Origin: an uncultured Lachnospiraceae bacterium
Lineage (GTDB): Bacteria > Bacillota > Clostridia > Lachnospirales > Lachnospiraceae
Length of the DNA: 36,505 bases
Direction of reading: 5' to 3'
Assembly: GCA_902799015.1 (NCBI GenBank)
Contig: CADBZI010000013.1
Span: 1-36,505, forward strand
Shown here: positions 1 to 36,505 of the stretch, piece by piece
Position numbering within the stretch: position 1 is the stretch's first letter
Layout: the number at the start of each line of letters is the position of its first letter
Made by a program: the position numbers and the translations under genes
The notes under the pieces: model-generated
The model's input: only the letters and a program-made list of their open reading frames with translations
The model's database searches: none
What the model was told of the DNA's origin: nothing

Positions 1-33
1 TGAAGAAACATGAAAAAAAGATTTCATTGCTCT

Positions 34-71
34 GCGGAAGTAACGTCAGCCTTTACGGAATTTACTTCTGC
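34..71. other. Imperfect inverted repeat, possible left-end structure of the TnpB element
   Basis: GCGGAAGTAA at 34-43 pairs with TTACTTCTGC at 62-71, with one G-T wobble. It lies about 220 bases before tnpB. IS200/IS605-type elements carry subterminal hairpins at their ends, so this could be the left end, but no family-specific end sequence or target motif is recognised. The rest of 1-157 shows no gene. Confidence 0.2.
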
Positions 72-157
72 AAACCGGAATTAACTTTCGCACTTAACTA
101 TGGAAAACGTATTGGAAAAGTGTCATGAAAAATGCATCAGGTAAAAGGAACATATGT

Positions 158-185
158 TTGCTTTTGGAATGATATATGCTATACT
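158..185 (+). promoter_or_regulatory. Sigma-A-type promoter ahead of tnpB
   Basis: TTGCTT at 158-163 and TATACT at 180-185 are separated by 16 bases, and TG precedes the -10 (extended -10 form). The spacing and sequence fit a vegetative promoter about 100 bases upstream of the chosen tnpB start. Confidence 0.45.
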
Positions 186-290
186 GAAACTGTCAAAGAG
201 GAAGTACACAAAGGCATTTTCAGACACCTTATGCAAACAGTTCCAGTCACTATATTAAAAGTTATCCGAACGGGATGTCAAGGGGGCGGC

Positions 291-1694
291 ATGTACAGGA
301 CCAGACAGATCAGGATCCGGAAAGGGCATAAGCTGTGGGACTATGGGAAGGACCTGTGCATGAAGTCCGCCCTGCTGTATAACCGTGCGAACTATCTGAT
401 GCGGCAGTACGCGACCGCGGTCCGGGATCTGGAGAAGATGAAGCCCCTTCGGGAGAACCAGATCCGGGTATACCGTCTTGTGAGGGATGCGACCCGCGGG
501 ACGCGGTATGAAGTGAAGGGGGCCTGGCTGACCTATGGCCAGCTGGACTACATCCTGAAAAGGACGGACGATTCGGCCTACCGCGCCCTTCCTGCGCAGG
601 CAAACCAGCAGATCCTGAAGCGGCTTGGGCGGGACTACAGATCCTTCTTCGAGGCGCAGAAGGTGTGGAAGGTGCACCCGGAACGGTTTACCGGAAGGCC
701 GAAACTTCCCGGATACCGGAAGAAGGGGAGTCCTGCCACGGCTGTGCTGACCAATCAGATCTGCTGTGTGAGGGAAGAGCGCTTCCTGAAGTTCCCGGGG
801 ATAAAGGAACGACTTGACCTCGGAAGCCTGCCTTCGGACGGAGGCGTGAAGCTGAAGGAAGTACGGATCAGGCCGGACCACAGAGACCTGGTGGTCGAGG
901 CGGTCCTGGAACTGCCGGACAACAGTTCCGTCCACGGAAGACTGGCCGGTCTGCCTCAGGAAGAGATCCTCAGAAAACTCGCAGGAAGTGATGGCGTGAT
1001 ATACCGTACAGCAGCGATCGACATGGGGGTGGACAACCTGTGCGCGGTGACGGGAAACTTTGGAGGGAGGTCGTTCCTGATAAAGGGAGGGGCTCTCAAG
1101 TCAGAGAACCGGTACTACAACAAGAAACTGGCACAGCTGAGATCAGAGGCGGTGAAGTGCAGCGGCCTGCACAGCACGGAGCGGATCGGGAGGCTGACAG
1201 ACAGGAGGAACCGGATCCTGAAGGACCTGATGCACAAGGCAAGCAGAAAAGTGGCTGACTGGGCATCAGAGAACAGGGTGGATGCTGTCGTACTGGGCCA
1301 TAATGTCTTCCAGAAGCAGGGGATCACAAACGGGCATGTCAATAACCAGAACTTTGTGCAGATACCATTCAGCGTATTTGCAGGCATGCTGAAGTATAAG
1401 CTGGAAGAGAGAGGGATCGCTTTCCTGGAGACGGAGGAGAGCTACACTTCGAAAGCAGACTGCCTTGCGGGAGACGTGATGCCGGTGTACGGGAAAGAGA
1501 GGGAGACCGGCGATGGGGAACGGATCCGCTTTTCAGGGAAACGGATCAGGAGAGGCCTGTACCGTCACGCGGACGGGACCGTGAGCAACGCGGACATCAA
1601 TGGGGCGGCGAACATCCTGCGAAAAGTAATCCCAAACGAAACCGGATGGGATAGAGGCGTCGTGGACACGCCATATGCTGTGAGGATCGCATAA
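291..1694 (+). CDS. tnpB: TnpB, RNA-guided nuclease of an IS200/IS605-type element
   Basis: Predicted 467-residue TnpB protein. Known TnpB proteins are omega-RNA-guided DNA nucleases of IS200/IS605/IS607 elements and ancestors of Cas12. The RuvC-like fold is visible: first aspartate in AAIDMGVDN (D244), last aspartate in NADINGAANIL (D435). At the usual second acidic site the sequence is VVLGHN, with no glutamate. A glutamate-rich stretch, FLETEESYTSK (E380-E383), lies just before the last part and may supply it, as in TnpB variants with rearranged catalytic sites. The usual CxxC zinc-finger pairs are missing. The frame is open upstream to 132, but residues from there do not look like TnpB, and MYRTRQIRIRKG at 291 follows a purine-rich AGGGGGCGG. 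No tnpA transposase is present in the window, so any mobilisation would need help in trans. Confidence 0.88.
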   Translation: MYRTRQIRIRKGHKLWDYGKDLCMKSALLYNRANYLMRQYATAVRDLEKMKPLRENQIRVYRLVRDATRGTRYEVKGAWLTYGQLDYILKRTDDSAYRALPAQANQQILKRLGRDYRSFFEAQKVWKVHPERFTGRPKLPGYRKKGSPATAVLTNQICCVREERFLKFPGIKERLDLGSLPSDGGVKLKEVRIRPDHRDLVVEAVLELPDNSSVHGRLAGLPQEEILRKLAGSDGVIYRTAAIDMGVDNLCAVTGNFGGRSFLIKGGALKSENRYYNKKLAQLRSEAVKCSGLHSTERIGRLTDRRNRILKDLMHKASRKVADWASENRVDAVVLGHNVFQKQGITNGHVNNQNFVQIPFSVFAGMLKYKLEERGIAFLETEESYTSKADCLAGDVMPVYGKERETGDGERIRFSGKRIRRGLYRHADGTVSNADINGAANILRKVIPNETGWDRGVVDTPYAVRIA

Positions 1695-1770
1695 GAGATC
1701 CTCACAGGGACTGGCACGGAAACGTGTCAGCATAGAAACTCCATCCGACGATAGTCGGTTGTGGGTGGTT
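1681..1770 (+). ncRNA. Candidate omega RNA scaffold at the 3' end of tnpB
   Basis: Three perfect hairpins follow one another. TGAGGATC/GATCCTCA (1681-1688, 1697-1704) has the stop codon in its loop. CTGGCACG/CGTGTCAG (1711-1718, 1723-1730) has a GAAA tetraloop. CCGAC/GTCGG (1745-1749, 1754-1758) has a GATA loop. They are followed by TTGTGGGTGGTTCAT. In characterised TnpB systems the omega RNA overlaps the 3' end of tnpB and ends at the element's right end, the guide being the flanking sequence. The position and stacking fit this. The 5' boundary of the RNA and the exact right end are not determined. Confidence 0.5.
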
Positions 1771-1942
1771 CATAATAAAACTGTGAAAGCACATTTATTT
1801 CTGTGAGATGATCGCACAATTCCAGCTTAGCGAGATCTCGACGACTCGCAGTTTAGGGGAAAGATTGTGGGTGGAGTATATGATGATCGTTTCCTGGCCA
1901 AGCCAGTGAAAGCTGCAAAAACATGATACCAGAGGAGAAAAA
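1771..1942. other. Non-coding stretch with a second TTGTGGGTGG copy
   Basis: No gene is seen. TTGTGGGTGG at 1759-1768 recurs at 1865-1874, and a small inverted repeat GCGAG/CTCGC (1830-1834, 1845-1849) precedes the second copy, much as the CCGAC/GTCGG hairpin precedes the first. This may be a degenerate second right end. AGGAGAAAAA before 1943 is the ribosome binding site of the next gene. Confidence 0.3.
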
Positions 1943-2806
1943 ATGATAGAAGAAAAGATCATAGCTGCCTGTGGAAATGATTGCGCATCGTGTCCAAGAT
2001 ATGTTGTATATCCATACGAGAAAACAGACGATGAACTGTATCATACCGCGGAATTATGGATGAGAATCGGATACCGTGATCATGTGGTGGAAAATGAAGA
2101 AATAGCTTGTTATGGCTGTAAGCCAGAAAACTGGTGCAGATATCGGGTGATAAAATGCTGTAAAGACCAAGGGATAAAGACCTGTGGTGAATGCTCAGAG
2201 TACCCCTGTGACAATATAAAAGCGTGTTTTAAAGTAACAAAATCCTTTGAACCCTTGTGCCGCCAGGTGTGTACGGATGATGAATATAAGAGACTGGAAA
2301 AAGCGTTTTTTGAGAAGGAGAAGAATCTTTCCACTAAAATGGTGAACCAGCAGATAGATTATTCGATAAAGAAAGTAACCATAAGTGATTACGATGCTAT
2401 CTATGAATTGTGGAACATGGTGGAGCAGAGTCGGAGGGCATTAAATCCTGTTGATGATTCCCGGGAAGGAATCGCCAGGTATTTGAGAAGGAACCCCGAT
2501 ACATGCTTCGCCGCAGTGAAGGATAGCAGGATCATCGGAGTTATTCTGACCGGTCATGATGGCCGCAGGGCAATCGTACATCACCTGTGCGTACACCCTG
2601 ACTATCAGCGCATGGGTATAGCAGGACACTTGGTTTCCCTTGCAGAGGAAGCCTTACAGAAAGAAGGCATACAGAAGATATTCGGATTGGTATTTAAGGA
2701 TAATGGAGCAGCGAATGCCTTTTGGGAACAGCAGGGGTATTTGCTCAGAACAAACCTGAATTATCGCAACAAAAGTCTGAACAATCAGATTCCTGCAGGA
2801 GAATAA
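1943..2806 (+). CDS. DUF3795 cysteine-rich domain fused to a GNAT acetyltransferase
   Basis: A 287-residue two-domain protein. Residues 1 to about 115 resemble DUF3795, with many cysteines (C10, C14, C17, C56, C59, C65, C72, C73, C81, C84, C89, C95) that could bind a metal. Residues about 140-280 form a GNAT N-acetyltransferase: the acetyl-CoA site is seen in HHLCVHPDYQRMGIAGHL, and the end has NGAANAFWEQQGY, the usual C-terminal GNAT motif. The substrate is unknown. AGGAG lies 6-7 bases before the ATG. No transmembrane segment or signal peptide is seen, so it is probably cytoplasmic. It stands alone, downstream of the TnpB element, with no clear operon partner. Both domain calls rest on motif recognition; GNAT is the firmer of the two. 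Confidence 0.85.
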   Translation: MIEEKIIAACGNDCASCPRYVVYPYEKTDDELYHTAELWMRIGYRDHVVENEEIACYGCKPENWCRYRVIKCCKDQGIKTCGECSEYPCDNIKACFKVTKSFEPLCRQVCTDDEYKRLEKAFFEKEKNLSTKMVNQQIDYSIKKVTISDYDAIYELWNMVEQSRRALNPVDDSREGIARYLRRNPDTCFAAVKDSRIIGVILTGHDGRRAIVHHLCVHPDYQRMGIAGHLVSLAEEALQKEGIQKIFGLVFKDNGAANAFWEQQGYLLRTNLNYRNKSLNNQIPAGE

Positions 2807-2836
2807 GCTTTATGATTGAGATCTGATGGAGTGATG

Positions 2837-2860
2837 ATACTGTGAAACAAAAGAAGATGC
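2837..2860 (+). repeat. Weak third copy of the dispersed leader repeat
   Basis: ATACTGTGAAACA at 2837-2849, followed by AAAGAAGATGC, matches the core of the 29-base repeat at 8738 and 12234 (ATACTGTGAAACAGAAGGAA) with a few substitutions. It lies between the GNAT gene and the small gene at 2925. Confidence 0.4.
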
Positions 2861-2888
2861 ACTTACGTGTCTTTCAGATTAAAGGATA

Positions 2889-2897
2889 TGGTATACT
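2889..2897 (+). promoter_or_regulatory. Extended -10 promoter element before the gene at 2925
   Basis: TGGTATACT is an extended -10 box (TATACT at 2892-2897), 27 bases before the start codon. No clear -35 is seen. The G-rich stretch AAAGGGGGGGA at about 2910-2920 is the ribosome binding site. Confidence 0.4.
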
Positions 2898-2924
2898 ATA
2901 ATTACAGAGAAAGGGGGGGACGTT

Positions 2925-3194
2925 ATGAAATATCCATATATGACACTGATGGATAAGACGGAAATCACCCATGGTGACGTCAGAGAAGACGGAACCGTAT
3001 TAGTATATATCGAGACTCCTGTTGACTGGGGCTTTAACAGCGCTTACTGTGTCCTTCCGTCATATGAATGGAGCGAAATACATGGTTATTCCGAAACAGA
3101 GATAGCTCGTTTTGATAAACTGCTTCATAATAATGCACATCTGATTATCGAGCTGGCCCAGGCCGGAGGATTTGATAATGCCACAGCTGTTTAG
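2925..3194 (+). CDS. Small protein of unknown function, partner of a DUF4160 gene
   Basis: An 89-residue acidic soluble protein starting MKYPYMTLMDKTEITHGD and ending LAQAGGFDNATAV. It has no signal peptide or membrane segment. Its 3' end overlaps the start of the DUF4160 frame at 3178 in a different reading frame, as expected for translationally coupled partners. DUF4160 genes often pair with a small DUF2442-type gene, and this product may belong to that loose group, but I do not recognise it firmly. A strong G-rich ribosome binding site and an extended -10 box support expression. The function is unknown; such pairs are sometimes discussed as toxin-antitoxin-like, which is inference here. 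Confidence 0.75.
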   Translation: MKYPYMTLMDKTEITHGDVREDGTVLVYIETPVDWGFNSAYCVLPSYEWSEIHGYSETEIARFDKLLHNNAHLIIELAQAGGFDNATAV

Positions 3195-3456
3195 ATTCGG
3201 CAACTATGTCATATACTTCTAGTCAAATGAGAATAATCCCACGGAACCGGTTCACGTACATATCAGCGAAAAAAGACCTGTTGAAAACGGAACCAAAATA
3301 TGGATAACCCGGAGCGGTCACACAATAGTTGATAATAATGCTTCGAGAATTCCCAGTGCGAAATTGCGCATGCTTTGCAGATATGTTGAGGCCAACGTTG
3401 ATGAAGTCCTTGAAGAATGGGAGAAGCACTTCGGAGAAGCCAGATTCTTCTGCTGA
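3178..3456 (+). pseudogene. DUF4160 gene interrupted by an in-frame amber codon
   Basis: Read from ATG 3178, the frame gives MPQLFRFGNYVIYF, then TAG at 3220-3222, then SNENNPTEPVHVHISEKRP and on to EEWEKHFGEARFFC, ending at TGA 3454-3456 (92 codons including the amber). DUF4160 proteins typically have a tryptophan here (FWS(N)E.. followed by HVH), so a single TGG to TAG change explains the break. Everything after the stop is still in frame and well preserved, which suggests a recent mutation, suppression, or a sequencing error. It overlaps the preceding small gene by 17 bases. Confidence 0.82.
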
Positions 3457-3477
3457 CTATAAGCATGGTTTTTTTAC

Positions 3478-3512
3478 CCCGGAAATCCAGTTATGCGGGT
3501 TTTCGGGTTTTT
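3478..3512 (+). terminator. Rho-independent terminator
   Basis: An 11-pair stem (3478-3488 with 3497-3507, two G-T wobbles), an 8-base loop and five T residues at 3508-3512. It closes the small-gene/DUF4160 unit. Confidence 0.7.
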
Positions 3513-3530
3513 CTATGCCTGAAATTTTTG

Positions 3531-3570
3531 TTGCACCGCTGTTGCACTTATTGCACCAGAGCCTGTTGCA
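3531..3570. repeat. Four close copies of TTGCAC
   Basis: TTGCAC occurs at 3531, 3542, 3551 and 3565, spaced 9-14 bases apart, in a non-coding stretch (3513-3733) ahead of the NEW3-ABC operon. It could be a cluster of binding sites or simple decay of coding DNA. Nothing else is seen in this stretch apart from the hairpin at 3688. Confidence 0.3.
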
Positions 3571-3687
3571 CCGTCTGTAGTGTCTGAACCGCTGTATTCA
3601 TCGTCTGTTCACAAAAAGAACACAGAAAATAGTAATTTGCGTCACAATACAGGTCTATCTTCTCTCCTGAAATAACAATATTGCTTA

Positions 3688-3704
3688 CGGGAGATAAACT
3701 CCCG
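3688..3704. promoter_or_regulatory. Hairpin in the leader of the NEW3-ABC operon
   Basis: CGGGAG at 3688-3693 and CTCCCG at 3699-3704 form a perfect 6-pair stem with an ATAAA loop, 29 bases before the preferred start codon. It could be an operator or a leader hairpin; it has no T run. Confidence 0.35.
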
Positions 3705-3733
3705 GACATCAAATGGAAAGAAGGCCAAAGATC

Positions 3734-4987
3734 ATGGAAAAGACAACAGGGAGAATGACGAAAAAGGCTGTTCGGTCCGTGTGCGGACTGCTGGCGGCTG
3801 GTCTGCTGGCTGCGGCGGTGATGCCGATGCATGCTGCTGCGGATGAGGAAGAGGCACAGCCTCAGCAGATTACGGAGGCTGAAGCAGGGAAAGTAACGTT
3901 TAGTACGGATTATCCTGGGGTTACCATAAAGCCCGGCGGAACCTCGACGTTTACTCTGTATATTACAAATACCGGTTCGGAAGAGACCACTGTCGAGCTT
4001 AGCGCCGAAGATCTTCCGGAAGGATGGGAAGGAAGCTTTAAGGGCAGTTCCAATGAGGTTTCCATGGTTCATGTGGGTGCGTACCAGAAAAAAGAAGACT
4101 CTCCTTCTCTGAGTTATTCGCTGACGGTCCCGGAGGATACGAAGGAAGATATATATACCATCAGCCTCAACGCAAAGGGTGGAGATGTTGACGAGAGCCT
4201 GGCGCTGACAGTGAAAGTCGACGCGGAAGAAAAAAAGATCGGTGCAGGTGAATTCTCGACAGACTATGCGCAGCAGGAAGGCGATTCCGGCACGAAGTTC
4301 AGCTACACGACGACACTGACCAACAACAGCGGTGAGAACATGACGTATTCACTGTCAGCGGAGGGGGCTCCCGAGGGCTGGACAGTGACATTTACGCCGT
4401 CTGATACAACCACCGCCACTTCTTCAGTGCCCGTGGATGCCGGTGCAAGCTCTACGATCAAGGCAGCCATTGTTCCGGCGCAGAATGTGACGGCCGGAGA
4501 GTATCCGATCACACTTGTCGCTGCCTGTGCAGGTGAGACTCTCGAGCTGCCTGTTACGGTCAAGATCACCGGGACATACAGCCTGACGGCTACGACGCCG
4601 ACCGGAAATCTTTCCACCAGCGCTTACGCGGGAGAGACAAAGGATGTAGCCCTCTCCATACAGAATACGGGGAATATCGATCTGACAGCCGTCAGCCTGG
4701 AAGCACAGGCTTCCACGGACTGGGAGATCACTTTTGACCAGGACACGATCAATGAGATCCCGGCGGGCGGGAGCGCAGAAGTAACCGCACACATCACACC
4801 GGCAAAGGATGCGATCCTGGGCGATTATGTGACTATTATCACAGCATCAAATGACGCGGTTTCATCGGATTGCGAACTCAGGGTTTCCGTGCAGAACCAT
4901 ACAAGCTGGGGCATCGCAGCTGTTGCCGTCATTGCGGTCCTTGTTCTCGGATTAGTGCTGATCATTCGCAGATTTGGCAGGAGATGA
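3734..4987 (+). CDS. Membrane-anchored NEW3/Ig-like repeat surface protein
   Basis: Predicted 417-residue exported protein. An N-terminal signal peptide (VCGLLAAGLLAAAVMPMHAAA) is followed by three repeated beta-rich modules of about 110 residues. Each carries phrases such as VTIKPGGTSTFTLYITNTGS, LPEGWEGSF or APEGWTVTF, typical of NEW3 (alpha-galactosidase NPCBM-associated) domains. A C-terminal transmembrane helix (GIAAVAVIAVLVLGLVLII) with an arginine-rich tail would anchor it outside the membrane. Its stop overlaps the region of the ABC ATPase start, so it is the first gene of a three-gene operon. NEW3 proteins next to ABC-2-type exporters are common, but their cargo is mostly unknown. 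An upstream in-frame ATG exists at 3713; 3734 is preferred because AAAGAAGG lies at a good distance. Confidence 0.85.
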   Translation: MEKTTGRMTKKAVRSVCGLLAAGLLAAAVMPMHAAADEEEAQPQQITEAEAGKVTFSTDYPGVTIKPGGTSTFTLYITNTGSEETTVELSAEDLPEGWEGSFKGSSNEVSMVHVGAYQKKEDSPSLSYSLTVPEDTKEDIYTISLNAKGGDVDESLALTVKVDAEEKKIGAGEFSTDYAQQEGDSGTKFSYTTTLTNNSGENMTYSLSAEGAPEGWTVTFTPSDTTTATSSVPVDAGASSTIKAAIVPAQNVTAGEYPITLVAACAGETLELPVTVKITGTYSLTATTPTGNLSTSAYAGETKDVALSIQNTGNIDLTAVSLEAQASTDWEITFDQDTINEIPAGGSAEVTAHITPAKDAILGDYVTIITASNDAVSSDCELRVSVQNHTSWGIAAVAVIAVLVLGLVLIIRRFGRR

Positions 4988-4992
4988 TAATC

Positions 4993-6000
4993 ATGACGGA
5001 TACAATGATTATCCGTACCGAGGATCTGACCAAAGCCTACGGCACAAAGACAGCTGTCAACCACCTCAGCCTGGAGATCAGGCGGGGCGAGATATTCGGG
5101 CTACTCGGACCGAATGGTGCGGGAAAAACAACTACGATACTGATGCTTCTGGGACTGACCGAACCCACACAGGGCAAGGCGCTGATCGACGGATATGACT
5201 GCACAAGGCAATCCATGCAGGTCAAACGGATCACCGGATATATGCCGGACAATGTCGGCTTTTACAGTGACATGACCGGCAGGGAGAACCTCCGTTTTAC
5301 AGCAAGGCTGAACGGAATTCCCGAAAAAGAGATCGATCCGCTGATCGACAGACTGATCGGGAAGGTCGGGATGACATACGCAGCGGACCAGAAGACGGGG
5401 ACCTATTCAAAAGGCATGCGCCAGAGACTCGGCATTGCGGATGTCCTGATCAAGGATCCGGCGGTCATTATCATGGATGAACCGACAGCGGGACTTGACC
5501 CGGAAGGCATGCGCGAATTTCTGAGCCTGATCAAACAGCTGAGTGTAGAGGATGGAAAAACGATCCTCGTCTCCAGCCACCAGCTCTACCAGATCCAGCA
5601 GATTTGCGACAGAGTCGGCATCTTCGTGGGGGGAAGCCTGATCGCATGCGGCGGGATCGGTGAACTCGGATCCCAGATCGCGGCACAGGGCCATTATACA
5701 CTGGAGATCTCAACAGAACCGTGCGATGACAGGTTCCTGGGGTTCCTGGGAGAACTGGACGGGATCAGCGGGATATCCAAAGAAGGCAGCACTTTTGTAA
5801 TCAGTTCTTCCAAGGATCTGCGCAGTGATATCACCAGGTTCCTCGGAACACACGAATACAAACTGCTGCATATGCATCAGAAGGGCGGGGATCTGGACGA
5901 GATCTACCGTGTCTATTTTGAGGAAGCTGAAATAGAAGGAGATGAGGATCATGACAAGAACGGCAGCAGGAAGCACCGTTTCAGCCACAGAGGGACATGA
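4993..6000 (+). CDS. ABC transporter ATP-binding protein
   Basis: A 335-residue ABC ATPase that would power the permease encoded next. Visible motifs are Walker A GPNGAGKTTT, signature YSKGMRQRLGIA, and Walker B VIIMDEPTAGLDPEG followed by the switch histidine in LVSSHQLYQI. The C-terminal 100 residues are the usual extension of CcmA/DrrA-type ATPases. ATG 4993 is chosen because AGGAG at 4979-4983 lies 9 bases upstream. The frame stays open further upstream, within the NEW3 gene. The end overlaps the permease start by about 50 bases, indicating tight coupling. The substrate is not evident. Confidence 0.92.
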   Translation: MTDTMIIRTEDLTKAYGTKTAVNHLSLEIRRGEIFGLLGPNGAGKTTTILMLLGLTEPTQGKALIDGYDCTRQSMQVKRITGYMPDNVGFYSDMTGRENLRFTARLNGIPEKEIDPLIDRLIGKVGMTYAADQKTGTYSKGMRQRLGIADVLIKDPAVIIMDEPTAGLDPEGMREFLSLIKQLSVEDGKTILVSSHQLYQIQQICDRVGIFVGGSLIACGGIGELGSQIAAQGHYTLEISTEPCDDRFLGFLGELDGISGISKEGSTFVISSSKDLRSDITRFLGTHEYKLLHMHQKGGDLDEIYRVYFEEAEIEGDEDHDKNGSRKHRFSHRGT

Positions 6001-6985
6001 GCGCAGGAGCATCCGCTACCACAGTCTGAGGGCGCTCTACCGGAAGGAAATGGCAGATCATGTGACCAGCAAGAGGTTCATTATTATTCTGATCCTCGTG
6101 ATCGCGATGACGATCGCGAGCGTATACGGCGCAGTTACCGGGATCAAAAGCGCGATCATGAATGCGGCTGTGGATAAGAACGCAGCATTTGACGCGAGTT
6201 ACATGTTCCTCAAACTGTTTACTACCGGCGGAAGTTCCATTCCGTCGTATATGTCACTGATCGCGCTGATCGGTCCGTTTATCGGGCTGATCCTTGGATT
6301 TGACTCGATCAACGCTGAGAAAAACAACGGGACCCTGAACCGTCTGGTGTCCCAGCCCATTTACAGGGATTCCATCATCATCGGCAAGTTTCTGGCATCC
6401 TCGACACTGATTGCGGTCATGGTCATGAGTACAGGCATAGCAGTCGGATGCGCAGGATTTCTGGCATCCGGCATACAGCCGTCGGGCGAGGAGATCGTCA
6501 GAGTCCTGATCTATCTGCTCTATACGATCATATATATCTGCTTCTGGCTGGCAATGGCTATGCTATTCTCAGTCTTTACCAGGCATGCAGCAACATCGGC
6601 GCTCGCTTCGATCGCACTTTGGCTTTTCTTTGCCATTTTCATGAGTCTTCTGGCAGGCATCCTGGCAAACGCTGCTTACCCGGTCAATACTGAATATGAA
6701 CAGGCGGTCAATGCGCTGAACAATTACAATCTGAAGCTGAATCTGAACAGGATCTCTCCGTACTATCTGTACTCAGAAGCCAGTTCCGTTCTGATGAACC
6801 CGGCGACCCGGGCGATCAACGCTGTGTCATACGAACAGCTGGTCGGGGCGCTGAGCAGCTATCTGCCGCTCGGACAGAGCCTGCTGCTGGTCTGGCCGCA
6901 CCTGGTCGGCCTGCTGGCCCTGTCATTTGCGGCATTCACGATTTCGTATATCGGCTTTATGAGGCAGGAAGTCCGAGGAACCTGA
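5951..6985 (+). CDS. ABC-2-type transporter permease
   Basis: A 344-residue integral membrane protein with about six helices (for example FIIILILVIAMTIASVYGAV, LIALIGPFIGLILGFDS, LWLFFAIFMSLLAGILA, LVGLLALSFAAFTISYIGF). The sequence GFDSINAEKNNGTLNRLVSQPIYRDSIIIGK is typical of ABC-2 (NatB/ABC2_membrane) permeases, in which this loop contacts the ATPase. A long extracytoplasmic loop with asparagine-rich sequence lies around residues 235-300. ATG 5951 is used because AAGGAG ends 9 bases before it. It is the last gene of the NEW3-ATPase-permease operon. Direction and cargo are unknown; NatAB-like export is the usual role. Confidence 0.88.
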   Translation: MTRTAAGSTVSATEGHERRSIRYHSLRALYRKEMADHVTSKRFIIILILVIAMTIASVYGAVTGIKSAIMNAAVDKNAAFDASYMFLKLFTTGGSSIPSYMSLIALIGPFIGLILGFDSINAEKNNGTLNRLVSQPIYRDSIIIGKFLASSTLIAVMVMSTGIAVGCAGFLASGIQPSGEEIVRVLIYLLYTIIYICFWLAMAMLFSVFTRHAATSALASIALWLFFAIFMSLLAGILANAAYPVNTEYEQAVNALNNYNLKLNLNRISPYYLYSEASSVLMNPATRAINAVSYEQLVGALSSYLPLGQSLLLVWPHLVGLLALSFAAFTISYIGFMRQEVRGT

Positions 6986-7120
6986 CAATGGTGTCACTGA
7001 GCATTTGCAATGCAGATACGCTTTGCAGTGATGCAGTCTTTCTGAAAGGGGTAATCTTACAGTCATCACTCGTGAAATCGTGAATTGGAAAGAGAGATTC
7101 CGTTCTGCATACTGCTCGTA
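6986..7120. other. Intergenic stretch with no feature seen
   Basis: Between the permease stop and the minus-strand terminator I find no convincing gene, promoter or repeat. Confidence 0.5.
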
Positions 7121-7149
7121 AGAAAGACGCCGGGCTGTAAGGCCCGGCG
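7121..7149 (-). terminator. Terminator of the 21-codon minus-strand gene
   Basis: CGCCGGGC (7128-7135) and GCCCGGCG (7142-7149) form a perfect 8-pair stem with a 6-base loop. Read on the minus strand it is followed by TCTTTCTT, a T-rich tail. On the plus strand no T run follows, so it serves minus-strand transcription. Confidence 0.65.
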
Positions 7150-7191
7150 CCTGGTTATCTCATGAATATTTTATTTCTCCCAAACGGGCGC

Positions 7192-7257
7192 TCAGCCCTT
7201 GAAGCTCTCGTAATACTCTTCCAACGCGTGCTCGATCATGGTAAAGAATGCCTTCAT
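7192..7257 (-). CDS. Predicted 21-residue peptide gene, divergent from lysR
   Basis: A very short minus-strand frame: MKAFFTMIEHALEEYYES then FKG and TGA. AAAGGAG lies 6 bases upstream of the ATG, an excellent ribosome binding site, and a strong terminator follows about 45 bases after the stop. The peptide is amphipathic, with a hydrophobic start and an acidic, aromatic-rich middle. A start, a ribosome binding site, a stop and a terminator within 140 bases argue that this is a real small gene rather than chance. It points away from the LysR regulator at 7455, so LysR could control it. I do not recognise a family. Confidence 0.55.
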   Translation of the reverse strand: MKAFFTMIEHALEEYYESFKG

Positions 7258-7272
7258 AGTCTGCTCCTTTCT

Positions 7273-7290
7273 GATCCCCTGCGCGGGATC
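7273..7290. promoter_or_regulatory. Inverted repeat in the leader of the 21-codon gene
   Basis: GATCCC (7273-7278) and GGGATC (7285-7290) flank 6 bases, just before the ribosome binding site of the minus-strand peptide. It could be a leader hairpin or an operator. The remaining gap to 7454 should hold both divergent promoters; no canonical pair of boxes stands out. Confidence 0.35.
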
Positions 7291-7454
7291 TCAAAATCAT
7301 TTATCCCTTCGAATCACGGTCTTTTCCGTGCTCCTTCGAGGTCTTTTCCTTTGCTGATTACAGAGTAGCATCTAGCCGTGCTGATGTAAAATACATATAA
7401 TAACAGTATTGAGATACCTTTCAAGTATATCAGGAGCGAAGGGAGGAACAGAAG

Positions 7455-8330
7455 ATGGAACTGAGACATATCCGGTACTTTCTGGCGGTTGCGGAGGAAG
7501 GAAGCTTCACCAAAGCAGCTCAGAAGCTGATGATTGCCCAGCCGCCCCTGTCGAGGCAGATCAAGGATCTGGAGGAGGAACTGGGGACGGAGCTGTTTGT
7601 CCGCAGGAACCGCGGGCTCAGCCTGACCGAGGCAGGGAACCGGTTCCGGATCTATGCATCCAGGATTGACTCTTTGGCGAAAGCTTCGACGGAGGAGATC
7701 CGCGAGATGAACAAAGGCCTGTCAGGGACCGTCTTTTTGGGGACGGTTGAGGGCTGTGCGCCGCGTCTTCTTGCCGAGTGGGTCACGGCATTCCACAGGA
7801 AGTATCCTCTGGTTGATTTCAATATCTGGAACGGGAGTTCCGACGATGTAGTAAACCGCGTGAATTCCGGCCTGTGCGATATGGGGATCATCACTGCGCC
7901 GTATGATGAGGAGGGACTGGAAGGAATCCCGGTGCATACTGAGCCATGGATTGCGATGATCCCGGCAGGGCATCCGCTTGCGAAGAAGAGGGGATCCTCT
8001 GTAAAGATAGAAGACCTGGCTCCTTATGAGCTGATCATCCCTTCCAGGCATTCCCGCAAGAAAGAGATTGAAGGGTGGTTTGCGCTGGTACAGAAAGAGC
8101 CAAAGATCATCTGCCGCATTGCGCATATGCTGAACGCATATGAGCTGACTGCCCATGGCCTTGGCATTGCGATCTACCCGGCTGCGGCTGCGGAGTATGC
8201 TTCAAAGGAAGTCTGCATCAAGCCTCTTTCCCATCCGGCAGTGAGCGCCTCTTATATCCTGATCCGCAGCAACAGCCGGACTCATTCGTTGGTCGCGAGG
8301 GAATTCTGGGAGGCAGTTCCAGCCAATTGA
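7455..8330 (+). CDS. LysR-family transcriptional regulator
   Basis: A 291-residue regulator. The N-terminal winged helix-turn-helix is clear: MELRHIRYFLAVAEEGSFTK, AAQKLMIAQPPLSRQIKDLE and ELGTELFVRRNRGLSLTEAG at residues 1-65. A periplasmic-binding-protein-like effector domain spans about 90-290 (VFLGTVEGCAPRLLAEWV, CDMGIITAPYDEEGLEG, AHGLGIAIYPAAAAEYAS). GGGAGG lies 9 bases before the ATG. LysR proteins usually control a divergently transcribed neighbour and themselves; here the divergent unit is the 21-codon gene at 7192. The inducer cannot be read from sequence. Confidence 0.93.
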   Translation: MELRHIRYFLAVAEEGSFTKAAQKLMIAQPPLSRQIKDLEEELGTELFVRRNRGLSLTEAGNRFRIYASRIDSLAKASTEEIREMNKGLSGTVFLGTVEGCAPRLLAEWVTAFHRKYPLVDFNIWNGSSDDVVNRVNSGLCDMGIITAPYDEEGLEGIPVHTEPWIAMIPAGHPLAKKRGSSVKIEDLAPYELIIPSRHSRKKEIEGWFALVQKEPKIICRIAHMLNAYELTAHGLGIAIYPAAAAEYASKEVCIKPLSHPAVSASYILIRSNSRTHSLVAREFWEAVPAN

Positions 8331-8737
8331 AAAAATGACCGGCGCATTCTTGTGACTACTACTATAAGGATGGGCATGATACATAACAGCCAGCTATGTC
8401 ATGTCCATCTTGTTGCTTAAGCTGTAGAATGGGAGAGCAATCGGTAAGGCCTTTACGTCCGTACTAAAGCCAGCCTTCCGGCTTCAGTCGTGAGTAAGCC
8501 GGTCAAAAGACAGTCAGGCGAAATGACCTGCGTCTGTTCACTCCCCTTGCAAATCATCTCTGGTACTTGTACATCACACCCATCTGCCCCGCGAACAGGC
8601 GCAGAGCAGAAGCAGACAATGCAGGATAAAACTCCCGAAGATTAGACAGACATTAATTGTCGGGCGGGGAGATGTGAAAAAAGATGAATCTGAATTGCTT
8701 TGTGGTTGTTTCGGTCGTGGAAAAGAAAACGTACGGG
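8331..8737. other. Gene-poor region with possible structured sequence
   Basis: No gene is seen in about 400 bases. CCGGCTT (8478-8484) and AAGCCGG (8496-8502) form a perfect 7-pair inverted repeat. It is followed by a second two-part hairpin, AGAC/GTCT around CAGG/CCTG (8508-8535). The block around 8430-8560 has the look of a decayed TnpB-element end or a structured RNA. I cannot assign it to a known family. Confidence 0.3.
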
Positions 8738-8766
8738 CATCTGCTATACTGTGAAACAGAAGGAAA
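8738..8766 (+). repeat. Dispersed promoter-leader repeat, copy 1
   Basis: 29 bases identical to 12234-12262, beginning CATCTGCTATACTGTGAAAC. Similarity extends about 40 bases upstream with substitutions (TTTGTGG...GGTC...GAAA). TGCTATACT is an extended -10 box, so the repeat probably carries a promoter. It lies about 60 bases before the remnant gene at 8829. Confidence 0.6.
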
Positions 8767-8828
8767 TGCTTCTCATCGATCATAAAGACAAACCGCACTG
8801 CCATATGATATAAAGGAATAAACAACAA

Positions 8829-9135
8829 ATGCACCATCATGATAGCAGAGAGAAAACCGAAAGCAAGATCCTCTGTGATTCCTATATGGAAAAATGCGTA
8901 CAGACGGGCAGGGAGCACAGTGTGCAGCTTTCCTTCTATGACTTGTCAAAGGCCCGTGAGCTGATGGAGATGGTTGACTTGGGGGGCGGGCGAGCTTTTG
9001 GAAGAGTATGACCATACGAAGAACAGCTTCCAGTTCTTCAATGGCGTCATGCTGTCCCGTGTGTCAGATTCCGGGAAGGATGCGAACCTGATCGATCTGT
9101 GGAAGCATATGAGCCCATGGATCTTGACACCCTGA
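8829..9135 (+). pseudogene. Frameshifted small gene of unknown family
   Basis: The frame from ATG 8829 stops at 9011, but the downstream sequence is plainly coding one frame over: ELLEEYDHTKNSFQFFNGVM then LSRVSDSGKDANLIDLWKHM and SPWILTP, ending at TGA 9133. Removing one G from the run of six at 8981-8986 joins both parts into a 101-residue protein with MEMVDLGAGELLEEYD across the join. I do not recognise the family. A one-base expansion of a G run is a common mutation, a phase-variation mechanism, and a common sequencing error. It ends 20 bases before the lipoprotein gene, so the two may have been co-transcribed. Confidence 0.65.
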
Positions 9136-9155
9136 TTGCAAAAGGAGGAATATAG

Positions 9156-11108
9156 ATGTATAAACGGAACTATTACAGATTCGGAACGGTAATGGCGATA
9201 TCTGTGTTATTCACGGCCTGCGGCAGCATTGCCGCGAATGCCGGCAGCAGCCCTGCCGGCAGAGAACAGATCAACCAGGTATCCCTTCTGCAGGGACTTA
9301 CCTATGGTGATTATAACGGAAGCATTACCGTAAGCCGGCTCAAGGAGCTTGGAGATACCGGGATCGGTACCTTTGATGCCCTGAACGGTGAGCTGATCAT
9401 GCTGGATGGTACAGTCTACAGAGCCGCTTATGATGGTACCGTTGAGGCAGTTGCTGATGAGGAGACGATTCCTTTCTCAAATGTAACTTTCTTTGATGCC
9501 GATGAAGCGGTAAAGCTTACTGACATTGACAGCGTTGATTCGCTGAAGGAGGAGCTGAACGGGAAGGTCAGCGAAACAGGGGAGAACCGTTTTTACATGA
9601 TTACAGCGGAGGGAACCTTCCGCAATATGAATGTGAGAAGCGAGCTTCCGCAGAAAGAACCGTATCGGCCGTTGGCGGAGGTGTTGGAAACAGACCAGAC
9701 CGTTTTTGACTATGAGAACATAAAAGGAACCGTTGTCGGGTTGTACTGCCCTTCGTATATGAGTGATCTGAATGCCGTGGGATGGCATTTCCATTTTATT
9801 TCGGATGACAGGAAGGCCGGAGGCCATGTGCTTGACCTCAGCGCAGATGAACTTGAGGTAAGGATAGACAGAACCGATGGATTTTCCATGGTATTGCCCG
9901 ACAATGAGATGTTTAATGGCTTTGACCTTACGGTAGACCAAAGTGAAGACATAAAGAAGGTCGAAACAGGAGAAGGGGATTCTGGTGTGAGAACCGAACA
10001 GATGGAGGCTGTCTACCTGGGCGTGGACAACTATGGTGACCAGGCGGTCAATAAGGATACGAAGGAAACGTTCCGGTATCGGTTCCTCATAGATGGGAAA
10101 GAAGTCCTGTTTGCAATTGATTCCGGGGAGCAGAATGAAGATGGCGAATACGAATATCCGATCCAGAACATCCTGAAAGAGCAGTATCCCTTCAGGATCA
10201 CGGTGGAAGGAAGTGTCGTTACAGCTGCTGAGGAGATTCACGACGAAGAAGCCACGGAATATGATCCTGTTGTACAGGGAACCCCCGGAATCAGGACGGT
10301 TGGAAATTTTCTGAAGACTGCAATGGAGCCGGTCGGAACAACACTATACATCTATGGCGGTGGATGGGACTGGCAGGATGTGGGATCTTCCCTGCAGGCA
10401 AGGACGCTTGGTGTCTCTTCGGACTGGGTGCGCTTCTTTGTGGAGCAGGATGAGAACTTCACCTTCAAGTCAAAGGACGGAAATGAGGACAATTCAGATC
10501 CTTCCAATAGTTATTACCCTTATGGCGGATACAATGAATACTATTACGCTGGCCTGGACTGCTCAGGCTTTCTCGGATGGGCTTTGTACAATACGCTGGA
10601 GACGGAGGACGGGAAAGACGGGTATGTGACATTCGCATCTGCCTATTCAAAGATGCTCGCCCAGGAGGGATACGGAGACTATACTCGTGAGATTGAAGCA
10701 CCGGTGAAAAATCACGACTGCGAGATGAAGCCTGGCGACATCATGAGTACAGGAGGCCATGTCTGGATCAGCCTGGGAACCTGCAGTGACGGAAGCGTTG
10801 TCGTTCTTCACAGTACTCCTGCCGACAGCAGAACCGGGCAGCCCGGAGGGGGCGTAGAGGTGAGTGCCATCGGTCTGTCAGAAGAATGCGAAGCCTATCA
10901 GCTTGCGGACCGGTATATGTCAGAGCATTACCCGGAATGGTACGAAAGATATCCAGTCAAGCTTGCTGATCCGGAGATCTATTTCTCTACCGAAAATGAG
11001 AATGCCGGGAGGTTTGCCTGGGATCCTGAGAAGGGGAAAGTAAAAGATCCGGACGGCGTCAAGGACATGACTCCGGAGCAGGTACTTGATTACCTCTTTG
11101 ATGCCTGA
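9156..11108 (+). CDS. Lipoprotein fusing acetolactate decarboxylase to an NlpC/P60-like domain
   Basis: A 650-residue exported protein. The N-terminus has a lipoprotein signal with cysteine at residue 22 (VLFTACGS). Residues about 40-260 match acetolactate decarboxylase (AlsD/BudA): GIGTFDALNGELIMLDG (E79), a conserved R161 region, GTVVGLYCPSYM, and zinc ligands in GWHFHFISDDRKAGGHVLDL (H211, H213, H224). A linker domain of about 110 residues follows. Residues about 395-560 look like an NlpC/P60-type cysteine peptidase: YAGLDCSGFLGWALYN (C469), GGHVWISLG (H535), VVLHSTP (H552). AlsD normally makes acetoin from acetolactate in the cytoplasm; its joining to a surface hydrolase on a lipoprotein is unexpected. 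AAAGGAGG precedes the ATG. The two domain calls are from motifs; the joint function is unknown. Confidence 0.85.
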   Translation: MYKRNYYRFGTVMAISVLFTACGSIAANAGSSPAGREQINQVSLLQGLTYGDYNGSITVSRLKELGDTGIGTFDALNGELIMLDGTVYRAAYDGTVEAVADEETIPFSNVTFFDADEAVKLTDIDSVDSLKEELNGKVSETGENRFYMITAEGTFRNMNVRSELPQKEPYRPLAEVLETDQTVFDYENIKGTVVGLYCPSYMSDLNAVGWHFHFISDDRKAGGHVLDLSADELEVRIDRTDGFSMVLPDNEMFNGFDLTVDQSEDIKKVETGEGDSGVRTEQMEAVYLGVDNYGDQAVNKDTKETFRYRFLIDGKEVLFAIDSGEQNEDGEYEYPIQNILKEQYPFRITVEGSVVTAAEEIHDEEATEYDPVVQGTPGIRTVGNFLKTAMEPVGTTLYIYGGGWDWQDVGSSLQARTLGVSSDWVRFFVEQDENFTFKSKDGNEDNSDPSNSYYPYGGYNEYYYAGLDCSGFLGWALYNTLETEDGKDGYVTFASAYSKMLAQEGYGDYTREIEAPVKNHDCEMKPGDIMSTGGHVWISLGTCSDGSVVVLHSTPADSRTGQPGGGVEVSAIGLSEECEAYQLADRYMSEHYPEWYERYPVKLADPEIYFSTENENAGRFAWDPEKGKVKDPDGVKDMTPEQVLDYLFDA

Positions 11109-11133
11109 GAACGCAAGTAAAAGATATATCAAT

Positions 11134-11331
11134 ATGGCGAAGATTACTATGAATGAACTGAGCGCGGAGCTGACGGCGGAGGAACTGAGGGAGCTGGAAG
11201 ATGCAGAAAAAAAGGACCCTGTGCTTGACGAGGAAAGTCCTTCAATGACAATGGAACAGCTCATGCAGTTCAAACGGATCAAAGAAGATGAGGAAGAAAG
11301 CAATGAGCATGACAATCGATTTTTCGGGTAA
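11134..11331 (+). CDS. Small acidic protein of unknown function
   Basis: A 65-residue, very acidic, probably helical protein (MAKITMNELSAELTAEELRE ... PSMTMEQLMQFKRIKEDEEE). It resembles small stand-alone proteins of Clostridia that are sometimes listed as antitoxin-like, but no toxin partner lies beside it. The frame is open from 11086, inside the lipoprotein gene; ATG 11134 is preferred because the conserved-looking part begins there, although its ribosome binding site is weak. Its end overlaps the dehydrogenase start by 29 bases, so translation of the two may be coupled. Confidence 0.55.
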   Translation: MAKITMNELSAELTAEELRELEDAEKKDPVLDEESPSMTMEQLMQFKRIKEDEEESNEHDNRFFG

Positions 11332-12124
11332 AACTGTTCTGGTGACAGGCGGCGGACGCGGTCTTGGAAAGGATATGGCACTCCTGTTTGCAGAGTGCGG
11401 CGCCAGAGTCATGATAGCCGGACGAGGTGTATCATATCTTGAGAAGACGGTATCAGAAATCAATGATCTGGGCGCAAAGGGTTCTTACCTTGCCTGTGAT
11501 GTTTCCAAAAGCGATGATGTGAAAGCGCTTGTGACGGCCGCTGTAGAATTTGGCAGAGGCAGACTGGATGTGGTTGTCCACGCGGCAGGGGTGCAGTCAA
11601 TTGATGATCTTCTGCTGACGACGGACGAAGAGATCGCCAAGGTGATGGCGATCAATGTAGGTGGTACGGCAAATATCATCAAGCATGCGCTGCCTGTGCT
11701 TCAGAAGCAGAAAGCCGGGAACATGGTGATCATCTCGTCTATCGCGGCGAGAGACGGCGGACCTGCCAATCAGATATACTGTGCGTCCAAGGCTGCGGTG
11801 ACAAGTCTGATCCAGAGTGCGTCCAAGATGGCGGCACCCAGTGGTGTGCGTGTGAACGGGATTCTTCCCGGGATCATCTATACGGATATGTGGGATGACA
11901 TTCTGATCGGACGCGCTCACAACGGAGACCCGGGCGACACACGTGAGGTGAGCGAGGACGAGAAGAAGAGGCTCTGGAAAGAGGCGCTTGAGGAAATTCC
12001 GCTTGGCAGGGCACAGCAGCCACGGGACATCTCCTGGTCTACGGCATTTATGGCATCGGACTTTGCCAGTGAGATTACTGGTCAGTGCCTGTGTATTGAC
12101 GGCGGGATGACGTCCGGAAGATAG
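11303..12124 (+). CDS. Short-chain dehydrogenase/reductase
   Basis: A 273-residue classical SDR oxidoreductase. The Rossmann cofactor motif TGGGRGLG is at residues 15-22, NxG-type INVGG near 118, catalytic serine in VIISSIAARDGG (S145/S146), and YCASK with Y159 and K163. The C-terminal ITGQCLCIDGGMTSGR is the usual SDR ending. The arginine after the glycine motif (IAGRGVSY) suggests NADP(H) use, which is inference. ATG 11303 follows GAGGAAG at a good distance. The substrate is unknown; 3-oxoacyl reductase or steroid/polyol dehydrogenase relatives share this pattern. A strong terminator follows, and a TetR gene lies just downstream. Confidence 0.9.
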   Translation: MSMTIDFSGKTVLVTGGGRGLGKDMALLFAECGARVMIAGRGVSYLEKTVSEINDLGAKGSYLACDVSKSDDVKALVTAAVEFGRGRLDVVVHAAGVQSIDDLLLTTDEEIAKVMAINVGGTANIIKHALPVLQKQKAGNMVIISSIAARDGGPANQIYCASKAAVTSLIQSASKMAAPSGVRVNGILPGIIYTDMWDDILIGRAHNGDPGDTREVSEDEKKRLWKEALEEIPLGRAQQPRDISWSTAFMASDFASEITGQCLCIDGGMTSGR

Positions 12125-12155
12125 GCAGTAAAGGTAAAGAAAAAGAGATAAAGAA

Positions 12156-12193
12156 GCCTGGAAACCTGGCAATTCGGGTTTCCGGCTTTTTTT
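12156..12193 (+). terminator. Rho-independent terminator of the dehydrogenase
   Basis: GCC, a bulged T and GGAAACC at 12156-12166 pair with GGTTTCC and GGC at 12177-12186, followed by seven T residues (12187-12193). Confidence 0.85.
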
Positions 12194-12233
12194 GTGGCTG
12201 CTTTTGGTCTTAGAAAGGAAAGCATATATGCGA

Positions 12234-12262
12234 CATCTGCTATACTGTGAAACAGAAGGAAA
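12234..12262 (+). repeat. Dispersed promoter-leader repeat, copy 2
   Basis: Identical over 29 bases to 8738-8766 and similar for about 40 bases upstream. TGCTATACT (extended -10) would direct transcription of the TetR gene about 90 bases downstream. Confidence 0.6.
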
Positions 12263-12349
12263 CTTCTGCTTGCATGGCTGACAGAAGCAGCATATAATTG
12301 AGATGACGAAGCTCAAAAATGTCTTTTTTTGAATGAGGAGCGCCATATT

Positions 12350-13000
12350 TTGGGAGACTACACACAGGGCAAGGCTTGGAAGATGGCAAAGTACCAGCAC
12401 ATACTGGAAGTGGCGTTTCTCCTTTTTTCAGAAAGAGGTATAGAGCCTGTGACGATGCCGGAGGTTGCGAAGGCCAGTGGAGTCGGAAGGGCTACGCTCT
12501 ATCGTTACTTTGAAACAAAGCTGGACCTTGTTGTGGCGATCGGCACCTGGACGTGGGAGAAGTATATTACAATGCATAATACTTCAATCCCAAAGGAAGA
12601 GATGGATTTGATGACAGGTGCGCAGCGCTTACGGTTCTACCTCGATAGTTTTCTGGATCTTTACCGGAATCATAGTGATCTGCTTCGCTTCAATTACAAT
12701 TTCAACGGCTATCTCAGATATGAAGCAGGAACATCCGGGCAGAAGGAACCGTACATGGGGATGGTGGATCATCTGGGAGAGCTGTTTCATGAGGTGTATG
12801 AGCGAGGCATGAGAGACGGAACGCTGAAGAAAGACGTCCCGGAGAAGATGATGTTCTCCAGCTCTTTCCACATCATGCTGGCAGCGGTTACGCGATACGC
12901 CGTCGGCCTGGCTTATGTCATCGAAGGAAATGACCCTGAGGAGGAACTCATTATGCTGGAGGAACTCCTGCTGTCGAGATTTATCTCAGTGGGGGATTGA
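12350..13000 (+). CDS. TetR/AcrR-family transcriptional regulator
   Basis: A 216-residue regulator. The TetR DNA-binding domain is at the N-terminus: KYQHILEVAFLLFSERGIEP, VTMPEVAKASGVGRATLYRY, FETKLDLVVAIG. The C-terminal ligand domain is helical and rich in aromatic residues (FYLDSFLDLYRNHSDLLRFN). TTG 12350 is chosen as start because GAGGAG at 12335-12340 lies 9 bases upstream; another in-frame TTG is at 12329. TetR proteins often repress neighbouring genes, so the dehydrogenase is a likely target, but this is inference. The last codons form one arm of a long inverted repeat. Confidence 0.88.
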   Translation: MGDYTQGKAWKMAKYQHILEVAFLLFSERGIEPVTMPEVAKASGVGRATLYRYFETKLDLVVAIGTWTWEKYITMHNTSIPKEEMDLMTGAQRLRFYLDSFLDLYRNHSDLLRFNYNFNGYLRYEAGTSGQKEPYMGMVDHLGELFHEVYERGMRDGTLKKDVPEKMMFSSSFHIMLAAVTRYAVGLAYVIEGNDPEEELIMLEELLLSRFISVGD

Positions 13001-13065
13001 CTCGCGCCACTGAGACAGAATAGTTACTCATCGCCTATAGAGGTGGGAGTCTCCCCCACTGAGAT
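12983..13065. repeat. Perfect 13-base inverted repeat around the tetR stop
   Basis: ATCTCAGTGGGGG (12983-12995) and CCCCCACTGAGAT (13053-13065) are perfect reverse complements 57 bases apart. A third, partial arm CCACTGAGA lies at 13007-13015. It has no T run, so it is not a simple terminator. It could be the trace of a small mobile element or a structured RNA. Confidence 0.55.
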
Positions 13066-13077
13066 GAATGATTTCAA

Positions 13078-13096
13078 CCGGCAGATTTCCTGCCGG
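13078..13096. promoter_or_regulatory. Hairpin before the secreted-protein gene
   Basis: CCGGCAG and CTGCCGG (13078-13084, 13090-13096) form a 7-pair stem with an ATTTC loop, about 22 bases before the AGGAGG ribosome binding site of the next gene. Confidence 0.4.
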
Positions 13097-13130
13097 AGAA
13101 TATAGCAAGCAAAGAATCAGGAGGTACAAA

Positions 13131-13739
13131 ATGAAGAAGAGAATTGCAGGGGTGACAGCAGCAATGATGGTCGTGGCAGCGATTGCCGCACCGGCGGTAT
13201 TTGCAGAAGAGACAGAGGCAGGTCTGGGTCTCGTAAACACATCAGATGAGCCGGTTGTGTTCGATTATCATGATGTGGATGATTCTGTTTTTGAAGGCCA
13301 GTGGTGGGATACCGGGCTTGGATTCGATCTGTGCCTTCCGGCAGACTGGATCGATAACGATCTGACAGAGGAAATGACGGAAGCAGGCGTTGTCCATATC
13401 TATGGAGAAGAAGGGGGCGGTGCCAACTGCACCATCGTGTATACGGCTCTTCCGGAGGAAGTGGCAGACACCTATGATATCGATCAGCTGGGACAGGAAC
13501 TGGCTGCATCCAATACCACAGTCTTGTATGCGGATCTGAGCGGAATCCCTGCGGTGGTCTTTGAGAATGATGAGAACTGCATCAGCGGATTCTCCATGCT
13601 GACGGATGACGGCCACCTGATCCAGGGCGTGATCAGCGCACCGAGTGATGACCAGTACGAGGAATATGGCCCGGTGTTCGGGAACATCACCACCTCCATC
13701 AGTCCGACAGAAACGGAAGAGGCTTCTACAGAGGAATAA
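13131..13739 (+). CDS. Secreted protein of unknown function
   Basis: A 202-residue exported protein. A clear signal peptide runs MKKRIAGVTAAMMVVAAIAA then PAVFAEE, with likely cleavage after AFA. The mature part is acidic, starts with a short linker, and contains FDLCLPADWIDNDLTEEMTE, a pattern seen in small secreted Clostridial proteins with a fatty-acid-binding-like or photosystem-P-like fold. I do not assign a family. The tail is rich in threonine and glutamate. AGGAGG lies just before the ATG, and a strong terminator follows, so it is a single-gene unit. Confidence 0.8.
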   Translation: MKKRIAGVTAAMMVVAAIAAPAVFAEETEAGLGLVNTSDEPVVFDYHDVDDSVFEGQWWDTGLGFDLCLPADWIDNDLTEEMTEAGVVHIYGEEGGGANCTIVYTALPEEVADTYDIDQLGQELAASNTTVLYADLSGIPAVVFENDENCISGFSMLTDDGHLIQGVISAPSDDQYEEYGPVFGNITTSISPTETEEASTEE

Positions 13740-13794
13740 GAAGGATTCAGCATAAACGGCATAAGCCGCTTGTGGAATTCTATCCGGACAAGAT

Positions 13795-13829
13795 CCGACG
13801 CGGCTTGTTATTCAGGCTGCGTCGGTTTT
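13795..13829 (+). terminator. Rho-independent terminator
   Basis: CCGACGCGGC (13795-13804) pairs with GCTGCGTCGG (13816-13825) in a 10-pair stem with one wobble, followed by TTTTGCTTTT. Confidence 0.85.
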
Positions 13830-13895
13830 GCTTTTGTGGAGTCTGGGTTCGGCCTGATTGCATTGGGAGCGGTAAGCGGTTTCGGGGAATGAAAG

Positions 13896-15182
13896 ATGAG
13901 TGCAAGAATAACGAAGAGTGACAACAGGAAGAATGCCGGGCGTAAGACTTCGGACAGCAGGAACCTGGTACAGATGCTCCTGCTGACCGTATTGCTCGGC
14001 GCATTTGCGGGGCTGGTGATTTGGAGTTTTCTGAAGCTCGTCGCCCTGTGTACGGGTCTTGTCTGGGAGACGATACCGGCGCTTGCCGGAGGAAGGACGA
14101 TTACCATCCTGCTTTGCGCACTGGGAGGTCTGGCGGCAGGTATTCTGCGGAAGATCTTCGGGGATTATCCGGAAAGCCTGGATACAGTGATGGGAAAGAT
14201 CAAAAAGGATCATCACTATGCCTATCATCCGATGTTTGCCATGCTGGTATGCGCGTTCCTTCCTCTGGTATTCGGCGCAAGCGTCGGCCCTGAGGCAGGG
14301 CTTGCGGGTATCATTGCCGCGCTCTGTTACTGGGTGGGTGACAATGTGACCTTCGCGAAGCAGAATATGGATCTATATTCCCGCGTCGGAGAAGCCGTCA
14401 CACTGGGGCATTTGTTTCATTCCCCGCTGTTCGGCATTCTTGCTGTGGAGGAGGAGGAAGGGCAGCTGGTGCCGGAGCGTATGCCGAAGAGTTTTAGACT
14501 GGTGCTTTACGCACTGTCGACGGCATCCGGCTTTTCCGTGATATGGCTCCTGAACGCTCTGTTCGGGAAAGCCATGGCAGGGTTTCCGGGATTTTCCGAA
14601 GTGCCGGTAAGTACGATCGACGGAGCTCTTGTACTGGTTTATATCCCTGCAGGATGCCTGTTGTTCCTGTTTTATGAAGGCTGTGAAGCAGCTATGGGGA
14701 AAGCTGCGAGGATCCTTCCTCCCATCCTGAAGGAAACCCTTTGCGGCCTGGGGATCGGCCTTTGCGGCCTGGTATGTCCCATGATCTTGTTTTCCGGTGA
14801 AGAACAGATGGCGGAGCTGATCAGGGACAATGGAGGCTACGCGGTGGTGTTCCTTGCCGGGGTCTGCCTGCTGAAGCTGGCGATGACTTCGTTCTGCCTG
14901 CAGTTTGGCTTGAAAGGCGGTCATTTCTTCCCGATGATCTTTGCCTGCACGTGCATGGGGTATGCGCTTGGCGCACTCTTTTTTGGAGGGGCTGCAGGAC
15001 ATGCTGCGTTTGCAGCGGGTATCATTACTGCGGCCGCGCTTGGTGCTCAGTTGAAGAAGCCATTGGCGGTGACCGTATTGCTGCTGTTGTGTTTTCCGCC
15101 GCGTTTTCTGCTGTGGGGATTTATCAGTGCTGCAGTTGGAAGCGGACTAGCGGGGATGCTTGAGAAACGAAAACGGACATAA
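13896..15182 (+). CDS. CLC-family chloride channel/transporter
   Basis: A 428-residue membrane protein with about ten helices. The CLC family is indicated by LVFGASVGPEAGLAGIIAAL, the internal-repeat layout, and FGLKGGHFFPMIFACTCMGY, which corresponds to the GxFxP anion-binding motif in the second half. In E. coli ClcA the first motif is GREGP, with a gating glutamate; here the corresponding residues read ASVGP, so the gating glutamate is absent. That pattern occurs in a bacterial subgroup of CLC proteins and suggests gating differs from ClcA. The ion carried cannot be told. The stop codon runs into a palindromic repeat at 15181. Confidence 0.85.
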   Translation: MSARITKSDNRKNAGRKTSDSRNLVQMLLLTVLLGAFAGLVIWSFLKLVALCTGLVWETIPALAGGRTITILLCALGGLAAGILRKIFGDYPESLDTVMGKIKKDHHYAYHPMFAMLVCAFLPLVFGASVGPEAGLAGIIAALCYWVGDNVTFAKQNMDLYSRVGEAVTLGHLFHSPLFGILAVEEEEGQLVPERMPKSFRLVLYALSTASGFSVIWLLNALFGKAMAGFPGFSEVPVSTIDGALVLVYIPAGCLLFLFYEGCEAAMGKAARILPPILKETLCGLGIGLCGLVCPMILFSGEEQMAELIRDNGGYAVVFLAGVCLLKLAMTSFCLQFGLKGGHFFPMIFACTCMGYALGALFFGGAAGHAAFAAGIITAAALGAQLKKPLAVTVLLLLCFPPRFLLWGFISAAVGSGLAGMLEKRKRT

Positions 15183-15201
15183 GTCTGCCGGCGGCAGACT
15201 T
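15181..15201. repeat. Palindromic repeat, copy 1
   Basis: AAGTCTGCC, GGC, GGCAGACTT: a 9-pair stem with a 3-base loop starting in the CLC stop codon. The core CTGCCGGCGGCAGAC recurs exactly at 32346-32360, and a divergent copy lies at 26654-26684. It may act as a terminator-like hairpin. Confidence 0.55.
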
Positions 15202-15239
15202 GATTTGGTGAATGATTAAGAAAGGAGCCTGGTGAAAGC

Positions 15240-17219
15240 ATGCGAAACAAAGTGAAAATGATATGTGCATTGGCATTGGCAGCAGCGACAGCGCTGCCCG
15301 GTATGAGCATCCCGGCCCAGGACCTGGGCCTGAACACGGATCAGAAGGAAGCAACAGAGTATACAAAAGCAGCGAATGAAGAAGTCTATGCCCTGCTGGA
15401 TTTTGAGGACGAACGCGAGAAGGAAAACGCTGAACGGGGTTTGATCGCGGCACCGGACAGCCTGGAAATCAAAACGGCGGATGGGAAAGTGGCCTGGAGC
15501 CAGGATGCCTATGCATTCCTGGATGAGGATGCTCCGGACAGCGCGAACCCCAGTCTGTGGAGAAATACGCAGCTCAACCATGTTTACGGATTGTTCGAGG
15601 TGATGGACGGTATCTATCAGGTCAGGGGATATGACATGTCCAACATCACCTTTATCAAGGGGGAGACCGGATGGATCATCTATGACCCGCTGATGACGGT
15701 GGAATGTGCGCAGGCCGCGTTCGAGCTGGTGAAAGAGAACATCGGGGATTACCCGGTGAAGGCGGTTCTTTACTCTCATTCCCATGTAGATCATTTTGGC
15801 GGTGTCGCCGGGATCGTCTCTGAGGAGCAGGTGGCGGAGGAAGAGATCCTGATCATCGCGCCGGAAGGCTTCGAGGAGCATGCGGTAAGCGAGAACGTCT
15901 ATGCCGGAACAGCCATGGGCCGGAGGGCAAGCTACCAGTATGGCACGCTGCTCGAAGGCGGCGAAAAGGGTTCCCTGTGCATCGGGATCGGCATGGGACA
16001 GTCCCATGGAACCACATCCTATATCTCTCCGAATACGATCATTTCCAAAACCGGACAGAGAATGGTGATTGACGGCGTCATCATGGAATTCCAGCTCACA
16101 CCCGGGACGGAAGCCCCTGCGGAGATGAATACCTGGTTCCCGCAGAAGAAGGCACTGTGGATGGCGGAAAACTGCACGGGCACCCTTCATAACCTGTATA
16201 CGCTCAGGGGTGCCGAGGTCCGTGACGGACAGGCGTGGGCGAACTTCCTGATGGAAACGCTGAAGTTGTATGGCAGTGATGTGGAGGTGGTATTCCAGTC
16301 CCACAACTGGCCGCACTGGGACAATGCAAATATCGTGGAGTATATCCTGAATACGGCAGCTGCCTACAAGTATATCAATGACCAGACGCTGCTTTACCTG
16401 AACGAGGGGTACACGAGCACTGAGATTGCACACATGATCGAACTGCCCAGGGAGCTTGCAGGGAACTGGTATACAAGACAGTATTACGGAACAGTGGCCC
16501 ACAATTCCAAGGCGGTCTACCAGAAATACATGGGGTGGTACGACGCGAACCCGATTCACCTGGGAGAACTGGAGCCGACGGAGCGGGCAAAAAAGTTTGT
16601 GGAATATCTGGGCGATGTGGATGAGGTCCTCCGCAAGGCGAAGGAAGATTATGACAAGGGTGAGTACCAGTGGGTCGCGGAGCTGACCAACATGCTGGTC
16701 TTCGCGGATCCGGAGAATCAGGACGCGAGGATGCTGTGCGCGGATGCCCTGGAGCAGCTGGCGTACCAGGCAGAGAGCGGAACGTGGAGGAATGCCTATC
16801 TGTGCGCGGCGCAGGAGCTGCGGTTCGGAACCAACACGGATCCGGCCACCCGTGCATCAACGAGCGGCGGCATCACTTCCCACATGACACCGGAGATGAT
16901 CCTGCAGTACCTTGGAATCTATACCGACAGCAAGAAGATAGAAGGGCTGAGCTTCACGGCGAACATCGTTCTTCCGGAAGCGTCCTACGTTCTTGTCGTC
17001 AAAAACGGCGTAGTCCTTTGTGAGCAGGGATCGCTGCATGAGAAGGCGGACGTCACATGGACGACAGACAGAAAGGGCCTGTTCGGCATCGCGACAAACA
17101 ACCGGGAGGTGATCGATGCGGAGGTCACACAGGACGGCGACACCACTTTGCTGGATCAGCTGATGGAAGGAAACACCGTGGCCGATATGGATATCTTCTT
17201 CCATATCATTGAGCCATAA
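15240..17219 (+). CDS. Secreted alkylsulfatase of the SdsA/BDS1 type (metallo-beta-lactamase fold)
   Basis: A 659-residue protein with an N-terminal signal peptide (MICALALAAATALPGMSIPA). The metallo-beta-lactamase fold spans about residues 115-370: zinc motif HSHVDHFGG (H180, H182, D184, H185), then MAENCTGTLHNLYTLRGAEV and FQSHNWPHWDN, which are typical of class III alkylsulfatases. The alkylsulfatase dimerisation domain follows (LPRELAGNWYTRQYYGTVAH, YDKGEYQWVAELTNMLVFAD), and the C-terminal 120 residues resemble an SCP2-like domain. Known members cleave long-chain alkyl sulfates to alcohol and sulfate. The native substrate in this organism is unknown. AAAGGAG lies 12 bases before the ATG, a slightly long gap. 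No sulfate-use genes are adjacent. Confidence 0.93.
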   Translation: MRNKVKMICALALAAATALPGMSIPAQDLGLNTDQKEATEYTKAANEEVYALLDFEDEREKENAERGLIAAPDSLEIKTADGKVAWSQDAYAFLDEDAPDSANPSLWRNTQLNHVYGLFEVMDGIYQVRGYDMSNITFIKGETGWIIYDPLMTVECAQAAFELVKENIGDYPVKAVLYSHSHVDHFGGVAGIVSEEQVAEEEILIIAPEGFEEHAVSENVYAGTAMGRRASYQYGTLLEGGEKGSLCIGIGMGQSHGTTSYISPNTIISKTGQRMVIDGVIMEFQLTPGTEAPAEMNTWFPQKKALWMAENCTGTLHNLYTLRGAEVRDGQAWANFLMETLKLYGSDVEVVFQSHNWPHWDNANIVEYILNTAAAYKYINDQTLLYLNEGYTSTEIAHMIELPRELAGNWYTRQYYGTVAHNSKAVYQKYMGWYDANPIHLGELEPTERAKKFVEYLGDVDEVLRKAKEDYDKGEYQWVAELTNMLVFADPENQDARMLCADALEQLAYQAESGTWRNAYLCAAQELRFGTNTDPATRASTSGGITSHMTPEMILQYLGIYTDSKKIEGLSFTANIVLPEASYVLVVKNGVVLCEQGSLHEKADVTWTTDRKGLFGIATNNREVIDAEVTQDGDTTLLDQLMEGNTVADMDIFFHIIEP

Positions 17220-17234
17220 AAAGGTGACACGAAT

Positions 17235-17251
17235 CCCCGGCTATGCCGGGG
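17235..17251 (+). terminator. Hairpin after the alkylsulfatase gene
   Basis: CCCCGG and CCGGGG (17235-17240, 17246-17251) form a 6-pair GC stem with a 5-base loop. No T run follows, so termination would be weak. Confidence 0.4.
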
Positions 17252-17284
17252 AGAATGCACCATGAATGGCGCAAATCAGCTTTC

Positions 17285-17313
17285 TTGCGGCATCCATAGT
17301 TGTATGATATGAT
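17285..17313 (+). promoter_or_regulatory. Promoter of the c-di-GMP riboswitch transcript
   Basis: TTGCGG (17285-17290) and TATGAT (17308-17313) are 17 bases apart, about 10 bases before the start of the aptamer. Confidence 0.5.
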
Positions 17314-17322
17314 AAAAGACCA

Positions 17323-17395
17323 ATGGCAAAACAGGCGAGAGCCTGTGACGCAAAGCTATAGGGACCGTAAAACGTCAGCCAGCTGCAGCAAATGG
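17323..17395 (+). ncRNA. Class I cyclic-di-GMP riboswitch (GEMM-I) aptamer
   Basis: The sequence matches the GEMM-I pattern. GGCAAA is followed by the stem ACAGGC/GCCTGT with a GAGA (GNRA) tetraloop at 17331-17346, then the hallmark GACGCAAAGC (17347-17356), AGGGACCG, and CAGCCAGCTGC (17376-17386) closing the second stem. Known GEMM-I RNAs bind cyclic-di-GMP at the three-way junction. A perfect intrinsic terminator follows at 17436, giving a standard transcription-control layout. A small hairpin GTAAG/CTTAC (17402-17406, 17411-17415) lies between the two and may take part in switching. The next reading frames are a GGDEF-like fragment and moaA. Confidence 0.88.
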
Positions 17396-17435
17396 AGAAC
17401 CGTAAGTCAACTTACTGAACTTCGTTATGGGAGGA

Positions 17436-17469
17436 GGATCAATGCGGGCTGATTGCATTGATCCTTTTT
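17436..17469 (+). terminator. Expression-platform terminator of the c-di-GMP riboswitch
   Basis: GGATCAATGC (17436-17445) and GCATTGATCC (17455-17464) form a perfect 10-pair stem, followed by five T residues. It lies about 45 bases after the aptamer. Confidence 0.9.
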
Positions 17470-17512
17470 GCGTATCATTGGACAGTATACGGTATTGGGG
17501 TGGAGAATCATT

Positions 17513-17608
17513 ATGAAGCAGGTATTCTCCAGAGTTGACGCCGCACTCTACGAGGCAAAGAACGGGGGGCAGGAACCGGACGGTACAGTCCGGATTAGGA
17601 TCCTCTGA
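17513..17608 (+). pseudogene. C-terminal remnant of a GGDEF (diguanylate cyclase) gene
   Basis: A 31-codon frame whose middle reads FSRVDAALYEAKNGG. This closely resembles the last helix of GGDEF domains (commonly ADxALYxAKxxGRN). No catalytic part is present, and the piece begins only about 45 bases after the riboswitch terminator. The simplest reading is that most of a c-di-GMP-regulated cyclase gene was deleted, leaving its tail. A short functional leader peptide cannot be excluded. It ends 11 bases before the preferred moaA start. Confidence 0.65.
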
Positions 17609-17619
17609 GGATGAGGGAT

Positions 17620-18591
17620 ATGCTTGATAAGAATGGACGCAGGATCGAATACCTGCGCATCTCCATAACAGATCGATGCAATCTGAGATGTGTCTACTGC
17701 ATGCCGGAAAGCGGTGTCTCTTCCATAGAACATGCACAGATTCTGAGCTTTGAAGAGATTACCCGCCTTGTGCGGATCATGACCGGCCTTGGCATAAAGC
17801 ACATCCGGCTGACCGGAGGGGAGCCGATGGCGCGCAGAGGCTGCCTGGATCTGGTGCAGAGCCTTTCTGCGGTCCCGGGGGTTGAGAGCATCTCTATGAC
17901 CAGCAACGGGATTTTGCTCAAAGACAAGGTTCACCAGGCAAAGCTTGCGGGGCTTTCTGCTCTGAATATCAGCATTGACGCTTTGAATCCTTCCGTCTAT
18001 TCCCGGCTGACGCGGGGCGGAGATGTCAGCCAGGCGCTGTGTACTTTGCGGCAGGCGGTGGAGGAAGGCTTGCATGTCAAAGTTAATACGGTTCCGATCC
18101 GCGGCTTTAACGAAGAAGAGCTGACCCCGATCGCGCATCTTGCGAAGGAGGCGCCGATCTGTGTGCGGTTTATTGAGTTGATGCCCATCGGGTATGGGGC
18201 ACAGGCGGAGAGGATTCCATATGCAGAGGTGGCACAGCAGCTGAGGGAGGCTTTTGGAGCGCCGGTGGAAGATGGCCAGACATATGGGCATGGCCCTGCC
18301 CGGTATGTAAGGTATCCTGACTTCAAAGGGGCGGTTGGATTCATCAGTGCCGTCAGCCATGAGTTCTGCGCGTCCTGCAACAGGGTGCGCCTGACGGCGG
18401 ACGGCAGGCTGAAGCTGTGCCTGAATCATACGAAGGGGATTGATCTGCGCGCTATGCTTCGGCAGGGGGCAGAGGACAGGGAGATTCTGGATACGGTGCG
18501 CAGCGCGATTGCCGATAAGCCCGGGCGGCATGCATTTTATGAGAGCATCCGTGACCATGAAGTCCGCAGTATGAATGCAATCGGAGGATGA
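17620..18591 (+). CDS. moaA: GTP 3',8-cyclase MoaA, molybdenum cofactor step 1
   Basis: A 323-residue radical SAM enzyme converting GTP to 3',8-cyclo-dihydro-GTP in molybdopterin synthesis (cytoplasm). The N-terminal cluster site is RISITDRCNLRCVYCMP (CxxxCxxC). TGGEPMARRG is the GGEP motif for S-adenosylmethionine. The second cluster site is in FCASCNRVRLTADGRLKLCL, with three cysteines. The length fits the family, although the C-terminus lacks the extra GG tail. ATG 17620 gives the typical MLDKNGRRIEYLRIS start and has GAGG 9 bases upstream; ATG 17611 is also possible. It follows the riboswitch and GGDEF remnant, and is followed at 1 base by the MOSC-MogA gene, so a two-gene operon is likely. 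Confidence 0.95.
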   Translation: MLDKNGRRIEYLRISITDRCNLRCVYCMPESGVSSIEHAQILSFEEITRLVRIMTGLGIKHIRLTGGEPMARRGCLDLVQSLSAVPGVESISMTSNGILLKDKVHQAKLAGLSALNISIDALNPSVYSRLTRGGDVSQALCTLRQAVEEGLHVKVNTVPIRGFNEEELTPIAHLAKEAPICVRFIELMPIGYGAQAERIPYAEVAQQLREAFGAPVEDGQTYGHGPARYVRYPDFKGAVGFISAVSHEFCASCNRVRLTADGRLKLCLNHTKGIDLRAMLRQGAEDREILDTVRSAIADKPGRHAFYESIRDHEVRSMNAIGG

Positions 18592-18592
18592 T

Positions 18593-19528
18593 ATGACAGG
18601 TGAGATACTGGCTGTATGTACCAGCGACAGAAGAGGAATTCAGAAAACGAATGTCAGCCGGGCAGTCTTTGTTGAGAATTACGGGATTGAGGGGGATGCC
18701 CATGGGGGCAGCTGGCACAGACAGGTAAGCCTGATCAGTGCAGATAAGATTGACGAGTTCCGCAACAGGGGTGCCAATGTCGCATATGGTGCCTTTGGAG
18801 AAAACCTGGTTGTGGAGGGGATCGACTTTCGGACCCTTCCGGTCGGGACGCTGCTTCGGTGCGGGGATGTACTTCTGGAGATGACGCAGATCGGGAAGGA
18901 ATGCCATGCGCACTGTGCGATCTTTCATCAGGTTGGGGATTGCATTATGCCCCGGGAGGGCGTGTTTGCCCGCGTGCTCAAAGGCGGGACGATTCAGGCG
19001 GGAGACAGGATGGTGATCGAACATCGCACCGGGAAGCTGCCCTGGCAGGCTGCCGTCATTACACTCAGTGATAAAGGCGCAAGGGGTGAGCGGGAAGATC
19101 AGAGTGGTCCGGCGATCGCAGACCGGCTCAGAGACAGCGGCTATGATGTGATCGAGCAGTTTATGATCAGCGACGATCCCGATCTGCTGAAGCACCATCT
19201 GATCCGGCTTTGCGACCAGAGAAGGCCGGACCTGATTCTGACAACAGGGGGAACCGGTTTTTCTATGCGGGACAGAACGCCGGAAGCGACGCTTGCTGTG
19301 GCGGAAAGAAATGTACCGGGGATTGCCGAGGCCATCCGCGCCGCATCGCTGAAGATCACAAAGCATGCCATGCTTTCCCGGGCAGTGTCTGTGATCCGGG
19401 GCAAGACGCTGATCATCAATCTGCCCGGCAGCCCGAAGGCCTGTATGGAAAGCATGGATGTTTTCATGGATGCGATCCCGCATGCGATGGGACTGCTGCG
19501 GGGCGATGTTCAGGATTGCGCAAGGTAG
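18593..19528 (+). CDS. MOSC domain fused to MogA/MoaB-type molybdopterin adenylyltransferase
   Basis: A 311-residue bifunctional protein. Residues 1 to about 145 are a MOSC domain (VENYGIEGDAHGG, ISADKIDEFRNRG, EMTQIGKECHAHCAIF), a fold that handles sulfur or carries molybdenum cofactor. Residues about 155-311 are MogA/MoaB-like: AAVITLSDKGARGERED, LILTTGGTGFSMRDRTPEAT with the TTGGTG nucleotide motif, and NLPGSPKACMESMDVF. MogA adenylates molybdopterin before metal insertion. The fusion joins a late cofactor step to a cofactor-handling domain. GGAGG lies just before the ATG, one base after the moaA stop. Other cofactor genes (moaC, moaE, moeA) are not in the window. Confidence 0.92.
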   Translation: MTGEILAVCTSDRRGIQKTNVSRAVFVENYGIEGDAHGGSWHRQVSLISADKIDEFRNRGANVAYGAFGENLVVEGIDFRTLPVGTLLRCGDVLLEMTQIGKECHAHCAIFHQVGDCIMPREGVFARVLKGGTIQAGDRMVIEHRTGKLPWQAAVITLSDKGARGEREDQSGPAIADRLRDSGYDVIEQFMISDDPDLLKHHLIRLCDQRRPDLILTTGGTGFSMRDRTPEATLAVAERNVPGIAEAIRAASLKITKHAMLSRAVSVIRGKTLIINLPGSPKACMESMDVFMDAIPHAMGLLRGDVQDCAR

Positions 19529-19575
19529 TTTTCGGCTTCCGAAAAAAGTATGTAAGCTGGCAGCAGCACATATCC

Positions 19576-20850
19576 TCAGGAAGGGATCTTTACAATCACG
19601 ACTGTGCCGCTGCCTTTCTCAGAAAGAATCTCCATCTCTCCGCGGCACATAATATCCAGACGCTGCCGTATGTTGGACAGAGCGCCGTTGGAATCGAATA
19701 TTTTTGACGGATCAAAGCCGGGACCATTGTCTTCTACGATGATCTCGCTGCCGGATCTTGTTTTTTTCGTCCGGATGGAGATGCGCAGCGGTTCGGAATC
19801 CGGATCCATGCCATGCTTGACGGCGTTTTCAACGATCGGCTGCAAGGTCAGCGGCGGTATCTTAAAATCAGTATGCGGCGTATCATAGTCAACGAAAAGT
19901 CTGTCTTCAAACTGGGCTTGCTCCACTGCGAGATACGCACGTGTGTGCTCCAGTTCCTCAGAGAACGGAATGGCATTTTCGCTGGTGACAGCGGTGAAGT
20001 TCTTCCGCAGATAGGTGGTGAAGTCCAGCGTGATCTGCTGTGCCAGATCAGGATCCTGTTTGCAGAGATAGTAGATGCTCATCATCGTATTATAGATGAA
20101 ATGCGGACGCATCTGCAGGACCATGATGCGGGTACGCTGGAGCGCGATTTCCTGCTGCTGGTGCAGATACTGTTCCAGCTGGTCAAAGAGGATAATGCTA
20201 AACATCGATAGTGCGCAGATCATAATGCCGATGCCAAGGAATGTGAATACGGAGACGAACAGGTGGATGAACACGGCGACTGTCATCGGAAGAAAACCGA
20301 TCAGGAAAGCAAAGAAGCGCCGGCGGGACATCCGGTCTTTCCAGCGGATGACGCCTGCCACATTCAGAACCAGAAGCGCAGCGAGAATAGAGACCCCGGC
20401 GGAGTAAAAAGGACCGCGGACAAACTCGTTCTCCGGGGTAATATAGTAAAACAATTCGGAGAAGGGTGTTATATTCAGTAATACGAAGAATACCAGCCAC
20501 AAAATTGCCGCAGCGCGGAAAAAGCTGCTGCGTTTGTAGTCGATCTTACAGCAGTGGAGCAGATAAGCCGTCAGCATAGGTATCAGAATAGAGCAGAACA
20601 AGGTCTCCAGATAGGAGAGACCCTTCTCAACGAGCATCAGGTCTGATGTAAGAGGCGGGTGCAGAACGATCATCTCTTCTGCTAAAATAGCAATGTAGTA
20701 CAGAAAGAGAATCGAAAAAAAGACGATGAAAAAACGCTTGCTCCAGCGGTCAATGCCGGGCATGATGACAGCGATGCCGAGTCCCAGCAGAAACAGCATG
20801 ATCGCAGCACCGAGCAGGAAAAGAAAGATCTGAATTGTCAGGTCGATCAT
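19576..20850 (-). CDS. Sensor histidine kinase, LytS/YesM type
   Basis: A 424-residue membrane kinase. The first 220 residues hold about six or seven hydrophobic helices and no large extracellular sensor domain. The His_kinase domain contains QMRPHFIYNTMMSIYYLCKQ (H250), and the ATPase part has the N box LQPIVENAVKHG (N342) and the G box VEDNGPGFD (374-380). This domain pair is typical of LytS/YesM-family kinases. ATGA overlap with the preceding response regulator, plus GGGAGG before the start, indicates coupled translation. It is the last gene of a minus-strand operon with a diguanylate cyclase and an XRE-REC regulator. The signal sensed is unknown. Confidence 0.93.
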   Translation of the reverse strand: MIDLTIQIFLFLLGAAIMLFLLGLGIAVIMPGIDRWSKRFFIVFFSILFLYYIAILAEEMIVLHPPLTSDLMLVEKGLSYLETLFCSILIPMLTAYLLHCCKIDYKRSSFFRAAAILWLVFFVLLNITPFSELFYYITPENEFVRGPFYSAGVSILAALLVLNVAGVIRWKDRMSRRRFFAFLIGFLPMTVAVFIHLFVSVFTFLGIGIMICALSMFSIILFDQLEQYLHQQQEIALQRTRIMVLQMRPHFIYNTMMSIYYLCKQDPDLAQQITLDFTTYLRKNFTAVTSENAIPFSEELEHTRAYLAVEQAQFEDRLFVDYDTPHTDFKIPPLTLQPIVENAVKHGMDPDSEPLRISIRTKKTRSGSEIIVEDNGPGFDPSKIFDSNGALSNIRQRLDIMCRGEMEILSEKGSGTVVIVKIPS

Positions 20851-21446
20851 GTGGTGGCACCTCCCAGAGAGAACGGATACCGCAGGTTTTTCAGCTGAAC
20901 CTTAACACCCTCCGGTGTGATCGGCTTGAGCATGAACCCGCTGGCTCCGGTACTCCAGGCATCCATGGCATAATCGCTGTAAGCGGTAAGAAACACCACA
21001 TTGGTGCGGGGATTGATCTCCAGCAATGTCCGGCAAAGCGCAATGCCGCTTGATTTACCCAGCTCGATATCCAGAAAAGCCAGAGAAACCCGGTTGAACC
21101 TGGCATATTCAATCACTTCGGAAGGTCTGGAAAAGCCCGTAATCGTTGCATGCGGCATGACCTCCTCCAGAACAGGGATGCCTCCTGCAAGGATGATCTT
21201 TCTGTCATCCACGATGATGACGTTTGGGGAATCATCACTTTCCGCGGCAGCAAAGAGCAGTGTATCGGTATCTACGCCCAGACATCTTGAAAGACGGGAA
21301 ATCATCACGGCATCCGGCAGCCGGCTGCCGTTTTCCCACCGGGCAATTGTGGAACGGGTGACATACATCTGCTGCGCCAGATCGTTCTGGGAAAGTCCTT
21401 TCCCGGTTCTCAGCTTTTTCAGGGTTTGTGAAAACAGCTTGCTCAT
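20847..21446 (-). CDS. Response regulator with N-terminal XRE helix-turn-helix and C-terminal receiver
   Basis: A 199-residue regulator with unusual domain order. Residues about 5-62 are an XRE/Cro helix-turn-helix (LKKLRTGKGLSQNDLAQQMY, VTRSTIARWENGSRLP). Residues about 75-190 are a receiver domain: acidic pair D80-D81 (VIIVDDRK), phosphorylation site D126 in AFLDIELG, T154 in FLTAYSDYA, and K174 in GFMLKPIT. Most response regulators have the receiver first and a winged-helix, LytTR or AraC output. The partner kinase is encoded directly downstream with a 4-base overlap. ATG 21446 is used because TTGGAG lies 9 bases upstream; a TTG at 21461 is in frame. Confidence 0.92.
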   Translation of the reverse strand: MSKLFSQTLKKLRTGKGLSQNDLAQQMYVTRSTIARWENGSRLPDAVMISRLSRCLGVDTDTLLFAAAESDDSPNVIIVDDRKIILAGGIPVLEEVMPHATITGFSRPSEVIEYARFNRVSLAFLDIELGKSSGIALCRTLLEINPRTNVVFLTAYSDYAMDAWSTGASGFMLKPITPEGVKVQLKNLRYPFSLGGATT

Positions 21447-21463
21447 ACAGGAATGCTCCAAAT

Positions 21464-22555
21464 CTATCTGCTTCTGCGATCATGCTGTGTCTGACGATAG
21501 AAATCACGTTTCGCGGCGTACATGGCATCTTCTGCTTCTCTGACCAGCGCATCCATGTTGAGTGTCCCCTGGCTTTTTTCGCGTGAAGAGGTTCCAAAAG
21601 AGACATGGTAGCCTTTTTTGGCCAGATTCTGTGTCATCACATCAAGCTCAGAAAACAGTTTTTGCGGGTCTGCGTCAATTCGGAATGCAATAAACTCATC
21701 ACCGCCGACGCGGTAGGTATGCTCCGGACCAAAACACTGCTTCAGCGCTTCCGCAATTTCATACAGCATCCGGTCGCCTGCAGAATGTCCGCTCTTGTTG
21801 TTCATCTCATGCAGCCCGTTCACATCCCCATAGACACAGATCAGATTGGAAGTGCACAGATCGGGATATTCATACAGCCGGCTTTCGTAATAGTTACGGT
21901 TCTGGGTACCGGTCAGGAGATCTGTCCGGCTCAGGAACTCTACTTTTCTGGATTGATCCAGCGCGCGGATCTTGATACGCATCGTGAATACTGCACTGAA
22001 AAATGCCACAATTCCGAAGGTAACCATATTCCAGACATCGGTTTCCGCTACATCCGGCTCCTTAAAATGCACAACGATCAGGCAAAATATCGCAACCACA
22101 CCTGCGATCAGGGCAAAGAGGCGGATCGGGCGGTCATAGAACAGAAGCGGAGTTACCAGAAGGAAAGCGACGGCGGAAACGGCAGCCATTTCCGCATGCA
22201 ACATCGAGATATGAATGCCAAATGTATAAAGCATAATCTCGAACAGATACACAAGCACCATCACAATGGCCGGATGCTTTGGCAGAATCAGATGCGCGCA
22301 GATCAGAAGGATTACCATCTCCGCCCCAAAGAACAGATAGGTCGAACTATTCGACGAGGCAAAACCGCCGAAGCAGATACTCGCAAGGTACAGCGCAAAG
22401 AACATCCCGGACGCAAGCAGGGAAAACACGCGCAAAAGTACGCGGTTTTCCTCGTAGATCACAGGCAGCAGGATATCATACTCCTCTTTCTCAACGCCCG
22501 CATAGAATAACAATTCTTTTAATGTGCGGATATGTTTCGTGCGGATCTTTTTCAT
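21464..22555 (-). CDS. Membrane-bound diguanylate cyclase (GGDEF)
   Basis: A 363-residue protein that should make cyclic-di-GMP from two GTP. About six transmembrane helices occupy residues 40-195 (an uncharacterised membrane sensor). The catalytic domain starts at SRTDLLTGTQNRNYYESRL (the DxLT motif, residue about 209) and contains VYGDVNGLHEMNNKSGHSAG and the intact signature RVGGDEF (GGDEF at 284-288). The RxxD inhibitory site usually five residues before GGDEF is missing, so product inhibition through that site is unlikely. First gene of the cyclase, XRE-REC, kinase operon; 17 bases separate it from the regulator. The GEMM-I riboswitch at 17323 could sense its product. Confidence 0.94.
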   Translation of the reverse strand: MKKIRTKHIRTLKELLFYAGVEKEEYDILLPVIYEENRVLLRVFSLLASGMFFALYLASICFGGFASSNSSTYLFFGAEMVILLICAHLILPKHPAIVMVLVYLFEIMLYTFGIHISMLHAEMAAVSAVAFLLVTPLLFYDRPIRLFALIAGVVAIFCLIVVHFKEPDVAETDVWNMVTFGIVAFFSAVFTMRIKIRALDQSRKVEFLSRTDLLTGTQNRNYYESRLYEYPDLCTSNLICVYGDVNGLHEMNNKSGHSAGDRMLYEIAEALKQCFGPEHTYRVGGDEFIAFRIDADPQKLFSELDVMTQNLAKKGYHVSFGTSSREKSQGTLNMDALVREAEDAMYAAKRDFYRQTQHDRRSR

Positions 22556-22773
22556 AATTACTTCTTTGCTCCATTGAAATCAGGCTTTTTGTACCAGATA
22601 ATCTCCCACATATATTTTCCTATAATCGTTTTCTTTCGTCAATGGAGGTTCCGGGATGTCACATTCTTCCGAAAACTGTTTCGGATTTTTCTCTTGATTC
22701 TCTTTGATGGAAGAGGAAAATCGTGATAAGCATGCGGGAGCAAAACAGGAGGGCAGCAGGAAATCATGCCCGA
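22556..22773. other. Divergent intergenic region
   Basis: This stretch should hold the promoter of the minus-strand signalling operon. TTGACG (minus strand, near 22640) is a possible -35, but no good -10 stands at the right distance. No gene is seen. Confidence 0.3.
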
Positions 22774-22818
22774 TTCCTGCCTGTAATACTTTTCAGGCAG
22801 GAAATTGCTATGGTATAA
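22774..22818 (+). promoter_or_regulatory. Promoter with overlapping 10-base inverted repeat
   Basis: TTCCTGCCTG (22774-22783) and CAGGCAGGAA (22794-22803) are perfect reverse complements 10 bases apart. They cover the -35 region of an extended -10 promoter, TGGTATAAT (TATAAT at 22813-22818). This is the usual place for a repressor operator controlling the DUF308-UbiB operon. Confidence 0.55.
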
Positions 22819-22871
22819 TCGACGGCAGAGATGACCAAAAGCTCAAAGATAAAAAAGGAGGAATTGTTGGA

Positions 22872-23420
22872 ATGTTGTTTCAGGAACTCGGAAAAATGAA
22901 ACGGTCCTGGATTATGATATCACTGATCTTGATTGCATTCGGCATTGTCATGATTCTGTGTCCGGTTCGGTATATGGGGATGATGATCTCCGCGCTGGGA
23001 TATGTGCTCCTGGTGTTGGCATCAGTCCTGTGCCTGAATTACCTGTCCAGCCAGAGATCCCTGATGGATAATGTTGCGCTTGCAGCCGCACTGTTCATCG
23101 GTATTCTGGGGTTATTTGTGCTGGTATACCGGAGGGATGTACTGCCGACGCTGGGTCTTCTGTTCGGATTGTTTCTGATTTTTGAGGGACTCAGTGACCT
23201 GTTCAGCGCTTTCGTGTATGCACGGCGCGCGGGGCAGGGTGCGTGGTGGTTTCTGGCGATCTTGTCCATCATAACGATTGCGTTTGGAGTGATTCTTCTG
23301 ATCAATCCCTGGTGGGAAACGCCGTTTGCGTTGAAGAGAGTGATCGGAGGCATGCTGCTCTTTGCCTCAGCGGCGAGCATTATCAGAACGAAGATCACAT
23401 GGCCGTTCAAGAGCGTATAA
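22872..23420 (+). CDS. DUF308/HdeD-like membrane protein
   Basis: A 182-residue protein with about six membrane helices in three short-loop pairs (WIMISLILIAFGIVMILCPV, ISALGYVLLVLASVLCL, VALAAALFIGILGLFVLVY, GLLFGLFLIFEGLSDLFSAF, WFLAILSIITIAFGVILLIN). The RxxxxWWxxxLxGxxxxxxG-like layout is that of the DUF308 family that includes HdeD. The role is unclear in Firmicutes; in E. coli HdeD takes part in acid resistance. The long open frame begins at 22704, but AAGGAGG 10 bases before ATG 22872 and the onset of membrane-protein-like sequence favour this start. It is followed after 14 bases by the UbiB-like kinase gene, so they form an operon. Confidence 0.82.
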   Translation: MLFQELGKMKRSWIMISLILIAFGIVMILCPVRYMGMMISALGYVLLVLASVLCLNYLSSQRSLMDNVALAAALFIGILGLFVLVYRRDVLPTLGLLFGLFLIFEGLSDLFSAFVYARRAGQGAWWFLAILSIITIAFGVILLINPWWETPFALKRVIGGMLLFASAASIIRTKITWPFKSV

Positions 23421-23434
23421 GGAGGCGATGAAAG

Positions 23435-25048
23435 ATGGCGAAAAAAGAGAAGAACCCGGCCCAGAAGAAGGGGCGCGGACTGGAAATCCTCGGCGTCTTC
23501 GCGAAGCATAACTTCTACGCGAACGGACTGACGCCGGAAGAATTGAGAACTACGCTGGAGGATCTGGGACCGACTTATGTTAAGATTGGACAGATCATGT
23601 CCAGCCGTCTGGACCTCCTGCCGGAGAGTTATTGCAAGGAGCTTGAGAAGCTGCGCCAGAATGTCCAGAAGCTGGATCCGCAGCTGGCGCGTGCGGTGAT
23701 CGAGCAGGAGACGGGAAAGAAGATCGACGAGATCTACAGCGAGTTCCGGGATGAACCGCTGGGATCGGCTTCTGTGGGACAGGCGCATTATGGCGTGCTG
23801 AAGGATGGCCGGAGGGTTGTGACGAAGGTGCAGCGTCCGTACATCGCGGATATGATGCGGGAAGACTTTGTCATGCTGAAGAAGCTGGCGAAGGGCGTGA
23901 GCAGTGTCGGAAGCGATCCGGAAAAAGACAACCAGATGGATCTGGTAGAGGTCATCGAAGAGTTTGAGAAGGTGACGGAGGAGGAGCTCGACTTCCGCGT
24001 TGAGGCCGAAAATACCCGTTACTTCAAGGAAAATGTCATCGAAGATGAGACAAAGATCACCTGCCCGGACGTCATCGACGAGCTGACGACCGAGCGGATC
24101 TTCACGATGACCTTCGTAGACGGATATTCGATCTCCAAGCGGGATAAGATCATCGAGGACGGCTTCGATGTGGAGCAGATCGGACGGAACATCGTGGACA
24201 GCTATGTACATCAGGTACTGGATGTCGGAACGTTCCATGCGGATCCGCATCAGGGAAACCTGATGATCCAAAGGGAAACCGGCGTGCCGGAATGGATCGA
24301 CTTCGGTATGATCGGACGCATCACGGAGAGCGACATCAAGGTGATCCAGCAGCTGGTGCTGGCAGTTCTGGAGAAGGATGTGGAGACGATCGCGAACGCG
24401 GTCATGAGCCTTGGGGCGGCGTCGCCGAAGACCAACCGGGACCGTCTGATCGAGGATCTGGACACCTTCATGGATCAGTATGTGAATGTGACGAGCATCG
24501 ACGATCTGGATATATCGCTGCTGTTTGAAGAGATCTGCACGTTGGCGGATAAGCACCATGTCAAGCTGCCGGGCCGTTTCACCATGCTGGTGAGATCACT
24601 CGCAACGATCGAGGGTGTGATTGAGCAGCTTTGCCCGGAGCTGAATCTCTTCGAGATAATCTCGGGAAAGCTGATGAACCGCGCGAAGGCGAGCTTTGAT
24701 CTGGAGCAGGAGCTCCTCTCCGTCGGAAAGGACGCTCTCGAGATCAGCAAGAAAGCGGCAAGGATTCCGGCGCAGGTATCGGATGTCCTGAAGGGTGTTG
24801 CAAGAGGACGTACGAAGATCAACCTGGAGCTGACCGGTTACGAAGACCTGCTGGGTAAGGGCGGCGACTCCATCAAGTACATCGTGCTCGCAATCTTTGC
24901 CGGCATCCTGTTTATCGGATCCTGTCTGCTGACGCTGGCGGACATTACGCCCAAAGCACCGGGCGGCATGCCGGCAGTCTCGGCGATTGGCCTGATCTTC
25001 TCGGTGGCGCTGGCGATCTATACGATTCAGCACATCGGAAAGAAATAG
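23435..25048 (+). CDS. UbiB/ABC1/AarF-family atypical kinase
   Basis: A 537-residue protein of the ancient UbiB family. Family hallmarks are LGPTYVKIGQIMSSRLDLLP (KxGQ, residues 50-53), the alanine-poor nucleotide loop PLGSASVGQAH, EEELDFRVEAENTRYF, catalytic THE-like FHADPHQGNL (D270, N275) and DFG at 289-291. Two C-terminal hydrophobic helices (about 490-535) anchor it to the membrane. UbiB proteins have ATPase activity and support isoprenoid quinone or lipid metabolism; many Clostridia lack quinones, so the role here is open. GGAGGCGATGAAAG sits before the ATG. It is second in an operon with the DUF308 protein. Confidence 0.93.
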   Translation: MAKKEKNPAQKKGRGLEILGVFAKHNFYANGLTPEELRTTLEDLGPTYVKIGQIMSSRLDLLPESYCKELEKLRQNVQKLDPQLARAVIEQETGKKIDEIYSEFRDEPLGSASVGQAHYGVLKDGRRVVTKVQRPYIADMMREDFVMLKKLAKGVSSVGSDPEKDNQMDLVEVIEEFEKVTEEELDFRVEAENTRYFKENVIEDETKITCPDVIDELTTERIFTMTFVDGYSISKRDKIIEDGFDVEQIGRNIVDSYVHQVLDVGTFHADPHQGNLMIQRETGVPEWIDFGMIGRITESDIKVIQQLVLAVLEKDVETIANAVMSLGAASPKTNRDRLIEDLDTFMDQYVNVTSIDDLDISLLFEEICTLADKHHVKLPGRFTMLVRSLATIEGVIEQLCPELNLFEIISGKLMNRAKASFDLEQELLSVGKDALEISKKAARIPAQVSDVLKGVARGRTKINLELTGYEDLLGKGGDSIKYIVLAIFAGILFIGSCLLTLADITPKAPGGMPAVSAIGLIFSVALAIYTIQHIGKK

Positions 25049-25108
25049 CCGGAGCGGGATCGGAAGGATGAGGAAGCATTAATCAGAAAGAAAAGAAATA
25101 GCATACAT

Positions 25109-25148
25109 GCGGGGCTGCAGCACAGATGTGCGTATGTCCCGCTTCTTT
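25109..25148 (+). terminator. Possible terminator after the UbiB-like gene
   Basis: GCGGG/CCCGC outside and GCAC/GTGC inside form an interrupted stem between 25109 and 25142, followed by TTCTTT. The middle pairs poorly. Confidence 0.4.
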
Positions 25149-25226
25149 ATGATGATTGCGCCAGATGGTGCAGCATCAATAGAGCAAAGCAGGAAACCGG
25201 GAGGTGGAAGAAGGCCTGAAGGAATG

Positions 25227-25271
25227 AACATTCGTGCATAGAATGTGATCAAAATACGCTATACGAATGTT
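25227..25271. promoter_or_regulatory. Inverted repeat upstream of galK, candidate operator
   Basis: AACATTCGT (25227-25235) plus ATAG (25238-25241) mirrors CTAT (25259-25262) plus ACGAATGTT (25263-25271), with a 2-base bulge. It is followed by A residues rather than T, so it is not a plus-strand terminator. It sits about 90 bases before galK, where a sugar-responsive regulator could bind. Confidence 0.4.
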
Positions 25272-25358
25272 AAAAAATAGGGTACATTATCACATAGAAC
25301 ACAAGGCAGCGCTTTGCGCATGGTAACATATTGGATGGGTCATATCGGAGGCAGACTT

Positions 25359-26633
25359 ATGAAGCTGAAAGAATGGAAGGAAAGGGTTGCAACCGCTGAA
25401 TTTGAGAAGAAGCTCCGTCCGCTGTACGCGGAGAAGGCGCACAGGAATGCCGCACGTTACGGCGCGCTTCTGGATCTTTACGAGAAGACATTTTCTTCCG
25501 ATGATGAGATCACACTGTTTTCGGCGCCGGGAAGAACAGAGATTGGCGGGAACCATACCGATCATGAAAGAGGCTGCGTGCTGGCTGCATCCGTCGACCT
25601 GGATACCATCGCAGCCGTTTCCCTGACGAAGGATAACAAGATCAGTATCCTGTCCGAAGGATATCCGATGTGCACCATTGATCTGGAGGATATGTCGGTA
25701 CGGGAAGAGGAGATCAATACCACCGCTTCCCTGATCCGTGGCGTCGCGGCCAGGTTTGCTTCCCTGGGCTGCAAGGTCGGCGGGTTCCGGGCTGTGGTGA
25801 CTTCTACCGTTCTGCCGGGATCTGGTCTCAGCTCCTCTGCCGCGTTTGAAGTGCTGATCGGAAATATCATCAATCACCTGTTCTTCCAGGACAAGGCTGA
25901 TGCTGTGAAGATTGCGCAGATCGGACAGTATGCGGAGAATTATTATTTCGGCAAGCCTTCGGGGCTGATGGATCAGATGGCGTCCTCCGTCGGCAATCTG
26001 ATTACGATCGATTTTGAGGATCCGGAGAATCCTGTGGTAAAGAAGCTGAAGATCGACTTTGAGAAGACCGGACTGAAGCTGTGCATTATCAACTGCTGGG
26101 CGAGCCATGCAGACCTGACCGGCGAGTACGCCGCTGTCCCGATCGAAGAGCAGAAGGTGGCGGGGTATTTCGGGAAGCAGGTTCTCCGTGAGGTTCCCAA
26201 GGTGGATTTTATGAATGCGATCCCGCAGCTGCGCAAGGAATTCGGGGACAGGGCGGTGCTGAGATGCATTCATTTCTATGGAGACAATGACCGTGTTCCG
26301 CAGCAGGTGGAGGCGCTGGAGAAGGGAGAGACCTCCCGTTTCCTCGAGCTGGTAAAGGAATCCGGCAGATCCTCCTGGATGTATCTGCAAAACATCGTTC
26401 CGCTTGGCGCGAATGAGCATCAGGAGATGGCGGTTGCCCTGGCTTTGTGCGATGAGCTGCTGCAGGGGAAAGGCGCGTTCCGTGTTCACGGCGGTGGCTT
26501 TGCCGGAACGTGCCAGGCCTTTGTGCCGAAAGACATGATTGACGCATTTACGGAGCGCATGGACCAGCTGCTCGGAGCGGGAAGCTGTCATGTGCTGAAC
26601 ATCCGGCAGATCGGTGGAACGGTAGTCGGCTGA
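25359..26633 (+). CDS. galK: Galactokinase
   Basis: A 424-residue GHMP kinase that phosphorylates galactose at C1 (first Leloir step, cytoplasm). The galactokinase signature reads FSAPGRTEIGGNHTDHERG (residues 55-72), a Clostridia variant of GRVNLIGEHTDY. The GHMP ATP motif is LPGSGLSSSAAFEV (152-165), and RVHGGGFAGTCQAFV is the C-terminal GHMP motif. The acidic and basic catalytic residues appear present in the region of PSGLMDQMASSVG. ATG 25359 follows GGAGG by 8 bases; a longer frame opens at 25314. galE lies directly downstream, forming a galactose-use pair. galT is not in the window. Confidence 0.95.
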   Translation: MKLKEWKERVATAEFEKKLRPLYAEKAHRNAARYGALLDLYEKTFSSDDEITLFSAPGRTEIGGNHTDHERGCVLAASVDLDTIAAVSLTKDNKISILSEGYPMCTIDLEDMSVREEEINTTASLIRGVAARFASLGCKVGGFRAVVTSTVLPGSGLSSSAAFEVLIGNIINHLFFQDKADAVKIAQIGQYAENYYFGKPSGLMDQMASSVGNLITIDFEDPENPVVKKLKIDFEKTGLKLCIINCWASHADLTGEYAAVPIEEQKVAGYFGKQVLREVPKVDFMNAIPQLRKEFGDRAVLRCIHFYGDNDRVPQQVEALEKGETSRFLELVKESGRSSWMYLQNIVPLGANEHQEMAVALALCDELLQGKGAFRVHGGGFAGTCQAFVPKDMIDAFTERMDQLLGAGSCHVLNIRQIGGTVVG

Positions 26634-26653
26634 TCTTATCGCATAGTTGGGAC

Positions 26654-26684
26654 GTCTGCGCCTCTTTGGGCGGCAGACTTGAAT
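26654..26684. repeat. Divergent copy of the palindromic repeat
   Basis: GTCTGC and GCC pair with GGC and GCAGAC around TCTTT with one bulge. The right half (GGCAGACTTGAAT) matches the copies at 15181 and 32346 apart from one C/T difference. It lies between galK and galE. Confidence 0.45.
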
Positions 26685-26706
26685 CTTGAATCAGGAGGAA
26701 AAGAGC

Positions 26707-27723
26707 ATGAGAATTCTTGTTACGGGAGGAGCCGGGTTTATCGGCAGCCATACGTGCGTGGAACTGTTGAATGCAGGTTATGAGGTTACGGTGATCGACA
26801 ACCTGTACAACTCCAGCGAGAAGGCGATTGACCGTGTGAAGGAGATTACCGGAAAGTCTCTGGACTTTGTGAAAGGGGATATCCTTGACAAGGAATGCCT
26901 GGATGGCATCTTTGCCGCGCAGAAGATTGACGCGGTCATTCATTTCGCCGGACTGAAGGCGGTAGGAGAATCTGTACAGAAGCCGGTCGAGTATTACTCC
27001 AACAACATTACCGGAACCCTGACGCTGGTAAAGAGCATGCGGGAGCATGGCTGCAAGAACATCATCTTCAGCTCCAGCGCGACGGTCTACGGAGATCCCG
27101 CCTTCGTTCCGATCACGGAAGACTGCCCGAAGGGCGTCTGCACGAACCCGTATGGCTGGACGAAGTGGATGCTGGAGCAGATCCTGACGGACGTACATAC
27201 CTCCGATCCGGAATGGAACGTCATCCTGCTTCGTTACTTCAACCCGATCGGCGCACATCCGTCGGGGATGATCGGAGAAGACCCGAAGGGCATTCCGAAC
27301 AACCTTGTGCCCTACATTGCGCAGGTTGCGATCGGCAAGCTGGAGAAGCTGAGTGTCTTCGGAGACGATTATGATACGCCGGACGGAACCGGTGTGCGGG
27401 ATTACATTCATGTCGTGGATCTTGCAAGAGGACATGTGAACGCAATTGCGAAGCTGGCGGACAAGGAAGGTGTGTCGGTCTATAATCTCGGTACCGGACA
27501 CGGATACTCCGTGCTGCAGGTAGTGGAGGCATTCGGGAAGGCATGCGGCCATCCGGTTCCCTACCAGATCAAGCCGCGCCGCGCGGGAGACATCGCGACG
27601 TGCTATTGCGATCCCTCAAAGGCAGCGAAGGAGCTGAACTGGACCGCACAGTTCGGAATCGAGGAGATGTGCAGGGATTCCTGGAACTGGCAGAGTAAGA
27701 ATCCGAACGGTTACAGAGACTGA
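26707..27723 (+). CDS. galE: UDP-glucose 4-epimerase
   Basis: A 338-residue extended SDR enzyme that interconverts UDP-galactose and UDP-glucose with bound NAD. The Rossmann motif TGGAGFIGSH is at residues 6-15, NLYNSS at 32-37, SSSATVYG at 122-129, and the catalytic pair Y149/K153 in NPYGWTKWMLEQIL. YNLGTGHGYSVLQVVEAF and RRAGDIATCYCDP are typical GalE C-terminal phrases. AGGAGG lies 8-9 bases before ATG 26707. It follows galK by about 70 bases with a palindrome between, and is followed by a GC-rich terminator. Length is normal for the family. Confidence 0.97.
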   Translation: MRILVTGGAGFIGSHTCVELLNAGYEVTVIDNLYNSSEKAIDRVKEITGKSLDFVKGDILDKECLDGIFAAQKIDAVIHFAGLKAVGESVQKPVEYYSNNITGTLTLVKSMREHGCKNIIFSSSATVYGDPAFVPITEDCPKGVCTNPYGWTKWMLEQILTDVHTSDPEWNVILLRYFNPIGAHPSGMIGEDPKGIPNNLVPYIAQVAIGKLEKLSVFGDDYDTPDGTGVRDYIHVVDLARGHVNAIAKLADKEGVSVYNLGTGHGYSVLQVVEAFGKACGHPVPYQIKPRRAGDIATCYCDPSKAAKELNWTAQFGIEEMCRDSWNWQSKNPNGYRD

Positions 27724-27740
27724 CTGTACGGCCCTGGTGC

Positions 27741-27790
27741 CCCCGGACATGGAATCAGACAGCGTCCGGGGCGCATTCCTTTCAGGCGGC
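27741..27790 (+). terminator. Likely terminator after galE
   Basis: CCCCGGAC (27741-27748) and GTCCGGGG (27774-27781) are perfect complements, followed by CGCATTCCTTTC. The loop is long (25 bases) and the T run weak. Confidence 0.45.
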
Positions 27791-27830
27791 AGATGCCGCA
27801 GGACAGGGGCCGGAGTATAAGGAGAATGAC

Positions 27831-28793
27831 ATGAAGTGGACAAAGTTCCGCCTGAAAACGACTACACAGGCAGAAGACATCGTGATCTGCGCTTTGGCGG
27901 ATGCCGGCGTAGAGGGGGCACAGATTGAGGACAATGTTCCCTTGAGCGAGGCGGATCTGCAGCAGATGTTTGTGGATATTCCGCTGACCTCCGGCCAGGA
28001 TGACGGAACCGCGTATCTGTCCTTTTATCTGGATGAGGAGGAAGATGCGGACGCGGTTCTCAAAAGGGTTGAGGAAGAGCTTGCGAACCTTCGGAAGTTT
28101 TCCGACATCGGACCGTGCACGATCGAGCGCTCCGAGACAGAGGACAAGGACTGGATCAACAACTGGAAGCAGTATTTCCATCAGTTTACGGTGGACGACT
28201 TTCTTGTCATACCCTCCTGGGAGGAGGTTCGCCCGGAGGATGCGGGGAAGAAGATCCTGCATATCGATCCCGGCACAGCGTTTGGAACGGGAATGCATGA
28301 GACCACGCAGCTATGCATGCGTCAGCTGAAGAAGTATGTGACAAAGGGCTGTGAAGTGCTCGATGTGGGAACCGGAAGCGGAATTTTGGGTATTACCGCG
28401 CTGATGCTCGGCGCTGGGCATGTATTCGCAACCGATCTGGACCCATGTGCGATGGACGCGGTCAGGGAGAATCTGCAGGCAAATGGAATTGCCCCGGAGT
28501 CTATGCAGGCGGTCATCGGGAACCTGATAGATGATCAGAAGATTCAGGATGCTGCCGGCTACGAAAAGTACGATATCGCTGCGGCGAACATACTCGCTCC
28601 GGTGCTGGTCGAGCTGACTCCACAGATTGTGTCGCATCTGAAACCCGGCGGAATCTATATCACATCGGGAATTCTCGATGTGAAGGAAAAAGATGTCACA
28701 GATGCCTGTGAAAAGGCCGGATTGACGGTGGTGGAGGTGACACATCAGGGAGAGTGGGTCAGCGTAACCGCGCAGAAGGACGCGCGCGGATAA
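27831..28793 (+). CDS. prmA: Ribosomal protein L11 methyltransferase
   Basis: A 320-residue SAM-dependent methyltransferase that trimethylates ribosomal protein L11. The N-terminal substrate-recognition domain occupies about 1-95 and includes DWINNWKQYFHQF just after. The family motif DPGTAFGTGMHETTQLC is at 146-162, the SAM site VLDVGTGSGILGI at 176-188, and the late motif AANILAPVLVELTPQI follows. Length and motif order fit PrmA. GGAG lies before the start. rsmE follows about 100 bases later, the usual prmA-rsmE order in Firmicutes. Confidence 0.96.
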   Translation: MKWTKFRLKTTTQAEDIVICALADAGVEGAQIEDNVPLSEADLQQMFVDIPLTSGQDDGTAYLSFYLDEEEDADAVLKRVEEELANLRKFSDIGPCTIERSETEDKDWINNWKQYFHQFTVDDFLVIPSWEEVRPEDAGKKILHIDPGTAFGTGMHETTQLCMRQLKKYVTKGCEVLDVGTGSGILGITALMLGAGHVFATDLDPCAMDAVRENLQANGIAPESMQAVIGNLIDDQKIQDAAGYEKYDIAAANILAPVLVELTPQIVSHLKPGGIYITSGILDVKEKDVTDACEKAGLTVVEVTHQGEWVSVTAQKDARG

Positions 28794-28843
28794 GGAACAA
28801 AAAGTCAGTTCTTTCAGCTACAGGATAAACAGGAACAGAAGGG

Positions 28844-28882
28844 AGGATGCCGCAGCCGGCGATATGGCCGCGGCATCCTTTG
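28844..28882 (+). terminator. Hairpin between prmA and rsmE
   Basis: AGGATGCCGC (28844-28853) and GCGGCATCCT (28870-28879) form a perfect 10-pair stem with further pairing inside, followed by TTTG. rsmE starts 13 bases later, so it may attenuate or process rather than fully stop transcription. Confidence 0.55.
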
Positions 28883-28892
28883 TGGAGTTATC

Positions 28893-29756
28893 ATGCATCG
28901 TTTTTTTGTTGATCAGTCGGACATTGATACGGAAAACGGGATCTGCCGGATTCGCGGAAAGGACGTGAATCACATCGGGACGGTTCTGCGCATGAAGAAG
29001 GGAGAGCAGATCCTGCTGAGTACCGGGATCCGGGAGGATGAGGTCGAGTATCTGTGTGAGATCGATGAGATCGGGCCGGATGAAGTGAGTGCCAGGATCC
29101 TGGATCTGCAAAAGCGCGCGAGAGAGCTGCCGCTGGATCTTTATCTGTTCCAGGCGATTCCCAAGGGGGACCGTTTCGAGACGGTGATAGAGAAGGGCGT
29201 TGAGCTCGGGGTGCATGAGATCGTTCCGGTTCAGTCGGCACGGTGCATCGTGAAGCTGGATGAGAAGCGCGCAGAAAAGAAAACCGTGCGATGGAACGCG
29301 CTTGCGCTCTCAGCGGCGAAGCAGTCGAAGCGTTCCTTTGTTCCGGTGGTGGAGCGCCCTGTCGGCTGGGCAGACGCGCTTGCGCTTGCAAAAGGACTGG
29401 ACAAAATCGTGGTGCCGTACGAAAATGCTAAGGGCATGCGTCACACAAGAGAGGTTATCGCCGGATTGAAGGAGCTGTGCGGCGGGAAGGAAAGCGCGGC
29501 AGAAAGCTCCGGGTGTGGCGGGAAGGAAAGCGCGGCAGAAAATTCCGGATACGGCTCGAAGGAATCCGGAGAGAGGAAAAAGCCGGGCTCTGTCGGGATC
29601 TTCATCGGGCCGGAAGGCGGATTCGAGGAGAAGGAGATCCTGCAGCTGCAGGAGATTGGCGCGGAGATCATCACACTCGGACACCGGATCCTCAGGACGG
29701 ATACCGCAGGGATCGCGGTCTTATCCATGCTGATGCTCCACCTGGAAGAAGATTGA
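28893..29756 (+). CDS. rsmE: 16S rRNA m3U1498 methyltransferase with an in-frame repeat insert
   Basis: A 287-residue SPOUT-class methyltransferase that modifies U1498 of 16S rRNA. The N-terminal PUA-like part includes IRGKDVNHIGTVLRMKKGEQ. The SPOUT part has DLYLFQAIPKGDRFETVIEK, GVELGVHEIVPVQSARCIVK and RWNALALSAAKQSKRSFVP. The knot has VGIFIGPEGGFEEKEI and TLGHRILRTDTAGIAVLSML. Usual length is about 240-250. The excess is a low-complexity insert at residues 196-227 made of a 12-residue unit (CGGKESAAESSG) repeated. It lies in a loop before the knot, so the catalytic fold should survive. The start follows a weak ribosome binding site (GTGGAG). cysteine desulfurase follows 20 bases after the stop. 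Confidence 0.94.
   Translation: MHRFFVDQSDIDTENGICRIRGKDVNHIGTVLRMKKGEQILLSTGIREDEVEYLCEIDEIGPDEVSARILDLQKRARELPLDLYLFQAIPKGDRFETVIEKGVELGVHEIVPVQSARCIVKLDEKRAEKKTVRWNALALSAAKQSKRSFVPVVERPVGWADALALAKGLDKIVVPYENAKGMRHTREVIAGLKELCGGKESAAESSGCGGKESAAENSGYGSKESGERKKPGSVGIFIGPEGGFEEKEILQLQEIGAEIITLGHRILRTDTAGIAVLSMLMLHLEED
29478..29573 (+). repeat. 36-base tandem repeat inside rsmE
   Basis: Two nearly identical 36-base units (29478-29513, 29514-29549) differ at only a few bases and are followed by a partial, more divergent third unit (29550-29573). Each encodes CGGKESAAESSG or a close variant, in frame. The units could expand or contract without breaking the frame. Confidence 0.9.
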
Positions 29757-29776
29757 AGAAGGACGGCACAGACAAT

Positions 29777-30949
29777 ATGGAAGCATATCTGGATAATTCG
29801 GCAACCACGCCGGTTTCAGAGGGCGTGGCACAGGTGGTCATGAAAGCGATGACCGAGGACTTCGGGAACCCCTCTTCGAAGCATCTGAAAGGGATGGAAG
29901 CGGAGCGGCTTGTAAGGCAGGCGCAGGAAGAGATCGCGTCAACGCTGCATGTCGCGCCTGAGGAGATCTTTTTCACCTCGGGAGGAACCGAGTCGAACAA
30001 CTGGGCTCTGATCGGCAGCGCCATGGCAAACCGGCGCGCGGGCAATCACATTATCACAACCAGCGTGGAGCATGCGGCGGTTTTGAGACCCCTGGCATTT
30101 CTCGAGGAAGAGGGATTTTCCGTCACCTATCTGTCGGTGGACGCGCATGGACATATCTCGGTTGAGGATCTGAAACAGGCTTTGACGAAAGAGACGATCC
30201 TGGTTTCGATCATGTATGTGAACAATGAGATCGGAGCGCTGGAGCCGGTTGCCGAGGCAGGAGAAGTGATCCGGGAATGGAACCGGGCACATCACACGGA
30301 AGTTCTTTTTCATGTCGACGCGATTCAGGCGTACGGCAAGTACAGAATCGCGCCGAGAAAGCTTGGGATTGACCTTCTGTCGGTCAGCGGACACAAGATT
30401 CACGGACCCAAAGGAAGCGGATTTCTCTATATCCGACAGAAGGTGAAGATCAAACCGCTGATCCTGGGAGGCGGACAGCAGAAGGGGATGCGCTCCGGTA
30501 CGGACAATGTTCCGGGAGCAGCAGGCCTGGGCGAAGCCGCGAAGGAGGTATATACGGAGTTTGACCGGAAGATCGCGGGTATGCTTGCCTGCAGGCGGCG
30601 TCTGATCGAAGGCCTGAAAGAGATCGAAGGAGTTCTTCTGGTGACCGACGAGGACGAGGCGTGCAGTGCACCGCACATTGTAAGCTGTGCGTGCGAGGGA
30701 GTCCGCGCGGAGGTGCTGCTTCACGCGCTGGAAGAAAAGGGGATCTATGTATCATCGGGATCCGCCTGCTCGTCGAATAAAAAGACACCGGTCAGTTCCG
30801 TGATCCAGGAGATTCATCTGAGAAAAAATCTTCAGGAGTCTGTGATTCGATTCAGCTTCAGCGACCGGACGACTGTGGAAGAGATTGATTATGCGCTGGA
30901 TGTGCTGCGCCAGCTGCTGCCGGTGCTGAGAAGATACAGCCGGAGATAA
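29777..30949 (+). CDS. Cysteine desulfurase, NifS/IscS-like
   Basis: A 390-residue PLP enzyme that takes sulfur from cysteine as a persulfide. Start MEAYLDNSATTPVSEGV is typical. H99 lies in SVEHAAVL, D181 and Q184 in FHVDAIQAYGK, the PLP lysine K207 in SVSGHKIHGPKGSGF, and the catalytic cysteine C330 in VSSGSACSSNKKT. Its gene directly precedes thiI (15-base gap), so its likely job is to supply sulfur to ThiI for 4-thiouridine in tRNA and possibly thiamine. An open frame extends upstream into rsmE, but ATG 29777 is the first start giving the conserved N-terminus. Confidence 0.95.
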   Translation: MEAYLDNSATTPVSEGVAQVVMKAMTEDFGNPSSKHLKGMEAERLVRQAQEEIASTLHVAPEEIFFTSGGTESNNWALIGSAMANRRAGNHIITTSVEHAAVLRPLAFLEEEGFSVTYLSVDAHGHISVEDLKQALTKETILVSIMYVNNEIGALEPVAEAGEVIREWNRAHHTEVLFHVDAIQAYGKYRIAPRKLGIDLLSVSGHKIHGPKGSGFLYIRQKVKIKPLILGGGQQKGMRSGTDNVPGAAGLGEAAKEVYTEFDRKIAGMLACRRRLIEGLKEIEGVLLVTDEDEACSAPHIVSCACEGVRAEVLLHALEEKGIYVSSGSACSSNKKTPVSSVIQEIHLRKNLQESVIRFSFSDRTTVEEIDYALDVLRQLLPVLRRYSRR

Positions 30950-30964
30950 GGAGAGAGATTCAAT

Positions 30965-32212
30965 ATGGTTTTCAGAACATTTCTGCTGAAATACGGAGAG
31001 ATTGGCATCAAGGGGAAAAACAGAGGACAGTTTGAGGATGCGCTTGTCGCGCAGGTCAGATATGCGCTGGAAAAGGTTGAGGGAGAGTTTGAGGTCAGCA
31101 AGGAGCAGGGACGCATCTATGTCAATGCCCTTGGGGCGGAAGACAGCTTCGATGCGGAGGAGGTAATCCAGGCGCTTCAGCGGGTATTCGGACTGGTGGG
31201 CATCTGTCAGGTGCTGAAGATGCCGGTCTCAGATCCGGAGCGCATCGCTGAGAATGCCGTCAGCTTCATGGCGCAGACCTATCACATGACGCCGGCGCCC
31301 GAAGGCGCAGAGGCGGAAGTAAAGATGGCTTCGCCTGAGGAAGATGCAATGACCTTCAAGGTGCATACGAGACGGGCGAACAAACAATATCCGATGAGCT
31401 CCATGGATGTGGACGCGCTGGTCGGAGAGAGACTTCTGTCCGCCTTCCCCGGAAGGATGAAGGTGGATGTACACCACCCGGAGGTGATGGTGTATGTTGA
31501 GATCCGGGAAGAGGTGTATATCTATTCCAGAATCATTCCCGGACCCGGCGGAATGCCGGTCGGGACAAACGGCCGGGCGCAGCTGCTGCTGTCCGGAGGA
31601 ATCGACTCTCCGGTTGCAGGATGGATGATTGCCAAGCGCGGGGTGATTCTGGACGCGACGTATTTTCACGCGCCCCCTTATACCTCGGAGCGGGCAAAGC
31701 AGAAGGTCGTCGATCTTGCGAAGCTGGTTGCGCGGTATTCGGGACCGATCCGTCTGCATGTGGTGAACTTTACGGACATTCAGCTGGCGATCTATGACAA
31801 ATGCCCGCATGATGAGCTGACGATTATCATGCGCCGCTATATGATGAAGATCGCGGAGCGGTTTGCGCAGCAGGACGGCTCGATGGGCCTGATCACGGGA
31901 GAATCGATCGGACAGGTTGCAAGCCAGACCATCCAGAGTCTGGTCTGCACGGACGATGCGGCTTCCATGCCGGTCTTCCGCCCGCTGATCGGATTCGACA
32001 AGCAGGATATCATCGACCTGTCCCTGAAGATCGGCACCTACGATACGAGCATTCAGCCGTTTGAGGACTGCTGCACAATCTTTGTCGCGAAGCATCCGGT
32101 CACCAAGCCGCGCCTGGATATCATCAAACGCAGTGAAGAGAAGCTGAAGGATATCATCGATGACATGCTGGAGACGGCAGTGAATTCTGCGGAGACGATC
32201 CGGATCTCGTAG
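30965..32212 (+). CDS. thiI: tRNA 4-thiouridine synthase ThiI
   Basis: A 415-residue enzyme that adenylates and thiolates U8 of tRNA using sulfur from a cysteine desulfurase. The start MVFRTFLLKYGEIGIKGKNR is the ferredoxin-like domain. A THUMP domain covers about 60-175. The PP-loop ATP site is LLLSGGIDSPVAGW (208-220), followed by FHAPPYTSERAKQKV, GLITGESIGQVASQT and the C-terminal PFEDCCTIFVAKHP. There is no rhodanese domain at the end, which is the common short form in Firmicutes. The preceding cysteine desulfurase is the expected partner. GGAGAGA lies before the ATG. Confidence 0.97.
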   Translation: MVFRTFLLKYGEIGIKGKNRGQFEDALVAQVRYALEKVEGEFEVSKEQGRIYVNALGAEDSFDAEEVIQALQRVFGLVGICQVLKMPVSDPERIAENAVSFMAQTYHMTPAPEGAEAEVKMASPEEDAMTFKVHTRRANKQYPMSSMDVDALVGERLLSAFPGRMKVDVHHPEVMVYVEIREEVYIYSRIIPGPGGMPVGTNGRAQLLLSGGIDSPVAGWMIAKRGVILDATYFHAPPYTSERAKQKVVDLAKLVARYSGPIRLHVVNFTDIQLAIYDKCPHDELTIIMRRYMMKIAERFAQQDGSMGLITGESIGQVASQTIQSLVCTDDAASMPVFRPLIGFDKQDIIDLSLKIGTYDTSIQPFEDCCTIFVAKHPVTKPRLDIIKRSEEKLKDIIDDMLETAVNSAETIRIS

Positions 32213-32275
32213 ATGCAAAAGTGCCGGCGGCCTTCTCAAGGCGGCAATGCAAAACAGCGGCCTGCCACCGGCACC
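32213..32275. other. Hairpin region after thiI
   Basis: GTGCCGG (32221-32227) and CCGGCAC (32268-32274) are perfect complements 40 bases apart. This may help end the thiI transcript together with the stem at 32279. Confidence 0.4.
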
Positions 32276-32302
32276 AAAAAAGCTGCCCATACAGGCAGCT
32301 TT
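32276..32302 (-). terminator. Terminator of the HPr-like gene, possibly bidirectional
   Basis: AAAGCTGCC (32279-32287) and GGCAGCTTT (32294-32302) form a perfect 9-pair stem with a 6-base loop. On the minus strand a run of six T residues (complement of A 32276-32281) completes a terminator for the HPr-like gene. On the plus strand only TTT follows. Confidence 0.8.
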
Positions 32303-32345
32303 CAAAGGCCGATGCCAACTGGAATCCGCATGCTCAGACACAAGC

Positions 32346-32360
32346 CTGCCGGCGGCAGAC
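32346..32360. repeat. Palindromic repeat, copy 3
   Basis: CTGCCGGCGGCAGAC is identical to 15185-15199. It lies between the minus-strand terminator and the HPr-like gene stop. Confidence 0.5.
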
Positions 32361-32377
32361 CTGAATGGCAGAGCGGA

Positions 32378-32608
32378 TCAGATCATGTAAGGCTTCAGGG
32401 TCTCCAGAATCTCGTCCAGATTGTCCTCCGCGTGGATACTGAGATCGATCGGCTTGGAAAGATCCAGGCTGAAGATACCCATGATAGACTTCGCGTCGAT
32501 GACATATCTTCCGGAGACAAGATCAAAGTCGTTGTCAAACCTGGTAATATCATTCACGAAGGCCTTGACCTTATCAATAGAGTTAAGAGAAATCTGAATT
32601 GTCTTCAT
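32378..32608 (-). CDS. HPr-like protein lacking the active-site histidine
   Basis: A 76-residue protein with the HPr fold. YVIDAKSIMGIFSLDLSKPI corresponds to the second half of HPr, including the regulatory serine in KSIMG (Ser46 in Bacillus). The first half lacks the GLHARP-type active site: the equivalent stretch reads SLNSIDKVKAFVND, with no histidine. It therefore cannot relay phosphate through PTS but could act like Crh, through serine phosphorylation, in catabolite control. That role is inference. GGAGG precedes the ATG, a consensus-like promoter lies at 32696-32724, and a strong terminator follows. Divergent from mtaB. Confidence 0.88.
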   Translation of the reverse strand: MKTIQISLNSIDKVKAFVNDITRFDNDFDLVSGRYVIDAKSIMGIFSLDLSKPIDLSIHAEDNLDEILETLKPYMI

Positions 32609-32695
32609 AGCGGTTAACCTCCATATACACGCGGTGAATGTTCCAATCTCAGAGACTGAGGGAACTTATATAAACGAATTCGCATATTCTGAAAT

Positions 32696-32724
32696 ATTCT
32701 ATCGTTACGGCGGTGAATTGTCAA
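32696..32724 (-). promoter_or_regulatory. Sigma-A promoter of the HPr-like gene
   Basis: On the minus strand TTGACA (32719-32724) and TAGAAT (32696-32701) are separated by exactly 17 bases. This is a near-consensus promoter, giving a leader of about 80 bases. Confidence 0.8.
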
Positions 32725-32756
32725 GACTGTGCAGCAGGCAGAGGGAGGCAGAATCA

Positions 32757-34199
32757 TTGGGATTTGACGGAAAAAGAGCAGCCCTTCACACCCTGGGCTG
32801 CAAGGTAAATGAATATGAGACCGATGCCATGCGTGCTGCTCTGAAGGAGGCAGGCTTTTCCATTGTTGATTTTCGGGAGCAGGCGGATGTCTATGTGATC
32901 AATACCTGCTCGGTGACGAATCTCGCAGACCGCAAAAGCAGGCAGATGATCAGCAGGGCGAGGAAGCAGAATCCTCAGGCTGTCGTGGTTGCGGCAGGCT
33001 GTTATGTGCAGACGGCGCTTGAGAAGACCCGAAAAGCAGTGGACGCGGATATTCTGATCGGCTCGGGGCGCAAGCGCTGCCTGGTGGAGGAGCTGGAAAA
33101 GTTCTATGCCCGGAGCAAGGAAGCATCAGACGGCGGACAGATGCCTCGTGAGAAAAATGTGAGTGATGTGCTGCGCGAGCCGGAATACGAGGAACTGTCG
33201 CTCCCCCGGATCGAGGGGCATACACGTGCCTGGATCAAGGTGCAGGACGGATGCAATATGTTCTGCAGCTATTGTATCATCCCTTTCGCCAGAGGCAGGA
33301 TCAGGAGCCGGCGGATGGAAGACGTACGCGGGGAGCTGAGAAGGCTCAGCGCGCAGGGGATCCGGGAAGTGGTTCTGACCGGTATTCATCTGTCCTCCTA
33401 CGGGGTGGATCTGAGTCCGGACAAGAGCGGCAGCTGGCAGGAAAGATCGAGTCTGATCGATCTGATCGAGGAGGTTTCCCGGATCGAGGGCATTGACCGG
33501 ATTCGTCTGGGGTCATTGGAGCCGACCATCATCACAGAGGAATTTGTCCGCAGACTGCGTAAGATCCGCGAGATCTGCCCGCATTTTCATCTTTCTCTGC
33601 AAAGCGGAAGCGACAGCGTACTGGAGCGGATGAACCGTCATTACACCACCGGGGAGTATCGAAAGAGCCTGGAGCTGCTGCGCCGCGCATATGACAGGCC
33701 GGCCATCACCACCGATGTCATTGTAGGATTCCCCGGCGAGACACAGGAGGAATTCGACTGTACCAGAAGATTTCTGGAAGAGATCGCCCTGTATGAGACG
33801 CATCTGTTCCGGTACTCGAGGCGGGAAGGAACGAAGGCTGCGCGTATGACGGATCAGATCCCGGAGTCCATCAAGGAGGAAAGGCTGGCTGTGCTTGCGG
33901 CAGCAGACCGAAAGATGCGGGAGCGCTTTGAACGTTCCTGGAATGAATCGGATGTGGAAGCTTTGATGGAAGAAACTGCTCAGATCGACGAAAATGGAAT
34001 TGTCTGCGTTCCGAACAGCGGACGGACCGGACGACCTGCGGAGGATCTTCTTTCGGACGATAGAGAGGGGAAAACACTGTATACCGGCTATACACGCGAA
34101 TACATATGCGTGTTTGCCTGGTCTGATCAGGATCTGAGAGGGCGGATCGTGACCGGGAAACTGGACGGAGTGCAGATGCGTGATATAATCGTGACTTGA
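32757..34199 (+). CDS. mtaB: tRNA N6-threonylcarbamoyladenosine (t6A37) methylthiotransferase MtaB
   Basis: A 480-residue radical SAM enzyme that converts t6A37 to ms2t6A37 in tRNA. The N-terminal methylthiotransferase domain has cluster cysteines in HTLGCKVNEYE (C15), NTCSVT (C51) and AGCYVQ (C82). The radical SAM site is VQDGCNMFCSYCIIPFARGR (C166, C170, C173). LSLQSGSDSVLERMNRHYTT and DVIVGFPGETQEEF are typical of the MiaB/MtaB group, and a TRAM-like domain ends the protein. TTG 32757 is chosen because GGGAGG lies about 9 bases upstream and the conserved part starts there; the frame is open to 32634. The ireB promoter overlaps its stop codon. Confidence 0.93.
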   Translation: MGFDGKRAALHTLGCKVNEYETDAMRAALKEAGFSIVDFREQADVYVINTCSVTNLADRKSRQMISRARKQNPQAVVVAAGCYVQTALEKTRKAVDADILIGSGRKRCLVEELEKFYARSKEASDGGQMPREKNVSDVLREPEYEELSLPRIEGHTRAWIKVQDGCNMFCSYCIIPFARGRIRSRRMEDVRGELRRLSAQGIREVVLTGIHLSSYGVDLSPDKSGSWQERSSLIDLIEEVSRIEGIDRIRLGSLEPTIITEEFVRRLRKIREICPHFHLSLQSGSDSVLERMNRHYTTGEYRKSLELLRRAYDRPAITTDVIVGFPGETQEEFDCTRRFLEEIALYETHLFRYSRREGTKAARMTDQIPESIKEERLAVLAAADRKMRERFERSWNESDVEALMEETAQIDENGIVCVPNSGRTGRPAEDLLSDDREGKTLYTGYTREYICVFAWSDQDLRGRIVTGKLDGVQMRDIIVT

Positions 34200-34224
34200 A
34201 TCTTTGACGGATATCGCATATACT
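34196..34224 (+). promoter_or_regulatory. Promoter of the ireB-ruvX-DUF1292 operon
   Basis: TTGAAT (34196-34201) and TATACT (34219-34224) have a 17-base spacer. The -35 box overlaps the mtaB stop codon. Confidence 0.65.
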
Positions 34225-34271
34225 TAACAATAGCTACAAAGCGGAGCGGTAAGTGTTGAGGACTGCAGATT

Positions 34272-34544
34272 ATGGCTGATATATACAATACGCAGTATTT
34301 TAATGTTGAGACGGATCCCGAGATGCGCGTGAAGAAGGTACTCGAGCTTGTTTACGTTGCCATGACGGAGAAGGGATACAACCCTGTCAATCAGATCGTC
34401 GGCTATATCATATCCGGTGATCCGACTTATATCACCAGCCATAAGAACGCGCGCAGCATGATTATGAAGGTTGAGCGCGATGAGATCGTTGAGGAGCTGC
34501 TCAAGGAGTATATCCGGAACGAATCCTGGAAGAAGCATTTATGA
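34272..34544 (+). CDS. ireB: IreB-family regulatory phosphoprotein (DUF965)
   Basis: A 90-residue protein with family features [40 protein letters not shown]-like sequence, and [20 protein letters not shown]. In Enterococcus IreB is a substrate of the serine/threonine kinase IreK and works in cephalosporin resistance. Homologues are conserved across Firmicutes, almost always before ruvX. TGAGGA lies 9-10 bases before the ATG. Its stop overlaps the ruvX start (ATGA). Confidence 0.95.
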
Positions 34545-35047
34545 CACCTGAAGGTCACGATCAGGATCGATCAGCGGATACATACAGCCGGGTCCTCGGA
34601 CTCGACTATGGTTCAAAGACGGTTGGGGTAGCAGTATCTGATCCGCTGCGCCTGACCGCCCAGGGTGTGGAGATCATACGGAGAAAGAGCGAGAATAAGC
34701 TGAGACAGACACTCGCCCGGATCTGTGAGCTCGCATCCCGGTATCAGGCCGAGACAATCGTTCTCGGTTTTCCCCGGAATATGAATGCAACAATCGGAGA
34801 GAGGGCTGAGGCTGCGCTCGCATTTGGCAGGATGCTGAAGAAGCGCACGCATCTTCCTGTTATCATGTGGGATGAGAGACTGACGACAGTCGCGGCTGAC
34901 CGGGTTATGGATGAAACCGGCGTCAGAAACCACAAGACATACGTGGATGAGATCGCGGCGATGCTGATCCTGCAGGGATACCTGGACCGGCTCAATGCCG
35001 GACTGCCGATGCCGGAAGGAATAGAGGATGAAGACACAGCTGAGTAA
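34541..35047 (+). CDS. ruvX: Putative Holliday junction resolvase / pre-16S rRNA nuclease YqgF
   Basis: A 168-residue RNase H-fold nuclease. The first catalytic aspartate is in [20 protein letters not shown] (D22), the middle motif is [20 protein letters not shown], the glutamate is in [13 protein letters not shown], and the final aspartate in [18 protein letters not shown]. Family members take part in 16S rRNA 5'-end maturation and possibly recombination. A 4-base overlap with ireB and a 20-base overlap with the DUF1292 gene show a tight operon. Confidence 0.95.
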
Positions 35048-35297
35048 GATTACACTTGCATCCCCCGAAGACGGGCAGGATGTGGAACTGTTTGTACTGG
35101 AGCAGACACGGATCTTCGGGAAGGATTATCTGCTCGCAGCGGATGCGCCGGACGGAGACGGACAGGCATATATCCTGAAGGATGTCTCCCGGGACGGCGA
35201 CGCGGAAGCGGTCTATGAGTTTGTCGAGGACGATGCGGAGATGGCCGCGCTTTCAACTGTATTTTCCCAGATGCTGGACGATATAGCACTGGTATAA
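35028..35297 (+). CDS. DUF1292 family protein (YrzB-like)
   Basis: An 89-residue acidic protein. [20 protein letters not shown] followed by [20 protein letters not shown] is the DUF1292 pattern. Its function is unknown, but the gene is conserved between ruvX and RNase J or Fur-type genes in Firmicutes. It starts inside the ruvX end, with AAGGA before the ATG. RNase J starts about 40 bases after its stop. Confidence 0.9.
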
Positions 35298-35338
35298 AAG
35301 ATAAGTCTGTAAAAACAGAAGGAAAGAGAGGAATTTTT

Positions 35339-36505
35339 TTGAGCACAACATCAAAACTGAAGATCATACCGCTTGGCGGACTGGAAGCCATCGGTATGAA
35401 TATTACTGCGTTCGAATATGAGGATTCGATCGTAGTGGTTGACTGCGGCCTTGCATTTCCGGAGGACGATATGTACGGAATTGATCTGGTGATTCCGGAT
35501 GTGTCCTATCTTCTGGAAAATGAAGACAAGGTCAAAGGATTCGTATTTACACATGGACATGAGGATCATATCGGGGCGCTCCCCTATATTCTCAAGCAGC
35601 TGAATGTTCCGATCTACGCGACGAAGCTGACCATGGGTCTGATCGAACTGAAGCTTGCGGAGCATGAGCTTCTGAAGACAACAAGAAGAAAGGTCATACA
35701 TTCCGGCCAGACGATCAACCTCGGACAGCTGAGAGTGGAGTTCATCCGGACGAATCACTCGATCCAGGATGCGGTGGCACTTGCCATTTACAGCCCTGCG
35801 GGCACGATCGTGCACACGGGAGATTTCAAGGTGGACTACACACCGGTTTTCGGTGACGCAATCGATCTGCAGCGGTTCGCGGAGATCGGAAGGAAGGGCG
35901 TGCTGGCGCTGATGTGCGACTCCACGAATGCGGAAAGGCCCGGATATACCGCCTCGGAGAAGACGGTCGGACTCGCATTTGACACGATCTTTTCGGAACA
36001 CGCAAACAGCCGCCTGATCGTTGCGACCTTCGCGTCGAACGTGGACCGGGTACAGCAGATCATCGATACTGCCTACAAATATCACCGCAGGGTGGTGATT
36101 GAAGGGCGGTCCATGGTGAACGTGATCTCTACAGCGCAGGAACTGGGATATATCAAGATTCCGGAGAATACGCTGATCTCCCTGGAGGAGATGAAGAATT
36201 ACACGGATGAGCAGCTGGTTCTGATCACGACGGGAAGCCAGGGAGAATCCATGGCGGCCCTCTCGCGCATGGCCGGCGGCATCCACAAGAAGGTACAGAT
36301 CAAGCCGGGCGACACCATTGTGTTCTCTTCTCATCCGATTCCCGGAAATGAGAAAAATGTATCGAAGGTGATGAATGAGCTTTACAGCAAGGGCGCTGAT
36401 GTCATCTTCCAGGATACGCATGTTTCCGGCCATCCGTGCCAGGAAGAGATCAAGCTGATCTATACGCTGGTGAAGCCGAGGTATGCCATTCCCGTTCATG
36501 GGGAG
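35339..36505 (+). CDS. rnj: Ribonuclease J, 3' end beyond the window
   Basis: The first 389 codons of RNase J, an endo- and 5'-exoribonuclease central to mRNA decay. The metallo-beta-lactamase motif is FTHGHEDHIGALPYILKQL. Other family phrases are LGGLEAIGMNITAFEYED, HTGDFKVDYTP, LMCDSTNAERPGYTASE, and the beta-CASP part IEGRSMVNVISTAQELGYI, TTGSQGESMAALSRMA and FSSHPIPGNEKNV. The frame stays open to the last base (VHGE), so about 160 residues are missing. TTG 35339 is the start, with AGAGGA 6 bases upstream. It closes the ireB-ruvX-DUF1292 cluster and may be co-transcribed. Confidence 0.94.
   Translation, partial: MSTTSKLKIIPLGGLEAIGMNITAFEYEDSIVVVDCGLAFPEDDMYGIDLVIPDVSYLLENEDKVKGFVFTHGHEDHIGALPYILKQLNVPIYATKLTMGLIELKLAEHELLKTTRRKVIHSGQTINLGQLRVEFIRTNHSIQDAVALAIYSPAGTIVHTGDFKVDYTPVFGDAIDLQRFAEIGRKGVLALMCDSTNAERPGYTASEKTVGLAFDTIFSEHANSRLIVATFASNVDRVQQIIDTAYKYHRRVVIEGRSMVNVISTAQELGYIKIPENTLISLEEMKNYTDEQLVLITTGSQGESMAALSRMAGGIHKKVQIKPGDTIVFSSHPIPGNEKNVSKVMNELYSKGADVIFQDTHVSGHPCQEEIKLIYTLVKPRYAIPVHGE

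Follow-up and report, generated by a model that had tools for sequence, protein, structure and literature searches.

The stretch of DNA analysed here (the window, 36.5 kb) is part of contig C13 in the 2.64-Mb, 168-contig assembly of an uncultured Lachnospiraceae bacterium. In this window a class-I c-di-GMP (GEMM-I) riboswitch aptamer is followed by an intrinsic terminator, by the remnant of a GGDEF gene and then by two molybdenum cofactor genes (Table 1). The riboswitch belongs to a known class and is ordinary in itself; what is unusual is its position. The assignment of the first intact gene as moaA is at the equivalog level (352 bits against a cut-off of 284 for NCBIfam TIGR02666). Its listed open reading frame begins at 17611, and the moaA genes of relatives begin at the codon matching 17620; moaA therefore probably starts at 17620, 12 bases past the stop codon of the remnant. 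The second gene encodes a MOSC–MogA fusion, and Pfam domains confirmed both identifications, which had been proposed in a first-pass annotation of the sequence. The same annotation had placed an intact cyclase nearby, and we found that the gene, on the opposite strand, indeed keeps the GGDEF motif. Its neighbours are a histidine kinase gene and an HTH-receiver gene, a trio that recurs in two sister genomes of the genus (G008 and G016), and it is a possible local source of c-di-GMP.

Table 1. Features of the riboswitch–moaA locus, in window coordinates
Feature	Position	Strand	Basis or remark
Promoter-like site: TTGCGG, 17-nt spacer, TG-A-TATGAT (extended -10)	17285-17313	+	by eye; weak
GEMM-I (c-di-GMP-I) riboswitch aptamer	17315-17390	+	RF01051, 57.8 bits
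Proposed antiterminator arm 1, GUCAGCC, 3′ part of aptamer	17374-17380	+	7-bp complementarity to 17447-17453
Copy of interspersed 35-nt repeat ending in a Shine–Dalgarno (SD) sequence	17402-17436	+	repeat searches
Intrinsic terminator: 10-bp perfect stem, 9-nt loop, T5	17436-17469	+	rule scan and shuffles
24-codon leader frame, MRADCIDPFCVSLDSIRYWGGESL	17442-17516	+	putative coding role
Proposed antiterminator arm 2, GGCUGAU, loop side of terminator	17447-17453	+	weak
FIST-GGDEF gene remnant: probable start codon joined to C-terminal tail, frame shifted in tail	17513-17608	+	DNA homology
moaA (GTP 3′,8-cyclase)	17620-18591	+	Pfam Radical_SAM, Mob_synth_C; TIGR02666
MOSC-MoCF_biosynth (MogA/MoaB-like) fusion, second gene of the pair	18575-19528	+	Pfam
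Intact GGDEF protein gene	21464-22555	-	Pfam; GGDEF motif kept

Elsewhere in the window, an IS605 OrfB/TnpB-like protein is encoded at 132-1694 (Pfam OrfB_IS605 and Cas12f1-like_TNB), and in a 650-aa open reading frame at 9156-11108 an acetolactate decarboxylase domain is confined to residues 40-259, with no Pfam match at E 0.001 for the remainder.

The c-di-GMP aptamer and its terminator

The Rfam covariance model RF01051 matched the aptamer over its whole length (model positions 1-87 of 87, E 6e-9), and the score of 57.8 bits against a gathering cut-off of 35 bore out the well-formed GEMM-I element that had been read upstream of moaA. This was the sole Rfam match in the window at the gathering threshold; the Moco riboswitch family RF01055 gave no match there. 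The score is real but not high, ranking 71st among the 93 GEMM-I places listed. At least one GEMM-I element was present in 43 of the 98 genomes searched, the genome under study included, and this genome has one further copy (G000:C9, 63.2 bits) with a gene for a CAP-domain protein about 200 nt downstream. The base ahead of CAAA in the window aptamer is G (17326), presumably the ligand position, at which G would be expected of c-di-GMP binders and A of c-AMP-GMP sensors. The promoter-like site upstream would place the start of the RNA shortly before the aptamer core, and we regard it as weak because it is absent from the scanner list (its -35 element matches at 3 of 6 positions).

To define the terminator we used a rule that calls for a 10-bp Watson–Crick stem, a loop of 3-12 nt and at least 5 T of 6. 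The hairpin GGATCAATGC/GCATTGATCC at 17436-17464, followed by TTTTT, was the only site of this kind on either strand of the window, and none occurred in 20,000 dinucleotide shuffles of 17391-17610, in keeping with the perfect terminator first described after the aptamer. It is missing from the list of the generic scanner because the loop limit of that scanner is 8 and the loop here has 9 nt. The predicted fold of 17312-17480 had a z-score of -4.2 relative to shuffles, and the terminator lies near the aptamer, as a GEMM-I expression platform requires. We surveyed 56 of the 93 GEMM-I places, the window among them; at 33 of the 55 other loci (34 of 56 with the window included) a terminator-like hairpin lay no more than 110 nt from the aptamer. 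Among aptamers of 75-77 nt elsewhere, 14 of 17 had such a hairpin, 13 of them at 2-19 nt and one at 75 nt; the distance in the window is 45 nt.

Compared with the RF01051 class as a whole, the window switch is alike in aptamer sequence and structure and in its adjoining intrinsic terminator. It differs in that moaA and the MOSC–mog gene are the next intact genes, that a GGDEF remnant, an SD repeat and a leader frame intervene, and that the terminator stands so far from the aptamer. The target genes of class-I c-di-GMP riboswitches are described as very diverse in PMC7266159, and the open-licence literature that we searched yielded no report of GEMM-I ahead of moaA. Molybdenum cofactor genes are known to be preceded by another riboswitch, the Moco riboswitch RF01055 (PMC2408646). 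The window shares with that system a riboswitch ahead of such genes, whereas it lacks an RF01055 match and c-di-GMP would be the molecule sensed.

The GGDEF remnant and the locus in related genomes

The 31-codon frame, earlier interpreted as the tail left by deletion of a GGDEF gene, was confirmed at its coordinates. Pfam gave no match to this very short piece. A BLAST search of the 19 genus genomes (the one under study included) with this region showed 84% identity between the 77 bases of 17515-17591 and the 3′ terminus of a gene in G008:C14. G008 was the only one of the 18 sisters to match the remnant tail, and the finding upheld the earlier reading. The G008 gene is intact, with 593 aa and FIST, FIST_C and GGDEF domains, indicating that the parent of the remnant was of the FIST-FIST_C-GGDEF type (PF08495, PF10442, PF00990). 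The remnant is like such genes in its tail and probably in its start, and unlike them in that about 31 codons are left, partly out of frame: only the tail remains, without the catalytic GGDEF motif, as a pseudogene remnant whose reading frame leaves that of the G008 gene part-way through the tail. We found no full-length FIST-GGDEF gene in this 85%-complete genome, in which the best match was 34% identical over the GGDEF part and none reached E 1e-60. We also considered whether the remnant came from the nearby intact GGDEF gene (4 kb distant) and rejected this, as that gene has a different tail and the genome contains no other DNA match to the remnant tail.

The start of the original gene also appears to be retained, with weaker support. 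The 5′ context of the G008 FIST-GGDEF gene can be aligned with 17471-17527, and only 1 of 2000 shuffles of 17475-17527 aligned with that 5′ region as well, although the match involves few bases and is obtained with a gap of 5 nt. When 17471-17515 was taken by itself, 46 of 2000 shuffles did as well for the start context, as against 423 of 2000 for the alternative, the tail context. Furthermore, MKQ stands at the presumed start in the remnant, in the two closest genus copies (G008 and G017) and in the three family relatives that are closest; three of the five have an open frame that extends further upstream. The remnant ATG could have arisen by a mere point change in the tail, but the alignment with the start context favours a retained start. 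Resemblance at the start together with a matching tail is as expected if the gene had undergone an internal deletion between copies of a short direct repeat common to both.

We then compared the locus with those of relatives. A protein search with moaA gave some match in 49 of 61 genomes, many of the matches being other radical-SAM proteins. At the best-match moaA loci of 28 other genomes (L033-L060), some of them cut by contig ends with little upstream sequence, Rfam detected no GEMM-I; L061, which is cut inside moaA, was left out. One of these relatives, L048, has a Moco riboswitch at its moaA locus. In the named genome collection moaA had four relatives, three from uncultured Lachnospiraceae and one from a distant Synergistaceae, and the moaA locus L064 of that collection was likewise without GEMM-I in Rfam. 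Relatives of FIST-GGDEF at E 1e-60 or better occurred in 22 of 250 family genomes, at 23 loci; GEMM-I was found at none of the 21 loci scanned (20 of the 23 family loci and the G008 locus), a further difference of the window from such genes. With 0 of 28 moaA loci and 0 of 21 FIST-GGDEF loci carrying GEMM-I, the proposal that the switch formerly controlled the cyclase is unsupported by relatives, and the comparison of related genomes did not bring to light a full GGDEF gene between GEMM-I and moaA. The arrangement thus looks private, since the adjacency of switch and cyclase and that of remnant and moaA are known here from the window alone.

Orthologues of moaA in the genus lie in other neighbourhoods. 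The moaA–mog pair is accompanied by moeA in G008, G012 and G013, moaA by moeA with no mog match in G015, and moaA by different neighbours in G002. Upstream of moaA, Pfam identifies a MobA/MobB protein in G008, and by eye G015 encodes one that looks similar. Ahead of the switch lies an alkyl sulfatase-like gene; other genes come after its counterparts in G012 and G016, and the contig end after that in G015. Neither these moaA neighbourhoods nor the surroundings of the alkyl sulfatase-like gene in G012, G016 and G015 provided an intermediate state of the arrangement. MoeA was found in 5 of the 18 sisters, and not in the other 13 or in the assembly under study; the absence here is weak evidence because the assembly is 85% complete, and it gives only a hint that the molybdenum cofactor pathway is reduced in this genome. 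A moaA–mog pair without adjoining moeA occurs both here (17611-19528) and in G002:C97, and MoeA was found in neither assembly. In a separate observation, the longest genus BLAST match to the window aptamer (81% over 63 nt) was G002:C87:13333-13408 (L066), which has its own terminator 11 nt further on and no clear gene behind it among the open reading frames listed, making it a second possibly stranded switch.

An interspersed repeat with a Shine–Dalgarno sequence

The expression platform of the switch is occupied by a copy of an interspersed repeat, which fills the extra distance between aptamer and terminator. The SD repeat and the leader frame behind it are new, the first-pass annotation having missed both. 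This genome contains about 30 copies of the 35-nt repeat and 32 matches to a 109-nt form (other matches are, for example, L172, L177, L179 and L199), and among the 18 sisters the 109-nt form matched once in each of G008 (nearly full length), G016, G010 and G001. Within the genus the repeat is nearly confined to this genome. We found that in 24 of the 27 distinct core copies read, an open reading frame of at least 60 aa starts 4-17 nt after the repeat (23 with ATG and 1 with TTG), against a background of 7-10% of window positions with a comparable ATG behind them. The three copies without such a frame include the one in the window. The genes behind the copies are unrelated and, going by their first residues, probably include dnaK, ffh-like, metF-like and rubrerythrin-like genes. 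A literature search brought up no paper on such a repeat in ribosome-binding sites. By eye, the 109-nt form has an apparent long hairpin on its 5′ side, and at one site (L096, G000:C3:11321-11460) two copies stand in tandem as direct repeats with a gene start after the second.

If the repeat was inserted into the platform, the original spacing would have been 45 - 35 = 10 nt, inside the 2-19 nt of 13 of the 14 other loci in the 75-77-nt class. At the dnaK and aminotransferase repeat sites, the spacer of the closest sisters, G008 and G016, is about as long and unrelated in sequence, and at the aminotransferase site the spacer is longer than in G005 and G018. Because of the similar lengths in the sisters at these two sites, the insertion is not proved. 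The leader frame begins with an ATG (17442) 5 nt past the SD sequence of the repeat, crosses the terminator and ends in a stop codon that shares bases with the remnant ATG (17513-17516). No relative with this locus was found.

Possible control of moaA by read-through

Most type-I c-di-GMP riboswitches are OFF switches. The class does not fix the direction of switching, since in PMC3649979 the C. difficile type-I riboswitch Cdi1_1 shows the opposite behaviour, with induction by c-di-GMP, and control of flgB is called positive in a figure legend; premature transcripts are also reported there for C. difficile type-I c-di-GMP riboswitches. For the window we infer an OFF switch acting through the terminator. 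When c-di-GMP is bound, the 3′ part of the aptamer would stay paired, the terminator would form and transcription would stop, and without ligand some polymerases would read through, giving RNA that carries moaA and the MOSC–MogA gene. The adjoining FIST-GGDEF gene, which the switch may originally have served, would have been lost through a deletion between short direct repeats near its start and in its tail, plus a frameshift, and moaA and the MOSC–MogA fusion would therefore be the nearest intact genes downstream of the switch, probably transcribed at least in part by read-through. We judge this reading as a whole to stand at an even chance. Control of moaA by read-through, considered by itself and from the sequence, is plausible, with the chances for and against it about balanced.

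A candidate antiterminator joins the 3′ part of the aptamer to the loop side of the terminator, with a 7-bp pairing that was equalled by 330 of 2000 shuffles and is thus within chance. The forced antiterminator fold (-47.4 kcal/mol) is 9.7 kcal/mol weaker than the terminator fold (-57.1 kcal/mol), and together with the chance-level pairing this suggests that the default state may be termination. The predicted RNA favoured the antiterminator pairing when cut at 17459 and no longer did so when cut at 17461; any antitermination would therefore be kinetic.

This energy difference also favours the main rival explanation, a distinct possibility although short of an even chance, in which the switch is a fossil whose terminator works nearly always and moaA–mog are expressed from a promoter inside 17470-17620 or the remnant. 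The scanner list for the + strand of 17470-17620 contains no second terminator and one promoter-like site (17479-17508, 9 of 12 matches), so that the earlier statement that no other terminator or clear promoter precedes moaA holds with the exception of this weak site; it would suit the fossil switch, but with 0.7 such sites expected in shuffles it is no better than chance. A fossil would also be consistent with the separation of aptamer and terminator by the repeat, with the rank of the aptamer score in the lower range of the places listed and with the wrecked state of the adjoining gene, whereas the full-length match to the model and the perfect terminator stem speak against it.

It seems improbable to us that the switch controls the leader and remnant frames themselves, for example through translation of the leader frame that starts from the repeat SD and is coupled through the overlap to the remnant and then to moaA, which would make the control mainly translational. 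The predicted fold draws the SD sequence into the terminator stem, and the close spacing of SD and leader ATG, the overlap of leader stop and remnant start and the 12 nt from remnant stop to moaA speak for such coupling; yet the window copy belongs to the few repeats with no open reading frame of at least 60 aa behind them. It is very improbable that the junction is an assembly artefact joining unrelated pieces around repeated sequence. The number of contigs and the presence of a sequence with about 30 copies in the region would make such a join conceivable, but the repeat is just 35 nt long here, the contig is 140 kb, and the order of switch, terminator, remnant and moaA is coherent and tightly spaced.

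Returning to read-through from the c-di-GMP switch, a stronger version of this reading is target capture, in which the deletion handed the switch to moaA–mog, the repeat rewired the expression platform, and high c-di-GMP lowers expression of the cofactor genes. We put this forward tentatively and consider it rather unlikely in its full form. If it were true, the locus would be a rare snapshot of a riboswitch changing its target through deletion of the intervening gene, with the RNA itself unmoved, and it would link a lifestyle signal to the metal cofactor of redox enzymes of anaerobes.
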